Source of the DNA: Prosthecobacter dejongeii
Lineage (GTDB): Bacteria; Verrucomicrobiota; Verrucomicrobiia; Verrucomicrobiales; Verrucomicrobiaceae
Direction of reading: 5' to 3'
DNA length: 64,000 bases
NCBI RefSeq assembly: GCF_014203045.1
Contig: NZ_JACHIF010000005.1
Coordinates: forward strand, 372,001 to 436,000
A program made the translations under genes and the position numbers. Position 1 is the first letter of the stretch, and every line of letters starts with the position of its first letter. The notes below the pieces were generated by a model, which was given only the letters and a program-made list of their open reading frames with translations, did not search any database and was not told where the DNA came from. Below are positions 1 to 64,000 of this stretch, in pieces.

Positions 1-3000
1 TACGTCATCCGCACCACGACCACGCGCAGCAGTGCGAATGACATCGTGGCCTTTGTGAATGGCACGGACACCACCATCCGCAACTACCTCAGCGTGACCG
101 CCAGCGGTAGCGACTCCCTTCTGGATGCGGCTACCTACGGGCCACAGCTCCTGCAAGGTGGTAGCAATGACAATGGCAGCCAGAGCCTGGGCTGGGCGCG
201 CAACAGCTCCAACAGCCTGGACGGCCTGGTGCAGGTGCTGGGAAATACCAGCTACTTGCCGAACTCCTGGGGTGAAAATGGCAATACCAACGTCACGGGC
301 AACCTGCCTGTGGGCGAGGGCAGCATCACCTACACGCTGCGTTACGCGACGAATGCGCCTAGCATCACCACTCTGAGCGGGGGAGATGAATTTGGCGGCA
401 TCAGCACCCTGCAGACGGGCTCCATCCTGGTTTCCCCCACCGTCGGGGCGAATGATTCCAGCATCGTGGGAACGGGCAGCCTGGCCACCCGGAATGAGGG
501 GAACCTGCGTGACTTCCTGATCCATCAATACAACGAGGACGGTGACTTCATCATCGGCGTGCCCTTGCTGAACCGTGGGGTGCAGACCCGCCGGGGCCGC
601 CTGACAGCGGGGAACCCTGCGGTGCTCAGCGGCATCTCCGATACCACGGGCCTGCTCGGGGCCACGGTGTCTGTGGTGCCTGGGCAGACGAACATTTTGC
701 CAGCCAATGCTACAGTGGTTCAGGTCTTGGATGCGAATACCGTGGTTCTCAGTGGGAATACGACCAACAGCGCAGATGCGCGTGTCGAGTTAATTTTCAC
801 GGTCGCTGGCAATCCGATCCGTCGTTTTGTCACAACGCAGAACACGACGACCCAGAACCGCATCAACGGGGTGGTGAATCCTGAGACGGGGTTGATCTCC
901 ACCTCAGATATCTACATCGGCATGCCGATTTCTGGCCCTGGCATCCCTGCCGGAGCCATCGTGGATGCGATCTTCAATGATTCAGACATCCGCATCAATG
1001 CGAACCACTTCTTCAATGCCGAGCTTTATGGTGTGAGCTCCACCTTCACGCTGACGCCTTCCGTCGGTCTTCAGAAGCTGGGTGGCGGCACGCTGATCCT
1101 GGATGCGGACAATACCTACACGGGGGTCACTTTCCTGGCCGATGGCGTGCTGCGTGCGCAGAAGCTGACGGATGCCGGGGTGGCTGGCAGCCTGGGCTTG
1201 TCCGCCACGGGGAACCCCGCAGGGAACCTGGTGTTTAACGGCGGTACGCTGCAATACATCGGTGAAAACAGCTCCACCAACCGCGCCTACACCATCACGG
1301 ACTTTGCCCGCTTTAACGTGGGGCATGAAAAGACAACGGCCATTTTCTCAGGCAACTTCAACTTGAGCGGCACCATCGGGGCCTCGGATCGCCTGGAAAA
1401 AGTGGGCAGTGGCACGCTGGAACTGCGCGGCAGTGGCGGCCTGAATGAAGTGAAGGTGGAAGAAGGTGTGCTGCGCATGCAGTTGGTGGATACCAATGCG
1501 AGCGCGGGTGGATTCGCCATCTCGAACCCGGTCAACAATAACCTGGCCAACGTGCGCCTCTCTGGCGGTATGCTGGAAGTACGCGGCCTGCCTGAGGCAA
1601 ACTCCAGCCTGACCATGGGTGGGGCCTTCATCGTGGATGAAGGGGCCTCTGAAGTGCGCGTGACCAACGTGGCTGGTTTTGATCCGGTGAACCTGCGTGC
1701 GGGCCCCATCAGCACCCGCACCACCACGGTCAACTTCATGGGTGGTGAGGAAACCACCAGCGTGCAGCGCCTTTCGGGCGGCACGGTGCGGTTTACGGAA
1801 AATCCGGAGCTGAATTCCGGCTCGGCGAACATCTTCCTGAACATCCCCCGTCTGGAGCGAACGAATCTCCTGGCCTGGGCGGTGTACCAGAACCTGTCTG
1901 CCGCTGGCGGCACGGTGGGTGTGGATGACTTTGCCTCCGTGCTCGTGGAAAGCGGCGGTGTGGTCTCGGCAGATTTCCAGACCCTTTATCAACTGGGTTC
2001 CAACCACAGCAATGCAGCGCTGTGGGGCATTTCCCGTCCAAGCACCATTCACAACCCCTCTGAAGGCGGTGCCGTGCAGATTGACATTCCTTCCGGGGTC
2101 ACGATCACGGCGGGTAGCAAAGATATGGTGATCTCAGCCGTGCAGCAGAGCCTGGTGAACACCCTGCTGGTGGATATGATGGTGACGGGCCCCGGTATCC
2201 CTGCGGATACACGCATCGTCTCGCTCAATAAGACCACACGTGTGGTGACCCTGAACAATGCGGCGGAGCTGGACTCCACGGTGGGCAACTATCGCTTCCT
2301 GACGACCCGCACACTGTTTGGCCGCGTGGGTTTGGTGGACCCTGGGCAGTCTGAAAGTGCCAGCATCAACATCGCCGGTCGTGACCGTGAGGTGAATACC
2401 CTGCGCTATTACAGCCCCGAAGACAGTGTGGTGACGGTGGATGCCGGCAGCACGCTGAAACTGGTCTCTGGAGCGATCCTGGTGGCCTCGAATGTGCGCA
2501 CGGGTGAAAAGAGCATCCTGGGCCCAGGCAACATCAGCAGCACCGGGGTGGCCGGTGAAGGCAGTGACTTCATCATCCACAACTACAGCCAGCATGCCAC
2601 GTTCAACATCGGCGCGAACATCATTGATGGGGTGGTGGTGCTGGAAGTGCCGCAGGACAACGCACCTGCGGTACCTGCAGGCAGTGTGCTGGAAGGGCAG
2701 TCTGTGATGACCGTGCTGGAGCTGGCCTTCAAGCAGCGGAATCGCATCCATCCCGGCATGGAAATCTCTGGCCCTGGCATCCAGCCGGGAACCTTTGTGC
2801 TGAGTGTGGACGGTCTGCTGAGCCAGATCTTCATGAGCAAGCCTGCGACGGGTACTTTCACCGGGGTCGCCTACACCTTCCGTTCCTCCACCAGCTTGGT
2901 GCAGAGCGGGATCGGCACCACGATCCTGAGTGGGAACAACATTTACTCCGGCAAGACCTTCGTGCACGGCGGGGTGCTGCGTCTGGACTCGGCCAATGCC

Positions 3001-6000
3001 ATCCCTGGGGGCTTCACCTCCACGGCACCGCTGGCCACCTCCAGCCACATCGTGGTGAAGGACGGCGTCATCGGCCTGAGCTCGGGTGACTTCACCCGTT
3101 TCCTGGGAACGGCGGATAACCAGATCGAATTCAAAGGCAGCGGTGGTTTTGCCGCTTACGGCGCTGACCGCCTGGTGAACTTTGGCAATGAGGGCAAGCG
3201 CCTGCGCTTCGGCAATGACGGCTTCGTTTCGGACGGGTCTTCCCTGATCCTGGGCGCGGTGGATGCCACGCATAAGGTGACGTTGGTGAACCCGATCGAC
3301 CTGGGCAGCTACAGCCAGGCCGTGCGGGTGAACAATGGCCCAGCCGCCATTGAAGGGGAGCTTTCCGGCATCCTTTCCGGTGCGGGCAAGCTGATCAAAT
3401 TTGGCCAGGGCTCCCTGCGTCTCAGCGGCTCCAATGCCCACACAGGTGGCATCGAGATCGCCGAAGGCCGCCTGGTGGTGGCGAATGTGCCGAATGCACT
3501 GGGCACGGGCACCGGTCCAGGCACGGGCGCGGTGGCGCTGGGCACCAGCCAGACGAATACCTCGAAGAGCGCTGGGCTGGAATTGACAGTCGAAGGCGGC
3601 ACCGTGGCCAAGGACATCACCGTGGGCGAGGTGAATGCCCGTGGACCTGACTGGCTGGGCCAGGGCCGGGTGGATACTAAAAATGCGGATGCGGGGTCCT
3701 TCTCCTCCACCGCCATGGTGAATGGCGCACCTGCCATCGCCTACTATGACGCCACGAATCAGGACCTGAAGTATGTGCGTGCGGCAGATGCGCGCGGCAC
3801 CACCTGGCTGCCACCTATCACGCTGGCCTCCCGCGGAGACGTGGGCAAATACGTCTCCTTGGCCGTGGTGAATGGCACCCCAGCGGTGAGCTATTATGAT
3901 GCGACGAATGGCACGCTCTGCTACATGCGCGCCTCAGACACCAGCGGTGCCTTCTGGGCTCCGAGCGTGATCGCAGACGCCAACCCTGTCAGTTCCGTGG
4001 CGGTTCAGTCCACCGGGGCCGTCATCGTGGGCGGTACGTTTGTGGAATTTGACGGTGTGGCCCGCACCCGCCTGGCCCGCCTGAGCCCCACCGGGGTGCT
4101 GGACACGAATTTCAATGTCATCGTCAACGGTGAAGTGCGCGCCATCGCCATCCAGGCCGATGACAGCATCATCATCGCAGGTGCCTTCACACGGGTGACG
4201 GGCAGCGGTGCTGGCCAGACGGAGACGGTGCGTAACAACATCGCCCGTCTCACCAGCGCTGGGGCGTTGGATACGGGCTACAATCCGAACTCCAACGGAG
4301 CCATCCGCGTGCTGCTACGTCAGGCCGATGGCAACCTGCTGGTGGGCGGTTCCTTCAGCAACATCGGTGGTGCAGGCCGCAACAACGTCGCCCGCCTCAT
4401 CCCGGCTGGGACGGCGGATAGCTTTAACCCGAATGCGAACGGTGAAGTGCGTGCGCTGGCTGTGCAGACGGATAACCACGTCCTCATCGGCGGTGCCTTC
4501 ACCACGCTGGGTGGGTCCACCCGCAACCGCATGGGCCGTGTGGATGCCGCTGGCGCATTGCAGGCCTTTAACCCGAACTTCAACAATGAAGTGCGCGGCA
4601 TCGCCGTGGCGGCGGATGGCAAGATCTACGTGGGTGGCCTCTTCAGCACCGTGGTGGGCACGCCTAACGTGACCACCTTTACCCGTAACCGCCTGGCCCG
4701 TTTGCTGGCCGATGGCGCGGTGGACATCACCTTCGGGGTGGAAGTGAACGCTGAAGTGCGCTCCGTGCAGATGCTCTCCACCGGTAAGGTGGCGGTGCTG
4801 GGGATCTTCAGTGTCTTCGGCAAAGCGAATGCGAATTTCATGGCCCAACTCAATGCCGATGGCAGTGAGGACCAGACCTTTGCCCCTGACCCTGACTATG
4901 AAGTGCGTGCCCTGGTGGAACAGAGCGATGGCAAACTGGTCATCGGCGGTCTGTTCAGCAACGTCGGCGGTGGTACCCAGCATTATGTGGGCCGCCTGAA
5001 TGCCAATGGCACACGCGATGCCAGCTTCTTGCGCAAGGTGACGGATCGCGGTCAATACACCTCGCTTGCGAGTGTGGAGATCAATAACCCGATCATCGGC
5101 GTTCCCGGCATCGCTTACTACGACGTGGTGGAAAGCGACCTGCGCTTCGTCCGCTCCAGCGATGTGAACGGCACCAACTGGATTCCATCCCTGCTGCTGG
5201 ATAGCTCAGGTGGCCAGGGGACGTCCATGGCGACGGTGAACATCGGCGGTGACGTGATCGTGAAGAACTTCACCAACAGCACGGCCAGCATCTCGGGCTT
5301 TGCCAACAACGGCACACCCGGCATCGCTTACTATGACCAGGCCACTGGAGAGCTGAGGTACATGCTGGCAAATAATTCGGGTGGGGATGACTGGACGCCT
5401 CCGAAAGTCCTGCGCAACATCGGTGTGGGCGTGGGCCAGATCTCGCTGACTGCGGTGAATGGCACCCCTGCCATCGCTTACTATAACAACACGACAGGTG
5501 ACCTGGAATACATGCGCGCCAGCAGCTTTGGCGGCATCACCACAGACCTGCGCATCAGCCCTACGGAGGTCCAGACGAAGGCCATTGCGGCCATCGTTTA
5601 CACCTCCACTTTCGGCACGCCAGATGTGCTGGATAGCACCGGCACGGTGGGTCAGTTCCCGAGCTTGGCGGTGGTGAATGGCCTGCCTGTCACCGCGGCT
5701 GGCACCCCTGCTGTGGCCTACTATGACGCCACGAACAAAAAGCTGAAATACATCCGCGCGACGAATGCAACGGGCGTGCGTGAGTTCCCTGGAGATCCCT
5801 TCCCATGGAACACGCCGATCACGCTGCTGCAATCCGTCAACGACATCGGTCGTAACGCGGGCTTGGTCATGATGGCGGAGGTTCCCGGCGTGAGCTATCG
5901 CCACATCCCTGTGCCTGCGAATCCTGAGGAACTGCCAAGCATCCAGTTCGTCCACATCAGCGACGCTGCGGGCTACTCGAAGCTGAGCTTCACCGCCAAT

Positions 6001-9000
6001 ACGACCCTTTCAGGAAATCTGAACCTGGACGGCACCGCGCTTGTGGCTCCAGAGTCTGGCAGCACGCTGACGCTGAATGGAAACATCACGGGTGCGGGCG
6101 GTTTCCGCCTGAACACGGACGGCACCATGATCATCAACAGCACGGACAACAACTTCGGCACCGGCTTGTCTGAGGAAGCCAATGGCAACTCCCGCGTGAC
6201 CATCCGCAGTGGCAGCCTGCTCCTGGGCAGCAGCACCGCACTGGGCATCAATACCGGCACGGTGCAGAATCCTTGGTATGGCCGGGTGGATCTGGGCGAC
6301 CGCAATGGCAACCCGATCAACAACAGCTTCCAGATCGCTGTGGTGCGCTCCACCACCGGTGGCAGCCTCACCGCGCTGGCAGGCAGCAGCTTCACCACAG
6401 GCAGCGGCAATGCGGGCACGTTTGTGAATGTGTCCAACGTGCTGGATGGCCGCACCTTTACCCAGGCCGATACGGGTGCCCTGGTGCTGGTGAAGGATGA
6501 GCAGGCCAACTCCGCCCGCAACGGCGTGTATCGGGTGGTCATCACCGCGCAGCAGACGGCTGGCACCATGAATCTGGTGCGTGCGGTGACGCTGGATGAA
6601 TTGGCTGAGTTCACCTACGGCCTGCGCGTGCAGGTGCAGGGTGGCACGGAGCAGAATGAAACCTACTTCCTGGCCAGCCTGGTGCAGGAAGTGAACACCT
6701 CCCCCGTCGTGTGGGCGCAGGTGCTGACGGTGGACCGCGCGACGACGGGCTACAGCCTCACCCGTGTGGAAGGCCGCTTTGACCCGACTCACAACGGTCT
6801 CTTCAGCAATGCCGGTGGCCCAGGGGCCTTCGTGGAAGTGGATACCCTCATTGACGGTCGCATCTTTACTGAGGCTGACACAGGCACACTCATCCTGGTG
6901 AAGGATGAAGAGAACAACCCGGCCTGGAATGGGGTGTACCGCATCATTTACAGCGCTGGTCTGCAATTGAATGGCACCCTGAACCTGGTGCGTGCACCTG
7001 AGTTCGACACGGTGGCTGAGATGACCTACGGCACGCAGGTGCGTGTGACGAACGGCACCCATGCCGGGCAGGCCTTCTTCCTGGCCAGCAATGTCTCCGG
7101 CCTGAATACTACGCCGGTGCTCTGGACCCGCGATGTGGCGGATGCAAACATCGCGCTGCGCACGGCCGTTTCCGGTTTGACGATTTCCCAGGCCATTGAT
7201 GTCAATGCCCGCGTGGGTGCTGGCAGCATGAGCCTCGGCTCCGCCACCGCGCTGACTTCCGGCACGGCTGAGTTCACCGGGAACATCACCCTGCGGGATA
7301 ACCAGCGCTACACGGCAGAAAACCAGAGCCTGAATCTGGATTCCAACCTCGCTACCGGTTACGGCGTGAAGATCCGTGGCAACATCACGGAAGCTCGCGG
7401 CACGGCGGGGTCTGACAGCGGTGGTACCCTGCCAGCCGATTCCCTGTCCCTGGTGAAGACCGGCACGGGCGTGGTCAGTCTGTATGGCAATGACAGCACC
7501 TTCCACGGCGGCGTCACGGTGAATCAAGGCACCTTGCTGGTGATGAATACCGCAGGTTCCGCCACGGGCACAGGCACGGTGCAGGTGAATGCAGGTGCTG
7601 TCCTGGGTGGGGTGGGCTTCATCGGCGGGCCCGTCCAGCTCACGGGCACAGGCACTGAGATCAGCACCCGCGCCACTCTGCGTGTGGGTGACCCGACGGT
7701 GACCACGGGGAATGAAGTCCTCACTCTGGGTGGCCCGCTGACGGTGGGACCGAACTCGGTGGTGGAGTTCGCCCTGGGTGCAGGCAATCTCAACCGCCTG
7801 GCAGGCACCTCCATCAACCTCACGGAAACGGGTCGCCTGCTGGTGTCCATGGCTCCAGGCTACAATCCAGGTCTCAACACCACGTTTGACATTCTGGACC
7901 TGAGCGGCGGCATCACCTTCAGCCAGGGTGGCCAGGTCACGCTTTCAGATTACCTGAAACTCCCGGGTCAATACCTGTGGGATACTTCCACCTTCCTCAC
8001 CACGGGGTCCATCACCATCACGGGTCTGACCGACGATGTGCAGGTGGACGTGCCGCCGGCTGCGGTGACGGTGAACCCAGGCGCGGGCACGACGGTGAAT
8101 TTCAGCGTCACCGTTTCGGGCAGCCCTGAGTTTGTCTATCAGTGGCAGTTCCGCCAGGCTGGAGCCCCGGACTACGTCAACATCGGCACAGCGGTGCGCG
8201 CCAGTGCGTTTACCAATACCTTCACGAAGACCGGCATCTTTGAAGCCGATGAAGGGGACTACCGCGTGATGGTGACCAATGGTGATGGGGCCTTCACGGC
8301 CACCAGCGCCCCAGCTTACCTGACGGTGAATAACCCTCCGGTGATCATCGTGCAGCCGACACCGCAGACGGTGAACCCGAACGCGACAGCGACCTTCACC
8401 GTGCAGGTGAATGGGCCAACGCCTTACAGCTTTGTCTGGAGACGCGGCACAGTGCCGATCACTCTCGGTGGCCGCTTCAGCGTGGTTTCGGATGCGCAGA
8501 CGGGCCTCTCCACCCTGACCATCACAGGCGTGGTGAAGGCGGATGAGACCAACAACATCAACGTCGTCGTCAGCAACCTGGCCGGTAGCGCTGCGCCAAG
8601 TAACTTTGTGTCCCTGCTGGTGACGGATCCGGTGACCATCGTGAACCAGCCCTTGAACTCGCAGGTGAGCACGGGTGACATCGCCTTCTTCACCGTGAGT
8701 GCCACTGGCACCGCGCCGATCTCCTACCAGTGGCAGCGCCGCGAAGTGGGCGGTGTCTTTGAAGACATCGTGGGTGAAACCGAAAACACGCTGCGCATCC
8801 CCGGCATCACGGCGGATGATGACAACGATGAAATCCGCGTGCGGGTGACCAACCCTGCTGGCACGGTGGACAGCGTTGTGGTGTCCATTGACCTGGTGCC
8901 AGGCGCGCCATCCATCGTCTCTCCAGGGTCCACGACTCTGGTTCAGGGCTCCACTCTGGAGCTCACCAGCCGCGTAGGCGGTGCCACGGCGGGCCGAGTG

Positions 9001-11163
9001 GTGGTGTGGAAGCGTAACAATGCGGTCATCACGGCGGGTGAGCGCGTCAATGCAGGCGTGACCTCGAAGGTCTCCATCCTGGAATCCTTCGAAGGCAACA
9101 CCCTCATCACCACGCTGCGGATTGAAAACATCACGACCGCGCTGGCTGGTGAATTCAAGGTGGAAGCGAAGAACACGCTGTTCCCGAAACCCGTGACCTC
9201 GGTCGCTGGCACAGGCTTGGTGGTGGTGGCGAACAACCCGAATGTGGATGTGGCCGCCTCTAACAAACCGAAGACCAAAGCGACCATGACCGTCATCGCT
9301 GCTGGCCCGGCGAAGGGCGTGACCATCGGCTACCAGTGGATGCGTCTGGTGGATGGCAACTACGAGGCCATCCCGCCGAGCGACATTGACTTTGTGGGTG
9401 TGCTGACGAAGACGCTGACCATCAACAATGTGGACATCGCAGACCGTGGCACTTACGCCTGTAAAGTCACTGGTGCAGGCACGCCTTCCTTTGTGATGGC
9501 AGGCACACACCACCTGAAGGTTTACACAGCCGAGCCTGAACTGCTGCCGATCACCTTCCCTGTGGGCATGGTGGGTGCCGACTATGAATACCAGATCCCT
9601 GTGGACCTGGGCACGGATGGTGACAAGACGCCGGCGCTTTACAGCATCAGCGGCCTGCCTCCTGGGCTGAAGGCCGATAGCAAAACAGGTAAAATCACCG
9701 GTCGCCCAACGGCGAGCAAGGTGGGTGGTTACGCGGTGAAGGTGACGGTTTCCAATGCCTTCAGTTCGAAGCCCAACCTCCAGACAGCCACGGCCACGCT
9801 GACGGTGAATGCCATCCCGACCGGTGGGGTGGGTACCTTTGCAGGCTGGATCCCACGGCATGAGCTGAACGGGGAAGTGGGCGGTCGTTTCGACCTCGTC
9901 GTGACGGCTCAGGGAGCTTTCTCGGGCAAGGTGACGCTGGCTACGACGGTGTACCCGATCAAAGGCAACCTGAAGCTGGTGATTGATCCGGAGACGGGCC
10001 TGCTCACGGCAGATCCTGAGGGCACGGTGACCATCCTGCGCAAAGCGGTGGGTGCAGCTCCAGTGCCACCGCCGCTGACGCTGGCCTTTACCCTGAAGCC
10101 TAACACGGATCGCCTGGGCACGGCCTCCATCAGCACCTCCGAGCAGCGGATCGTGGATAACGAGCTGGTGGTGGTGGACCTGAATCTGCCCTTCACCGGC
10201 TGGCGCAACAAGTGGTCTGCCACGGTGCCACCGAATGATTACCTGAGTGATCTGGTGGCCCCGGCGGTGAAGAAGACACCGGGTTACTACACGATGGCGC
10301 TTTCGCCTCCAGATGCCTCCGCTGCGGTGATCCCGCAGGGGGATGGTTTTGCCGCCTTCACGGTGGGTGTGACGGGGACGCTCAGCTACGTGGGTAAGAC
10401 GGCAGATGGTCAAGCCATCACGGGTGCCCAGTTCGTCGGCCCGCTGGGTGAAGTGATCATGTTCCAGACCCTCTACAAGACCACACCACGTGGCTCTCTG
10501 GTGGGTGAGATCAAGATCAACAAGGTGAATGATGCGATCTTTGCGGATAACACCATCACCTCCAGCCCTGCGACAGCACCTACCTGGACCTGCCCAGCTA
10601 ACCTGCTGGCGTCTAACCGCACCTATCGCAACGGCTTCGGCCCGATCTCCCTCACCGTGAATGGTGGAGCCTACCTGGACCCGAACCGCAAGAAGCCCAC
10701 GCCGACCTCACCGGACTACCCGCTGATCTTTGGTCTGCTGGCTCCGACGGTGGATGCGCTGGACCTGAAGTTCTACCTGAACGAGCTGGATGGTGCCACG
10801 CCGATCCCTGCGATTCTGGACCCAAGTCTGCCTTACAACGGTGGCACGGACCGGGTGGACGTGCTGGCGAAGAGCGCCGTGAAGGTGCCTCTGGCAGACG
10901 CGAATCCGTTTGGCACGACGCTGACTCTGGCGGCTGCGAAGGGGACCTTCACTGGGAAGGTGACGCTCCGCCAGCCAGATGCAGTCTTTGGTGGTGCGGC
11001 GGGTGTGCTCGTGCGCACGGCGACCTACCAGGGCATCCTGGTGAAAGAGGGCAGTGGGTATGTGGGCGTGGGTTACTACCTCATGCCTGAGCGTCCGAAT
11101 GAGGCGGGTGAAACGGTGGCGAAGACACCGCTGATCTCGAATCAGGTCATTCTTGCTCCTTAA
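1..11163 (+). CDS. Giant mosaic secreted protein with beta-strand repeats, delta-60 and Ig-like repeats (5' truncated)
   Basis: The reading frame is open at the left edge, so the start and any signal peptide lie outside; about 3,720 residues are visible, counted here from the window start. Autotransporter-associated beta-strand repeats (pattern LxKxGxGTLxL...TYTGxTxxxxGxLR) occur near residues 357, 465, 966, 1131 and 2484. Residues about 1230-1990 alternate two other repeats: a GTPAIAYYDATN-type motif followed by LxYxRAxD, and delta-60 repeats (GEVRAIAIQ...GGTF). A block beginning DGRTFTQADTGALVLVKDE is duplicated near 2149 and 2284. Ig-like units follow at about 2680-3180, then a putative-Ig motif (SGLPPGLKADSKTGKITG) near 3215 and a Gly/Thr-rich C-terminal region. 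There is no PEP-CTERM tail. It is most likely a cell-surface or extracellular structural or adhesive protein, but the exact role is unknown. It ends just before the Verru_Chthon cassette, a neighbourhood that suggests joint export or assembly (inference). Confidence 0.88.
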   Translation, partial: YVIRTTTTRSSANDIVAFVNGTDTTIRNYLSVTASGSDSLLDAATYGPQLLQGGSNDNGSQSLGWARNSSNSLDGLVQVLGNTSYLPNSWGENGNTNVTGNLPVGEGSITYTLRYATNAPSITTLSGGDEFGGISTLQTGSILVSPTVGANDSSIVGTGSLATRNEGNLRDFLIHQYNEDGDFIIGVPLLNRGVQTRRGRLTAGNPAVLSGISDTTGLLGATVSVVPGQTNILPANATVVQVLDANTVVLSGNTTNSADARVELIFTVAGNPIRRFVTTQNTTTQNRINGVVNPETGLISTSDIYIGMPISGPGIPAGAIVDAIFNDSDIRINANHFFNAELYGVSSTFTLTPSVGLQKLGGGTLILDADNTYTGVTFLADGVLRAQKLTDAGVAGSLGLSATGNPAGNLVFNGGTLQYIGENSSTNRAYTITDFARFNVGHEKTTAIFSGNFNLSGTIGASDRLEKVGSGTLELRGSGGLNEVKVEEGVLRMQLVDTNASAGGFAISNPVNNNLANVRLSGGMLEVRGLPEANSSLTMGGAFIVDEGASEVRVTNVAGFDPVNLRAGPISTRTTTVNFMGGEETTSVQRLSGGTVRFTENPELNSGSANIFLNIPRLERTNLLAWAVYQNLSAAGGTVGVDDFASVLVESGGVVSADFQTLYQLGSNHSNAALWGISRPSTIHNPSEGGAVQIDIPSGVTITAGSKDMVISAVQQSLVNTLLVDMMVTGPGIPADTRIVSLNKTTRVVTLNNAAELDSTVGNYRFLTTRTLFGRVGLVDPGQSESASINIAGRDREVNTLRYYSPEDSVVTVDAGSTLKLVSGAILVASNVRTGEKSILGPGNISSTGVAGEGSDFIIHNYSQHATFNIGANIIDGVVVLEVPQDNAPAVPAGSVLEGQSVMTVLELAFKQRNRIHPGMEISGPGIQPGTFVLSVDGLLSQIFMSKPATGTFTGVAYTFRSSTSLVQSGIGTTILSGNNIYSGKTFVHGGVLRLDSANAIPGGFTSTAPLATSSHIVVKDGVIGLSSGDFTRFLGTADNQIEFKGSGGFAAYGADRLVNFGNEGKRLRFGNDGFVSDGSSLILGAVDATHKVTLVNPIDLGSYSQAVRVNNGPAAIEGELSGILSGAGKLIKFGQGSLRLSGSNAHTGGIEIAEGRLVVANVPNALGTGTGPGTGAVALGTSQTNTSKSAGLELTVEGGTVAKDITVGEVNARGPDWLGQGRVDTKNADAGSFSSTAMVNGAPAIAYYDATNQDLKYVRAADARGTTWLPPITLASRGDVGKYVSLAVVNGTPAVSYYDATNGTLCYMRASDTSGAFWAPSVIADANPVSSVAVQSTGAVIVGGTFVEFDGVARTRLARLSPTGVLDTNFNVIVNGEVRAIAIQADDSIIIAGAFTRVTGSGAGQTETVRNNIARLTSAGALDTGYNPNSNGAIRVLLRQADGNLLVGGSFSNIGGAGRNNVARLIPAGTADSFNPNANGEVRALAVQTDNHVLIGGAFTTLGGSTRNRMGRVDAAGALQAFNPNFNNEVRGIAVAADGKIYVGGLFSTVVGTPNVTTFTRNRLARLLADGAVDITFGVEVNAEVRSVQMLSTGKVAVLGIFSVFGKANANFMAQLNADGSEDQTFAPDPDYEVRALVEQSDGKLVIGGLFSNVGGGTQHYVGRLNANGTRDASFLRKVTDRGQYTSLASVEINNPIIGVPGIAYYDVVESDLRFVRSSDVNGTNWIPSLLLDSSGGQGTSMATVNIGGDVIVKNFTNSTASISGFANNGTPGIAYYDQATGELRYMLANNSGGDDWTPPKVLRNIGVGVGQISLTAVNGTPAIAYYNNTTGDLEYMRASSFGGITTDLRISPTEVQTKAIAAIVYTSTFGTPDVLDSTGTVGQFPSLAVVNGLPVTAAGTPAVAYYDATNKKLKYIRATNATGVREFPGDPFPWNTPITLLQSVNDIGRNAGLVMMAEVPGVSYRHIPVPANPEELPSIQFVHISDAAGYSKLSFTANTTLSGNLNLDGTALVAPESGSTLTLNGNITGAGGFRLNTDGTMIINSTDNNFGTGLSEEANGNSRVTIRSGSLLLGSSTALGINTGTVQNPWYGRVDLGDRNGNPINNSFQIAVVRSTTGGSLTALAGSSFTTGSGNAGTFVNVSNVLDGRTFTQADTGALVLVKDEQANSARNGVYRVVITAQQTAGTMNLVRAVTLDELAEFTYGLRVQVQGGTEQNETYFLASLVQEVNTSPVVWAQVLTVDRATTGYSLTRVEGRFDPTHNGLFSNAGGPGAFVEVDTLIDGRIFTEADTGTLILVKDEENNPAWNGVYRIIYSAGLQLNGTLNLVRAPEFDTVAEMTYGTQVRVTNGTHAGQAFFLASNVSGLNTTPVLWTRDVADANIALRTAVSGLTISQAIDVNARVGAGSMSLGSATALTSGTAEFTGNITLRDNQRYTAENQSLNLDSNLATGYGVKIRGNITEARGTAGSDSGGTLPADSLSLVKTGTGVVSLYGNDSTFHGGVTVNQGTLLVMNTAGSATGTGTVQVNAGAVLGGVGFIGGPVQLTGTGTEISTRATLRVGDPTVTTGNEVLTLGGPLTVGPNSVVEFALGAGNLNRLAGTSINLTETGRLLVSMAPGYNPGLNTTFDILDLSGGITFSQGGQVTLSDYLKLPGQYLWDTSTFLTTGSITITGLTDDVQVDVPPAAVTVNPGAGTTVNFSVTVSGSPEFVYQWQFRQAGAPDYVNIGTAVRASAFTNTFTKTGIFEADEGDYRVMVTNGDGAFTATSAPAYLTVNNPPVIIVQPTPQTVNPNATATFTVQVNGPTPYSFVWRRGTVPITLGGRFSVVSDAQTGLSTLTITGVVKADETNNINVVVSNLAGSAAPSNFVSLLVTDPVTIVNQPLNSQVSTGDIAFFTVSATGTAPISYQWQRREVGGVFEDIVGETENTLRIPGITADDDNDEIRVRVTNPAGTVDSVVVSIDLVPGAPSIVSPGSTTLVQGSTLELTSRVGGATAGRVVVWKRNNAVITAGERVNAGVTSKVSILESFEGNTLITTLRIENITTALAGEFKVEAKNTLFPKPVTSVAGTGLVVVANNPNVDVAASNKPKTKATMTVIAAGPAKGVTIGYQWMRLVDGNYEAIPPSDIDFVGVLTKTLTINNVDIADRGTYACKVTGAGTPSFVMAGTHHLKVYTAEPELLPITFPVGMVGADYEYQIPVDLGTDGDKTPALYSISGLPPGLKADSKTGKITGRPTASKVGGYAVKVTVSNAFSSKPNLQTATATLTVNAIPTGGVGTFAGWIPRHELNGEVGGRFDLVVTAQGAFSGKVTLATTVYPIKGNLKLVIDPETGLLTADPEGTVTILRKAVGAAPVPPPLTLAFTLKPNTDRLGTASISTSEQRIVDNELVVVDLNLPFTGWRNKWSATVPPNDYLSDLVAPAVKKTPGYYTMALSPPDASAAVIPQGDGFAAFTVGVTGTLSYVGKTADGQAITGAQFVGPLGEVIMFQTLYKTTPRGSLVGEIKINKVNDAIFADNTITSSPATAPTWTCPANLLASNRTYRNGFGPISLTVNGGAYLDPNRKKPTPTSPDYPLIFGLLAPTVDALDLKFYLNELDGATPIPAILDPSLPYNGGTDRVDVLAKSAVKVPLADANPFGTTLTLAAAKGTFTGKVTLRQPDAVFGGAAGVLVRTATYQGILVKEGSGYVGVGYYLMPERPNEAGETVAKTPLISNQVILAP

Positions 11164-11177
11164 GAATCAAATTCCGC

Positions 11178-11213
11178 GGCCCCGTGGGGGGAAACCCCTC
11201 CGGGGCTTCTTTA
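11178..11213 (+). terminator. Rho-independent terminator of the giant surface protein gene
   Basis: Just after the stop codon, GCCCCG and CGGGGC pair around an inner GGGG/CCCC stem with a short A-rich loop, followed by TTCTTT. It separates the surface protein gene from the downstream cassette, which has its own promoter. Confidence 0.7.
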
Positions 11214-11259
11214 TGGCGAAAAAAGGCGTGTAATAACGAAGTACATACTGTGCAATGAC

Positions 11260-11288
11260 TTGAAAAGATTTCGTGTTTCCGATTTAAT
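11260..11288 (+). promoter_or_regulatory. Sigma70-type promoter of the Verru_Chthon cassette
   Basis: TTGAAA at 11260 and TTTAAT at 11283 are separated by 17 bases in an AT-rich stretch that stands out from the GC-rich surroundings. The cassette start codon lies 37 bases downstream. It is the only well-placed promoter seen before the A-C-D genes, so they are probably one transcript. Confidence 0.6.
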
Positions 11289-11324
11289 CGAAAAAATTCA
11301 AATAAATTTCCCCCCACCACTGCT

Positions 11325-14300
11325 ATGAAACACATCCGCCTCTTACTTGCTGACGCGCGGCGTCACCAGGGGTTAGCCTTGATCATCGTTCTTTCGATGC
11401 TCGCGCTGGCTACGATCGTTATTTTGGCCTTCCTCAGCGTGGCTGATACGGAGAACAAAGCGACGAACATCTATTCAGCCTCGCAGACCTCACGCCGATT
11501 TGCCGATACGGCGGTGAACATGGTCATTTCGCAGATTCGTTCGGGTTCTGCCCGTGAATCTGCTGGGGTGCCTGTGATGCACGCCACACAGCCTGGGGCA
11601 GTGCGGAAGTATTCCACCGCAGGGTCTTTCCTGGCGGGGTACAAACTGTTTTCGGATAAAGATATGATTTATCGCGGAGCAGGCGCGGCTGCGGAGCAGA
11701 ACTTCGTGCTTCAGTCTGAACCGCCGAGCGACTGGAATGACCCGGTTAACCAAGCTCGCTACGTGGATTTGAATGAGCCTGTGATCAAAGGGGTGGCTTT
11801 GGATGCCAACACGAACCAGGACAACAACCAGGTTTTCTTCCCGATCATTGACCCGCGCGCCGGTCTGGACATTGACCCCACAGGGACGGAAGTGGGGGTG
11901 GAGGGCTTTTCCTACAGCACCACGACGCCGCTGCGGCCTAACAATAACATCGGCGATGGCAATACCGATGGGAACTCGCCACCGATCGTGATCCCGACAG
12001 GGGCGGGGATGGACCCTGACCAACTGCGCCTGGCCATGCCCGTGCAGTGGCTGTATGTGCTGAAGGATGGGGCGATCGGTTTCCTCCTGCCAGACACGCT
12101 GGAGTTCCGCGTGCTGGACAATGCGGAAGGTCTGGGAGATGGCCCTTCGGTGAACCAGCAGGCGGACTACGGTGTGCCTTCGGAAGAGAACCCCATCGTG
12201 GGCCGCATCGCTTTCTGGGCGGATGATGAAACCTCAAAGATCAACATCAATACGGCCTCTGAGCCGACGTATGCTGGCCTGCCGATTTATTACCATGAGC
12301 GTGACCACCGCTGGGCTGACTACCCGCCAGCACGCAGTGAATACCAGCGTTTCCCTGGGCACCCGGCCACGGTGGCGCTGAGCAGTGTGTTTTACTCCAA
12401 TCCGCTGCAGGACCTGGGCCGCAGTCTGGACACTTACCGCACGAATGGACCGCTCTCTGGGTCGGAACTGAGCCGGGTGCTGGAAATCAAGGAGCGCATC
12501 TATGACCTGATGCCACGCATCCACACAGGTGGCAGCCGTGCGGGGACGCGCAGCTTTGGAGATGATGACTACCGCAACTCTTCGGGGGACAACACGAACT
12601 CCAGTGCCATCGCGGTGGCGATGGGCGAGCGCCTTTATGCGAGCGTGGATGAGCTGCTGTTTGCGCAAGGATCTGCAAACGGCCAGCGGGTGCTGAATCA
12701 GGCCCAGGTGAGCCAGCAGACGGTCTTGTTTGATAAGACCAGCCTGGAGCGCTCCAGCGCCTTTTTGACGGCCCACAGCCGCGCCAGTGAGATCAACCTG
12801 TACGGTCTGCCACGTATCGCCATGTGGCCCATCGCGCCGAATCGGCCGCAGAATAACAACAAGCGCACGGGCTTTGATAAGCTGGTGGAATTCTGCTCAC
12901 GCCTGGGCGGCACGGGGGATATCAATCCAGACTCGGCCAACCTTTATGTGTTCCAGCGTGAGCATTCAGCCACGATCCCGGGATCTGTGAACGGTGCCCG
13001 TCACGACATCTCACTTCCGCGCAACATCAAGTTGCTGAACATGCTGGATCGTATCCTGGACCAGCCTTTCCCGACGGCCAGCAATGACACGGCTCCGACG
13101 GGGCGTTCCTTCAAGGACAGCACGAAATTTGGCGTGGACAATACCCGGCAGTTGCTGGTTTCCATGTTTGACTACATCCGCTGCACGAATCTCTACGACA
13201 GCTTCCTTGTGCCGCAGAGCCGCAATAGCTGGCCTTCGGCTTCCATCAACTGGACCACGCTGTATCAACTGCGGGATTCTTCAGGTTCCAGCTACAATAC
13301 TTACACCCCAGGGGTGGTGCGTGATGCGGGGAACAGCTCGAATCCATTTGCGGACCGCTTCCTGCCTGGTCACGGCCAGGTGACACCGGCGGAGCACCCG
13401 ACCTGGAAGAGCAGTTCCACCGGGGACTCCCTGCGTGGGTTTGGCCGTTTCATCTCCCTGAGCGAGGTCGGGCTGCAACTCATCTGCACGGCGGATGGCC
13501 AGCCAGACATGTACAGTTGGCGCATCCCAGTACCGGTGCCATCGGCTGACCCACAGGCTCCGAAAGGGAACTTCCGCATCCCGAACATCGCCCCAGCGAA
13601 CTATGTGGCAGCAACCCAGGGTGCCCAGCCCGTCATCAGCGGTGGTCGCACGGCTCTGAAAGTGGATGAGGCGGACAATGATGGCTTCCGGATCGCCTAC
13701 CGTCTGCCAGTGGGTTTTGAAGGTGGCAATGCCCGCCTCATCAATATTGGAGAGGTGCACTGGAAAGATGGCGGCGGCGGCATCAACAGTGACAACCCGG
13801 CTGCGATCAAGGACCGCTATTACTCGAACTACCCGCCAGTGAGCAATCCTAACCAGGCTGGTCTGTATGGTACCACGGCCATTCCTGGGACCAATGAGAG
13901 CCCGGGCTATGGCCGCTTTTACCAGCGCCATCCAGGTTATGACTGGCGCAACTGGAACTGGACACTGGACCCTGATACGCCGCTGACACCGACCCAAAAG
14001 CGTGTGCAGGCCATGCTGCACCTGGAGTTCTTCTGCCCTTCTCTGGCTTACACAGAGATCAATCCTGACTACACGGTGGTCATTTCCGCCTCGGACATCA
14101 GCAGCATCGAAGTGGCAGGGAACGCCGTGTTTTCCACCACCTCTCCGGTGGCGATCCGCAGTGAGCGCCCGCTGTATGACATTGATGGTAGCCCTGAAGT
14201 GGGTGGTTTTGCCAGCTTCCGCAACGTCTCCATTGGTCGCCGTGTGGGCCCACGTAGCCCGATGCCAGAAGATTTGGGTTATGATGCGGCGGCTACTTCT

Positions 14301-16574
14301 CAAGTCCACTCGGGCTTGGTGAACATGGACTTGGTGTCCTCGTTCTTCACGGTGCAACACACCGATGTGATGAGCTTCCAGTCTGCTACCATCACGCTGA
14401 AGATTTATGACCACCATGTGCTGGCCTCCACCACCGAAGAGCCCGTGCAGGTCATCAAATTCAAGTTGGCCGGCGGCTCTGCCCCGACGCCCGACCTGAT
14501 CACCCAGGGTTCTTACCTGGTGAACTACCAGCGCGCAGACGGCTCGACCTATAACCACCCGGCCATCCAGGCCCCACGCTGGTGGTCCTTTAACCGCGAT
14601 GGTTGCATCGGCCGTTATGATGCCGGTGGCGCGCCAACAAACATGGATACGAAGGCTTTGGCCTCAATCCGTGGTCGTTTCTACCGTTGGGATGGGGCGG
14701 GCGGTTCTCAGGTGGATACAGAGACCCGTGCCTATAACCCCAACATCGGCGACAACCTGAAGAACCAGAGTGTGCCCGGTGCGCGAGCTCTGATCTACAC
14801 CAAAGACCCGGCTAACTATGCCGGTGTGGAACTGCAGGACAATGACTTGATCCGCTCCAATCCGCTGGCGCGCATTGCCTATGGCCCTGTGTCAGACCCG
14901 AACAATGCGATCAATCGACTGAAAGTCTCTGATCCGAATTCGTCCGAGTTGCAGAACTACAACCGCCCATGGCACTATGGCTCGGATGTGGTGCGCACGA
15001 TGGTGCCTGCCTATGGAGACCCACGTCTCATCGCGGCGAAAAAGACGGTGGAAGAGACGGAGTGGGTGGTGCACCCGCTGTGGAACGAGACCAATGCCTA
15101 CACCGCGCACAATTTCTCTTCCTACACGGCGGGGACAGAGCCTGGATTTGACCGTGGCAACCCGATCAACACGAACGATACGAATCAGTATGTACGCATC
15201 CTGCCGAAGAATGTGAGGCTGGATGGAACGAATGGCGCCGGTGCAGGCCGCACGCCGGATGTGCCGCACTCAACGGTGGCTGTGGGGGCCTTCCAGAAGT
15301 ACTATGACTTTGATGACGGTGATCCAGGTGGCCGTGTGGGTGCCTACATCGGCAAAGTGGATGAAGGTAACTACGCTGTGGGTGACTTTACATTTACTGG
15401 CTGGCCAGCGCCGAAGAAGTGGCGTGCGACCTACTTCCGTTCCAACGGAACAGGGGCCCGCTTTGCCAGCGGCTCGGGGAGTTTCTTCTCGCCTAACCGC
15501 ATGCTGCCATCTCCGGCGGTGATGGGCTCCCTGCCGAGCAAAATCTGGGGAACCAATGGTGAAGGTGCCTGGACGAACCTGCTGTTCCGCCCGTATGTGC
15601 AGTATGACACAGGGCGCACGGGGGCTAACCAAGCGGCGAATTCTACCCACCCTGGGGCTAGCTCACCGCCTGACCATTATCTTCTGGACCTGTTCTGGAT
15701 GCCGGTGGTGGAGCCGTATGCGATCAGTGAGCCGCTCTCCACGGCGGGTAAGATCAACCTGAACTACCAGATGCTGCCATTCACGCACATCCGCCGTGCG
15801 ACGGCGCTGCATGCGGCGATGAAGGGAGAGATGATTGCGGCCATTCCGAACCCTGAGTATGAGGAGTCTAAAGGCGTGCTGACTCAATGGACGACGAACG
15901 GCGATAGCCCGCCGACCTTCCGCAGTGAGGCGCAGAACAAGTACTGGCACCGCTCCATCGTGATTGATTCCTTCAAGAATGGAGCCCGCAGTTGGTGGGC
16001 GGACAACGACCTGAACCAGACGGTGCAGGGGACGCTGCGTCAGTTTGAAGAGCGGTTTAACTTCTCCAACACGCTTTCCAGCGGGTTCAAAGCAGGTCTC
16101 TTCCGCACGGCTTCGCAGTTGTGTGAGGTGCACCTCATCCCTGGGGATGCCTCCGGCCCTGCCGCCAAGAATGTGCTGGCTTCAGCCGTGGCAAACCCTA
16201 CCTCTCGTGCGACGGCGATGGCCAATTTCTGGTCTGAACATTGCGCGACGGGGGACAATACCCGTGAGCGTCCGTATGCGAATTTGTATGCGAAGTTCAC
16301 CACCCGCTCGAACACCTTCCGGGTGCATGTGCGGGCCCAGGCCATCCGCAAGGCACGGCGCTCCGTGGCGGCGAATGTGTTTGATCCGAAGCTGGACCTG
16401 CCGAGCGGTGAGTTCCGCGGTTCCTTCTTGCTGGAGCGTTACATTGACCAGGCTGACCTGACGGCAGCGGGGATCAGTGTGGACTATGCATCCTCGGTGA
16501 ATCCTTTCGCCCTGAAGCCGCTGGAAAATTACTATCGCTTCCGTGTGCTTGAGTCCAAGCGCTTCGCTCCTTAA
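11325..16574 (+). CDS. Verru_Chthon cassette protein A
   Basis: This 1,749-residue protein opens with a short basic segment and one hydrophobic helix (about residues 17-40, LALIIVLSMLALATIVILAF) followed by a polar stretch, the layout of PilX/GspK-type minor pilins. Around residue 300 it has ADDETSKININTAS, which resembles the DESGKINLNTA signature of GspK pseudopilins. The rest is a long, aromatic- and Asn/Gly-rich extracellular region with no recognised domain. The family is known as member A of gene cassettes that recur many times in Verrucomicrobiota genomes. Members C and D follow 31 and 32 bases apart, so the three are likely co-transcribed. The function is unknown; a large tip or minor subunit of a pseudopilus-like export system is an inference from the N terminus and the GspK-like motif. 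Confidence 0.85.
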   Translation: MKHIRLLLADARRHQGLALIIVLSMLALATIVILAFLSVADTENKATNIYSASQTSRRFADTAVNMVISQIRSGSARESAGVPVMHATQPGAVRKYSTAGSFLAGYKLFSDKDMIYRGAGAAAEQNFVLQSEPPSDWNDPVNQARYVDLNEPVIKGVALDANTNQDNNQVFFPIIDPRAGLDIDPTGTEVGVEGFSYSTTTPLRPNNNIGDGNTDGNSPPIVIPTGAGMDPDQLRLAMPVQWLYVLKDGAIGFLLPDTLEFRVLDNAEGLGDGPSVNQQADYGVPSEENPIVGRIAFWADDETSKININTASEPTYAGLPIYYHERDHRWADYPPARSEYQRFPGHPATVALSSVFYSNPLQDLGRSLDTYRTNGPLSGSELSRVLEIKERIYDLMPRIHTGGSRAGTRSFGDDDYRNSSGDNTNSSAIAVAMGERLYASVDELLFAQGSANGQRVLNQAQVSQQTVLFDKTSLERSSAFLTAHSRASEINLYGLPRIAMWPIAPNRPQNNNKRTGFDKLVEFCSRLGGTGDINPDSANLYVFQREHSATIPGSVNGARHDISLPRNIKLLNMLDRILDQPFPTASNDTAPTGRSFKDSTKFGVDNTRQLLVSMFDYIRCTNLYDSFLVPQSRNSWPSASINWTTLYQLRDSSGSSYNTYTPGVVRDAGNSSNPFADRFLPGHGQVTPAEHPTWKSSSTGDSLRGFGRFISLSEVGLQLICTADGQPDMYSWRIPVPVPSADPQAPKGNFRIPNIAPANYVAATQGAQPVISGGRTALKVDEADNDGFRIAYRLPVGFEGGNARLINIGEVHWKDGGGGINSDNPAAIKDRYYSNYPPVSNPNQAGLYGTTAIPGTNESPGYGRFYQRHPGYDWRNWNWTLDPDTPLTPTQKRVQAMLHLEFFCPSLAYTEINPDYTVVISASDISSIEVAGNAVFSTTSPVAIRSERPLYDIDGSPEVGGFASFRNVSIGRRVGPRSPMPEDLGYDAAATSQVHSGLVNMDLVSSFFTVQHTDVMSFQSATITLKIYDHHVLASTTEEPVQVIKFKLAGGSAPTPDLITQGSYLVNYQRADGSTYNHPAIQAPRWWSFNRDGCIGRYDAGGAPTNMDTKALASIRGRFYRWDGAGGSQVDTETRAYNPNIGDNLKNQSVPGARALIYTKDPANYAGVELQDNDLIRSNPLARIAYGPVSDPNNAINRLKVSDPNSSELQNYNRPWHYGSDVVRTMVPAYGDPRLIAAKKTVEETEWVVHPLWNETNAYTAHNFSSYTAGTEPGFDRGNPINTNDTNQYVRILPKNVRLDGTNGAGAGRTPDVPHSTVAVGAFQKYYDFDDGDPGGRVGAYIGKVDEGNYAVGDFTFTGWPAPKKWRATYFRSNGTGARFASGSGSFFSPNRMLPSPAVMGSLPSKIWGTNGEGAWTNLLFRPYVQYDTGRTGANQAANSTHPGASSPPDHYLLDLFWMPVVEPYAISEPLSTAGKINLNYQMLPFTHIRRATALHAAMKGEMIAAIPNPEYEESKGVLTQWTTNGDSPPTFRSEAQNKYWHRSIVIDSFKNGARSWWADNDLNQTVQGTLRQFEERFNFSNTLSSGFKAGLFRTASQLCEVHLIPGDASGPAAKNVLASAVANPTSRATAMANFWSEHCATGDNTRERPYANLYAKFTTRSNTFRVHVRAQAIRKARRSVAANVFDPKLDLPSGEFRGSFLLERYIDQADLTAAGISVDYASSVNPFALKPLENYYRFRVLESKRFAP

Positions 16575-16605
16575 TTCAACCGTTTGTTGCCCCCCACTTT
16601 TGGCC

Positions 16606-17706
16606 ATGAGCTTTCGATATTCCTCCGTTTCAGCCTCTTCTCTGCGGAGAGGGGCTGCCTTCACCCTGGTGGAGGTCTTGGTTTCGATGACGGTCTTGAT
16701 CATCCTGCTGCTGGTGAGTGCGCAGGTGATCGGGACGGTGCAGAGTACCTGGACGCAATCCAATGCCCGGGTGAGCCAGTTCCGTGAGGCCCGTACGGCC
16801 TTTGACATCATCACGCGTAACCTGAGTCAGGCGACTTTGAATTCGTACATTGATTACGATACGTCCTATTTGCAGGATGGGGTGGCGGCGGTGACGACGA
16901 CGGCGCCGCAGAATTACATTCGTAAATCCGATCTGCGTTTTGTTTCCAAGCGTGCGGAGGATCTGCTGCAGGTGGGCGGTGGTGGGGGAAATACGCCTGG
17001 GCATGCGGTGTTTTTCCAGGCTCCTCTGGGGGTGGCGCATGATCCGAACTATGTGGGGCTGGATCGTCTGCTCTGTGGCCGGGGTTACTTTGTGCAATAC
17101 ACCTCCGACGCGTTTTTTACCCCGGCGGTGCTGCCTGCCATCACGCCGAAATATCGCTATCGGTTGATGGAGTTTTCTCCTCCTGCGGAGAAAAATCTGA
17201 TCTATCCTGCTGCGGCAGCGGTGCAGGGGCCGCCGACGGACGATTGGTTTGCGGCAGCGGGGGTGCCCCTGGAAAATGAGGAGCAGCCGACGGACCGTGG
17301 GCTGACACGGCCGATCGCGGATAACATTGTGGCCTTGATCGTGGCCCCGCAGTTGGAGACGCCCGTGCAGGGTGGGCAGGTGGAACTGCAGTCCACGTTT
17401 GACTTTGATTCGGCCAATGTCCCTGGGGCGACGAATCAAAACCAGGGGAATCTGCACCGTCTGCCGCCGATGGTGCGGGTGATTTTGGTGGCGATTGACG
17501 AACGCACGGCAGACCGCCTGAGCCAGGTGGGAGATCCGGCCACGCCACCGCTGGGTGACATCATCAATGGTCAATTGGATACGGGTGGCGCGGAAAACCT
17601 GAATCTGACGATGCAAAACATCTCCAATGCTTTGTCTGCCCAGAACGTGAAATTCCGCATTTTTTCGGCCACGGTGGCTTTGCGCGGTGCGAAGTCGAAT
17701 AACTAA
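16606..17706 (+). CDS. Verru_Chthon cassette protein C (pilin-like)
   Basis: The protein is 366 residues long. The start at 16606 is chosen because it puts a classic prepilin signal close to the N terminus: RRGAAFTLVEVLVSMTVLII, with the Glu at position +5 of the N-methylation motif and a hydrophobic helix after it. An upstream in-frame start would add an unrelated 21-residue leader and overlap gene A. The globular part has no recognised domain. It should be processed by a prepilin peptidase and assembled in a pseudopilus-like structure with proteins A and D (inference from the signal and the neighbours). The C designation rests on similarity recalled from the family and on gene order. Confidence 0.8.
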   Translation: MSFRYSSVSASSLRRGAAFTLVEVLVSMTVLIILLLVSAQVIGTVQSTWTQSNARVSQFREARTAFDIITRNLSQATLNSYIDYDTSYLQDGVAAVTTTAPQNYIRKSDLRFVSKRAEDLLQVGGGGGNTPGHAVFFQAPLGVAHDPNYVGLDRLLCGRGYFVQYTSDAFFTPAVLPAITPKYRYRLMEFSPPAEKNLIYPAAAAVQGPPTDDWFAAAGVPLENEEQPTDRGLTRPIADNIVALIVAPQLETPVQGGQVELQSTFDFDSANVPGATNQNQGNLHRLPPMVRVILVAIDERTADRLSQVGDPATPPLGDIINGQLDTGGAENLNLTMQNISNALSAQNVKFRIFSATVALRGAKSNN

Positions 17707-17738
17707 TTTGTCTGTCTTTTTTTGAAGTTCCTTTTGTT

Positions 17739-18440
17739 ATGAGAACCGCTCTTCGTCGTCGCCCTGCGGCCGCATTTACCCTGGTGGAGATGCTCACGGT
17801 CGTCGGTATTATCGCTTTGCTCATTGCCCTGGCGGCTCCGGCTTTGATTGATGTGGTCCGTTCCACGCGCCTGAATTCGGCGGGGGATGGTCTGGTGAAC
17901 CGCATCAGCCTGGCGCAGCAGAGTGCGGTGGCGCTGAGCTCTGAGGTGGAGCTGCGGTTTTATCGGTATGTGGATAGCACGGCGGACCGGCCAGCGGACA
18001 ATTCCTTTTATGCTTACCAGGTGGTGCAGAGCCTGCCGAATGGGGTGCAAAAGGCGCTTTCAGACCCGTATTTCCTGGACTCAGGCATCATCATTTCCTC
18101 GAAGGAGGAGCTGTCACCCCTGCTGGATACGCAGGTGCCGCAGATCCAGAACCAGACGGGGCAGTATCTCTTCACCCCGCCGGGGAACATCGAGGGTGGG
18201 GATGTGTACTATGCGGCGCTGCGTTTTTACCCGGATGGCAGCATGCGGGTGCTTTCGCAGGTGGCGAATGCGGACTCGGACGCGAATGAAATGGCACGTG
18301 CCTACACGATCCCGAACTATGACCAGAGTTTCATGATCATCGTGGAATCGCGGGATGCGGACAATTCCCAGGCGCCGGATAACTATTACTGTGTGCAGAT
18401 TGACTCCTACACGGGGCGCACGCGCGTGTATCGTCCATGA
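17739..18440 (+). CDS. Verru_Chthon cassette protein D (pilin-like)
   Basis: The protein has 233 residues and a type IV prepilin leader, RRRPAAAFTLVEMLTVVGII, with the Glu after the cleavage site and a hydrophobic helix to about residue 40. The remainder is a small soluble domain, as in GspH/FimT-type pseudopilins. It is the last gene of the A-C-D run and starts 32 bases after protein C. Protein B of the four-part cassette is not present next to it. Confidence 0.8.
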   Translation: MRTALRRRPAAAFTLVEMLTVVGIIALLIALAAPALIDVVRSTRLNSAGDGLVNRISLAQQSAVALSSEVELRFYRYVDSTADRPADNSFYAYQVVQSLPNGVQKALSDPYFLDSGIIISSKEELSPLLDTQVPQIQNQTGQYLFTPPGNIEGGDVYYAALRFYPDGSMRVLSQVANADSDANEMARAYTIPNYDQSFMIIVESRDADNSQAPDNYYCVQIDSYTGRTRVYRP

Positions 18441-18500
18441 TTTGTGCGGTTTGGCAGCACTTTCTGCGTGACTCTTGGCTGAGTGCCGCTTAGATGGCAC

Positions 18501-19961
18501 ATGGGCGATATTCCTTCCCTTGCACTGAGTTTTGATGACGTATTGGTCCTGCCTGGACTGAGCCAGGTCCTGCCTGGAGAGGTAAATCTGGGCACGGTTT
18601 TTGGCAGCAGCATCCAGCTGAACATCCCGGTTCTATCCTCGGCGATGGATACGGTGACGGAGGCGGAGTTGGCGATCGCCCTGGCGCGTGAGGGTGGCCT
18701 GGGGGTCATCCACCGCAATATCCCGATCGATTACCAGGCGGAGCAGGTGGCGAAGGTGAAGCGCTCTGAAAACACCGTCATCCAGACGCCGCACACGGTG
18801 CGCCCGGAGACGACGCTGGGTGCGCTGCAGCGCCTGATGCATGAAAAAGGGGTGAGTGGATTCCCCGTGGTGGAGCCGGATGGCACGCTGGTGGGCATGG
18901 TGACGAGCCGTGACCTCTGGTACATCGAGGACGAAAACACGCCGGTTTCGACGATCATGACGCCGCGCGACCGCCTGGCGACGGGCACGCCGACGACGAC
19001 CTTTGATGAGGCGCTGAAGATCCTGTACACGCACCGGATTGAAAAACTGCCGCTGGTGGATGCGAAGGGCAAACTGGCCGGGCTGATCACCAAGCAGGAC
19101 GTGGTGAAGCGCCAGATGTTTACCAGTGCGGCGAAGGATGCGAATGGCCAACTGCGCGTGGGCGCGGCGGTGGGTGTGGGTGAGGACTGTGCAGACCGTG
19201 GCGCGGCCCTGGTGGCGGCGGGCGCGGATGCGCTGTTCATCGATGCGGCCACGGGCCATACGACGCGGGTGGCGGACGTGATCCGCCGGCTGCGGGAGCG
19301 TGTGGGCGGCGGCATCCCGATCGTGGCGGGGAATGTGGTGACCCAGGACGGGGCGCTGCACCTGGTGGAGGCGGGTGCCTCCGCCATCAAGGTGGGCGTG
19401 GGCCCAGGGTCCATCTGCACCACGCGCATCATTTCGGGCGTGGGCATGGCGCAGTTCACGGCGGTGCAGGAGGTGGCTGAGGTGTGCCGCCCGCGCGGCG
19501 TGACGGTGATCGCCGATGGCGGCATCCGTTACTCGGGCGATATTGTGAAGGCGCTGGCTGGCGGGGCGGACTGTGTGATGCTGGGCTCCCTCCTGGCGGG
19601 CACGGCGGAAAGCCCGGGCAATATGGTGAAGTGGCAGGGCCGCACCTTTAAGGAATACCGGGGCATGGGCAGCCTGAAGGCTATGCGCAAGGGCGCAGGG
19701 GACCGCTACGGGCAGAATAGCTCTGGCAAACTGGTGCCTGAGGGCGTGGAGGCCCGCGTGCCGTTCAAGGGGCCTTTGGCCGATGTGGTGTTCCAGCTCA
19801 TGGGCGGGCTGCGCTCTGGCATGGGCTATGTGGGGGCGGATAATCTGGATGAGCTGCGGGCGAAGGCGCGCTTTGTCCGCATCACGGCGGGCGGGCTGAA
19901 GGAAAGCCACCCGCATGACGTGGTGATCACGGAAGAGCCGGTGAATTACGAGCCGTCTTAA
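18501..19961 (+). CDS. guaB: Inosine-5'-monophosphate dehydrogenase
   Basis: GuaB oxidises IMP to XMP with NAD+, the committed step of GMP synthesis. The 486-residue protein starts [23 protein letters not shown] 18 bases upstream is possible, but the ATG gives the usual N terminus. Two CBS domains (about residues 90-205) interrupt the barrel. The active-site loop [12 protein letters not shown] carries the catalytic Cys, and [11 protein letters not shown] and [12 protein letters not shown] are the phosphate-binding segments. The C-terminal flap contains the [12 protein letters not shown] signature. It is followed 84 bases later by guaA, the next enzyme of the pathway. Confidence 0.97.
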
Positions 19962-19991
19962 TTCCTCTCCCCCCTCCGCTCTGTGACCTGT

Positions 19992-20019
19992 GGCGGCTGC
20001 TCCGGTGGCCGCGTTTTTT
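19992..20019 (+). terminator. Possible terminator or attenuator between guaB and guaA
   Basis: GCGGC and GCCGC form a short stem with a ten-base loop, followed by G and six T residues. It would end guaB transcription or reduce read-through into guaA. The stem is short, so the call is tentative. Confidence 0.45.
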
Positions 20020-20045
20020 GACTCTCTTTTTCTGACTTACATTCC

Positions 20046-21566
20046 ATGACCGACCACGAAGTTGCCGTACTCGATTACGGTTCTCAGTACTCTCAGCTCA
20101 TCGTCCGCCGCGTTCGCGAGCTGGGCTTCGTTTCCCACCTGTACCCGCCTGCGGAACTGGTGAATCTGAAGAACCCCGGGGCCATCATCCTTTCCGGTGG
20201 GCCGCGCAGTACTTCGGAGGTGGATGCGCCGGACGTGGACTTTGAAAAGCTGCTGGCCTTTGGCGTGCCGGTGCTGGGTGTGTGCTACGGCATGCAGCTC
20301 CTGAACATCAAACACGGCGGCACGGTGAAGCCGGGGGTCACGCGCGAGTATGGCCCGGCGAAGCTGGTGGTGACGGAGCATGCGGATCTTTTCAAAGGCA
20401 TCTCGCCTGAATCTCAGGTGTGGATGAGCCACAGCGATACCTGCGCGAATCTGGCGGCGACCACGCAGGTCATCGCCACGAATGAAGATGCGGTGCCGGT
20501 GGCGCTGAAGTGGAGTGACCGCTGCTGGGGCATCCAGTTTCACCCGGAGGTGACGCACTCGCATGAGGGCACGGCCATTTTGAAAAACTTCCTCACGGAA
20601 AGCGGCGCGAAGCTGGCGAAGTTCGACATCCAAGAGTTCAAGGACCAGATGATCGCCCAGATCAAGACGGACGTGGGTGACCGCGAAGTCATCTGTGGGG
20701 TGTCTGGCGGGGTGGATAGCACGGTGCTGGCGGTGCTGCTGGCGCGTGCCGGGGTGAAGGTGCGCTGCATCTTCATTGATACCGGGCTGATGCGCCTGAA
20801 TGAGGCTGCTGAGGTGAAGGTGCTGTTTGAAGAGGTGGGTGTGCCCATCGAGCAGATTGATGCGAGCGAAGTCTTTCTGGGCGCGCTGAAGGGCGTGACG
20901 GACCCTGAGCAGAAGCGCCGCATCATCGGCACGCTGTTTGTGGAGGAGTTCTGGAAGCTGGCGGATGATGTGGAGCTGCTGGCCCAGGGGACGCTGTACC
21001 CCGACGTGATCGAGAGCGCGACGAGCGGCTCCATCGCCAGCAAGATCAAGACCCACCACAACCGGGTGGACCGCATCATGGAACTGAAGTCGCAGGGCAA
21101 GGTGCTGGAGCCTCTGGCCGAGCTGTTTAAGGACGAAGTGCGTGCGCTGGGCGCCAGCCTGGGCATCCCACATCGCGCCCTGTGGCGGCATCCTTTCCCC
21201 GGCCCTGGCCTGGCGGTGCGTATCCCGGGTGAGATCACGCCGGAGCGCATCCTTTCCACGCAGCAGGCCGATGCGATCTTCATCGCGGAGCTGCATCGCA
21301 GTGGCTGGTACCAGCACGTGTGGCAGGCCTACGCGGCGCTGCTGCCGGTGAAAACGGTGGGCGTGAAGGGGGATGAACGCAGCTATGAGCAGGCCATCTC
21401 TCTGCGCGCGGTCATCAGCGAAGACGCGATGACGGCGGACTGGGTGGAGCTGCCGTATGAGGTGCTGCGCAACACGTCTAACAAGATCCTCAACAGCGTG
21501 AAGGGTGTGAACCGCGTGCTGTATGACATCAGCACGAAGCCACCGGCGAGCATCGAGTGGGAGTGA
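20046..21566 (+). CDS. guaA: GMP synthase (glutamine-hydrolysing)
   Basis: GuaA converts XMP to GMP using ATP and ammonia from glutamine. Its 506 residues start MTDHEVAVLDYGSQYSQLI. The N-terminal class I amidotransferase domain has the nucleophile Cys in GVCYGMQLL and the His/Glu pair in HPEVTHSHEG. The ATP-pyrophosphatase domain follows with the P-loop GVSGGVDSTVLAVLL at about residue 218, and the C-terminal dimerisation domain ends in PPASIEWE, the usual GuaA terminus. It lies downstream of guaB in the same direction, so the two encode consecutive steps from IMP to GMP. Confidence 0.98.
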   Translation: MTDHEVAVLDYGSQYSQLIVRRVRELGFVSHLYPPAELVNLKNPGAIILSGGPRSTSEVDAPDVDFEKLLAFGVPVLGVCYGMQLLNIKHGGTVKPGVTREYGPAKLVVTEHADLFKGISPESQVWMSHSDTCANLAATTQVIATNEDAVPVALKWSDRCWGIQFHPEVTHSHEGTAILKNFLTESGAKLAKFDIQEFKDQMIAQIKTDVGDREVICGVSGGVDSTVLAVLLARAGVKVRCIFIDTGLMRLNEAAEVKVLFEEVGVPIEQIDASEVFLGALKGVTDPEQKRRIIGTLFVEEFWKLADDVELLAQGTLYPDVIESATSGSIASKIKTHHNRVDRIMELKSQGKVLEPLAELFKDEVRALGASLGIPHRALWRHPFPGPGLAVRIPGEITPERILSTQQADAIFIAELHRSGWYQHVWQAYAALLPVKTVGVKGDERSYEQAISLRAVISEDAMTADWVELPYEVLRNTSNKILNSVKGVNRVLYDISTKPPASIEWE

Positions 21567-21842
21567 TGTGGGGGTGGGATGGGGCACCTGCGGGTGCCCT
21601 TTTTCTTTGGTGGGGAGCGGAGAAGGGGGGTGTGAGGTCGTCTGCGGCGGTGCAGGATGAATCACTCGGAGAGGGATGCGTTCGCCCCAGACAGGATGGT
21701 TCGCTGCCTCTTCCGAACGTGCGCTGGAAGTGGGGGGAGGTGAGGCGAACGGGTGTGGGGGAGGTGTCCGTGCGTGCTGGGGGAGTGAGGCGAATAGGAT
21801 ATTCGCGCTCCGGTCGGGGGTGTGCGGCTCGGTCCGAGTGCG

Positions 21843-22192
21843 TTTCTCGCGCCCCTCCAGGGCGCGCCCTTGGTGACGCGTATTTGGTTAGGCGGGGGTC
21901 CGGGGGTTCTCGGTGCTGCGCACTTTCACCCCCGGCTATGAGCTTTCGCCCCTCCGGGGCGGGGGGCGGTGCAAGGGGGCGAACGTGGGTGTGAGATGGG
22001 AGTTCCGCGAGGACGCAGAACTCAGCACGCAAGATGCGTGCGCTCCATGGCGGACGGTGCGTTTTGGGGCGGACGGCATCACTCGGAGAGTGATGGATAC
22101 TGTACTTGCGGACGGGGGTGTTCTCCCCCGCCCCGGATGGACGGAATAACCAACGATGTGGCAATAGGTGCGCCCTGGAGGGGCGCGAGAAA
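21843..22192 (+). mobile_element. Composite hairpin element 1, right arm internally deleted
   Basis: The left arm (hpA1, stemA, hpA2) is complete and is followed by an extra hairpin module (GCACGC/GCGTGC) and one hpC at 22077-22095. In the right arm the stretch between CCGCCCCGG and ATGGACGG is missing relative to other copies; the lost segment is bounded by CCCCGG at both ends. The element closes with inverted hpA1 at 22170-22192. Confidence 0.7.
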
Positions 22193-22239
22193 GGGCCGAT
22201 TGCACCCTTTCGAGGTCGGTGGAGTTGGTCACGCCGCTG

Positions 22240-22358
22240 GCATCCTTCCAGGATGCGACTTTGAGTGAAGATGTGTTTTTGACCTCACCAGGGGTGCGTT
22301 CGTCCCGCACGCGGGACTCACTTTACCCCTGGCTATCGGCTGCGATGCCTCCGGCATC
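22240..22358 (+). repeat. Version-B hairpin triad (hpB1-stemB-hpB2)
   Basis: hpB1 (22240-22256), stemB with inner GTCCCGC/GCGGGAC stem (22288-22332), then GGCTAT and hpB2 (22344-22358). The order and spacing match the hpA1-stemA-hpA2 arms although the sequences differ. Confidence 0.7.
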
Positions 22359-22770
22359 GGGGGATGGAGCGAATGGGGCAAGAAGACGTTTGAGGGTTGG
22401 GGGCTGCGTGCATGGTCGTTCCGTCCCGCACGCGGGATGGTTTGGGAAAGGGCCTAACAGGAAGTGTGGGGGGTGGGGGTGAGCGGGGGTTTCTCGCGCC
22501 CCTCCAGGGCGCATCCTTGGTGGACGCGTTGTTGGTTAGGCGGGGGTCCGGGGGTTATCGGTGCTGCGCACCTTCACCCCCGGCTATTGTTCTTTCGCCC
22601 CTCTGGGGCGGGGGAGTGTGCAAGGGGGGCGAACGTGGGTGTGAGATGGGAGTTCCGCGAGGACGCAGAACTCAGCACGCAAGATGCGTGCGCTCCATGG
22701 CGGACAGTGCGTTTTGGGGCGGACGGCATCACTGGGAGAGGGATGGATGCTGTACTGCGGATGAGGGGGG

Positions 22771-23859
22771 TTAGCAGTGGTGGGCGCCGCGGGTGTTGAC
22801 GTGGAGGCTGTAGAGGGACTGGCTGGCGGTGATGAAGAGGCGGTTGCGCTTGGGGCCGCCAAAGCAGAGGTTGCTGCCGGTTTCGGGCAGTTTGATGAGG
22901 CCGATGCGTTGGCCGACGGGGGTGAAGATGTGGACGCCGTCGTAGCCGTCGCCTGCCCAGCCGGCGGTGGCCCAGAGGTTGCCGTCCACGTCGCAGCGGA
23001 TGCCGTCGGAGCCGCCTTGACCGGTGCGGAGGATGCTTTCGAGGATGGACTTTGGCGTGGGGGCTCGTCGGCTGGGCTCGGCTGTGGCGGGTGGGTCCAT
23101 TTTCATGGAGGCGAATTCTTGGCCGCCGTCGAGTTTGATGCCGTCCACGACGTCATACACGCGGATGTTTTTGGCGGGGCCGGTATCCACGACGTAGAGT
23201 TTTTTGTAGTCGGGGCTGAAGCATAATCCGTTAGGCTTGGACTCGGCATCGGTGACGCGGGTGAGTTTGCCATCGGGCGCGATGCGGTAAACGGCTTCTT
23301 TGTGGTGGAGCTCGCCCTGGTTGCCTTCGTAGTCGCCCATGCTGCCGTAGCCGGGATCGGTGAACCAGATGCTGCCATCGGGGTGGACGACGACGTCGTT
23401 GGGGGCGTTGAGGGGTTTGCCTTCGTATTCGGAGGCGAGGACGGTGACTTGGCCGTTGAGCTCGTAGCGGGTGACGCGGCGGTGGGCGTGCTCGCAGGAG
23501 ATCTGGCGGCCTTGGAGGTCGAAGGTGTTGCCGTTGCTGTTGCCGGCGTTGTTGCGCATGGTGCTGACGTGGCCGTCTTCGGGCAGGTAGCGCATCTGGG
23601 CGTTGTTGGGGATGTCACTCCAGACGAGGTAGTTGCCGCTGCCGTTCCAGGCGGGGCCTTCGGCCCAGAGCATGCCGGTGTGCAGGCGGCGGAGGGGGGA
23701 GTTTCCCTGGATGTATTTGGCAAAGGCGGGCTCGAGGGCGATGACGTCGGGGTCGGGGTAGCGCTCGGGGGTCTGGCCGGTCCAGTCGCGGGCGAGGGTG
23801 GTGGCGGCGGCGGCGGTGGAGGCGAGGCTGGTGAGAAACGTGCGGCGGCTGGTGGTCAT
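22771..23859 (-). CDS. Exported SMP-30/gluconolactonase-family hydrolase
   Basis: The protein has 362 residues. The N terminus TSRRTFLTSLASTAAAATTLA is a twin-arginine signal, so the enzyme should be exported folded. The body is a six-bladed propeller of the SMP-30/gluconolactonase/LRE family. The metal-binding residues are visible as Glu in LWAEGPAW, Asn in NAPNDVVVHPDG and Asp in GSDGIRCDVDGNLW. Such enzymes hydrolyse lactones or similar esters; the substrate here is not known. Its ATG overlaps the stop codon of the upstream cyclase gene by four bases (ATGA), which points to translational coupling and a shared role. Its 3' end runs into hairpin cluster 1. Confidence 0.85.
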   Translation of the reverse strand: MTTSRRTFLTSLASTAAAATTLARDWTGQTPERYPDPDVIALEPAFAKYIQGNSPLRRLHTGMLWAEGPAWNGSGNYLVWSDIPNNAQMRYLPEDGHVSTMRNNAGNSNGNTFDLQGRQISCEHAHRRVTRYELNGQVTVLASEYEGKPLNAPNDVVVHPDGSIWFTDPGYGSMGDYEGNQGELHHKEAVYRIAPDGKLTRVTDAESKPNGLCFSPDYKKLYVVDTGPAKNIRVYDVVDGIKLDGGQEFASMKMDPPATAEPSRRAPTPKSILESILRTGQGGSDGIRCDVDGNLWATAGWAGDGYDGVHIFTPVGQRIGLIKLPETGSNLCFGGPKRNRLFITASQSLYSLHVNTRGAHHC

Positions 23860-25640
23860 GTGGGCGTGGTTGTACCGGGTTCTGAAACGGTGGGCAAGAC
23901 GGCTTTCACTCGGCGAAGTGCCTGGAGGGTCCAGATGATGGGGTAGAGCTGCTCGTGATACCAGAGGCGGGCAAAGTAGAGGCCGATGGGGGCGGTGGGA
24001 AAGTGGGTGCCGTGCTGGGTGGTGGCCACGAGCCAGAGGGTGGCGCGGGTGGCGTAGTCCTGGGGCTGGGGACCGGGCTGGAGGAGGAGGGCGTGCAGGG
24101 CGACGGAGGTCTCCTCAATGGAGGAGGGGGCGTGGAGATCTCCCCCCCAACTGCCGTCGGTTTTCTGGCGGGTCAAAAGGTAGCGACGGCCGCTTTCGAT
24201 GAGGTCGCTGGCTTGCGCGGCGAGGGCTTCGGTACTGCTGAGGTAGGCGACGACCTGGGCGGTGCCATAGACGGGGTTTTCTTCGTCGGGGGTGTGCTCA
24301 TTGCCGAACCACAGGGGGATCCAGGAGCCGTCGGCGCGCTGGGTGCGGCGCAGGTATTTCAGGGCCTGGCGGGTGGCGTGGGCCACGCGCTGGCGCTGGG
24401 CGGGGGGGAGGTCTTTTTCCCACAGCCACCAGGCGAGCAGGGCGTGGGCGGTGAGCTCGGGCGTGCTGCGGTCGAACGGCAGGGTGCCCCAGCCCCGGCA
24501 GAAGGTGGGCATGCCGCCATCGCGATTTTGCAGGTCCAGCAGCCAGGTGATGCCGGCCTGGGCGGGGCCGCCGGTGCCTTCCCCAGGGGTGAGTTTCATG
24601 GCGATGAGGGCGCCGGCGGTGTCGTCGGCATCGGGCACGCCGCCGGGCAGGTCCGTCCACGCCCAGCCACCGGGGGCGGCGTTGGTAAAGGGGTGCATCG
24701 TTTGATACTGCTGGCCTTGCAGCCAGTGGCGCACGCGTTCGTCCGTGTGGCCCAGGGCTTTGCTGGCGAGGGTGGTGCCCCAGGTGGCGAGATTGGTATC
24801 AATGGGCCAACTGCCATCCGCCCGCATAGAGCGTTTTAAAAAGGCGATGGCACCAGGGATGCAGGGGTGATCTTTCTCCCCGGCAGCAGCCAGGGCCATG
24901 GTGACAAAGCTGGTGAGGGGTGTGGCCTCCAGGTAGCCGCCGCTGCTGGGCTGCAGGGTCTGGAGCATGGGCCGGATGCGGGGCCACAGGGCGGCACGCA
25001 GCCAGCGGAGGGGATTCCACCAGGCGGGGGGGGCATTTTTAAACCGGGCGTGGCCGATGGCGATCAAGGCCGGGAGGGCGTAGCTGACGACGGGCAGGCC
25101 CACGGCGCCGAACCAAGAGCGTGGCAAGGCGGCCAGCTCAAAGGGCAGGGGTAGGACGCGGCGCCAGGCTTTGTCCCCCAGGGTGCCGCCGATGGTGCAG
25201 AGCATGAGGATGGGGACGGAGAAGGTTTTGTCTTTGCCATACCGGCGGATGACGGCCTGGGCGATGGCCTCCGGTTTCAGCGAGCCGACCTGGGTGGTGA
25301 TCCACGCTGCGGCCTGGGCCAGGGCGGCCTGGGCGGCGGTGCCACTGGCGGCGGCGGCGTGCAGGGCGCTGTAGCACAGGAGGGTGGTGGAGAGATTGCT
25401 CTTGCTGACGGTGGTATCTCCCCAGCCGCCATCGGCATTTTGATGGGTGATGAGCCACTGCACCCCGGCGGCGATGAGGTCTGCATGCGCCACGGCATCC
25501 ACCCCGCGCAGGGCCACCACGGCGGTGGCGGTGGAGAGTGCGCTGCTGGAAAGCTGCCCCTCCCAGTGGCCCGTGGGCTGACGCAGCGCCAGCAGGTGGG
25601 CCTCCGTCTGGGTGAGGGCGAGGTGAACGGAATTTAACAT
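23856..25640 (-). CDS. Squalene-hopene cyclase-like terpene cyclase
   Basis: The protein has 594 residues, somewhat shorter than typical squalene-hopene cyclases. It carries several QW-type repeats (QNADGGWGDT, RADGSWPIDT, RADGSWIPLWFGNE, QKTDGSWGGDLH) and the catalytic acid motif DADDTAG near residue 345, matching the family DxDDTA. It should cyclise squalene or a related polyprene by protonation. The product cannot be read from sequence, and related enzymes make hopene, sporulenol or other terpenoids. No hopanoid synthesis or modification genes are nearby. It is first in a two-gene unit with the SMP-30 hydrolase and is divergent from the PHP-domain gene, with only 49 bases between the start codons. 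Confidence 0.8.
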   Translation of the reverse strand: MLNSVHLALTQTEAHLLALRQPTGHWEGQLSSSALSTATAVVALRGVDAVAHADLIAAGVQWLITHQNADGGWGDTTVSKSNLSTTLLCYSALHAAAASGTAAQAALAQAAAWITTQVGSLKPEAIAQAVIRRYGKDKTFSVPILMLCTIGGTLGDKAWRRVLPLPFELAALPRSWFGAVGLPVVSYALPALIAIGHARFKNAPPAWWNPLRWLRAALWPRIRPMLQTLQPSSGGYLEATPLTSFVTMALAAAGEKDHPCIPGAIAFLKRSMRADGSWPIDTNLATWGTTLASKALGHTDERVRHWLQGQQYQTMHPFTNAAPGGWAWTDLPGGVPDADDTAGALIAMKLTPGEGTGGPAQAGITWLLDLQNRDGGMPTFCRGWGTLPFDRSTPELTAHALLAWWLWEKDLPPAQRQRVAHATRQALKYLRRTQRADGSWIPLWFGNEHTPDEENPVYGTAQVVAYLSSTEALAAQASDLIESGRRYLLTRQKTDGSWGGDLHAPSSIEETSVALHALLLQPGPQPQDYATRATLWLVATTQHGTHFPTAPIGLYFARLWYHEQLYPIIWTLQALRRVKAVLPTVSEPGTTTPT

Positions 25641-25689
25641 AGGCGACTGATTGTTCGTGCCGATACGCTGCGTTCAAGGGAGAACCACC

Positions 25690-26955
25690 ATGAGATTTGC
25701 CCTGCTGCCGTTTCTTTTTCTCGCCGTCACTGCCCCTGCTGCTGAACCGCGCTGGTTCAAGGGGAACACGCACACGCATTCTCTGTGGAGCGATGGCAAT
25801 GACTTTCCGGAGATGATTTCGGCCTGGTATAAGGACCAGGGGTATGACTTTCTCTGCATGTCTGACCACAACACGCTGGCGGAGGGGGACAAGTGGGTGG
25901 CGGAGTCCACCATCGAGAAGAAAAAGATCACGCTGGGGCGGAAGGTGATGGAGAAATGCAGCGAGCGCTACGGCGCGGACTGGCTGGTGACGCGGCCTGC
26001 GCCGAAGGGCGGGGTGGAGGTGAAGCTGAAGACGCTGGAGGAGTATCGCGGGAAGCTGGAGGAGCCGGGAAAATTCCTGCTGGTGCAGGCGGAGGAGGTG
26101 AGCGCGGGCTTTGGCAATTCCCCCATCCACATCAATGCGATCAACCTGACGGAGGCGATCCAACCGGTGAAGGACCTGGTTTCCATCCGCGAGACGATGC
26201 GCACGAATTTGCAGGCCATCGCGGCGCAGGGGCTGAAAAAGGGCAAGCCCATCATGTCGCACCTGAACCACCCGAACTTCCGCTGGGCGGTGAGTGCGGA
26301 GGACATCGCCCACGTGATCGAGGATAAATTTTTCGAGGTCTATAACGGCCACCCTTCCACCTACCCGGAGGGGGACCCGGCGCGTGCAGATACCTCGACC
26401 GAGCGCATCTGGGACATCGCCAATACCATCCGCCTGGTGGAGCTGAAGGCGGCGCCGCTGTATGCGCTGGGCACGGATGACAGCCACCACTACCACGGCG
26501 GCACGGCCACCTCTGGCCGCGGCTGGGTGATGGTGAAGGCGGAGAAGCTGGAGGGCGATGCGCTGGTGGAGGCCCTGCACCGGGGTGATTTCTATGCCTC
26601 CTGCGGGGTGACGCTGAAGGACGTGACCTTTGACAAAACCACGCGCAAGCTGACGGTGAAGATCCAGGGCGAGCCGGGGGTGAAGTACCGGACGGAATTT
26701 CGCGGCACGTTGAAGAATTACGATCGCGCGGTGGTGGAGGTGCCTGCGCCTGCGGATGATAACTACCCGGTGCGCCTGAAGCACAGTGAGGATGTGGGCA
26801 AGCTGCTGGCCAGCAGCGATGGCCTGGAAAGCAGCTACCAGATGACGGGCGAGGAGCTGTACGTGCGCGCCATCGTGATCTCAGATCAAGGGATGAAGAA
26901 TCCGGCGACGCCCGGGCAGCTTCAGAAGGCCTGGACGCAGCCGGTGGGGTGGTAG
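25690..26955 (+). CDS. Secreted PHP-domain phosphoesterase-like protein
   Basis: The protein has 421 residues. The start at 25690 is preferred to one 39 bases upstream because it follows an AAGGGAG ribosome site and begins a clean signal peptide, MRFALLPFLFLAVTAPAAA-like. The PHP metal-binding motifs are present: GNTHTHSLWSDG just after the signal peptide and CMSDHNTL near residue 58, with further His/Asp residues at SHLNHPNF and GTDDSHHYHGG. PHP proteins are metal-dependent phosphoesterases; here the signal peptide places it outside the cytoplasm, and the substrate is unknown. Confidence 0.85.
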   Translation: MRFALLPFLFLAVTAPAAEPRWFKGNTHTHSLWSDGNDFPEMISAWYKDQGYDFLCMSDHNTLAEGDKWVAESTIEKKKITLGRKVMEKCSERYGADWLVTRPAPKGGVEVKLKTLEEYRGKLEEPGKFLLVQAEEVSAGFGNSPIHINAINLTEAIQPVKDLVSIRETMRTNLQAIAAQGLKKGKPIMSHLNHPNFRWAVSAEDIAHVIEDKFFEVYNGHPSTYPEGDPARADTSTERIWDIANTIRLVELKAAPLYALGTDDSHHYHGGTATSGRGWVMVKAEKLEGDALVEALHRGDFYASCGVTLKDVTFDKTTRKLTVKIQGEPGVKYRTEFRGTLKNYDRAVVEVPAPADDNYPVRLKHSEDVGKLLASSDGLESSYQMTGEELYVRAIVISDQGMKNPATPGQLQKAWTQPVGW

Positions 26956-27218
26956 GGGGGATGGGGAAATGGGGAAAGTGGAAAGGGTGGGGCAGTACCG
27001 TATTCATCACTCTCCGAGTGATGCGTTCGCCCCAGACAGGATGGTCCGCCGCCTTCTTCCGAACGAGCCTTGGATGCGTGCGGGGAGGTGGGGCTAACGG
27101 GGGTGGGGGAGGTGTCCGTGCGCGTTGGGGGAGTCAGGCGAATAGGATATTCGCGCTCCGGCACGGGGGTGTGCGGGGGCGTAGGAGTAGAGGGCTGGGC
27201 GTGAGAGTGGGGGGACGC

Positions 27219-27653
27219 TTCTCGCGCCCCTCCAGGGCGCGGCGGGCGGTGACGCGTTGTTGGTTAGGCGAGGGTCCGGGGGTTCTCGGTGCTGCGCACC
27301 TTCACCCCCGGCTGTTGGCTTTCGCCCTTCCAGGGCGGGGGGAGGTGCAAGGGGGGCGGACGGGGGTGTGATCCCGCAGGCGCGGGACGTGAGGACGCAG
27401 AAGTCGGCACGCGAGATCCCGCAATCGCGGGACAGGCGCATGTGCGCTCCATGGCGGACGGCGGGCGCTTTGGGGCAGACGCATCATTCGGAGAGTGATG
27501 GATACTGTACTTGCGGACGGGGGTGTTCTCCCCCGCCCCGGAGGGGCGCGAGCTATTAGCCGGGGGTGGAGCGAGGCTTGGCGAGCGGGAACCCCCGGAT
27601 GGGTGGGATAACCAACGATGTGGCAAGAGGTGCGCCCTGGAGGGGCGCGAGAA
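27219..27653 (+). mobile_element. Composite hairpin element 2, two-armed
   Basis: Both arms are present with one hpC copy (27482-27500, stem variant CATCATTC). An inserted CCCGCAATCGCGGG hairpin sits between hpA2 and hpC. The right arm reads GGGGCGCGAGCTATTAGCC where other copies have GGGGCGAAAG, a local substitution beside inverted hpA2. Confidence 0.75.
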
Positions 27654-27709
27654 GGGGCGATTGCACCTCCGATTTACCCCGCGGATGTTAGACCGTGCGC
27701 ACGCTGCTG

Positions 27710-27827
27710 GCATCCTTCCAGGATGCGACCTTGGGTGGGATGACGTCTTTGCACCACCAGGGGTGCGTTCGTCCCGCAGGCGGGACTCACTTTACCCCTG
27801 GCTATCGGCTGCGATGCCTCCGGCATC
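27710..27827 (+). repeat. Version-B hairpin triad (hpB1-stemB-hpB2)
   Basis: hpB1 at 27710-27726 and hpB2 at 27813-27827 flank stemB with an inner GTCCCGC/GCGGGAC hairpin. It lies directly downstream of a composite element, as in clusters 1 and 3. Confidence 0.7.
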
Positions 27828-28639
27828 GGGGGATGGAGCGAATGGGGGCAAGAAGACGTTTGCTGGTCGGGGGCTCCGTTCATGGTCATTCCGTCCCGCA
27901 CGCGGGATAGTCTGGGAAGGGGCCTAACAGGAAGTGTGGGTGGTTGGAGCGAACGGAGGTTTCTCGCGCCCCTCCAGGGCGCGGCGGGTGGTGACGCGTT
28001 GTTGGTTAGGCGAGGGTCCGGGGGTTATCGGTGCTGCGCACCTTCACCCCCGGTTATTGGCTTTCGCCCCTCCGGGGCGGGGGGAGGGCGAACGGGGGCA
28101 AGGTAGGGCGCAGGGTCCCCATGCGCAGTGGGGTGGGGGGGACGGATAGTGGTGTGAGGTCGTCTGCGGCAGTACCGTATTCATCACTCTCCGAGTGATG
28201 CGTTCGCCCCAGGTAGGATGGTCCGCCGCCTTCTTCCGAACGAGCCTTGGATGCGTGCGGGGAGGTGGGGCGAACGGGGGTGGGGAGGTGTCCGCGCGCG
28301 CTGGGGGGAGTTAGGCGAATAGGATATTCGCGCTCCGGCACGGGGGTGTGCGGGGGCGTGTGGAGGTGAGGGGTGGACGTCTTGGTGCGAGTGCGCTTCT
28401 CGCGCCCCTCCAGGGCGCACCTCTTGCCACATCGTTGGTTATTCCGTCCATCCGGGGGTTTCGCTCGTGCCTCGCTGCACCCCCGGCTATTGTTCTTTCG
28501 CCCCTCCGGGGCGGGGGGAGGGTGCAAGGGGGGGCGGACGGGGGTGTGATCCCGCAGTCGCGGACGCGAGGACGCAGAAGTCGGCACGCGAGATCCCGCA
28601 ATCGCGGGACAGGCGCATGTTCGCTCCATGATGGACGGC

Positions 28640-28865
28640 GGGCGCTTTGGGGCGGACGCATCACTCGGAGAGTGATGGATACTGTTCTGGCGGACGATGC
28701 GTGCTGGGGCGGACGCATCACTCGGAGAGTGATGGATACTGTACTGGCGGACGATGCGTGCTGGGGCGGACGCATCACTCGGAGAGTGATGGATACTGTA
28801 CTGGCGGACGATGCGTGCTGGGGCGGACGGCATCACTCGGAGAGTGATGAATACTCTACTGGCGG
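28640..28865 (+). repeat. Tandem array of four hpC hairpins
   Basis: hpC copies start at 28659, 28716, 28773 and 28831 (period 57, 57, 58). Each is flanked by GGCGGACG and followed by a GATACTGTACTGG-type tail; the fourth copy has AATACTCTACTGG. Units two to four are almost identical, which suggests recent expansion. Confidence 0.8.
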
Positions 28866-28956
28866 ACGGTGCGGACAGGTGCGAAGCGGCGAGGCGAATG
28901 TCTGCGGCCCTCCGGGGCGGGGGGAGGGGCCAGGGGGCGGGGTGGTCTGTGAGAGG

Positions 28957-31900
28957 TTAGGCTTTTTGCGAGCGGCGGCGGCGCAGGAGGAGGGGGCTGA
29001 GGCCGAGGAGGAGAAGGAGGGCGCGGGAGGGCTCGGGCACGAGGGTGATGACGCTCAGGATGCCTTGGCTGTTGAACTGGCTGAGGTCCCAGGCGAGCTG
29101 GCCGCCGAGGAGGGCGGCGCTGAGGTCGAGGTTGTTGGTCCAGTCGGTGTCGCTGCCGCTGCCGAGGCTGGTCCAGTCGATGAGGTTGAAGGTATCGCCC
29201 GCGGCGGGGGTGTAGCTGAGGAGGAGGCGGAGGCTGGCGCCGGTTTCGAGGGTGAGGCTGTTGAAGATGAGGAGGTCGTTGCTGCCGTTGGCAGTGAGGC
29301 GGAAGTCAGTGCGGCTGCCGGTTTGCAGGAGGGTTTCGCCGGTGAAGGTGAGGGTGCCACGGGCGGTGGCGGTGCCGGCTTGCAGCACGGCCCCGGCCTG
29401 GAGGGTGGTGGCGCTGGCGATGCTGCCGGTGCCCTGGAGGGTGCTGCCGCTGCGCAGGGTGAGGGGGCCGGTGCCGGTGGCGCTGCCGCTGGTGTTGGTC
29501 ACGAGCAGGGTGCCTGCGCGGATGTCTGTGCCGCCGGTGTAGGTGCCACCTGCGCCGAGGCGCAACGTGCCGGGGCCTTGCTTCACCAAGGTGCCGGGGC
29601 CAGTCACTGCGGCGGTGGTCAAAAGGGTGCCGGTGGCGGTCTCGGTGCTGATGAGGACGCTGGGGCTGGCGAGCACGAGGTCGCGACTGAAGGTGGTGGT
29701 GAAGACGTTGCCGCTGGTGGGGCCGTTGCTGTTGATTTGGCGCAGGGCACCCTCGCCGCCGCCGTCGCCGCTGAAGGTGAAGAGGCCGCCGGTGGCCAGG
29801 GACCAGGTGCCTGCGGCGTCGTCGTCAATGATGAACTGGGCCCCGCTGGCGACGGTGAGATGGCGGGCGCTGTTGAGCTGCGCGGAGGTCATGAGCAGGG
29901 AGCCTTCCTGGATCAAGATTTCGCCGGAGAAGGTGCTGCCGTTCGAGCCCACGCCCCAGCGGCCAGCGCCGGTTTTGATGACGTTGCCCGTGCCGGAAAA
30001 ACCGTTGCCGCTGAAGCTCTGCGCGACCTGGAAATCAAAGGTGGCTCCTGCTGCGCCGACGGTGATGCTGCGGGCGGTGTTGGACACGCTGCCGAGGGTG
30101 TTCGCCGTGAGCTGGAGGGTGCCGCCATTGATGAGGACATCGGCGGTGGCTGCGCCCAGGCCGGTGGTGCCGCTGATGGAGACGGTGCCGCTGCTGATGA
30201 GGGTGGTGCCGGTGTAGGTATTGGCCGCGCGCAGGTAGAGGGTGCCGGTGCCACTCATTTCCAGAGGGCGGAGGGCGGCCCCGCTGAGGATGCCGGAGAG
30301 GGTGACATCGCCACTGCCGGTGATGCGGAGGGCGGCGGGGGGCTCGGCCACGGCGCTGGTGTCGGCATTGATGGCGATGGCGCTGCTGTGGGTGAAGGCG
30401 GTGCTGCGATCCAAGACGAGGCTGCCACCGCTGAGGGTGACGGGGCCAGTGAGGCTGCCCGTGCTGCCACCTGTGCCCAGGCGCACCTGCCCGGCGGCGA
30501 TGGTGGTGAGGCCGGTGTAGTCGTTATCCGTGGTGAGGGTGAGGGTGCCGGTGCCGCTTTTGGTTAGGCCGGTGTTGCCGGTGATCTTGCCACTGCCACT
30601 GAAGGTGTAGTTCGTGCTGGCATTGATGGTGATGGCACTGGGCCGCACGGCGCTGTCGAGCTGTACGTTAGACTGGCTGGCCCCGTCTTCGAAGTGGATG
30701 AAATCCGCCTGGACAAAATTGGTCGCAGCCAGGCTGGTGCGGGTCTGCCAGTTTTGGCTGCCGCCCACATTGACAGCGCTGCCCACGTCCCACACGGCGC
30801 TGGTGCTGCCGGTCCAGCGCACTTCTTCACCCTGGACGATGTTTGCCTGCAGGCTGGTGCTGGCGGTGTTATAGACGAGGCTGCCGGTGCTGCGGCCTTC
30901 CATCTGGAGGGTGAAGCCGCTGGTGATGGCGCTGCCTGCGTAGTCCAGCAGGGTGTAGAGGCCGGTGGCAAAGGGCAGGCTGTTGCTGAGGCGCAGGGTG
31001 GTGCTGCCCGCGTGGCTGAGGCCGCCGGTGGTGGTGACATTCACCAGCGGCACGGCGGGGAGTGTGGCGGTATTCAGCTCCAGCAGCAGCGCGGTATTGC
31101 CGCCCAGGTTTAAGGTGGGGGTGCTGAGGCTGGCGGCGGTGGCATCTCCCTGCACGGCGAGGGTGGCAGCACTGCCGACGGTGAGGCCGCCGGGGAGGGT
31201 GCCGGGCTTCACCCGCAGGGTGCCTTCACTGGCGGTGAGCAGGCCAGTGCTGCTGAGGCTGCCGGTGAGGTTCAGCGTGCCTGCGCCGGTTTTCACCAGG
31301 GGGCCGGTGCCGGTCAATGCGCCGCTGAGAGTGAGGGTGCCGCTGGCCTGGGTCACCTCGATCCGGCCGCCGCCTGCGGCCACGGTGAGGGCGCGGGTGG
31401 AGGTGGCGGTGCCGGGGCCCTGGATCTGCCAGGTGCCCTCGGTGCTGGCGCTGCCAAATTCCAACCCGGCCAGGGGTGTGCCGGTGCCATTGGTGACGGT
31501 GCCGGTGGTGGGCACGCTGCTGAAGGGCATGGCCAGGGTGCCTTCGCGGATCTGGAGGGTGAGGTTGTTGTTGAAAGTGACGCCGCTATTCACGGTGACG
31601 GTGGCGGTCGTGCTTTTGGTTAGAACTCCGCCGCCAGACTGGCCCAGGGAACCGCCTGCGCCGGTGCTGGTGAGGCTGCCTGCGCGGAGGTCAAACACGG
31701 ACGTGCCCACCACGGTGGTGTCCGCCGTGCTGGAGGCCCCAGAGGCGCGGTATTCGCCGCCATTGAGGATGAAACCACCGTAGCTTTCACCCGTCTGGAT
31801 ATCGAACAAACCGCCAGCATTGATGGTGACGATGGTGGTGCCGGGCAGGTCGGGATTGCCATCGGGACCGAAGATGAAGGTGCCGCCATTGTGGATGGCG

Positions 31901-34179
31901 ATGGAGGCGGCATCGAGGTCGCCGCCTGCGCCGCGATCCGTCAGTTGCAGGATGCCCTGGTGGATATTGATGGTGCCGGTGAAGCCATTGTCCCCCAGCA
32001 GGGTGAGCGTGCCGCTGCCAAATTTATTCAGGATGCCCGTGCCGGAAATGCCGCCCACCACATCCAGCGTGCCGGTGCCATCCATGGAGAAGGTGGCGGT
32101 GCCGAGGGTGAGGCGGGAATTCAGCGTGACGGTGGCCCCATCTTGGCGGATGCCGTTGCTGCCCAGGAGGGTGAAGACATTGTCAAAGGTGGTGGGGGTG
32201 GAGCGATTGAAACCGAGGATGCCATCGCTGAGGGTGACGGGCCCTTTCACACTGCCCTGGCTGCCACCCTGGCCTAACTGCAAAGTGCCGCCGGAGATGA
32301 GGGTGCCGCCGGTGTAGTCATTGTCCGTGGCGAGGATGAGGGTGCCAGTGCCGCTTTTGGTTAGGCCTGTGGTGCCGGTGATCTTGCCCGCGCCTGCGAG
32401 GGCGTAAGTGCCAGCGGTATCCACGGTGACGGATTGCGGACTCACCACGGCATTGAGCTGCACATTGAAGGTGGTGGCCGTATCGTCAAAGCGGAGGGCA
32501 TCCGTCTGGATGTAGTTCGTGGCGGTGCCGGCGGTGACGAGCTGCCAGTTGTTCGTGCCGCCCACATTCGCGGCGCTGCCCACGTCCCACACGCTGCTGA
32601 GGTCGCCCTTCCATTTCAGCGTATCGGTGCCTGTGATGCTGAGCTGGATGCGGGTATTCGCGGTGTCATAGATGAGGGTGCCGAGGGTGCGGCCCGCGAG
32701 TTGCAGATTCAGCCCGCTATCAATCTCAAAGCCATCGTAGTCCAGCAGGGTGTAGGTGCCATTGGCAAAGGGCAGCGTATTGCTCACGCGCAGCGTGGCC
32801 CCGGGGGTGAAGAGGAAGCTGCTGTTGTTGCGCACATTCACCAGCGTCTGCGTGGGCACGGTGGCGGTGGCCAGCTCCAGCGCGAGCACGGAGGTGCTAT
32901 CCTCCAGATACAGGCCCGGCAGGCTGAACTCCGCCGTGCTGCTGCCCACATTCACAGCCAGGGTGCTGCCTGCGCCCACATTGATGCCGCCGGAAAGGGT
33001 GAGGGGGTTCATGCGCAGGGTGCCCTGGCTCACCTGCGTGAGGCCCGTGGCGGTGGAGGTGCCGGTGAGGTGCAGGGTGCCGGGCCCGGTCTTCGTCAGC
33101 ATGCCCGAGCCGGACTGCGTGCCGGTGAGGGTGAGGATGGCGCTGGCATCGGTGATCTGGATGACGCCGCTGCCGCCGGTGGCGCGGGTGAGGGTGCCTG
33201 CGCGGGTGGCGGTGGCGCCTTGATATTCCAGCGTGCCGGTGGTGCCGCTGGCACCCAAGGTGAGCGGGGCGGTGCCCAGATTCAGCGCATGGGAAAGGAT
33301 GACGCGCCCGTCCTGGATGCGCAGGCCGCCGGTGTTATTCAGCGCGGTGGAGCCGCTGAGGGTGACGGTGCCGCTGGTGGTCTTGTTGATGATGCCGCTG
33401 CCGCCCACATTGTAGGCAGTACCCGTGTACGCATTTCCCACCACGCTGCCGCTGGTCCACGTCTGCTGCGTGCTGCCGCTGGTGGCAGGCGCGCCACCGG
33501 TGAGCTCCAGCCTGCCGCCCTGGAGGTGAAAGCCGCCAAAGGTCTGCCCCTCCTGCCAGTTCACCGTGCCGCCGGTATTGACCGTGATGTAGGTGGTGAG
33601 CGGCAGGTTTGGATCTCCTGCGCCGGCATTGCCGAACTGGTAGGTGCCGCCGTTGTTCACCACGATGGAGACGGGGTTGAAGTTATTCACCAGCGGGGTG
33701 GTGCTGGTGCCGCCCCAGTTGGAAAAACGGCCTTCATTGATGATGAGGGTGCCGGTGAAACCCGCATTGTCACTGTCGTGGATGAAGTTGCCTGAGCCCA
33801 CCTTCGTGATCGTTCCATTGCCCGCGAGAAAGCCGGTGAAACGGGCGAGCCCGGTGATGTCGAGCGTGGGATTGGTGCCCGCAAAGGTGAGGGTATTCGC
33901 CGCTGCGGAGGCGGCCAGGGTGAGGGTGCCATTGCCCGTGTTTGTCACCGTGAGCCGATTCAGCGTCATGGGGCCGATGTTGTTCGTGCTCGTGTAAGTG
34001 CCGGTGAAAAAGCGCAGGTGCAGGCCGCTGCCACTCACGGGCACGGAGGCGGGCAGCCAGTTTCCTGCGGTGCCCCAGGTGGAATTCGTGGCATTCCAGG
34101 TGGCCGTCTGCGCCCGCAGTGCGGGGGCGACTAACCACAAACACGACCAAAGAAGGAGGCTACGGGAAAGCTTTATCAT
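28957..34179 (-). CDS. PEP-CTERM autotransporter-type beta-strand repeat protein
   Basis: The protein has 1,740 residues. A signal peptide (MIKLSRSLLLWSCLWLVAPALRA) is followed by some twenty beta-strand repeats of the form LTKSGTGTLxLxxDNDYTGGT, typical of surface beta-helices. The C terminus VPEPSRALLLLLGLSPLLL followed by RRRR is a PEP-CTERM sorting signal: Pro-Glu-Pro, one membrane helix and a basic tail, recognised by exosortase. Two halves of about 600 residues repeat each other: the segment near residue 520 containing SSVWDVGSAANVGGTNNW recurs near 1118 as SAVWDVGSAVNVGGSQNW. It is probably an anchored or released surface or matrix protein. No exosortase gene is in the window. Confidence 0.88.
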   Translation of the reverse strand: MIKLSRSLLLWSCLWLVAPALRAQTATWNATNSTWGTAGNWLPASVPVSGSGLHLRFFTGTYTSTNNIGPMTLNRLTVTNTGNGTLTLAASAAANTLTFAGTNPTLDITGLARFTGFLAGNGTITKVGSGNFIHDSDNAGFTGTLIINEGRFSNWGGTSTTPLVNNFNPVSIVVNNGGTYQFGNAGAGDPNLPLTTYITVNTGGTVNWQEGQTFGGFHLQGGRLELTGGAPATSGSTQQTWTSGSVVGNAYTGTAYNVGGSGIINKTTSGTVTLSGSTALNNTGGLRIQDGRVILSHALNLGTAPLTLGASGTTGTLEYQGATATRAGTLTRATGGSGVIQITDASAILTLTGTQSGSGMLTKTGPGTLHLTGTSTATGLTQVSQGTLRMNPLTLSGGINVGAGSTLAVNVGSSTAEFSLPGLYLEDSTSVLALELATATVPTQTLVNVRNNSSFLFTPGATLRVSNTLPFANGTYTLLDYDGFEIDSGLNLQLAGRTLGTLIYDTANTRIQLSITGTDTLKWKGDLSSVWDVGSAANVGGTNNWQLVTAGTATNYIQTDALRFDDTATTFNVQLNAVVSPQSVTVDTAGTYALAGAGKITGTTGLTKSGTGTLILATDNDYTGGTLISGGTLQLGQGGSQGSVKGPVTLSDGILGFNRSTPTTFDNVFTLLGSNGIRQDGATVTLNSRLTLGTATFSMDGTGTLDVVGGISGTGILNKFGSGTLTLLGDNGFTGTINIHQGILQLTDRGAGGDLDAASIAIHNGGTFIFGPDGNPDLPGTTIVTINAGGLFDIQTGESYGGFILNGGEYRASGASSTADTTVVGTSVFDLRAGSLTSTGAGGSLGQSGGGVLTKSTTATVTVNSGVTFNNNLTLQIREGTLAMPFSSVPTTGTVTNGTGTPLAGLEFGSASTEGTWQIQGPGTATSTRALTVAAGGGRIEVTQASGTLTLSGALTGTGPLVKTGAGTLNLTGSLSSTGLLTASEGTLRVKPGTLPGGLTVGSAATLAVQGDATAASLSTPTLNLGGNTALLLELNTATLPAVPLVNVTTTGGLSHAGSTTLRLSNSLPFATGLYTLLDYAGSAITSGFTLQMEGRSTGSLVYNTASTSLQANIVQGEEVRWTGSTSAVWDVGSAVNVGGSQNWQTRTSLAATNFVQADFIHFEDGASQSNVQLDSAVRPSAITINASTNYTFSGSGKITGNTGLTKSGTGTLTLTTDNDYTGLTTIAAGQVRLGTGGSTGSLTGPVTLSGGSLVLDRSTAFTHSSAIAINADTSAVAEPPAALRITGSGDVTLSGILSGAALRPLEMSGTGTLYLRAANTYTGTTLISSGTVSISGTTGLGAATADVLINGGTLQLTANTLGSVSNTARSITVGAAGATFDFQVAQSFSGNGFSGTGNVIKTGAGRWGVGSNGSTFSGEILIQEGSLLMTSAQLNSARHLTVASGAQFIIDDDAAGTWSLATGGLFTFSGDGGGEGALRQINSNGPTSGNVFTTTFSRDLVLASPSVLISTETATGTLLTTAAVTGPGTLVKQGPGTLRLGAGGTYTGGTDIRAGTLLVTNTSGSATGTGPLTLRSGSTLQGTGSIASATTLQAGAVLQAGTATARGTLTFTGETLLQTGSRTDFRLTANGSNDLLIFNSLTLETGASLRLLLSYTPAAGDTFNLIDWTSLGSGSDTDWTNNLDLSAALLGGQLAWDLSQFNSQGILSVITLVPEPSRALLLLLGLSPLLLRRRRSQKA

Positions 34180-34426
34180 GGGGGGCCCTGCCCGTAACGC
34201 CCCCAGGAGGTGTCGTCAGCCGGAGTCGTGTCACAAGTCCGTGACAGGCATAGGGAGCAGGCCCGCGAAGGCTGCCTAGTTGTGGGCAGGGGACTCCAGC
34301 ATCGGCTGAGGGGTGGGATTTAATCAGGGATGAGAGCGAAGGGAGGTTTGAGGGTGGGGCGGGTGAGAAGTCGTCTGCGGCGGTAGAGGATGAATCACTG
34401 GGAGAGGGATGTCGTTCGCCTTCTCC

Positions 34427-34536
34427 GATGCCGGAGGCATCGCCGCCGGTGGCCAGGGGTCAAGTGAGCCCTAGCGAACGCACCCCTGGTGAGGCGAAGA
34501 TATGCCCTCTCTCAGGGTCGCATCCTGGAGGGATGC
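34427..34536 (-). repeat. Version-B hairpin triad, inverted copy
   Basis: Reads hpB2 (34427-34441), stemB with a different inner sequence, then hpB1 (34520-34536) on the opposite strand to the other three triads. It is the only module in the window found in this orientation at this position. Confidence 0.65.
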
Positions 34537-34582
34537 CAGCGGTGTCGCTGGGTTCACCAACCTCGAAAGGGTGCAATCGGCC

Positions 34583-35033
34583 TTTCTCGCGCCCCTCCAG
34601 GGCGCGGGGGGGGGAGTGAGGTGTTGTTGGTTAGGCGGGGGGCCGGGGGTTTCGCTCGTGCCTCGCTGCACCCCCGGCTAGTTTTCTTTCGCCCCTCCGG
34701 GGCGAGGGGAAGGGGGCGGACGGTGTGTTTTGGGGCGGACGCATCACTCGGAGAGTGATGAATACTGTACTGCGGACGAGGCGTTTTGGGGCGGACGCAT
34801 CACTCGGAGAGTGATGAATACTGTACTGGCGCAGGCGGCTACGGGGGGAGCGCTGAGGCCAGGATGGCCTCACTCCTTGAGCCCGCCTCCATCCGCCCCC
34901 TTGCGCACTCCCCGCCCCGGAGGGGCGAAAGAAGAGGAGCCGGGGGTGGAGCGAGGCTTGGCGAGCGGGAACCCCCGGATGCGCGGAATAACCAACGATG
35001 TGGCCAGAGGTGCGCCCTGGAGGGGCGCGAGAA
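34583..35033 (+). mobile_element. Composite hairpin element 3, two-armed
   Basis: Complete arms surround two hpC copies (34742 and 34798, period 56). The left stemA carries the TTTCGCTCGTGCCTCGCTGC insert, the same type as the right arm, so this element is more symmetric than most. A short unique segment rich in Pro-type codons (34830-34900) separates the hpC pair from the right arm. Confidence 0.78.
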
Positions 35034-35088
35034 GGGGCGATCCATCCCCGATTCACCCCGGGGATGTTAGACCGAGCGCACATCGCTG

Positions 35089-35206
35089 GCATCCTTCCAG
35101 GATGCGACCTTGGGTGGGGTGACGTCTTTGTACCACCAGGGGTGCGTTCGTCCCGCAGGCGGGACTCACTTTACCCCTGGCTATCGGCTGGGATGCCTCC
35201 GGCATC
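35089..35206 (+). repeat. Version-B hairpin triad (hpB1-stemB-hpB2)
   Basis: hpB1 at 35089-35105, stemB with an inner GTCCCGC/GCGGGAC hairpin, and hpB2 at 35192-35206. It joins the right end of element 3 to the left end of element 4. Confidence 0.7.
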
Positions 35207-35339
35207 GGGGGATGGAGCGAATGGGGGACAAGAAGACGTTTGATGGTCGGGGGCTGCGTGCATGGTCGTTCCGTTCCGCACGCGGGACGGTTTGGGAAGG
35301 GTCCTAACAGGAAGTGTGGGTGGTTGGAGCGAACGGAGG

Positions 35340-35669
35340 TTTCTCGCGCTCCTCCAGGGCGCGGCGGGTGGTGACGCGTTTTTGGTTAGGTGGGGGTCCG
35401 GGGGTTCTCGGTGCTGCGCACCTTCACCCCCGGCTATTGGTCTTTCGCCCCTCCGGGGCGGGGGGAAGGGGGCGGACGGGTGCGCTTTGGGGCGGACGGC
35501 ATCACTCGGAGAGTGATGAATACTGTACTGGCGGACGGGGCTGTTCCCCCGCCCTGGAGGGGCGAAAGCAGGTAGCCGGGGGTGGAGCGAGGCTTGGCGA
35601 GCGGGAACCCCCGGATGGACGGAATAACCAACGATGCGGCAAGAGGTGCGCCCTGGAGGGGCGCGAGAA
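35340..35669 (+). mobile_element. Composite hairpin element 4, two-armed, shortest
   Basis: At 330 bp this is the most compact complete copy, with a single hpC (35500-35518). hpA1 on the left has one changed base in the stem (CGCGCTCCTCC). The right arm is intact and close in sequence to those of elements 3 and 5. Confidence 0.78.
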
Positions 35670-35771
35670 GGGGGCTCGCATCTCATGCTCGCCCCTCCAC
35701 TCCTGCGAGTCCGAAGGCCGACGGACGGAGCGCGAATATTTTATTCGCCTGACTTTCTTAGCGCGACCGGA

Positions 35772-35945
35772 GTGCCCGTGCGCGACCGTTCCCGATAGGC
35801 CCATCCGCCTTTGAAAAAAGGACACACCGCAGAGAAGAGTTTTTCAGAAGGGTTTTCTCTGCGGTTTTCTTACCTCTGCGGTGTTTCATGCTTGGGGGCG
35901 CGCTGGGGAGTGGAATGGGTAGATGGTGGGGGCGAACGGGGGTGG
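35772..35945. repeat. Long direct repeat with 11-bp stem (copy 1)
   Basis: A stretch of about 170 bp is almost identical to 58683-58875. Its core is ACCGCAGAGAA...TTCTCTGCGGT (35826-35865), a hairpin with 11-base arms, followed by a loose third half-site CCTCTGCGGTGTTTC. It is less GC-rich than the other repeats, and its stems do not carry the TCC loop, so it looks like a separate repeat family. Confidence 0.75.
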
Positions 35946-36378
35946 GGGAGGACTCCGTGCGCGCTGGGGGAGTGAGGCGAATAGGATATTCGCGCTCCGG
36001 TCGGGGGTGTGCGGGGGCGTGGGGAGGTGAGGGGTGGGCGTGAGAGTGGGGGGACGCTTCTCGCGCCCCTCCAGGGCGCAGCGTTTGGTGACGCGTTTTT
36101 GGTTAGGCGGGGTCCGGGGGTTCTCGGTGCTGCGCACCTTCACCCCCGGCTATTGTTCTTTCGCCCCTCCGGGGCGGGATGCAAGGGGGCGGACGATGCG
36201 TGCTGGGGCGGACGGCATCACTCGGAGAGTGATGAATACTGTACTGGCGGACGGGGCTGTTCCGTTGGCCAGCTGCGCCTGGGGACCCTGTGCGCTAGCT
36301 TTCCCCTTTGCTTGCGCCCCGGAGGGGGGCGAAGGTGGCTTCCATGTGGCCTAATCAACTTTGCGTTCACGCGCAGAC

Positions 36379-39300
36379 CTACGCGCTGGGTGCGGGGGCG
36401 AGGGGGAAGTTCAGTTGCACTTGGGTGCCGCTGGGGCTGAGGCGGGTGAGTTGCAGGGAGCCGTTCATTTGCTCGGCAAAGACGCCGAGAATCTTTAGCC
36501 CGAGGCCGGTGGAGGCGGCGGTGTCGAAGTCTTCGGCGAGGCCGATGCCGTCGTCCCGCACCAGGAGCTGGCCGCCGTGGGGGCTGAAGGTGAGGCGCAC
36601 CTGCTGGCTGCCGCTGCGGCCTTCGGGGAAGGCGTGCTCGAAGCTGTTGGAAAGGGTCTCATTCAGCGTGAGGGCCAGGGGCATGAGCCATTCGGGCTCG
36701 ATGTGGCCGGCCTGGAGGCTGAGCTCCACACTCACGCGCCCGGCGGGCACTTGATAACAATCCCGCAGGCGCTGGACGAGGCCCTCGGCGAAGACCTGGA
36801 AACTTTCTCCGGTGCCGATGGCGAGCTGGTAGAGGTGCTGGTGCAGCTCGGCAATGGCACGGACGCGATTTTGGCTGGAGCGCAGGGCGCTGCGGGCGGT
36901 GGGATCTGTGAGGCTGTTGGACTCCAGATTCAGGAGGCTGGAGATGATCTGGAGGTGGTTTTTGATCCGGTGATGGGTCTCGCTGAGCAGGAGTTTTTCA
37001 CGGGAGAGATCCGCCACGGGCCAGGCTGCGTGCGGGGCGCTGGTGAGGGCATTGCGCGATGAGGGGGCAGAGTCTGGCCCGGTGTGAGGGGGCTGGGTGG
37101 CGGGGGGAGGCGGGGGTGCTTCGACGATCTGGGTCAGCTCAAAGTCAAAGCCGCCGCCGTCTGTGGCGGTGATGCGCAGGCGGGTGGGCTGGCGCTGGCC
37201 TTCGCGGGTGAAGCAGGGCATGTCCACGGGATGGACCGACTGGGCCAGGTGGGTGAGCTGGGCGTAAAAGCCGGTGGGGTCTGAGGGGCGAAAGTGCAGG
37301 TGCAGGGCGCGGCCGCGTGCCTCTGCCTCTGTGAGACCCAGCAGGGTGAGGCCGTGGGGGGTGATGAATTTGATGCGACCATTCACGTTCGTGCGCAGCA
37401 GCAGGTGCTCCTCCGGTGGCCGGGGGGCGGCAGGGACCGATGGTGCGGCGGACGGGGTGAAGAGGCTGGCGGGCTGGGTGGGCTGCACCTCTGGGGCGCT
37501 GGCCCAGGCGTGGTGAGCGGGGGCCGCAGGGGCGGGCACGCTGGCGGCAGCGGCGGTGGGCGCGGCCACTTTTTTCTGGAGGAAGTGGATGGTGCAGTGG
37601 GGGTCTCCCTGGGCATCCAGCACGGGGGCGATGGTGAGGCTGGCGGGCAGCAGGTGGCCGCCGGGCTGGCGCAGGTGGATGTCCACCGTGAGGCTGCGTT
37701 CCCCGGTCTCCAGCATCTGCCGCAGGGCCTCGCGGCGGGCGGTGGTGGAGTCTCCCTCCAGCCATGCATCCAGGGCGTAGCGGCGCAGCTCGGTCTTTGG
37801 CTGGCCTAACAAACTTTCTGCCAAATGGTTCACTTCAAACACCGCGCCAGCTTTGTCCATGAGGACGACAGGCACGGGGTTTTCATGCAGGAGGGTGCGG
37901 AACTTGGCCTCTGTGGCGCGCAGTTGTTCCTCATGGCGGCAGTGCTCGGTGGCATCCTGGATGCAGATGAGTAGCCCGCCACCGGGGAGGCCGGAGGGCT
38001 GAAACTCTAGCTCCTTCAGCAGGCCATCTGCCGTGGCCAGGGAGAAGGTGCGGGTGAGCTGGCGGCGCCACACGTCCTCACGCCACAGGGTGGTGACCTC
38101 ATGCAGGTGCTCCTGGGTCGGGCAGGCCGCGCCTAACCAATCCTCCACGGTTTCTTCGCGGGCCACGGGGCGGCCCAGCAGCTTCATGAGCGGCTCGTTT
38201 TGGTAAACGGGGCTGCCCAGGTCATCCAGGACGAGGACGCCGCAGGGCAGGGCATCCAGGTAGTGGAGCACGCGGGATTCTTTTTGGGTAAAGACGCGTT
38301 CGGCCTCATGCAGGGTGCGCAGCTCCTGGCGGGCGCGGGCTAGCTCATCCTGCACGCGGCGTAGCTCCAGCATCATGCCGGGCGGCTCTGCCACGGGGGC
38401 GGCGGCAGTGGCAGCGGCGGGGGCGTGCTGGGTCAGCGCGGCCACGGCTTGTGCGATGGCGGGGAGATTCGGCGGGGCGGTGGGGGCGGGTGCGGCGGCG
38501 GGCTGGGGGCGCGGCTCTGGCAGGGCCTGGGCGGGGAGCAGGAGGGCCAGGTAGTGGCTGCCTTCCCCATCCTCTGGCCCTTCGGCCTCCTGGCAGGGGG
38601 TGATGAGCCAGCGCTGCGGGGGCAGGCGCTGGGCATCTGTAAAGACCATGGCCTGGAGTGCGGGGATCTCAAAGACGCTGCCTGTGGACTGGCTATCGCG
38701 CGCCAGTTTCTCCAGCGTGGCGGCCCAGAGACCGGGCATGCGGGCAGAGTCGCGCGTATCGGCAAAGACCTCCCACAGGGTGGAAAACCCCTCCTGAATG
38801 CCGCGGGCCAGCCCCAGCTCCATGGCGGCGGCATTCGTCTGGTGGATGATGCCCTTTTCATCCAGGCGGAGCATGGGCAGGGGAGTCTTCGCCAGGTCGC
38901 CCCGGCGGTCTTTCACCTCGGGGGCAGGCGCAGGGGTGGGTTCCTCCGGCGTGAGGGCCTGCATGGCGGCGGCATTGCCAAATTTTTCACAGGTGACCAT
39001 GAGGCCGCCCACGCTGGCATCCTTCTTCCGCCGCCAGGGGCGTACCTCCCAGCGATAGACCACGCGGCGGCCATCGGGACCTGACAGCGCATCGTGCTCA
39101 CTGCGCACCACATGGCCCTGGAGGGCGCGGTCATAGACCTGCCGCCAGCCGGGGTGCATGCCGGGGAAGACTTCATACTGACTGCGCCCAATCAAAGGAT
39201 GCACCCCCTGTAAGGAAAACTCCTCTACCCAGGACCGATTCGCCAAAACGTAGCGCATCTGGTGGTCAAACATGGCCATGGCCACGGGTGCGTTCTCGAT

Positions 39301-39432
39301 GAGTACGCCCAGCACCTGCTCCATTTCCTCCACCGGGCGCTCGGCCTCTGCAAACTCTTCCGACCCCGTCCGCGCCTGGGGCGAGGAGGATTGTTTAGGT
39401 TGAATCACGTTGCGGAGGACGGAAGAGGACAT
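36379..39432 (-). CDS. Multi-PAS cytoplasmic sensor histidine kinase
   Basis: The protein has 1,017 residues and no membrane segment that I can see. It has an N-terminal PAS-type domain (about 45-150, with PVAMAMFDHQMRYVLANRSW), Ala/Pro-rich linkers, further PAS-like domains near 385-490 and 505-620 and another near 680-780. A HisKA_2-type dimerisation domain follows with the phospho-acceptor His in SETHHRIKNHLQII at about residue 819. The C-terminal ATPase domain has NETLSNSFEHAF (N box) and RDDGIGL and STGLGLKIL (G boxes). It should autophosphorylate in response to a cytoplasmic cue. No response regulator is adjacent, so it is an orphan kinase. A plausible promoter lies 36 bases upstream. 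Confidence 0.85.
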   Translation of the reverse strand: MSSSVLRNVIQPKQSSSPQARTGSEEFAEAERPVEEMEQVLGVLIENAPVAMAMFDHQMRYVLANRSWVEEFSLQGVHPLIGRSQYEVFPGMHPGWRQVYDRALQGHVVRSEHDALSGPDGRRVVYRWEVRPWRRKKDASVGGLMVTCEKFGNAAAMQALTPEEPTPAPAPEVKDRRGDLAKTPLPMLRLDEKGIIHQTNAAAMELGLARGIQEGFSTLWEVFADTRDSARMPGLWAATLEKLARDSQSTGSVFEIPALQAMVFTDAQRLPPQRWLITPCQEAEGPEDGEGSHYLALLLPAQALPEPRPQPAAAPAPTAPPNLPAIAQAVAALTQHAPAAATAAAPVAEPPGMMLELRRVQDELARARQELRTLHEAERVFTQKESRVLHYLDALPCGVLVLDDLGSPVYQNEPLMKLLGRPVAREETVEDWLGAACPTQEHLHEVTTLWREDVWRRQLTRTFSLATADGLLKELEFQPSGLPGGGLLICIQDATEHCRHEEQLRATEAKFRTLLHENPVPVVLMDKAGAVFEVNHLAESLLGQPKTELRRYALDAWLEGDSTTARREALRQMLETGERSLTVDIHLRQPGGHLLPASLTIAPVLDAQGDPHCTIHFLQKKVAAPTAAAASVPAPAAPAHHAWASAPEVQPTQPASLFTPSAAPSVPAAPRPPEEHLLLRTNVNGRIKFITPHGLTLLGLTEAEARGRALHLHFRPSDPTGFYAQLTHLAQSVHPVDMPCFTREGQRQPTRLRITATDGGGFDFELTQIVEAPPPPPATQPPHTGPDSAPSSRNALTSAPHAAWPVADLSREKLLLSETHHRIKNHLQIISSLLNLESNSLTDPTARSALRSSQNRVRAIAELHQHLYQLAIGTGESFQVFAEGLVQRLRDCYQVPAGRVSVELSLQAGHIEPEWLMPLALTLNETLSNSFEHAFPEGRSGSQQVRLTFSPHGGQLLVRDDGIGLAEDFDTAASTGLGLKILGVFAEQMNGSLQLTRLSPSGTQVQLNFPLAPAPSA

Positions 39433-39467
39433 TAGGAGGCCGGGAGGCTGAAAGTCGGAATTTTTTA

Positions 39468-39496
39468 AATATAAGCGAATCTCAAGTTCTCAACAA
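39468..39496 (-). promoter_or_regulatory. Sigma70-type promoter of the histidine kinase gene
   Basis: On the minus strand, TTGTTG and TATATT are separated by 17 bases in a short AT-rich region upstream of the kinase start codon at 39432. The -10 element is a five-of-six match and the -35 element a four-of-six match. Confidence 0.45.
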
Positions 39497-39550
39497 GGCG
39501 AAACGTCAGTGAAATGCGTCGCAAATGAGAAAAAGCGCGGCAGGGGTGTT

Positions 39551-39991
39551 TCATTCACGGTGGTAGGGCTCCTTCCGTAAAATGCTGTACGCACGGTACA
39601 GTTGCTCAGCCAAAACGACGAGGGCAATCTCATGCTGAAGGGTAAACGAAGACAGCGTCCAGCATTCATCAGCTTGTTGACGAAAAGTGGCGCTGTGGCC
39701 ATCTGCGCCACCGATGATGAGGCTGGCGCGCTTTGTGCCCTGGATGTCTTTTTGCTCGATCCAGCGCGCTAGATCCAAGCTGCGATAAGCCTTCCCGCGC
39801 TCATCCAAGATGATGCGCAGGCTCTCCACACTGGCCTGCAAAAGCTGCGCCTCCACCTGCTCGCGCGGGCCCTCTTTGACCACGATGTGCTCCACCCGCG
39901 CCACGCGGCGGAGGCGGTAGAGGTAATCTTCCAGACCCAGACGGGCCCAGGGCAGCGCGGGCTTTCCCACAGTGATGATGCGCCAGTGCAT
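39551..39991 (-). CDS. rlmH: 23S rRNA (pseudouridine1915-N3)-methyltransferase
   Basis: RlmH is a SPOUT-class enzyme that methylates pseudouridine 1915 in helix 69 of 23S rRNA using S-adenosylmethionine. I chose the ATG at 39991 (MHWRIITVGK) because it matches the usual N terminus; a TTG 18 bases upstream would add six residues. The resulting 146 residues contain the SAM-binding knot segment IIGGADGHS and the family C terminus, LSSFTLQHEIALVVLAEQLY followed by RAYSILRKEPYHRE. It is a single-gene unit downstream of no obvious partner; the kinase gene follows on the same strand. Confidence 0.93.
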   Translation of the reverse strand: MHWRIITVGKPALPWARLGLEDYLYRLRRVARVEHIVVKEGPREQVEAQLLQASVESLRIILDERGKAYRSLDLARWIEQKDIQGTKRASLIIGGADGHSATFRQQADECWTLSSFTLQHEIALVVLAEQLYRAYSILRKEPYHRE

Positions 39992-40080
39992 AAAAAAGGA
40001 ATCGGGCAAAGAACAAGGTGCTCTTTATTATGGTAAATCTAATAAAAGCGAAAAATTAAGCCGTTATTACAGTCACGTCT

Positions 40081-40096
40081 TGGCATTGATGTTGCA
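40081..40096 (+). promoter_or_regulatory. Sigma54-type -24/-12 promoter
   Basis: TGGCATTGATGTTGCA matches the sigma54 pattern TGGCA...TTGCA, with GG and GC ten bases apart as required. It sits in a clearly AT-rich stretch 56 bases before the lipoprotein start at 40152. No bacterial enhancer-binding protein gene is in the window. Confidence 0.5.
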
Positions 40097-40151
40097 TAAT
40101 CTTAAAAAATCACTAGAATAAGACTGCGAATTCAAAAAAAACGCTCCCGCC

Positions 40152-40937
40152 ATGCTGAACTCTCCGACGCTCTCCCGGCTCCGTCTGCCCCTCATGGGCA
40201 TGACTGTTGCAGCTCTGTCCTCCTGTGCCATGCCTCCCCGTGAAGCGTGGAATCAGATCCAAAGCAAAGGCCTCATCAGCTACTACGTGGGCCATTCCTC
40301 CGGTGCCCCGCTGAGCTCCAGCCCGAGCCGCCAGAACGTGGCCGTGAGCACCCCCGCTGCCGCGCCGAAGCGCCAGGCCCCTGTGGTGGTCGCCTCTAAT
40401 AATAGCAATCTTCCCGTGGCCCGCGCTGTCAGTGATCTGCCCGGTTATGTCCGTTCCCCCTACACCACTCCCGGTCGCCTAGTGGACGTGCGCGGCATGA
40501 GTGCTGGGTCTAAAGTCGTGTGCCCTTACACGCAGAAGCCTTTCCTGGTGCCTAGCGGCCTCAGCGCCCCCGCTGCCCCGCAGGTAGCCGCAGCTCCGCA
40601 GCAGCCCCGCGTGCAGGCCGAGCCCCAGCGCCCGCAGCCCAAGCCGCGCAGCTCCGTCACCGTCCCGGTGCCCTCCAGCACCCCTGAAAAAGTGGCCGCC
40701 ATCACCCCCGCCCCTGAGCCGAAGCTGGAGCCTACGCCCGCCACCACGCCTGCGCCTAGCCCAGCCGCTGCCCCGGCTTCTGACCTGCCCTACGGCAACG
40801 CCATCCCTGGCCGTGCCGGGTTTGTCAACAGCCCCTACGCCGCCAAGCACCAGCTCGTGGACGTGACTGGCCTGCCCACGGGCATGGAAGTGAAGTGCCC
40901 CTACACGGGCAAACTCTTCCGCGTGCCGCCGCAGTAG
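40152..40937 (+). CDS. Lipoprotein with two CPYTxKxFxVP repeats
   Basis: The protein has 261 residues. A signal peptide ends in AALSSCAMP, a lipobox with Cys at about residue 25. Two copies of one motif are separated by a Pro/Ala-rich linker: [20 protein letters not shown] then [13 protein letters not shown] (about residues 98-137), and [20 protein letters not shown] then [14 protein letters not shown] (about 222-260). Each copy has a single conserved Cys in CPYT. I do not recognise the family. The Pro-rich linker suggests a spacer across the periplasm or wall (inference). It is flanked by a likely sigma54 promoter and a strong terminator, so it is a single-gene unit. Confidence 0.75.
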
Positions 40938-40968
40938 CCGCCGCCTTTCCTCCTCGTTGTGGAGCTTT

Positions 40969-41001
40969 CCCCGCCTGGTGAAAACCGGCGGGGTTTTTTT
41001 T
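40969..41001 (+). terminator. Rho-independent terminator of the lipoprotein gene
   Basis: CCCCGCC and GGCGGGG pair, extended by GGT/ACC inside around an A-rich loop, and are followed by eight T residues. Confidence 0.85.
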
Positions 41002-41915
41002 GCCGTCATGGGGAGATTTATTTCGTGTCTTGGTCGTTAGTTTCTACACGTTTCGTTAGGCCGCGCGTGGCTGGCTGAAGCCGGGATGGCAGGGCGCGAG
41101 GGTGGGGCAAAGGGAAAGGGAGGGCGCAGGGTCCCCATGCGCAGCGGGGTGGGGCGAGGGGGTGGACTCAAGGAGTGAGGCCATCCTGGCCTCAGCGGAT
41201 GGGGGCTGTGAGGTCGTCAGCGGCAGTACAGGATGAATCACTCGGAGAGGGATGCGTTCGCCCCAGACAGGATGGTTCGCTCCTTCTTCCGAACGAGCCG
41301 TGAATGCGGGGGGCAGGTGAGGCGAACGACGGCGGACTAGAGGTTCGTGCGCGTTGGGGGAGTTAGGCGAATAGGATATTCGCGCTCCGGTCGGGGGTGT
41401 GCGGGGTCGTGAGGAGGTGAGGGGTGGGCGTCTGGGTTCGAGTGCGTTTCTCGCGTTCCTCCAGGGCGCGCCCTTGGTGACGCGTATTTGGTTAGGCGGG
41501 GGTCCGGGGGTTCTCGGTGCTGCGCACCTTCACCCCCGGCTGTTTTTCTTTCGCCCCTCCGGGGCGGGGGGAGTGTGCAAGGGGGGCGAACGGGGGTGTT
41601 ATCCCGCAATCGCGGGACAGGCGCATGTGCGCTCCATGGCGGACGGGGAGCGCTTTGGGGCGGACGGCATCACTCGGAGAGTGATGAATACTGTACTTGC
41701 GGACGGGTGTGTTTTGGGGCGGACGGCATCACTCGGAGAGTGATGAATACGGTACTGGCGGACGGTGCGTTTTGGGGCGGACGGCATCACTCGGAGAGTG
41801 ATGAATACTGTACTGGCGGACGGGGCTGCTTGATGGTGTTTTGACACACCCTGCCAAATACCCACACTGCATTTTGGGGCTTGCCACTTGCTGGGGCATT
41901 CTTCAGGCTGCGGGG
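41002..41915. repeat. Intergenic hairpin-repeat cluster 4
   Basis: After about 200 bases of low-complexity GC-rich sequence come a degenerate hpC leader (41231-41260) with its GTTCG...CGAAC block, hpD (41367-41383), and an element with a left arm only (41447 to about 41828). The left hpA1 is mutated (CGCGTTCCTCC). Three hpC copies follow. The last 70 bases, unlike the cluster, are the 5' region of the ThuA-like gene; TTTTGACACA at about 41838 resembles a -35 element, but no -10 is convincing. I see no gene. Confidence 0.8.
41655..41825 (+). repeat. Tandem array of three hpC hairpins
   Basis: hpC copies start at 41668, 41727 and 41785 (period 59 and 58). The middle unit has AATACGGTACTGG in place of AATACTGTACTGG. 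Confidence 0.8.
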
Positions 41916-42827
41916 ATGCGCTCTCTTTTACTGCTTTTTGTGTTCCTCGCCGCTGTGGCGCAGGCTGAGTTCACCCTGGAACAGCAGCAGGTGCCGCTGG
42001 AGGTGCTGCCGAAAGATCCGGCGCTGGCAAAGGTGGTGCTGCTGGCGGGTGCGCCGAGCAATAAACCGGGTCAGCACGAATACTTTGCGGGTTGCGCTTT
42101 GCTCATGGACTGGCTGCGGCAGGCTCCGGGGGTGGCGCCGGTGATGGTGGCGGAGGGTTGGCCGAAAAATGAGGCGGTGCTGGAGGGGGCGCGCTGCGTG
42201 GTCATCTACATGGATGGCGGGGACAAGCTGTCCTTCCTCACGCCGGACCGCTGGGCGCGCATGCAGGCCCTGGCTGCGGCAGGCACGGGGCTGGTCATCC
42301 TGCATCAGGCCATTGATTGCCCAGCGGATCGCGCGGCGGATTTTAAGGCGTGGTTCGGCGCCGTGTTCCAGAGTGACATCGGCTGCCGAGGCCACTGGGA
42401 TGTGCAGTTTGACAGCGTGCCCGCTCATCCCATCAATCAAGGTCTAACCACCTTTGCTTTGCCGAAGGATGGCTGGCTGTACAACCTGCACTTTGCGGAA
42501 AAAGGCGTGACGCCGCTGCTGGCCTGCCCCATGCCCGATAGCAGCCGCAAAAACGAAGCGGCGAAGGCCCATGCGGGGCGTGCGGAGACGGTGGCCTGGG
42601 CCTATGAGCGGCCTGCGGGCGGGCGCAGCTTTGGCTTCACGGGCTGTGATTTACACGCGAACTGGGCGAATGAAAATCAACGCAAGCTGCTGCTGAATGG
42701 TATCCTTTGGACCAGCAAGCTGGAAGTGCCTGCGCAGGGCCTGGCCTCCACCACCACGCCGGAGGCCCTGGCGAAAAACTGGGACCGCAAAGTCTTCCTG
42801 AAAAAGCCTGTGAAGGCCACGAAGTAG
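41916..42827 (+). CDS. Secreted ThuA-like protein
   Basis: The protein has 303 residues. The start at 41916 gives a clean signal peptide (MRSLLLLFVFLAAVAQA); an upstream in-frame start has no such property. The core follows the ThuA/trehalose-utilisation fold, a glutamine-amidotransferase-like domain: VVLLAGAPSNKPGQHEY, GARCVVIYMDGGDKLSFLT, GTGLVILHQAIDCP and GGRSFGFTGCDLHANWANEN. ThuA-like proteins accompany sugar-processing genes, and their exact reaction is unsettled. The LacI regulator follows 17 bases later, so this is probably the first gene of the sugar/nucleoside locus. Confidence 0.8.
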   Translation: MRSLLLLFVFLAAVAQAEFTLEQQQVPLEVLPKDPALAKVVLLAGAPSNKPGQHEYFAGCALLMDWLRQAPGVAPVMVAEGWPKNEAVLEGARCVVIYMDGGDKLSFLTPDRWARMQALAAAGTGLVILHQAIDCPADRAADFKAWFGAVFQSDIGCRGHWDVQFDSVPAHPINQGLTTFALPKDGWLYNLHFAEKGVTPLLACPMPDSSRKNEAAKAHAGRAETVAWAYERPAGGRSFGFTGCDLHANWANENQRKLLLNGILWTSKLEVPAQGLASTTTPEALAKNWDRKVFLKKPVKATK

Positions 42828-42844
42828 CCCCCCTCTGCTGACCC

Positions 42845-43888
42845 ATGGCATCCTTCCCGCAAGAGGGCCTGAAACACCTGGCTGAAACCACGGGCCTTTC
42901 CGTCTCCACCGTGTCCCGCGTGCTCAGTGGCAAGGCGGCGGCGTATCGCATCAGCGCGGAGACTCAGTCCCGCGTGCGCGAGGCGGCGGGGGCGCAGGGC
43001 ATCGTGGTGAATGAGATCGCCCGGGGCCTGCGGCTGCGCACCACGCAGACCATCGGCCTCATCATCCCGGATGTGTCGAATCCCTTCTTCGCCGCGCTGG
43101 CCCGGCAGGTGGAGCACCTGGCCCGCGCGCAGGGTTACTCCGTGCTGCTGGCGGATTCGCAAGAAAGCACGGAGGTGGAAGCGGAGGCGGTGCGGCTGAT
43201 GCGCAGCCGCCGGGTGGATGGCCTGGTCGTGGCCCCGGTGGGGCTGGAGGCCGCGCATTTGCAATCGCTGCGGGCTGAGCAGTGGCCGCTGGTGCTGATG
43301 GATCGCGTGCCTGCGGGCTTCACCGGCCCCTGTGTCACCAGTGATCACCGCCAGGGCACGCGCCTGGCCATGCGCCACCTCATCGGCCACGGGCACCAGC
43401 GCATCGTCTGTCTCCAGGGCCTGCCGGGTTCCTCGGCTAACCAAGAGCGTGTTCACGGCTACCTCCACTCTTTGAAGAAGGCGGGCTTGCCCGTGGATGA
43501 GGCCCTCATCATCGGCCATGACTACGCCATCGAGACCGGGCGGGAAGCCGTGCAGCAGCTCTTTCGCAGCAGCCGCCCACGGCCCACGGCCATCCTGGCG
43601 CTGGGGAATCTCATTGCCCTCGGGGCCTTGCAGGCACTGCGTGCGCTGAAGCTGAAGGTGCCCCGCCAGGTCTCCCTCATCTCCTTTGATGAGCAGCCCT
43701 GGGCCGAGCTGATTGATCCCCCGCTGACCACCCTTTCCCAACCCATCGAGGCGCTGGCAGAGCGTGCCATGGGCCTGCTCTTTCAGCAGCTCCACCCCAC
43801 CGCTGCGGCCCCGGCCAAACCGAAGCTGGTGCTGCCCGTGACGCTCATTTCACGCGGCTCGGTGGCCCCTTTGACCCGATCTCGTTAG
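42845..43888 (+). CDS. LacI-family transcriptional repressor
   Basis: The protein has 347 residues. The N-terminal helix-turn-helix reads LKHLAETTGLSVSTVSRVLS and includes the LacI hinge region, followed by a periplasmic-binding-protein-like sensor domain starting TIGLIIPDVSNPFFAALARQ. The effector is probably a sugar related to the cargo of the downstream binding protein, such as ribose (inference from context). It is followed after 54 bases by the binding-protein gene, and the gap contains a symmetric operator of the LacI type. Confidence 0.92.
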   Translation: MASFPQEGLKHLAETTGLSVSTVSRVLSGKAAAYRISAETQSRVREAAGAQGIVVNEIARGLRLRTTQTIGLIIPDVSNPFFAALARQVEHLARAQGYSVLLADSQESTEVEAEAVRLMRSRRVDGLVVAPVGLEAAHLQSLRAEQWPLVLMDRVPAGFTGPCVTSDHRQGTRLAMRHLIGHGHQRIVCLQGLPGSSANQERVHGYLHSLKKAGLPVDEALIIGHDYAIETGREAVQQLFRSSRPRPTAILALGNLIALGALQALRALKLKVPRQVSLISFDEQPWAELIDPPLTTLSQPIEALAERAMGLLFQQLHPTAAAPAKPKLVLPVTLISRGSVAPLTRSR

Positions 43889-43915
43889 AATAAGATTGAC
43901 CGAAAGAACTCTTTT

Positions 43916-43931
43916 GCGCAAACGTTTGCGC
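43916..43931 (+). promoter_or_regulatory. LacI-family operator palindrome
   Basis: GCGCAAACGTTTGCGC is a perfect 16-base palindrome with the central CG typical of LacI/PurR-family operators. It lies 11 bases before the start codon of the binding-protein gene and just downstream of the lacI-type gene, a position that would block the transporter operon. Confidence 0.7.
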
Positions 43932-43942
43932 TTTACCCAGCC

Positions 43943-44878
43943 ATGAAACTCACCACCCACCTCCTGCTGCCTGCTTTGGCCCTGGGCCTGTCTTCTTGTA
44001 AACCCGCCTCCCCGGCCTCTGCGGACACGGGCAAACCCAAGGTGGCGCTGGTGATGAAGTCGCTGGCGAATGAGTTTTTCAGCAACATGGCGGAAGGGGC
44101 AAAGAAGCACCAGGCCGCGCACAGTGCGGACTATGAGTTGCTCGTCAGCGGCATCAAAAATGAAACGGACCTCACCGAGCAGGTGAACCTGGTGGAGCAA
44201 AGTGTGGCGCAGGGGGCGAAGGCCATCGTCATCGCCCCGGCCGATTCCAAGGCCCTGGTGCCATCCCTGAAACGCGCCCAGCAGGCGGGTGTGCTGGTCA
44301 TCAACATTGACAACAAACTGGACCCTGATGTCCTGAAACAGGCCGCGCTCAGTGTGCCCTTTGTGGGCCCGGACAATCGTGAAGGAGCGAAGCGTGTGGG
44401 CGAGGTTTTGGCCAAGAAACTCAAGGCCGGGGATGAGGTGGCCATCATCGAAGGCATCACCACCGCCTTCAATGGCCAGCAGCGCCGCGCGGGATTTGAG
44501 GATGCGATGAAGGCCGCAGGCATGAGCATCGTCAGCGTGCAGAGTGGCCAGTGGGAAATGGAAAAGGCAAACACCGTGGCCGCTGGCATCCTCAGCGCGC
44601 ACCCGAATGTCAAAGCCCTGCTGTGTGCCAATGACAACATGGCCCTGGGCGCAGCGGCGGCAGTGCAGTCCGCTGGCAAAACCGGGCAGGTCCTCATCGT
44701 CGGCTTTGATAACATCACCGCGCTCCAACCCCTGCTCACCGAAGGCCGCGTGCTCGCCACCGCCGATCAACACGCGGATCAACTCGCCGTCTTCGGCATC
44801 GAAGCCGCGCTGAAAGTCCTGAAAGGTGGCGCGGCGCCAGCGGACCAAACCACGACGGTGGATGTGATCGCGAAGTGA
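43943..44878 (+). CDS. RbsB-like sugar-binding lipoprotein
   Basis: The protein has 311 residues. The signal ends LALGLSSCKPA, a lipobox, so the protein is membrane-anchored. The rest is a type 1 periplasmic binding protein of the ribose/galactose class (KVALVMKSLANEFFSNMAEG, VIAPADSKALVPSLKRA, VPFVGPDNREGAKRVGE, LLCANDNMALGAAAAVQ, IVGFDNITAL). It should deliver a pentose or related sugar to the permease encoded two genes downstream. Ribose is the best guess given the ribokinase and nucleoside hydrolases of the locus. Confidence 0.9.
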   Translation: MKLTTHLLLPALALGLSSCKPASPASADTGKPKVALVMKSLANEFFSNMAEGAKKHQAAHSADYELLVSGIKNETDLTEQVNLVEQSVAQGAKAIVIAPADSKALVPSLKRAQQAGVLVINIDNKLDPDVLKQAALSVPFVGPDNREGAKRVGEVLAKKLKAGDEVAIIEGITTAFNGQQRRAGFEDAMKAAGMSIVSVQSGQWEMEKANTVAAGILSAHPNVKALLCANDNMALGAAAAVQSAGKTGQVLIVGFDNITALQPLLTEGRVLATADQHADQLAVFGIEAALKVLKGGAAPADQTTTVDVIAK

Positions 44879-44916
44879 GTTGGGCTAAAGACGGCAAACA
44901 TCTCTCCACACCCATC

Positions 44917-45453
44917 ATGCGGCATCTTCTTTTTCTGTTGGGCTCAGCCTGTAGTTTGCTGATGAGCTGCTCCGTGCACCCAGTGTCGAATGAAGCCCCG
45001 CAGGTGGAACTGATTCCAAGAGTCACGGCTGAGCACATTCACTTGCGAGCGGTTCTCCACTCGCGTTCGACGCGGCCTGTGGCCCTGGTGGATCACCCGG
45101 AATTTTCAAGGTTGCTGGCAAGTCCGAAAAAGGCATCGGACACACTCTTGGGCTGCTCGTTCAGGGCCTCGCCGCGTGCTGAATGGAACCAAGTCAAGAT
45201 GCTGCCTGCGGGTCAGACTTTGGTTTTAGAAACCACGATTCCCTATCTGCGCAGAACCGATGGCACTTGGGTAATGACCGTTGATTATGGAGCTGGAAAC
45301 AGTGGCGTTTATACGACACGCCATCCTCAATGCGTGGCCACCTTTCAATACTCCTTCGACCGCAAATCGAAGCCCCTGTTTTGGTGGCTCTCTGGAAAGA
45401 CCTTCCTCACTACACCCCTGCAAGCCAATCAAGTCTTCCAGCTTAAACCCTGA
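44917..45453 (+). CDS. Small lipoprotein of unknown function inside the transporter operon
   Basis: The protein has 178 residues. The start at 44917 (MRHLLFLLGSACSLLMSC) gives a lipobox; an in-frame ATG earlier overlaps the previous stop but leaves the signal peptide internal. No domain is recognised. The DNA is visibly poorer in GC than rbsB and rbsC on either side, which suggests a later insertion between them. It takes the place where the ATPase gene (rbsA) often lies. Confidence 0.65.
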   Translation: MRHLLFLLGSACSLLMSCSVHPVSNEAPQVELIPRVTAEHIHLRAVLHSRSTRPVALVDHPEFSRLLASPKKASDTLLGCSFRASPRAEWNQVKMLPAGQTLVLETTIPYLRRTDGTWVMTVDYGAGNSGVYTTRHPQCVATFQYSFDRKSKPLFWWLSGKTFLTTPLQANQVFQLKP

Positions 45454-45485
45454 TAGCCCAGTTTGCCCCTATTCTTCCCCTCCTC

Positions 45486-46418
45486 ATGAACCTGCGCCGC
45501 TGGACTGACTTCCTGGTACTCATGGCCGTGTGGGCGGGCATGATCGTGCTCTTTGGCCTGTTGCGGGATAGCTTCTTCAGCGTCTCCACGCTCGGGTCCG
45601 TGGCGAATCGCATCCCGGCGCTGGCGCTGGTGGCCACGGGCATGACGCTGGTGATGGTGACGGGTGGCATTGACCTTTCGGTGGGCTCCGTGCTGGGCTT
45701 TTGCGGGGCGGTGGTGGGCGTGCTGATGGCAGACCAGCAGTGGGGGCTGCCAGGGGCCCTTGGCGCTAGCCTCGTAGTGGGTACGCTGATGGGCGGGCTC
45801 AATGGTCTGGTGAGTGTGAAACTGCGCCTGCCCTCCTTCATCGTCACTCTGGGCATGCTGGAGATCGCGCGTGGGCTGGCCTTCCTCACCACGGATTCGC
45901 AGACCAAGTACATCGGGGCGAGCGTGGAGTCGCTCGGCGCACCCATCGGGGGGCTGGTCATCTCGCCCGCGTTTGTGATCGCGCTCCTCATTGTCGCCTG
46001 CGGGCAGGTGATGCTGTCACACATGACGTTAGGTCGTCACTTGATTGCCATTGGGGCGAATCGTGAGGCGGCGCTCATTTCTGGGGTGCCGGTGGATCGC
46101 CCACGCATCTTAGCACACGCTTTGTTAGGCCTGCTGACGGGTCTCGCCGCCGTCTTCAACTGCTCCCGCCTGGGCAGTGCCGACCCAAATGCGGGGGTGG
46201 GCTTTGAGCTTTCCGCCATCGCCGCCGTGGTGGTGGGCGGCACCAGCCTCATGGGCGGGCGGGGCTCCGTGGTGAAAAGCTTCCTCGGCGTCCTCATCAT
46301 TGCCACCCTGGAGGCTGGCCTGGTGCAAATCGGCGCCTCCGAGCCCGTGAAACGCGTGGTCACCGGGGCCGTCATCGTCGCCGCTGTGCTGGCGGATACC
46401 TGGAGGCGGAAGGTATGA
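45486..46418 (+). CDS. RbsC-like sugar ABC transporter permease
   Basis: The protein has 310 residues with about eight to ten hydrophobic segments and belongs to the branched-chain/ribose permease family (BPD_transp_2). The family signature GGIDLSVGSVLGFCGAVVG appears near residue 58, and GVPVDRPRILAHALLGLLTG follows the cytoplasmic coupling loop. It forms the membrane channel for the RbsB-like protein. The ATP-binding subunit is not encoded in this window. The stop codon overlaps the start of the DUF1016 gene by four bases. Confidence 0.9.
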   Translation: MNLRRWTDFLVLMAVWAGMIVLFGLLRDSFFSVSTLGSVANRIPALALVATGMTLVMVTGGIDLSVGSVLGFCGAVVGVLMADQQWGLPGALGASLVVGTLMGGLNGLVSVKLRLPSFIVTLGMLEIARGLAFLTTDSQTKYIGASVESLGAPIGGLVISPAFVIALLIVACGQVMLSHMTLGRHLIAIGANREAALISGVPVDRPRILAHALLGLLTGLAAVFNCSRLGSADPNAGVGFELSAIAAVVVGGTSLMGGRGSVVKSFLGVLIIATLEAGLVQIGASEPVKRVVTGAVIVAAVLADTWRRKV

Positions 46419-47623
46419 AAAAACGTCAAGCATCTGTTTCTGCGCGTCAGACAGGCTACAAGCATCTTGTCGGTGCAATAGCCGACCTCAGCTCGCAAAT
46501 GGCCAAACGAGTTGCCTCAGTGGCCAATCAGGGACTCGTCTTGCGCAACTGGATCGTCGGAGCCTACATCGTCGAGTTTGAACAAGGGGGCGCAGACCGT
46601 GCTAAGTACGGGGAGCGTCTGCTGGAACGATTGGCTGATGATCTGGTGAAAAAAGGGATCAAAGGGTTGGATCTAAGGAGGCTTCGAGACTGCCGGACCT
46701 TTTCTGCGATGTATCCGCAGATTCGGCAGTCAGTGACCGCCGAATTCATGGATGTCAGCCTTTTGCGAGGGCGGGAACCGTCACATTCTGGGGAGTTGGA
46801 AGTATTATCTGTCGAGATTCGGCGGTCAGTGACCGCCGAATCTGAGCCTTCTCAGCACTCACCAACTCCTTTGGACTCGGTATTGATTTTGGACATCTCT
46901 TGGACAAAGCTCCAAGAACTCATTCGTATTTCGGATCCCTGGAAGAGGGCTTTTTATGAGAATGAATGCCTGAAGGAAAAGTGGTCGGTACGCGAACTTC
47001 AGCGGCAGATCGAAAGCCTCCTATACGAACGCACGGGGCTCTCGACCAACAAGAAGGCGGTGATCGAAAGAGCTAGAAAACAGGCCAAAACAGGGCAACC
47101 AGAATCCATTGAGGAATTGATGCGTGATCCTTACATTCTGGAGTTTACTGGTCTGGCGGAACGGCCGCAATACAGTGAGAACGATCTCGAAACGGCCTTG
47201 CTGGATCATCTGCAACGCTTTTTGTTAGAAATGGGAAAAGGCTTTTGTTTTGAAGCCAGGCAGTTCCGCATGACGGAGGGGAGAAAGCACCATCGCGTGG
47301 ACCTCGTTTTTTATCATCGTGTCTTGAGATGTCATGTGCTGCTGGACCTCAAAACCCGCGCTTTTAAACCCGAGGATGCGGGCCAGATGAACTTCTATTT
47401 GAACTGGTTCAAGGCCCGAATGATGCAGGGCCATGATCAGCCCCCGGTGGGCATCTTGTTATGCACCGATAAAGATGGAACCGAAGTGGAATTTGCGACG
47501 GCGGGGATGGATCAAAAGCTGTTTGTTTCGCGTTATCTGACCGCCCTGCCCACGGCAGCTCAACTCAAAGAGTTGGTCGAGACAGATCGTGCTCATCTTA
47601 AAAACTCATCGAGCAAAAGCTAA
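46415..47623 (+). CDS. DUF1016 (YhcG-type) PD-(D/E)XK nuclease
   Basis: The protein has 402 residues. The N-terminal part (about 15-195) is the DUF1016_N helical region (LVLRNWIVGAYIVEFEQGG). The C-terminal part is the PD-(D/E)XK nuclease fold with catalytic Asp in HHRVDLVFYHRVL and Asp-Leu-Lys in CHVLLDLKTRAF, followed by GQMNFYLNWF, as in YhcG. These proteins are associated with mobile DNA and genome defence, though their task is not settled. The coding DNA is AT-richer than its neighbours. The gene overlaps rbsC by ATGA and ends two bases before the nucleoside hydrolase gene. The linker near residues 103-143 is encoded by two long DNA palindromes, both read as IRxSVTAE. Confidence 0.82.
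   Translation: MKKRQASVSARQTGYKHLVGAIADLSSQMAKRVASVANQGLVLRNWIVGAYIVEFEQGGADRAKYGERLLERLADDLVKKGIKGLDLRRLRDCRTFSAMYPQIRQSVTAEFMDVSLLRGREPSHSGELEVLSVEIRRSVTAESEPSQHSPTPLDSVLILDISWTKLQELIRISDPWKRAFYENECLKEKWSVRELQRQIESLLYERTGLSTNKKAVIERARKQAKTGQPESIEELMRDPYILEFTGLAERPQYSENDLETALLDHLQRFLLEMGKGFCFEARQFRMTEGRKHHRVDLVFYHRVLRCHVLLDLKTRAFKPEDAGQMNFYLNWFKARMMQGHDQPPVGILLCTDKDGTEVEFATAGMDQKLFVSRYLTALPTAAQLKELVETDRAHLKNSSSKS
46720..46746. repeat. Near-perfect palindrome inside the DUF1016 gene (copy 1)
   Basis: Arms GATTCGGCAGTCA and TGACCGCCGAATT flank a central G; 11 of the inner 12 pairs match. It encodes IRQSVTAEF. Confidence 0.75.
46815..46843. repeat. Perfect palindrome inside the DUF1016 gene (copy 2)
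   Basis: Arms AGATTCGGCGGTCA and TGACCGCCGAATCT flank a central G, a 14-base perfect inverted repeat. It starts 96 bases after copy 1, in the same reading frame, and encodes IRRSVTAES. Confidence 0.8.
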
Positions 47624-47625
47624 GC

Positions 47626-48642
47626 ATGAAACCCTTCTTCACCCTCCTTCTCAGCTTCGTTCTATCCCTCCCCCTCGCCCAGGCGGAGAGGCCCAGGATC
47701 ATCTTTGATACGGACATCACGGGGGATGTGGATGATGTGCTGGCGCTGGCGATGCTGCACAACCTGGCGGATCGCGGGGCCTGTGAGCTGCTGGGCGTCA
47801 CCATCTCCAAGCAGAATCCGCAGACGGCAGCGTTTGTGGATGCGCAAAATACCTTTCACGGCAGGCCGGATCTGCCCATCGGCGTGACGCGGGACGCGAC
47901 GGCGCAGAAGCGGGACAGCCGCTACCTGAAGCTGGCGGAATCGCCTAACTATAAGCATGACATCGTGAGCAATGACGCCGTGCCGGAGGCCGTCTCCCTG
48001 CTGCGGCAGTTGCTGGCCGCACAGCCAGACGGCAGCGTCAGCATCGTCAGTGTGGGCATCGCCGCGAACATGGCGAACCTGCTGCGTTCCGCGGGCGATG
48101 CACATTCACCGCTCGCGGGTCCGGCTTTGATCCGCCAAAAGGTGAAGCTGCTTTCCATCATGGCGGGTGGGTTTGCCACCATCGAAAGCAACAACCATTT
48201 CCTGGAGGCGAATGTCATCAATGGCATCCCCGCCATGCAAACGGTGGCGCAGGATTGGCCCGTGGAAGTGCCGGTGGTGTGGAGCGGGTATGAGATCGGC
48301 GTTTCCCTGCCATATCCGCGCCAGAGCATCGCCCGGGATTTTAATTATCTGCCGCATCACCTGGTGAAAGAGGCCTATCTTTTGTACTGTGGCTCAGAGC
48401 ATGACCGGCCCTGCTGGGACCAAAGCAGCGTGCTCTACGCCGTGTTCCCAGAGCGTGAGTACTTCGGCCTTTCGCAGCCCGGTCGGGTCAGTGTGGCGGC
48501 GGATGGATTCACCCGCTTCACCCTGCCGAAAAAGGATGACCGCCAGCCCGTGCGCGATCGCTTTCTCACCCTCACGCCCACCCAGCGCGCCCGCGTGCTG
48601 GAGGCGATGGTCCACCTCACCGCCCAACCTCCAAAACCATGA
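47626..48642 (+). CDS. Exported nucleoside hydrolase-like protein (paralogue 1)
   Basis: The protein has 338 residues: a signal peptide (MKPFFTLLLSFVLSLPLAQA), then the calcium-binding DTDITGDVDDVLAL motif that defines inosine-uridine nucleoside hydrolases. These enzymes split ribonucleosides into base and ribose. Further family-like segments include KLLSIMAGGF and VVWSGYEIG. The export signal implies that it acts on nucleosides outside the cytoplasm. It is followed with a four-base overlap by a second paralogue, and both lie downstream of the sugar transporter genes. Whether it takes purine or pyrimidine nucleosides cannot be told. Confidence 0.85.
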   Translation: MKPFFTLLLSFVLSLPLAQAERPRIIFDTDITGDVDDVLALAMLHNLADRGACELLGVTISKQNPQTAAFVDAQNTFHGRPDLPIGVTRDATAQKRDSRYLKLAESPNYKHDIVSNDAVPEAVSLLRQLLAAQPDGSVSIVSVGIAANMANLLRSAGDAHSPLAGPALIRQKVKLLSIMAGGFATIESNNHFLEANVINGIPAMQTVAQDWPVEVPVVWSGYEIGVSLPYPRQSIARDFNYLPHHLVKEAYLLYCGSEHDRPCWDQSSVLYAVFPEREYFGLSQPGRVSVAADGFTRFTLPKKDDRQPVRDRFLTLTPTQRARVLEAMVHLTAQPPKP

Positions 48643-49652
48643 TGAAACCTTTGTTATACTCCCTGCTGGCCACGGCCTGCCTCAGCCAGGCTGCGCCCGT
48701 GAAACTCATCTTCGATACCGACATGGGCAATGACGTGGATGACGTCATGGCGCTGGAGATGATCCACAACCTGCAAAAGCGCGGGGCCTGTGAACTGCTG
48801 GCCGTGACCATCACCAAAGATCATCCCCAGGCCGCCGCCTTTGTGGATGCGGTGAATACCTTCCATGGGTATCCTGATACGCCCATCGGCGTGGTGAAAA
48901 ATGGTGCCACGCCCGAGCCTGGAAAGTTCAACCTGCTGGCCGATGAAAAGAACGCCGATGGCAGCTACCGTTACCCGCATGACCTCCTCAGCGGCAATGA
49001 TGCGCCTGAAGCCGTGGGCCTGCTGCGCAAGCTCCTGGCCGCCCAGCCAGACAAATCCGTAGTGCTGGCGCAGGTGGGTTTTTTCACCAACTTCGCCCGC
49101 TTGCTGGACTCCCCAGCGGATGCCCACTCGCCACTCAGCGGACGCGATTTGCTGAAGCAAAAAGTCACCGTCCTTTCCATCATGGCCGGCGCTTTCCAGA
49201 CGGTGAAATGGGAAACCCGGCACCTGGAGTACAACGTGGTCAAAGACGTCCCCGCCGCGCAAAAGCTGGCCATCCACTGGCCCACACCCATCGTCTGGAG
49301 CGGTTATGAAATCGGCATGGCGGCGACGTATCCGCACGTGAGCATCGAGCGCGATTTTGAATACGTGAAGCATCACCCGCTGAAGGAGGCCTACTACGCC
49401 TACAACCCCCCGCCGCATGACCGCCCCACCTGGGACCCGACGGCGGTGCTGTATGCCATTTATCCAGATCGCGGGTACTTTGATCTTTCGCCTCCCGGCG
49501 GTGTGACGGTGGAGGACAATGGTGCCACCTGGTACCGCCCTTCCAAAGATGGCAAAGGCCGCCACCGTTACCTCGTCATGTCTCCCGAGCAAGCCGCCCG
49601 CGTGCGTGAGGCCATCGTGCAACTGTGTGTGGAGCCGCCGACGAAACGCTGA
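48639..49652 (+). CDS. Exported nucleoside hydrolase-like protein (paralogue 2)
   Basis: The protein has 337 residues, with a short signal peptide ending LSQAAP and the metal motif FDTDMGNDVDDVMAL. It aligns with the upstream gene over most of its length (shared AAFVDAxNTFHG, SGYEIG, DRPxWDxxxVLYA) but differs in many residues, so it is an old tandem duplication and may have a different nucleoside preference. The ATGA overlap with paralogue 1 suggests coupled translation. It is the last gene of the run that begins at the LacI-type operator. Confidence 0.85.
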   Translation: MMKPLLYSLLATACLSQAAPVKLIFDTDMGNDVDDVMALEMIHNLQKRGACELLAVTITKDHPQAAAFVDAVNTFHGYPDTPIGVVKNGATPEPGKFNLLADEKNADGSYRYPHDLLSGNDAPEAVGLLRKLLAAQPDKSVVLAQVGFFTNFARLLDSPADAHSPLSGRDLLKQKVTVLSIMAGAFQTVKWETRHLEYNVVKDVPAAQKLAIHWPTPIVWSGYEIGMAATYPHVSIERDFEYVKHHPLKEAYYAYNPPPHDRPTWDPTAVLYAIYPDRGYFDLSPPGGVTVEDNGATWYRPSKDGKGRHRYLVMSPEQAARVREAIVQLCVEPPTKR

Positions 49653-49655
49653 GGT

Positions 49656-50219
49656 TTAAGGCCGGGTCAAAAACCACTCGAACTTCTGCGTCACCTGCGC
49701 TCCGCCATCGCTGCCGCCGCTTTCCATGCGCATGAGAAAGTGCTGATTGGTCACCTGGGTGATGAAGTAGCGGAACTGAAATCCCTGCTCTGACTGGCTG
49801 CCCACCCAGGCCCGCAGTGCCTTGCCCGTGTAGCCGGTGGCCGGGTCGGTGCAGCCCAGTACCAGGCAAGTATCGCTGAGACTCAGCATGCCCAGCCCTT
49901 GCTCAAAGACCTCGATCCCCGCAGGCCGCAGAGGCACCGTCTGGGTGTGGCCATCCATCGTCAGCTTCAGCGTGCCGGTTTCCTGCTTCGCATCCAGCGT
50001 CAGGTCCACTTTGTCCTGACTCGGCTTTTTGATCAGCGGCAGCTTTTGGCCATTGGCCGTGATGGTTTTTTCCTTGAAGTCAATTTTCGCCGATCCGTCC
50101 GGAGCTTTCACATTTGTGGTGGCCTCGATGGACTCCGCCTTTAAGACCTCTGCGTGCAGCAGGGATACGGAACTCCATAGACCCGTGAGGAGCAGAAAAA
50201 AACAAGGAATGCGGCGCAT
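49656..50219 (-). CDS. Exported protein of unknown function
   Basis: The protein has 187 residues and a signal peptide, MRRIPCFFLLLTGLWSSVSL followed by LHAE. The mature part is beta-rich, with EVLKAESIEATTNVKAPDGS and ANGQKLPLIKKP near its start; no family is recognised. It is convergent with the nucleoside hydrolase operon (three bases between stop codons) and divergent from ribokinase. Confidence 0.7.
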   Translation of the reverse strand: MRRIPCFFLLLTGLWSSVSLLHAEVLKAESIEATTNVKAPDGSAKIDFKEKTITANGQKLPLIKKPSQDKVDLTLDAKQETGTLKLTMDGHTQTVPLRPAGIEVFEQGLGMLSLSDTCLVLGCTDPATGYTGKALRAWVGSQSEQGFQFRYFITQVTNQHFLMRMESGGSDGGAQVTQKFEWFLTRP

Positions 50220-50335
50220 GGTGACTGGCAGACAACCTCACCGCGTGTTTTGTTGAATCGAAGAAAAGATTGTCGCAGGGCGCTTGCATTGGGGGAGCAG
50301 CAGCGTCACTTCCCCCCTTTTAACAACCAAGTCAC

Positions 50336-51265
50336 ATGGCCAGGAACTCAGCAGCCTCCGTCGTCGTCGTGGGGTCCATGAATGTGGACCTCATCGCATC
50401 CGTGAAGCGTCTGCCCGCAGCGGGTGAGACGGTGGCGGCCGCGTCCCTGGAAAAACGCTTCGGCGGCAAAGGGGCGAACCAAGCCCTGGCCGCTGCCCGT
50501 CATGGGGCCCTGGTGACCCTGATCGGCTGCCTGGGCGATGACCCCGATGGCCGCGACTACCGCAATCACCTGCGCCGCGAAGGCATCAACTGCAGCGCCG
50601 TGAACACCGTGAAAGGCGGCACGGGCAATGCCTTCATCGCCGTGGATGCGAAGGGGGAAAACCAGATCATTGTCATCCCTGGGGCGAATGCCGCGCTCAC
50701 GGCCCCCGCGCTGAAGATGCAGCGTTCGCGGATCGAGGTGGCCAAGGCCCTGCTCATCCAGTTGGAAGTGCCGCTGGAGACCGTGGTGGAGTCCATCAAA
50801 CTGGCCAATGGCCGCGATGTGCCCGTGGTGCTGAATCCCTCGCCCATTCACCCGGATTTCCCCTGGGGCGAGGTGGCCGTCACTGTGCTCATCGTGAACA
50901 GCGGCGAGGCCCAGCAGATCTTCGGCGCGGACGCGGAGGACATGGCTGAAAAGGTGGACGAATGGAAAACTTGGTTAGGCCAAAAAAAGATCCGCACGCT
51001 CATCGTCACCCGAGGTGAAAAATCCACCCTGGTGCTCACGGAAGCGGGGCTGAAAAAAGTGGCTGCGCACAAGGTCAAAGCCGTGGATACCGTGGGCGCA
51101 GGCGATACCTTCGCCGGAGCCTTCACCACGCACCTGGCGGAAGGCGCGCCCCTGCTGGAATGTGTGCGCTGGGCCAATGCCGCCGGTGCCCTGGCCACCC
51201 TGAAAGTCGGCGCCCAAGAAGGCATCCCGCATCGCGGCGATGTGCAGAGCGCGCTGAACGCGTGA
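50336..51265 (+). CDS. rbsK: Ribokinase
   Basis: RbsK phosphorylates ribose to ribose-5-phosphate with ATP. The 309 residues have the PfkB-family signatures: GSMNVDLIASVKRLPAAGET near the N terminus, RFGGKGANQALAAARHGA (substrate site) and the C-terminal KAVDTVGAGDTFAGAFTTHL with the catalytic Asp in GAGD. It completes the salvage chain with the binding protein, permease and nucleoside hydrolases just upstream, although it has its own transcription start region and is separated from them by the minus-strand gene at 49656. Confidence 0.92.
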   Translation: MARNSAASVVVVGSMNVDLIASVKRLPAAGETVAAASLEKRFGGKGANQALAAARHGALVTLIGCLGDDPDGRDYRNHLRREGINCSAVNTVKGGTGNAFIAVDAKGENQIIVIPGANAALTAPALKMQRSRIEVAKALLIQLEVPLETVVESIKLANGRDVPVVLNPSPIHPDFPWGEVAVTVLIVNSGEAQQIFGADAEDMAEKVDEWKTWLGQKKIRTLIVTRGEKSTLVLTEAGLKKVAAHKVKAVDTVGAGDTFAGAFTTHLAEGAPLLECVRWANAAGALATLKVGAQEGIPHRGDVQSALNA

Positions 51266-52153
51266 GGGGGCGGGTAGGGGGGCGGGGTGCCCATGCGTAG
51301 TGGGGTGAGGGGGGACGGATAGTGGTGTGAGGTCATCTGCGGCAGTACAGTATCCATCACTCTCCGAGTGATGCGTTCGCCCCAGACAGGATGGTCCGCT
51401 CCTTCTTCCGAACGAGTCGTGAATGCGTGCGGGCAGGTGAGGCGAACGGGGGGCGGGGGAGAGGTGCGTGCGCGCTGGGGGAGTTAGGCGAATAGGATAT
51501 TCGCGCTCCGTCTGCGGGCCTGCGGGGGCGTGAGGAGTTGAGGGGTGGACGTGAGAGTGGGGGTACGCTTCTCGCGCCCCTCCAGGGCGCGGGGAGGGTG
51601 GACGCGTTTTTGGTTAGGCGGAGGCCCGGGGGTTCTCGGTGCTGCGCACCTTCACCCCCGGCTATGAGCTTTCGCCCCTCCGGGGCGGGGTAGGGGGCGG
51701 ACGGTGCGTGCTAGGGCGGACGGCATCACTCGGAGAGTGATGAATACTGTACTGGCGGACGGTGCGTTTGGGGGCGGACGCATCAGTCGGAGAGTGATGA
51801 ATACTGTACTGCGGACGGTGCGTTTGGGGGCGGACGGCATCACTCGGAGAGTGATGAATACTGTACTGCGGACGGTGCGTTTTGGGGCGGACGCATCACT
51901 CGGAGAGTGATGGATACTGTACTGCGGACGGGGCCGTTCTCCCGCCCCGGAGGGGCGGAAGCGGGTAGCCGGGGGTGGAGCGAGGCTGGGCGAGCGGGAA
52001 CCCCCGGAGATACGGAATAACCAACGATGTGGCAAGAGGTGCGCCCTGGAGGGGCGCGAGAAGGGCCGCTGCACCCCCGATTCACCCCGGGGATGTTAGA
52101 CCGAGGCCGCGCCGACCTCGAAGATGTGCACACGCCCCTTGCAGCCGCTCCCC
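51266..52153. repeat. Intergenic hairpin-repeat cluster 5
   Basis: Layout: inverted hpC leader (hpC at 51355-51373) with its GTTCG...CGAAC block to 51430; hpD (51488-51504); a composite element (51568-52062); and the start of a version-B flank (52080-52110) that breaks off into unrelated sequence before hpB1. The cluster sits between converging rbsK and the transglutaminase-like gene. I see no gene in it. Confidence 0.85.
51568..52062 (+). mobile_element. Composite hairpin element 5, two-armed, four hpC
   Basis: The best-ordered copy: left arm, then hpC at 51724, 51781, 51838 and 51894 (period 57, 57, 56), then a full right arm. The second hpC has CATCAGTC, which breaks one stem pair. The hpC units are separated by almost identical GCGGACGGTGCGTTT spacers. 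Confidence 0.8.
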
Positions 52154-52981
52154 TCAGCCGCGCACTGGGCGCACGGGCCGCAGCAGCCACAGCCCCGCTC
52201 CCGCCAGGGCCAGGGGGAGGAGGAATTTCATCACCTCGGCCACCTGCTCCACCACGGCCAGCACATTCGCCTTCCACTCAAACCGGGCCCCACTGGGCGT
52301 GCTCATGTAGAGGTGATTTTGCCGCGTGCGGATGAGGTCTGCCATGCGCGGGTGGTGCCCGTAGCTGGCGGCCAGCAGCGTCTCATCGGCCGCCAGTTCA
52401 TCCAGGCTGGCCACCTCCCCGTTCGCCTTCATGGGGATGACCTCCAGGTCGGGATCATACAGGTGCCAGTCTCCCCCATACCACACCTCCAGCACCACGT
52501 GCCCCTGCAGGCCGATGTGCCGCGCCGGGTACCCCTGGGCCAAGGCCATGTCCATCATCACATACGAGGCCTGGTCACACAGCACGGTGCTGCCGTACGC
52601 CACGATGAGCCGGGGGGACCACATGTGGCCCAGGGTGGGGTGCAGCAGGCCGGCGGCGGCCAGGATCCAGTTGCTGGCCAGGGTGTGGTGCGCCTCTTCA
52701 TGGGTGAAGCGGGCGGCCACCAGATCACACAGCGCGCGCATTTTTTCCGCATCCGTCCCGGCGGCGGCCATTTTTTCCACCGCACGGGCCCGCAGCCGCG
52801 TGTAGTCCGTCAGCTCCGCTGCCAGCGTGGGGTCAAATTTTTCCCCCGCCCGTGCAGGCTCCCGGTGGTCATGCCCCCAGGAGGTCCACTGGCCCAGGGC
52901 GGCGATGCCCAGCAGCCCCACCCCCAGCACCAGGCAGAGGCTGCCGATTAAGCGGCGGGATGAAGGCGATAGGGAAACCAT
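52154..52981 (-). CDS. Membrane-anchored transglutaminase-like protein
   Basis: The protein has 275 residues from the ATG at 52981; a TTG 33 bases upstream is a weaker alternative. There is one N-terminal membrane helix (RLIGSLCLVLGVGLLGIAAL) and one near the C terminus (MKFLLPLALAGAGLWLL). Between them is a transglutaminase-like core with candidate catalytic residues Cys in TVLCDQASYVM, His in GLQGHVVLEVWY and Asp in WHLYDPDLEVIP. Such proteins may cleave or crosslink peptides; many are uncharacterised. It is a single-gene unit converging on rbsK. Confidence 0.72.
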   Translation of the reverse strand: MVSLSPSSRRLIGSLCLVLGVGLLGIAALGQWTSWGHDHREPARAGEKFDPTLAAELTDYTRLRARAVEKMAAAGTDAEKMRALCDLVAARFTHEEAHHTLASNWILAAAGLLHPTLGHMWSPRLIVAYGSTVLCDQASYVMMDMALAQGYPARHIGLQGHVVLEVWYGGDWHLYDPDLEVIPMKANGEVASLDELAADETLLAASYGHHPRMADLIRTRQNHLYMSTPSGARFEWKANVLAVVEQVAEVMKFLLPLALAGAGLWLLRPVRPVRG

Positions 52982-53132
52982 GCGTGCAAAATGTAAGGGC
53001 AACTCAGAAGACAACGAATGAAAAAACCACTTTTTTCACCCCCAGAAATGACGCGCTTGCGCCCTTCTGTGCAGCTTTTTCAGGCCTTTCCACCCGCCAT
53101 TCACCGGGCCATCAGCCGCATTCATCCTTCCC

Positions 53133-53216
53133 ATGAACAAAATCCCCTTTGCCAAATATCCCCCCGGCAGGTATGACTCCCGCCCCCGCCCAGGCGGCCT
53201 AACTTACCCCTACTGA
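53133..53216 (+). CDS. Possible 27-codon leader ORF before gnd
   Basis: An ATG opens MNKIPFAKYPPGRYDSRPRP followed by GGLTYPY and a stop six bases before the gnd start codon. No good ribosome site is visible, and the peptide has no recognised family. It could be a leader peptide or chance; the placement directly before gnd is the only support. Confidence 0.25.
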   Translation: MNKIPFAKYPPGRYDSRPRPGGLTYPY

Positions 53217-53222
53217 CTGAAA

Positions 53223-54665
53223 ATGAGCCAAAAAAGTGACTTCGGATTGATCGGCCTCGCCGTGATGGGCCAGAACCTAGTGTTGAACGTGGAAAGCCGT
53301 GGCTTCCAGGTTTCCGTGTTTAACCGCACCACCGCCACGACGGACGAATTCATCGCCAAGCACCCTGGCAAAAAGCTCGTCGGCGCCAAGACCCTGGAAG
53401 AATTTGTCCAGTCCCTGGCCACTCCCCGGAAGATCCAGATCATGGTGAAGTCCAACGCCGTCAAAGACAGCGACCGCGACGCGGTGGATGCCGTGATCGA
53501 GCAGCTCATCCCCCTCCTGGAAAAGGACGACATCGTCATTGACGGTGGCAACAGCTACTACCTGACCACGGAGCGCCGCGACAAATACTTGGCCGAAAAA
53601 GGCCTCCGCTTCATCGGCGCAGGCGTCTCCGGCGGTGAAGAAGGCGCCCGCAAAGGCCCCTCCATCATGCCTGGTGGCCCGGCCAGCACCTGGGAAGTCA
53701 TGAAGCCCATCTTTGAAAGCATCTCCGCCAAAGTGGACGGCGAGCCTTGCGTGATCCACATCGGCACTGGCGGCGCTGGCCACTACGTGAAGATGATCCA
53801 CAACGGCATCGAGTATGGCGACATGCAGCTCATCTGCGAAGCCTACAACATCTTCAAAAACGCCGGCTTCACCACGGATGAAATCGCCCAGGTCTTCACC
53901 GACTGGAACGACGGCGACATGCAGAGCTACCTCATCCAGATCACCGGCAAGGCCCTGGAACAGAAAGACCCTGAGACGGGCAAGCCGATCGTCGAACTCA
54001 TCGTGGACAAGGCTGGCCAGAAAGGCACGGGCCAGTGGACCCTGCTGAACGCCGCTGAAAACGCCGTCGTCATCAGCACCATCAATGCCGCTGTGGAGGC
54101 CCGCATCCTTTCCTCCAAGAAGAAAGCCCGCGTGGCTGCCAGCAAGGAACTCACCGGCCCGAAGGTGAACATCACCACGGACAAAGCCGAGCTCGTCCAG
54201 AAAGTGCACGATGCCCTCTACGCCTCCAAAGTCATCTCCTACGCCCAGGGCCTGGACCTGATCAAGACCATGGGCGAAGCGAAGAACTGGGGCCTCGACC
54301 TCGGCCGCATCGCCTCCATCTGGCGCGGCGGTTGCATCATCCGTGCCCGCTTCCTCAACAAGATCACCGACGCGTATCGTGAAAACGCAGAGCTGAGCAA
54401 CCTCATGCTGGCCCCCTTCTTCAAGGACCTGCTGAGCAAGACGCAGCAGAACTGGCGCGAAGTCGTGGCCCTGGCCACGCTGAACGGCATCCCCGTTCCG
54501 GCTTTCTCCGCCTCCCTCGGCTACTACGACAGCTACCGCGCCGAGCGCCTGCCCGCCAACCTGCTGCAGGCCCAGCGCGACTTCTTCGGTGCTCACACCT
54601 ATGAGCGCACGGACAAGCCTGAAGGTGAGTTCTTCCACACCGAGTGGCCAGAAGTCATCGGCTAA
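53223..54665 (+). CDS. gnd: 6-phosphogluconate dehydrogenase (decarboxylating)
   Basis: Gnd oxidises 6-phosphogluconate to ribulose-5-phosphate and CO2, usually with NADP+, in the pentose phosphate pathway. The 480 residues are the normal length. The nucleotide-binding segment IGLAVMGQNLVLNVESRGFQ includes the GxxxMGxNL form of the fold. The substrate site shows GAGVSGGEEGARKGPSIMPG and the catalytic Lys in GHYVKMIHNGIEYGDMQ. KGTGQWT and the C-terminal HTEWPE segment are also conserved. It ends in a strong terminator. Confidence 0.97.
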   Translation: MSQKSDFGLIGLAVMGQNLVLNVESRGFQVSVFNRTTATTDEFIAKHPGKKLVGAKTLEEFVQSLATPRKIQIMVKSNAVKDSDRDAVDAVIEQLIPLLEKDDIVIDGGNSYYLTTERRDKYLAEKGLRFIGAGVSGGEEGARKGPSIMPGGPASTWEVMKPIFESISAKVDGEPCVIHIGTGGAGHYVKMIHNGIEYGDMQLICEAYNIFKNAGFTTDEIAQVFTDWNDGDMQSYLIQITGKALEQKDPETGKPIVELIVDKAGQKGTGQWTLLNAAENAVVISTINAAVEARILSSKKKARVAASKELTGPKVNITTDKAELVQKVHDALYASKVISYAQGLDLIKTMGEAKNWGLDLGRIASIWRGGCIIRARFLNKITDAYRENAELSNLMLAPFFKDLLSKTQQNWREVVALATLNGIPVPAFSASLGYYDSYRAERLPANLLQAQRDFFGAHTYERTDKPEGEFFHTEWPEVIG

Positions 54666-54709
54666 CCCCCGAATGAGGACGTGCCGCGGCACCTCCTCGT
54701 TTCATTTCC

Positions 54710-54742
54710 AGGCGACTGAGGGAAACCTCAGTCGCCTTTTTT
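54710..54742 (+). terminator. Rho-independent terminator of gnd
   Basis: AGGCGACTGAGG and CCTCAGTCGCCT form a perfect 12-base stem with a GAAA-type loop and are followed by six T residues; it is the clearest terminator in the window. Confidence 0.93.
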
Positions 54743-55600
54743 GTGCGGTGCGCGCCCACACCCGCGCCCCGAAACACCGGGCCTCCACATCCAGAGAGAC
54801 CTCCGGACCAGCGCCTAACCAACAACACGCATCGGGGGACATTCGACCTTTCTCGCGCCCCTCCAGGGCGCAGCGTGTGTGGACGCGCTCTTGGTTAGGT
54901 GACCGGGGGTTTCGCTCGTGCCTCGCTCCACCCCCGGCTAGTCTTCTTTCGCCCCTCCGGGGCGCGGGGAGGGGCTTGGGGAGGTTTAGGATGGGGGAGC
55001 GGACGAGGGGGTAAGGTAGGGCGCATTGTCCCAATGCGCAGTGGGGTGGAAGCTAGGGGGCGGACGAGGGCGCTAAATGGGAGTTCCGCGAGGACGCAGA
55101 ACTCGGCACGCGAGACGCGTGCGCTCCATGGCGGACGAGGCTTGGCTGGGGCGGACGGCATCACTCGGAGAGTGATGAATACTGTACTGGCGGACGGTGC
55201 GTGCTGGGGCGGACGCATCACTCGGAGAGTGATGAATACTGTACTGGCGGACGATGCGTGCTGGGGCGGACGGCATCACTCGGAGAGTGATGAATGCTGT
55301 ACTGCGGACGAGGTCATCCCCCCACCCCGCTGCGCCTGGGGACCGTGTGCCCTACCTTTTCCCCTTGCACCTCCTCGCCCCGGAGGGGCGAAAGAAAAGT
55401 AGCCGGGGGTGGAGCGAGGCTTGGCGAGCGGGAACCCCCGGATGGACGAAACCCCCCACAATGTGGCAAGAGGGGCGCCCCGCAGGGGCGCGAGAAACAT
55501 CCGTCCGCCCCCACGCGCGGCGCACCGTCCCCCTGCGCCTACCTTTTCTCCTACACCTCCCCCCGCCCCCGAGTCCTGCGAACTCCCCAGGGACACCGAA
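54743..55600. repeat. Intergenic hairpin-repeat cluster 6
   Basis: After about 100 bases of unique sequence, one long composite element (54849-55496) fills the gap between gnd and the nuoD promoter region. No leader, hpD or version-B triad is present here, so the element occurs alone. The last 100 bases are GC-rich and unremarkable until the AT-rich nuoD control region begins at about 55605. I see no gene. Confidence 0.8.
54849..55496 (+). mobile_element. Composite hairpin element 6, two-armed, longest
   Basis: At about 650 bp it is the largest copy. It has hpC at 55159, 55216 and 55274 (period 57 and 58). The left stemA has the TTTCGCTCGTGCCTCGCT type of insert. The right hpA1 is altered to GCGCCCCGCAGGGGCGC, so its loop is GCA in place of TCC with the stem kept. 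Confidence 0.78.
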
Positions 55601-55607
55601 GGGGAGC

Positions 55608-55625
55608 TTGTGAAATTTTTCACAA
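55608..55625 (+). promoter_or_regulatory. CRP/FNR-family binding site before nuoD
   Basis: TTGTGAAATTTTTCACAA contains TGTGA-N6-TCACA, an exact match to the CRP consensus, with two further symmetric bases. It stands in an AT-rich island 52 bases before the nuoD start codon. A TAGAAT element at 55653-55658 could be the -10, which would put the site centre near -48. Confidence 0.55.
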
Positions 55626-55676
55626 ATTCGTGTTGCCGCTGTTTGGCCCGCGTAGAATAGTCATCTTTACCCCATT

Positions 55677-56936
55677 ATGCCTGCTGTTACCCGTGAATAC
55701 GAGTCCCCGGACACCGCCGCCAAGGTGGCGATGCACCTGGACAGTCTCGAAGAGACGACGACCGATCTCGTGGGCGAGAAGCTGGTCCTGAACATGGGGC
55801 CCTCCCACCCAGCCACCCACGGGGTGCTGCGGATGATTTTGGAACTGGATGGCGAGACCATCACGAAGGCGGAGCCAGATGTGGGCTACCTGCACCGGGG
55901 CGATGAAAAGATCGCCGAAAACATGCATTACAACCAGTTCGTGCCCTACACAGACCGGCTGGACTACCTGGCCCCCCTGGCCAACAACGTGGCTTACGCC
56001 CTGGCGGTGGAAAAACTGATGGGCTGGGAAGTGCCGGAGCGTGGCCGTGCGATCCGCGTGATCTGCTGTGAGCTGGCGCGCATTTCCGCCCACCTGCTGG
56101 GCGTGGGCGTCTTCGCCATGGACGTGGGCGCGATGACGGTTTTCCTCTACACGTTCACGGAGCGTGAGAAGATCTATAACCTGTGCGAGCAGCTCACCGG
56201 CGCACGCTTCACCACCAGCTACACCCGCGTGGGCGGCCAGATCCGCGATCTGCCAGACGGCTTTACCGAGTCGGTCCTGAAGTTCCTTGCCGAGGTGGAG
56301 CCCGTCATTGATGAGATTGACAAGCTGCTGACGCGCAACGCCATCTTCATCGCCCGTACGCAGGACATCGGCGTCATCACCAAGGCGGATGCCATCGCCT
56401 ACGGCCTCTCGGGCCCGAACCTGCGCGGCTCCGGCGTGGAGCATGACCTGCGCAAAACGAACCCTTACCTCGACTACGAGAAGTACGAATTCGATGTGCC
56501 CATCGGCACCAAGGGAGATTGTTACGATCGTTACCTCGTCCGCATGGAAGAGATGCGCCAGAGCGTGCGCATCCTGCGTCAGGTGTTTGCGAAGCTGCCC
56601 GGCGGCCCCATCAATGTGGCCGATGCCAAAGGCCTGCTGCCAAATAAAGATCGCGTGCTCATGAAGATGGAGGAGCTCATCCACCACTTCATCATCGCCA
56701 CTCAGGGCATTGATGCGCCTGCGGGTGAGGTGTACTTTGGCGCGGAAAATCCTAAGGGAGAGCTGGGCTTTTACATCCACAGCAAGGGCGGTGGGGTGCC
56801 TTACCGCCTGAAGATCCGCAGCCCCTCGTTCGTGAACCTGAGCATCCTTTCCAAAATCATGCCCGGTCACATGCTCAGCGACATTCCTTCCGTGCTGGGC
56901 AGCCTCGACTTCGTGATGGGCGAGTGCGACCGCTGA
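55677..56936 (+). CDS. nuoD: NADH-quinone oxidoreductase subunit D
   Basis: NuoD is the 49-kDa-type subunit of complex I that lines the quinone site. Its 419 residues carry the signature MGPSHPATHGVLRMILELDG, then YLHRGDEKIAE, and RVICCELARISAHLLGVGVF. The C terminus ends LDFVMGECDR, as in complete family members. It is followed 48 bases later by nuoE. The usual partners nuoA, nuoB and nuoC are not upstream, where a repeat cluster and gnd lie, so the complex I genes are split in this genome. Confidence 0.96.
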   Translation: MPAVTREYESPDTAAKVAMHLDSLEETTTDLVGEKLVLNMGPSHPATHGVLRMILELDGETITKAEPDVGYLHRGDEKIAENMHYNQFVPYTDRLDYLAPLANNVAYALAVEKLMGWEVPERGRAIRVICCELARISAHLLGVGVFAMDVGAMTVFLYTFTEREKIYNLCEQLTGARFTTSYTRVGGQIRDLPDGFTESVLKFLAEVEPVIDEIDKLLTRNAIFIARTQDIGVITKADAIAYGLSGPNLRGSGVEHDLRKTNPYLDYEKYEFDVPIGTKGDCYDRYLVRMEEMRQSVRILRQVFAKLPGGPINVADAKGLLPNKDRVLMKMEELIHHFIIATQGIDAPAGEVYFGAENPKGELGFYIHSKGGGVPYRLKIRSPSFVNLSILSKIMPGHMLSDIPSVLGSLDFVMGECDR

Positions 56937-56984
56937 GGCTGCACGCGCTGAATCTAGCAACCTTTTACTACCTGAACTTTTAAG

Positions 56985-57485
56985 ATGGCATTCGCAGTCC
57001 CCGCAGAGTTGGAGAGCAAGATGGACGAGGTGATCACGCATTACCCCGTTTCCAAGCGCAGTGCCGTTTTGCCCCTGCTGCACCTGATGCAGGAGCACTA
57101 CCGGTTCATCAGCGATGACATCGTGAACTGGGTGGCGGCGAAGCTGGGGCTGGAGCCGATCCAGGTGCTGGAGGTGGTGACCTTCTACCCCGGTTTCCGC
57201 CAGAGCGCCCCTGGGAAGTACCACATCCGCGTCTGCCGCACGCTTTCCTGCGCCATGACGGGCAGCTATGAGCTGATGGATGCGCTGTGCAAAGAGGCCA
57301 AAATTGACCGCAGCCACTGCGATCACCACCACCCCATCGCGGTGAGTGAAGACGGCAAGTACAGCATCGAATTTGCTGAGTGCCTGGCGAGCTGCGGCTT
57401 TGGCCCCGTGTGCATGGTGGAAGACGACTTTTTTGAAAAGGTGGAGCCTGCCAAAGCGGCGGAGCTGCTGGCAAAGTACCCTTGA
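56985..57485 (+). CDS. nuoE: NADH-quinone oxidoreductase subunit E
   Basis: NuoE is the 24-kDa-type subunit that binds a [2Fe-2S] cluster next to the NADH site. Its 166 residues include the four expected cysteines as CRTLSC (about residue 79) and CLASC (about 128), with the thioredoxin-like fold segments VVTFYPGFRQ and FGPVCMVEDDFFEKV. It lies between nuoD and a lipid-kinase gene. nuoF, which normally follows nuoE, is absent here. Confidence 0.95.
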   Translation: MAFAVPAELESKMDEVITHYPVSKRSAVLPLLHLMQEHYRFISDDIVNWVAAKLGLEPIQVLEVVTFYPGFRQSAPGKYHIRVCRTLSCAMTGSYELMDALCKEAKIDRSHCDHHHPIAVSEDGKYSIEFAECLASCGFGPVCMVEDDFFEKVEPAKAAELLAKYP

Positions 57486-57560
57486 TCGGTGGCGTGCCGC
57501 CTCGCCAAGGGAAGTGTTGCTTGAGCTCGGCCCCATTCTGGCCCATAGGCGCTGCCCCTC

Positions 57561-58451
57561 ATGCCCGAAAGAATCCCCGTCATTCTGAATCCGGCCGCCC
57601 GCAGCACCCAGGCGGCTGCGCGTGAAAAAGCCATCCGCGCACTGACTCCCGCGCCCGAGCTCATCCTCACGGAAGGCCCCGGCCAGGCCACGGAGCTGGC
57701 GGAGAAACTGGCCCGTGAAGGCCACCCGCTCATCGTCGCCGCTGGCGGAGATGGCACCATGAATGAGGTGCTGCAGGGCCTGTGCCGCGTGAATGCCGCC
57801 CGTCCTGCGGGGGAAAAACACACGGCGCTGGGCGTGCTGCCGGTGGGGACGATGAATGTTTTTTCGCTGGAGCTGGGCCTGCCCAGTGCGGATCTGCCGG
57901 CGTGCTGGGCGCAGATTTCCCAGGGCCGTTTCCGGGAGCTGGACCTGTGGATGGCGAATGACCAGTACTTTGTGCAACTGGCGGGCGTGGGGTTCGATGC
58001 CGAGATCATCCAGGAGACCTCCTGGGAGAGCAAAAAACGCTTTGGCCCGCTGAGTTACGTCATGTCTGCCATGCAGGTGCTGACGCGGCAGCCGCCCGTG
58101 CTTTCCGTCCACATCGAGGGGCGGCCCTCGCTGCATGGCTCGGTGGTGCTGGTGGGCGCGGGCAGGCATTACGGCGGCCCGGTGCCGGTGTTTCGCCAGG
58201 CGTCGAATCAGGACGGGCTGCTGGATGTGCTGGTGTTTCGCGGCCTGGGCGGCTGGGAATTTGCGCAGATGCTGCGGGCGATTTTGGTGGATGGGTATGA
58301 GCCTGCGGAGGACATTGATTACCTGCAACTGCGCGAGTTCACCGTGACCTCCACCCCCGCCGCGCCGCTGGAGGTGGATGGCGAGCTGGCCAGCATCGGC
58401 ACCCCCGTGGTGTTTCAGGCCGCACCGTTCAAGGTGCAGGTGGCGGTGTGA
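57561..58451 (+). CDS. Diacylglycerol/lipid kinase family protein
   Basis: The protein has 296 residues of the YegS/BmrU/DgkB type. The N-terminal catalytic domain has VILNPAARS and the nucleotide-binding GGDGTMNEVLQG (about 60-72), with the GTMNVFSLELGLP segment. The C-terminal beta domain has VGFDAEIIQ and DGLLDVLVF, with EVDGE near the end. It should phosphorylate a lipid such as diacylglycerol, but related enzymes use sphingoid or undecaprenyl-type substrates. It lies 75 bases behind nuoE on the same strand and is followed by a repeat cluster. Confidence 0.88.
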   Translation: MPERIPVILNPAARSTQAAAREKAIRALTPAPELILTEGPGQATELAEKLAREGHPLIVAAGGDGTMNEVLQGLCRVNAARPAGEKHTALGVLPVGTMNVFSLELGLPSADLPACWAQISQGRFRELDLWMANDQYFVQLAGVGFDAEIIQETSWESKKRFGPLSYVMSAMQVLTRQPPVLSVHIEGRPSLHGSVVLVGAGRHYGGPVPVFRQASNQDGLLDVLVFRGLGGWEFAQMLRAILVDGYEPAEDIDYLQLREFTVTSTPAAPLEVDGELASIGTPVVFQAAPFKVQVAV

Positions 58452-58682
58452 GGCGGGCAGGCCCGACAACCCCAGAAAAGGTGGGTGTGGGGTGAATGTG
58501 GCGTGATGGCCGGGGTACCGTTTTTTTGATAGGATTCACAGGATTTTCAGGATTCACAGGAAAGGCCGTTAGGGGGGGGCAGGTTTGGGGCCGGGTAGGG
58601 TCGTCCCGCCCCGCATCCGGGACGGTCTAGGAAAAGGCCTAACGGGAAGTGTGGATGAATGGAGCGAACGAGAGCGGGGGAG

Positions 58683-58875
58683 GTGCCCGTGCGGGACCGT
58701 TCCCGATAGGCCCATCCGCCTTTGAAGAAAGGACACACCGCAAGAGATAGGAACACCGCAGAGAAGAGTTTTTCAGAAGGGTTTTCTCTGCGGTGTTCTT
58801 ACCTCTGCGGTGTTTCAGGCCTGGGGGCGCGCTGGGGAGTGGAATGGGTAGATGGTGGGGGCGAACGGGGGCGGG
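58683..58875. repeat. Long direct repeat with 13-bp stem (copy 2)
   Basis: It matches 35772-35945 closely but has an extra AAGAGATAGGAAC stretch, and its stem is longer: ACACCGCAGAGAA pairs with TTCTCTGCGGTGT (58753-58795). Both copies are followed by the same GC-rich sequence up to an hpD. Confidence 0.75.
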
Positions 58876-59599
58876 GGAGGATTTCGTGCGCGTTGGGGGA
58901 GTTAGGCGAATAGGCTATTCGCGCTCCGGTCGGGGGTGTGAGGGGGCGTGAGGAGGTGAGGGGTGGGCGTGTGGGTCCGAGTGCGCTTCTCGCGCCCCTC
59001 CAGGGCGCGGGGGTGATGGCGCGTTTTTGGTTAGGCGGGGGTCCGGGGGTTCTCGGTGCTGCGCACCTTCACCCCCGGCTATTGTTCTTTCGCCCCTCCA
59101 GGGCGGGGGGAGTGTGCAAGGGGGCGGACGATGCGTGCTAGGGCGGACGCATCACTCGGAGAGTGATGGATACTGTACTGCGGACGGGGGCTGATTGAGG
59201 GCGAATGAAGGTGGTTTGGTCTTTTGTTCACGGAGGCGAAAAGACGTCCCCCCTCGCCCCGCTTGCGGGGAGCAGGGCCAGGGGTGAGGGGCGGTGGGAT
59301 GGTCTCGGGGGTCGAGGTCGGAGGTGTCGTTTGAGGGAAAAGGGTGCCTTTTGCGGACGAGGTTTTTCGTGCTGCGACCACCCCTCACCTGGGCCTCATC
59401 CCCGCAAGCGGGGAGAGGGAGAGTCTTTTGGAAGCTCGGGATGGAGGTGGCGGACGGGGTTTCTCGCGCCCCTCCAGGGCGCTCATTTTGCGACGCCTTT
59501 GGTTATGTCGTCACCGGGGGTTCCGCTCGTGCCTCGCTGCACCCCCGGCTATTGTTCTTTCGCCCCTCCGGGGCGGGGGGAGGAGGCGGACGGGTGCGC

Positions 59600-59770
59600 T
59601 TTGGGGCGGACGCATCACTCGGAGAGTGATGAATACTGTACTGGCGGACGGGTGCGCTTTGGGGCGGACGCATCACTCGGAGAGTGATGAATACTGTACT
59701 GGCGGACGGTGCGTGCTGGGGCGGACGCATCACTCGGAGAGTGATGGATACTGTACTGGCGGACGGGGCC
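59600..59770 (+). repeat. Tandem array of three hpC hairpins
   Basis: hpC copies start at 59613, 59671 and 59728 (period 58 and 57). The first two units share the spacer GGTGCGCTTTGGGG and the third has GGTGCGTGCTGGGG, the two spacer types seen throughout the window. Confidence 0.8.
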
Positions 59771-59792
59771 ATTTCCCCGCCCCGCTTCCCCT

Positions 59793-61082
59793 TCACCCTG
59801 GCAGGCGGGCGGGGTCGGCTTTGCCCCAGGTGCTGGGGGAGAGCATGGTGGTCAGCCAGTGGCGCATGGCTTTGAAGCCGCGCATGAGGGTGCTATCCAT
59901 CACCTCCTGGCAGCCGAACCGCTGGGCGATGGCCTCCTCCAGGCGGCGGTAGCGGGGCAGGAGGATGAGGGCATGGCGCGGGCGGGTGGTGGCATCGCCA
60001 CGCTGCGCCACGGTGGGGTGCAGCAGGCCGCGGCAAAGGATCATCTCCTGACTGCTGACGGGCACTTTTTTCTCCGGCAGGAGTAACCACGGGCGATAGA
60101 CGAAGTGGGCGGTGGGTGCGCCTTCCTCCAGCCGCAGCCAGCCCAGGGTGCGCACGGGCACGCCCCCGGTGCGGCGCGCGAGGAAGCCCCTCACCCCGCG
60201 ATCCAGATCCGCCTTTTGGGCGCGTTTATTCAGCAGGAAATCCCGGCCCATGAGTGTGCCAAACAGGGTGAGGCGGAAGGACCACCCGGCCAGCAGCAGG
60301 CCGATGAGGATGAGGGTGAAGCACACCAGCAGCGCCGGGATGGGCGTGACGGGGATGAGCGCGGCGCTGCCCGTGACCAGCGTGAGCAGGCCCAGCTTCG
60401 TCAGCTTCAGCCCGGCATCCACAATGCCAAAGGGCGAAAGCGCGATGAGTACATTCAGCGCGTGGGAGCTGAGCCACACGGCGGCAAAGGCGAAGATGGA
60501 AAGCGGCACGGTGAGCCAGGGCGTGTGCAGCACGGCCTCCAGCCCCGCCGTCATGGGCAGCATGGCCAGGCCTGGGGCGGGCAGCCCCTCCAGCGCCTGG
60601 GTGGGGATGCGCTGCACCTGCGCCATGGCCAGGGCCACCAGGGGGACAAAGGCGGTGCTGGCCACCAGGGCGCTGGCTTTGTCCTCAAACAGCTCGGCAA
60701 AGTCCAGGGGCTTTTTCACCAGGGCGGGGGCGGCTGCGCCCAGGAAGTCCTTTAAAAAACACAGGCCGATGAGCGCCAGGCCCGTGCCCCAGGCATACGG
60801 GTGGCAGTACCAGGGCAGGCGATGGCGCAGCGCGGGCTGCGTTTCATAATATTTCCAGGCGCCGATGGCGCTCATGCCTAACAAAGGACTGATGGCCACG
60901 CCGGTGATCTCTGACACGCCTTCCGCCAGGGCCACACCGGGCACGATCATGTCCGCCTGCAGCTTTTTTGCCAGCGCCTCCTTCGCGGGTGAGGGCGCGG
61001 TTTCCTGAGCCATGGCCGGGGCCAGGGTGAGCAGGCCGAGGGTGAAGGTGAGGCAGACCGATTTCAAAAAGCGTGCATTCAT
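59793..61082 (-). CDS. Exported multi-pass membrane protein of unknown function
   Basis: The protein has 429 residues from the ATG at 61082; upstream in-frame starts would add a basic, unrelated leader. A signal peptide (LKSVCLTFTLGLLTLAPAMA) is followed by at least six hydrophobic segments (for example GTGLALIGLCFLKDFLG, ALVASTAFVPLVALAMA, LSIFAFAAVWLSS, ALLVCFTLILIGLLLAGW), then a soluble C-terminal region of about 140 residues ending in a basic tail. No family is recognised. It is divergent from the RNA helicase gene with about 150 bases between the start codons. Its 3' end abuts cluster 7. Confidence 0.72.
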   Translation of the reverse strand: MNARFLKSVCLTFTLGLLTLAPAMAQETAPSPAKEALAKKLQADMIVPGVALAEGVSEITGVAISPLLGMSAIGAWKYYETQPALRHRLPWYCHPYAWGTGLALIGLCFLKDFLGAAAPALVKKPLDFAELFEDKASALVASTAFVPLVALAMAQVQRIPTQALEGLPAPGLAMLPMTAGLEAVLHTPWLTVPLSIFAFAAVWLSSHALNVLIALSPFGIVDAGLKLTKLGLLTLVTGSAALIPVTPIPALLVCFTLILIGLLLAGWSFRLTLFGTLMGRDFLLNKRAQKADLDRGVRGFLARRTGGVPVRTLGWLRLEEGAPTAHFVYRPWLLLPEKKVPVSSQEMILCRGLLHPTVAQRGDATTRPRHALILLPRYRRLEEAIAQRFGCQEVMDSTLMRGFKAMRHWLTTMLSPSTWGKADPARLPG

Positions 61083-61231
61083 AGAGGCGGCATCAGGGGT
61101 GGTGGGGGGACTGCGCAGACGGGTTACAGGATGCCGGAAGTGGGGCGTTTGCCAGTTACAATTTTCAGCGCATCTCCTACCCCTTCTTAAAACGTTGCTC
61201 GCACATCGTCCGATCCCGTGCATACTCACCG

Positions 61232-62755
61232 ATGCCTTTTAAAGCTCTTGGCCTTGACGCCAAAATTCTCCAAGCCATCGCCGAAGCGGGTTATACTGAA
61301 CCGACCCCCATCCAGGCCGCTGCCATCCCGCCCATCATCGCGGGGAATGATCTCATCGGCATCGCCCAGACCGGCACGGGAAAAACCGCCGCCTTCACGC
61401 TGCCCGTGCTGACCTGCCTGGCGAATGCCCAAGGCGAAGGCCCGAGCAAGCGCGGCACGAAAGTGCTGATCCTGGCACCCACGCGTGAGCTGGTGGTGCA
61501 GATCGAAGAAAACGTCCTGGCTTATGCCAAGCACCTGCCGCTCACCATCGCGAAGGTCTTCGGCGGCGTGGGCGAGCGCCCGCAGATCAACTCCCTGCGC
61601 AATGGCTGCGACATCGTCATCGCCACGCCTGGCCGTCTCATTGACCTCATGGGTCAGGGCCACGGCGACTTCAGCGGGCTGAAGCACCTGGTGCTGGATG
61701 AGGCCGACCGCATGCTGGACATGGGCTTCCTGCCCAGCATCAAACGCATCGTCCAAAAGATGCCGCGCAAGCGCCAGACGCTGATGTTTTCCGCCACGCT
61801 TTCGAAGGAGATCGAGGCCCTGACGCATGAGTTCCAGAGCCACCCGAAGATCGTCCAAATCGGCCGCCGTTCGAACCCGGCGGAGACGGTGACGCAGCTC
61901 GTCTATGAAGTGCCCGTGCACCTGAAGCCCTCCCTCCTCAGCCACCTGCTGAAGGATGACCAGATGAACATGGTCCTCGTCTTCACCCGCACGAAACACG
62001 GGGCCGACCGCGTGGCGCGGAAGCTGGAGCAGACCGGCGTGCGCTGTGCCACGCTGCATGCGAATCGCTCCCAGAACCAGCGCCTGAAGGCCCTGGCCGA
62101 TTTCAAATCTGGCGAGGTGCGCGTGCTGGTGGCCACGGACATCGCCGCGCGCGGCATTGATGTGGATGGCATCTCGCACGTGGTGAATTTTGACTTTCCC
62201 ATGCATGCGGAAGATTACGTGCACCGCATCGGCCGCACCGGTCGTGCGCAGGCCATTGGCGACGCCATCAGCTTCATCAGCCCGGAGGATCAGTCCTCGC
62301 TGAAAGCCCTGGAGCGTTTCATCAATCGCGGCCTCATTCGCAAAAAAGCCGAAGGGTTTGACTACAACGCCTCCGCACCTCCCCGCAGCGAAGAGCCGCC
62401 ACGTTATCGCGATCCACGGGCCCAAGGGCGCGGTGGACGGCCCCAGGGTGGACGAGGGCAGGGTCAAGGAGGTCAAGGGGGTCAAGGGGGTCAAGGTGGA
62501 CGGCCGCAGGGTCAAGGTGGCCAGGGTGGACGTGCGCAAGGCCAGGGAGGCCAAGGTGGACGCCCGCAGGGTGAACGGCCTGCTCGTGGCGGTCAGGGGG
62601 GCGGTGCTCGCGATGCCCGTGGCCCCGGCGGCCAGGGCGGCGGCCAGCCACGCCCCGCGCGTGGGCAGTCCAGCAGCAGCGGCCTGGCCCCCAGCCAGGG
62701 CGAGCCAGAAACCGGCAGCAAACGCAGCCTGTGGAAGCGCCTCTCCGGGCGGTGA
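61232..62755 (+). CDS. DEAD-box RNA helicase, RhlE-like, with Gly-rich tail
   Basis: The protein has 507 residues. All core motifs are present: Q motif (FKALGLDAKILQAIAEAGYT then EPTPIQ), AQTGTGKT (motif I), PTRELVVQI, TPGRLIDL, DEAD (motif II, VLDEADRMLDMGF), SAT (FSATLS), then VLVFTRTKHGADRVA, ATDIAARGIDV and HRIGRTGRA. The family unwinds short RNA duplexes in ribosome assembly and RNA decay. After about residue 385 comes a low-complexity tail of Gly/Gln/Arg repeats (GGRPQGQGGQGG), encoded by short DNA repeats and likely to bind RNA loosely. A hairpin repeat starts at the first base after the stop codon. Confidence 0.93.
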   Translation: MPFKALGLDAKILQAIAEAGYTEPTPIQAAAIPPIIAGNDLIGIAQTGTGKTAAFTLPVLTCLANAQGEGPSKRGTKVLILAPTRELVVQIEENVLAYAKHLPLTIAKVFGGVGERPQINSLRNGCDIVIATPGRLIDLMGQGHGDFSGLKHLVLDEADRMLDMGFLPSIKRIVQKMPRKRQTLMFSATLSKEIEALTHEFQSHPKIVQIGRRSNPAETVTQLVYEVPVHLKPSLLSHLLKDDQMNMVLVFTRTKHGADRVARKLEQTGVRCATLHANRSQNQRLKALADFKSGEVRVLVATDIAARGIDVDGISHVVNFDFPMHAEDYVHRIGRTGRAQAIGDAISFISPEDQSSLKALERFINRGLIRKKAEGFDYNASAPPRSEEPPRYRDPRAQGRGGRPQGGRGQGQGGQGGQGGQGGRPQGQGGQGGRAQGQGGQGGRPQGERPARGGQGGGARDARGPGGQGGGQPRPARGQSSSSGLAPSQGEPETGSKRSLWKRLSGR

Positions 62756-63235
62756 TTTCTCGCGCCCCTCCGGGGCGCGGCGGGTGGTGATGCGTTGTTG
62801 GTTAGGCGGCAGTCCGGGGGTTCTCGGTGCTGCGCACCTTCACCCCCGGCTATGAGCTTTCGCCCCTCCGGGGCGGGGGTGGGTGCAAGGGGGCGGACGG
62901 GGGTGTGATCCCGCAATCGCGGGACAGGCGCATGTGCGCTCCATGGCGAACGGTGCGTTTTGGGGCGGACGCATCACTCGGAGAGTGATGAATACTGTAC
63001 TGGCGGACGGTGCGTGCTGGGGCGGACGCATCACTCGGAGAGTGATGAATACTGTACTGGCGGACGTTGCTGTTCCCCCGACCGCTGCGCATGGGGACCG
63101 TGCGCCCTACCTCCCGCCCCGGAGGGGCGAAAGAACAATAGCCGGGGGTGGAGCGAGGCTTGGCGAGCGGGAACCCCCGGATGGTTGGAATAACCAACGA
63201 TGCGGTCAGTGGTGCGCCCTGGAGGGGCGCGAGAA
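62756..63235 (+). mobile_element. Composite hairpin element 7, two-armed, abutting the helicase stop codon
   Basis: The left hpA1 is the fully paired form (GCGCCCCTCCGGGGCGC) and begins directly after the helicase stop codon, so it can double as the gene's transcript end. Two hpC copies follow (62972 and 63029, period 57), with a CCCGCAATCGCGGG hairpin before them, then a complete right arm. Confidence 0.8.
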
Positions 63236-63241
63236 ACGTCC

Positions 63242-63427
63242 GTTCGCCCCCTCGTTGTGACGCGACGTCTGAGGGCACATCACCATCGCACCCGCTGCGC
63301 AAGGGGGCATGCGATCTACTTGGCTACCCTTGCCGTTCGCTCCCTCGTTGTGACGCCATGTCTGAGGGTGCATCACCATCGCACCCGCTGTGCAGGGGGG
63401 CATGCGACCTACCTGGCCACCTTTGCC
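63242..63427. repeat. 93-bp tandem duplication
   Basis: The two copies differ at roughly a dozen positions and share CATCACCATCGCACCCGCTG and GGGGGCATGCGA. The unit is not related to the hairpin elements to its left. Confidence 0.75.
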
Positions 63428-63486
63428 GTTAGGCCGATCAAAAAAACACCTTTCCAAAACCGATCCACGCCTCACTCGAAGCCCAT

Positions 63487-63521
63487 AAAAAACGCTGCCC
63501 CGGAAAACATCCAGGGCAGCG
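63487..63521 (-). terminator. Rho-independent terminator of the small lipoprotein gene
   Basis: Read on the minus strand, CGCTGCCC and GGGCAGCG form the stem, followed by six T residues. It lies about 40 bases after the stop codon at 63560. Confidence 0.85.
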
Positions 63522-63559
63522 AAGATCCAGCTTTTAAAAACTGAAGAAAGCTAAAAAAA

Positions 63560-63754
63560 TCAATACACGCGCTCGGTCGTGGTCTGCGTCTGGATCACGC
63601 CTGGATACGGGGTGGAGCGCACGACTTCCTCCGTGACGGTGGTCTGCGTCTGCACACGGCGATCTTCATCGTCGTCATCGTAGTCGGTGGATTCACAGGA
63701 GGCCAGAGCGAGGAAGCACACGCTGCCGATGCAGGAATAAACGAGTTTTTTCAT
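63560..63754 (-). CDS. Small Thr-rich lipoprotein
   Basis: The protein has 64 residues from the ATG at 63754 (MKKLVYSCIGSVCFLALASC); a GTG 36 bases upstream would bury the signal peptide. The lipobox ALASC places Cys at about residue 20. The mature part is acidic (DYDDDDED) and then rich in Thr and Gln (QTQTTVTEEVV, IQTQTTTERVY). No family is recognised. It has its own terminator and follows another small exported-type gene on the same strand by about 50 bases. Confidence 0.7.
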   Translation of the reverse strand: MKKLVYSCIGSVCFLALASCESTDYDDDDEDRRVQTQTTVTEEVVRSTPYPGVIQTQTTTERVY

Positions 63755-63805
63755 GAGAGGGATGGGTTTGAAATGATAGGCGTATTGCACAGTTCGTTAG
63801 GCGGT

Positions 63806-64000
63806 TCAGTCGTCACCTTTGATGATGGTGCTGCGGGTGGTCGTGGTGGTTCTTTTTTCCACCGTCGGCTCAGGGGCAGGCACCACCGCAGCGGAGCGGC
63901 GGACGATGACCTTATTGGCCACCAGGCTGTCACCATTGCGGGTGTAGTACACGGTCACTGGCAGGCCGGACTTCACGGTCTCGATGGAGACAGGCTGGCC
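63806..64000 (-). CDS. C-terminal part of a Thr-rich protein (cut by window edge)
   Basis: Only the last 64 residues are visible, starting GQPVSIETVKSGLPVTVYYT and ending in TTTTTRSTIIKGDD. The mixture of short beta-type segments and a Thr-rich, charged end resembles the neighbouring lipoprotein, suggesting a related pair. The 5' part lies outside the window, so no function can be given. Confidence 0.6.
   Translation of the reverse strand, partial: GQPVSIETVKSGLPVTVYYTRNGDSLVANKVIVRRSAAVVPAPEPTVEKRTTTTTRSTIIKGDD

Follow-up and report, generated by a model that had tools for sequence, protein, structure and literature searches.

The window examined here is a 64,000-nucleotide stretch of the Prosthecobacter dejongeii genome (contig NZ_JACHIF010000005.1, positions 372,001 to 436,000), and the feature of interest is a DUF1016/YhcG-type gene with two palindromes in its coding sequence (Table 1). 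Both DUF1016/YhcG Pfam domains exceed their gathering scores in the encoded protein (YhcG_C, PF06250: 180.9 bits, cut-off 32.5; DUF1016_N, PF17761: 101.3 bits, cut-off 32.8), which makes it a member of the family. The gene shares 4 nt with the end of the upstream permease gene, including its stop codon, and 2 nt separate it from the start of the downstream hydrolase gene.

Table 1. The DUF1016/YhcG-type gene, its palindromes, the predicted DNA-reading elements and the neighbouring genes. Positions are those of the window; positions within a palindrome are counted from its centre.
Feature	Position	Strand	Remarks
Sugar ABC permease gene, RbsC-like (by eye from translation)	45486..46418	+	Upstream neighbour
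DUF1016/YhcG-type gene, 402 aa	46415..47623	+	N-domain, palindrome linker, PD-(D/E)XK nuclease C-domain
First predicted recognition helix codons (residues 87-99; readers R88, R91, D92)	46673..46711	+	AF2 helix; covariation with positions 5-9
Palindrome 1	46721..46745	no strand	ATTCGGCAGTCA-G-TGACCGCCGAAT; 12-nt arms, one mismatch; encodes IRQSVTAE
Palindrome 2	46815..46843	no strand	AGATTCGGCGGTCA-G-TGACCGCCGAATCT; perfect 14-nt arms; encodes IRRSVTAE
Helix 163-170 codons (ISWTKLQELI motif)	46901..46924	+	T164 and Q167 covary with palindrome positions 3 and 4
Second predicted recognition helix codons (residues 192-200)	46988..47014	+	V192, R193, Q196 with positions 3, 2, 4
YhcG_C PD-(D/E)XK nuclease domain	47114..47569	+	E259, D296, D311, K313 present
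Nucleoside-hydrolase-like gene (by eye)	47626..48642	+	Downstream neighbour

The initial annotation had described two in-frame palindromes in the linker of this gene, 96 bases apart, the second perfect over 14-base arms and both encoding IRxSVTAE, and every one of these particulars was confirmed. The palindromes have a 1-nt centre at 46733 and a central G at 46829, respectively, and lie in the same frame at a centre-to-centre distance of 96 nt. The best palindrome score in the linker is 14, compared with a maximum of 10 in 200 draws of synonymous codon resampling. A search of the whole window for further matches with up to 3 mismatches found none (0 expected in shuffles), and no copy was found elsewhere in the 6.0-Mb genome at the same tolerance, which rules out a dispersed repeat or MITE. 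Two further DUF1016 paralogs in this genome carry palindromes of different sequence in the same linker; when the palindromes of all three paralogs were searched against their own genome (6 Mb, up to 3 mismatches), only the copies in each palindrome's own gene were recovered.

The permease and nucleoside hydrolase genes adjoin one another without an intervening DUF1016 gene in 17 relatives. On this gene order, the window gene is a bare-ORF insertion in a sugar permease/nucleoside hydrolase operon. No palindrome resembling the DUF1016 site was seen at the empty permease-hydrolase junctions. A DUF1016 gene adjoins the hydrolase gene in two other genomes (G034 and G039), overlaps the stop codon of an integrase gene in a similar manner on two plasmids, and lies between methyltransferase and specificity-subunit genes in Deinococcus. 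In Deinococcus and Pseudanabaena the gene adjoins type I restriction-modification genes, and in Anabaena a single gene separates it from a type I-D CRISPR gene.

The survey set comprised 304 distinct DUF1016 genes; its sources were the genus, the phylum Verrucomicrobiota, other phyla, plasmids, E. coli and viral contigs; in the viral contigs a single-protein query gave no match, and an alignment query found DUF1016 genes. Palindrome counts rest on the 291 genes with a measurable linker and on a threshold of an odd centre and a score of at least 8. An odd-centred palindrome of 25-33 bp was present in the same linker in 268 of the 291 genes, as against 2.4% expected from synonymous codon resampling. 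Palindromes were concentrated there, with 442 in 44 kb of linker versus 50 in 307 kb of remaining gene sequence, and 429 of the 442 were centred at codon position 1. Each gene carries between one and six copies, and the last centre falls exactly 15 nt ahead of a conserved Trp codon in 108 genes. A second scoring rule, applied to an earlier subset of 131 genes, gave a mean score of 11.7, compared with 4.5 for resampled sequences and 4.1 for other windows. Several genes scored as lacking a palindrome contain a decayed one, and in some genes all palindromes are decayed (e.g., L033, an ortholog in the same operon position as the window gene). The annotation had proposed that the palindrome, and not the peptide alone, is conserved in DUF1016 genes. 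The survey bears this out and contradicts the opposite expectation, that palindromes are absent from most of these genes and the synonymous sites unconstrained; the QTVSAQ-type peptides of other DUF1016 proteins represent this feature at the protein level.

What is conserved is the symmetry of the site, and its sequence varies. At positions 2-8, counted outward from the centre, the arms are 92-97% Watson-Crick paired; from one gene to the next the arms vary in sequence, both arms covary, nearly all pair types are used, and all four occur at most of half-site positions 2-8. Positions 10-12 mostly read ATT...AAT. When two palindromes of one gene are compared, 27% of the half-site positions differ; for palindromes from different genes the figure is 60%. 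In one viral gene (L289), an exact half-site copy lies upstream, ~83 nt from the first residue in the alignment, as a promoter operator would; promoter-located copies are rare, this being one. The spacing between palindromes has a mode of 39 nt, but this is likely clade-driven and cannot be interpreted as helical phasing. A promoter and terminator scan yielded nothing informative.

In the AlphaFold model, confidently placed helix-turn-helix elements occupy residues 67-79/87-99 and 175-188/192-200, and the linker is poorly ordered. The two recognition helices are alike (GFSxxNLxxMR, residues 84-97; GWSVRxLxxQI, 189-203) and may reflect an internal duplication. Kosinski et al. predicted the YhcG nuclease fold and found the N-terminal ~200 residues to be mostly helical, without a confident match (PMC1189080). 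Because a fold search with our full-length model returned chiefly nuclease-domain matches and none for the N-domain, the latter was folded alone, using a relative with a short linker (mean pLDDT 90.8). The DNA-binding domains of ParB, Noc and Spo0J were the sole coherent family in the structure search with this model, with a Foldseek probability of 0.97 but an E-value of 0.2. In VIA-align, 12 ParB/Noc/Spo0J entries led with Z scores of 6.7-8.4 over ~100 residues and the next family reached 4.2, a Z near 8 being inconclusive on its own. Pfam gave DUF1016_N and YhcG_C alone and no CTP-binding ParB/Srx domain. In the C-terminal domain, E259, D296, D/E311 and K313 are all intact in 271 of 288 genes; Foldseek matches to PD-(D/E)XK nucleases were weak (E about 1e-3 to 1e-2).

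We next consider how the half-site relates to the encoded protein. Plain mutual information without phylogenetic control was dropped because subfamily structure dominated the signal, and partial correlation and disjoint-pair tests were used instead, on gene pairs drawn from a sampled tree rich in Verrucomicrobiota. With overall identity controlled, half-site change across 8,445 gene pairs tracks change at residues 88, 89, 91, 92 and 192, and also at the residues that the palindrome encodes; the mean correlation for the nuclease domain is -0.005. Resolved by position (k, counted from the centre), residue 88 corresponds to k7, 91 to k8-9, 92 to k5-6, 192 to k3 and 193 to k2. Eight residue-position pairs pass Bonferroni correction among 131 disjoint gene pairs (2,182 tests): R88-k7 (p=9e-12), V192-k3 (p=6e-10), T164-k3 (1.4e-8), R91-k8, R193-k2, D92-k6, Q167-k4 and R88-k6. 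None lies in the nuclease domain, where the best pair reaches only 1.1e-3. The flanking residues L90, R94, W190, S191, E194 and L195 are silent in the same test, so genetic linkage alone does not explain the covariation.

The underlying contingency tables are near deterministic and chemically classical. Arginine at residue 88 occurs with G at position 7 in 115 of 118 cases, and at residue 193 with C at position 2 in 145 of 146. The base at position 3 varies with residue 192: R or K occurs with C (89/92), V or L with A or T (93/95), and S, T or A with G (44/46). At position 8, E91 is found with C (22/23) and W91 with T (31/31). The L033 ortholog has K192 and, by eye, C at position 3 in one imperfect palindrome; the corresponding combination in the window gene is V192 and T. 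Agreement is looser in the middle copies of multi-copy genes (69% at k7), some copies deviating at positions 7-9.

These correspondences were then used to predict a gene's own site. When eight reading positions were used with training genes less than 40% identical to the query, the gene's own palindrome ranked at a median percentile of 97.8, compared with 42-71 for matched nuclease-domain columns; the columns here had been picked on the full set. In a held-out test, 206 genome genes served to pick the columns and 57 genes from viral contigs, plasmids and E. coli formed the test set; the median percentile was 94.7 (95.9 with training genes less than 45% identical), against 53-73 for nuclease-domain control columns. 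For the window gene the prediction was CGGCAAAC and the actual half-site is CGGCGGTC, which placed it at the 100th percentile, above all 217 others; one of its paralogs (L002) likewise ranked its own palindrome first. The suggestion that the palindrome might be a self-recognised site thus gains support, since its bases can be predicted from helix residues of the very protein that the gene encodes. Taken as a whole, the pattern shows a coding sequence apparently under joint selection, which both encodes a protein and serves as that protein's predicted DNA target.

Variation within E. coli provides a view of the same relationship at short range. The family member yhcG was found in 4,417 of 5,426 E. 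coli genomes; 80% or more of its length is present in 3,310. Two allele classes differ mainly in a cassette comprising the first recognition helix and the palindromes; between them, in the first palindrome, K88R is accompanied by C7G and R91W by G8T. The second class retains one palindrome of the first type, leaving the match imperfect in some copies, and K-12 yhcG carries mixed palindrome types. In O157:H7, a 78-nt in-frame deletion removes palindromes 2 and 3 and leaves one perfect palindrome, CGCCAGAC, compared with CGCCACAC predicted for the K-12 protein. If the code is true, a K88R,R91W YhcG (window numbering) would shift its preference from CGCCAGAC towards GTGCAGAC. In K-12, a further yhcG-type palindrome lies in non-coding sequence directly after the yhcG stop codon, ahead of nanQ (L134:4970-4997). 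The gene is often disrupted in E. coli, and several of the breakpoints and deletions map to the palindrome region: an IS1 junction (nt 385), a truncation within palindrome 3 (nt 406) and two deletions (78 nt and 80 nt). Apparent swaps of N- and C-terminal parts in E. coli yhcG proved to be IS-associated truncations.

The conserved self-palindromy, the codon phase, the covariation of the arms and the residue-base code are computational observations. From them we strongly infer that a dimer of the protein binds its own gene in the cell, and we think it probable that the palindromes are cognate dyad-symmetric sites of the gene's own protein with a role in self-limitation or anchoring. In each subunit, the ParB/Noc-like DNA-binding domain would supply two reading elements. 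Counting from the centre, positions 5-9 (the outer half-site) would be read by helix 87-99 and positions 2-4 (the inner half-site) by helices 163-170 and 192-200; the homodimer would span the whole palindrome. Since the site sits between the codons of the reading elements, reading head and address would move together upon gene transfer or cassette exchange. The bound dimer could limit transcription of its own gene in any host operon, as an intragenic operator or roadblock, and could anchor and restrain the nuclease at home, while the conserved PD-(D/E)XK active site may act on foreign or altered DNA. The main argument for a regulatory role is inferential: an operator at its own promoter would be unreliable for a gene that enters foreign operons, so that an intragenic site, usable under any promoter, would serve it better. 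Autoregulation or anchoring is the less certain part of this proposal, on balance still somewhat favoured, and a purely regulatory account is incomplete given that the nuclease residues are almost universally intact.

Alternatively, the palindrome may be a target for cleavage, with cutting directed at the gene itself or its copies either driving cassette exchange or excluding a second element with the same gene. The combination of a specific reader and an intact nuclease in one protein would suit this role, as would the exchange of the helix-palindrome cassette between E. coli alleles and the behaviour of the gene as a mobile bare ORF; several yhcG disruptions also end at palindromes, and two different deletions remove palindromes 2 and 3. 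IS targeting and recombination between repeats account for such breakpoints too, however. Moreover, intact yhcG persists in thousands of E. coli genomes, and no methylase gene adjoins it in the loci read, which makes efficient self-cutting unlikely in this species. Homing nucleases typically carry no copy of their own site; a homing site, one of the roles entertained in the initial annotation, is accordingly unlikely in the classical form because the gene carries the site intact. Overall, we regard cleavage-linked roles as a minority possibility. It is improbable that the palindrome is a loading site of the ParB/Noc kind, on which a dimer would nucleate before spreading or loading nearby to mark or license DNA for the nuclease: the fold similarity of the N-domain to ParB/Noc and the same division between outer and inner readout speak for it, but Pfam finds no ParB CTPase domain, the sites are odd-centred, unlike parS and NBS, and the VIA-align Z is near the tool's ambiguous level.

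A role for the palindrome in mRNA, as a hairpin, attenuator or protein-bound RNA, is very improbable. RNA folding does predict a stable hairpin (-25 kcal/mol, z -5.6), but G.T mismatches (31) are rarer than A.C mismatches (83), so there is no RNA wobble preference; the code also suits helix side chains reading duplex DNA (R-G, E-C), and a copy in K-12 lies in non-coding sequence beyond the stop codon. We find it barely credible that the palindromes are selfish or dispersed in-frame elements, or products of quasi-palindrome self-correction, without function for the host protein. Selfish in-frame palindromes are known from Rickettsia (PMC4316617) and copy number here is variable, yet the absence of copies elsewhere in the genome and the fixed location and codon phase across phyla argue otherwise, and the predictability of the bases from the reading helices, that is, the residue-base code, already contradicts such an origin.

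Comparison with known systems helps to place the proposed cognate site. In B. subtilis, the spo0J (parB) gene itself harbours a parS site. ParB-parS (chromosome partition) and Noc-NBS (nucleoid occlusion) resemble the proposed DUF1016 arrangement: there a dimer reads a palindrome with separate outer and inner helices, through a DNA-binding domain whose fold the predicted DUF1016 N-domain may share. In ParB/Noc, residue 173 (R173 in ParB) of the HTH helix reads the outer base at position 1, and residue 201 of a second helix the inner base at position 6 (PMC7383237). DUF1016 proteins differ in carrying a PD-(D/E)XK nuclease and no detected CTPase domain, and their site is odd-centred, longer, gene-specific and, in the genome tested, confined to its own gene. 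Autoregulators with intragenic operators, which combine a palindromic operator in coding sequence with self-control, are our working model; the DUF1016 site, in contrast, is family- and phyla-wide, locked in codon phase, located between the codons of the reading helices, and co-diverges with those helices. The palindromic elements of Rickettsia are likewise palindromic DNA within open reading frames, but are ~100-150 nt long, dispersed and selfish (PMC4316617), whereas the DUF1016 site is short, matched to its own protein and unique to its gene. The predicted nucleases known as YhcG, DUF1016 or COG4804 are the window protein's own family (PF17761 and PF06250). The PADLOC models of PDC-S02, a phage-defence class that is a candidate only, with no mechanism or self-site attached, match the window protein (E 3e-124). 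In the literature searched, outside of which lay most subscription journals and bioRxiv, we found no description of DUF1016 palindromes, of a recognition code or of a ParB-like N-domain.

YhcG, which occurs in the majority of E. coli genomes and in numerous phyla, thereby gains a predicted binding site and a readable residue-base code, and the predicted self-target appears to have stayed matched to its protein as the family diverged across phyla. Should the code prove correct, these proteins would constitute natural orthogonal DNA readers fused to nucleases. More tentatively, DUF1016 proteins across phyla might be self-addressed nucleases that recognise copies of their own gene by a private in-frame site, an address that could serve restraint at home, exclusion of rival copies or the driving of specificity-cassette exchange. 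This raises the question of how a nuclease can coexist with a target located in the gene that encodes it.

Apart from the DUF1016 gene, translated open reading frames in two other parts of the window (51652-52277 and 28348-30567) contain repeated segments (e.g., TVFITLRVM, RRVMDTVLADDACWGGRIT), which suggest related tandem repeats.
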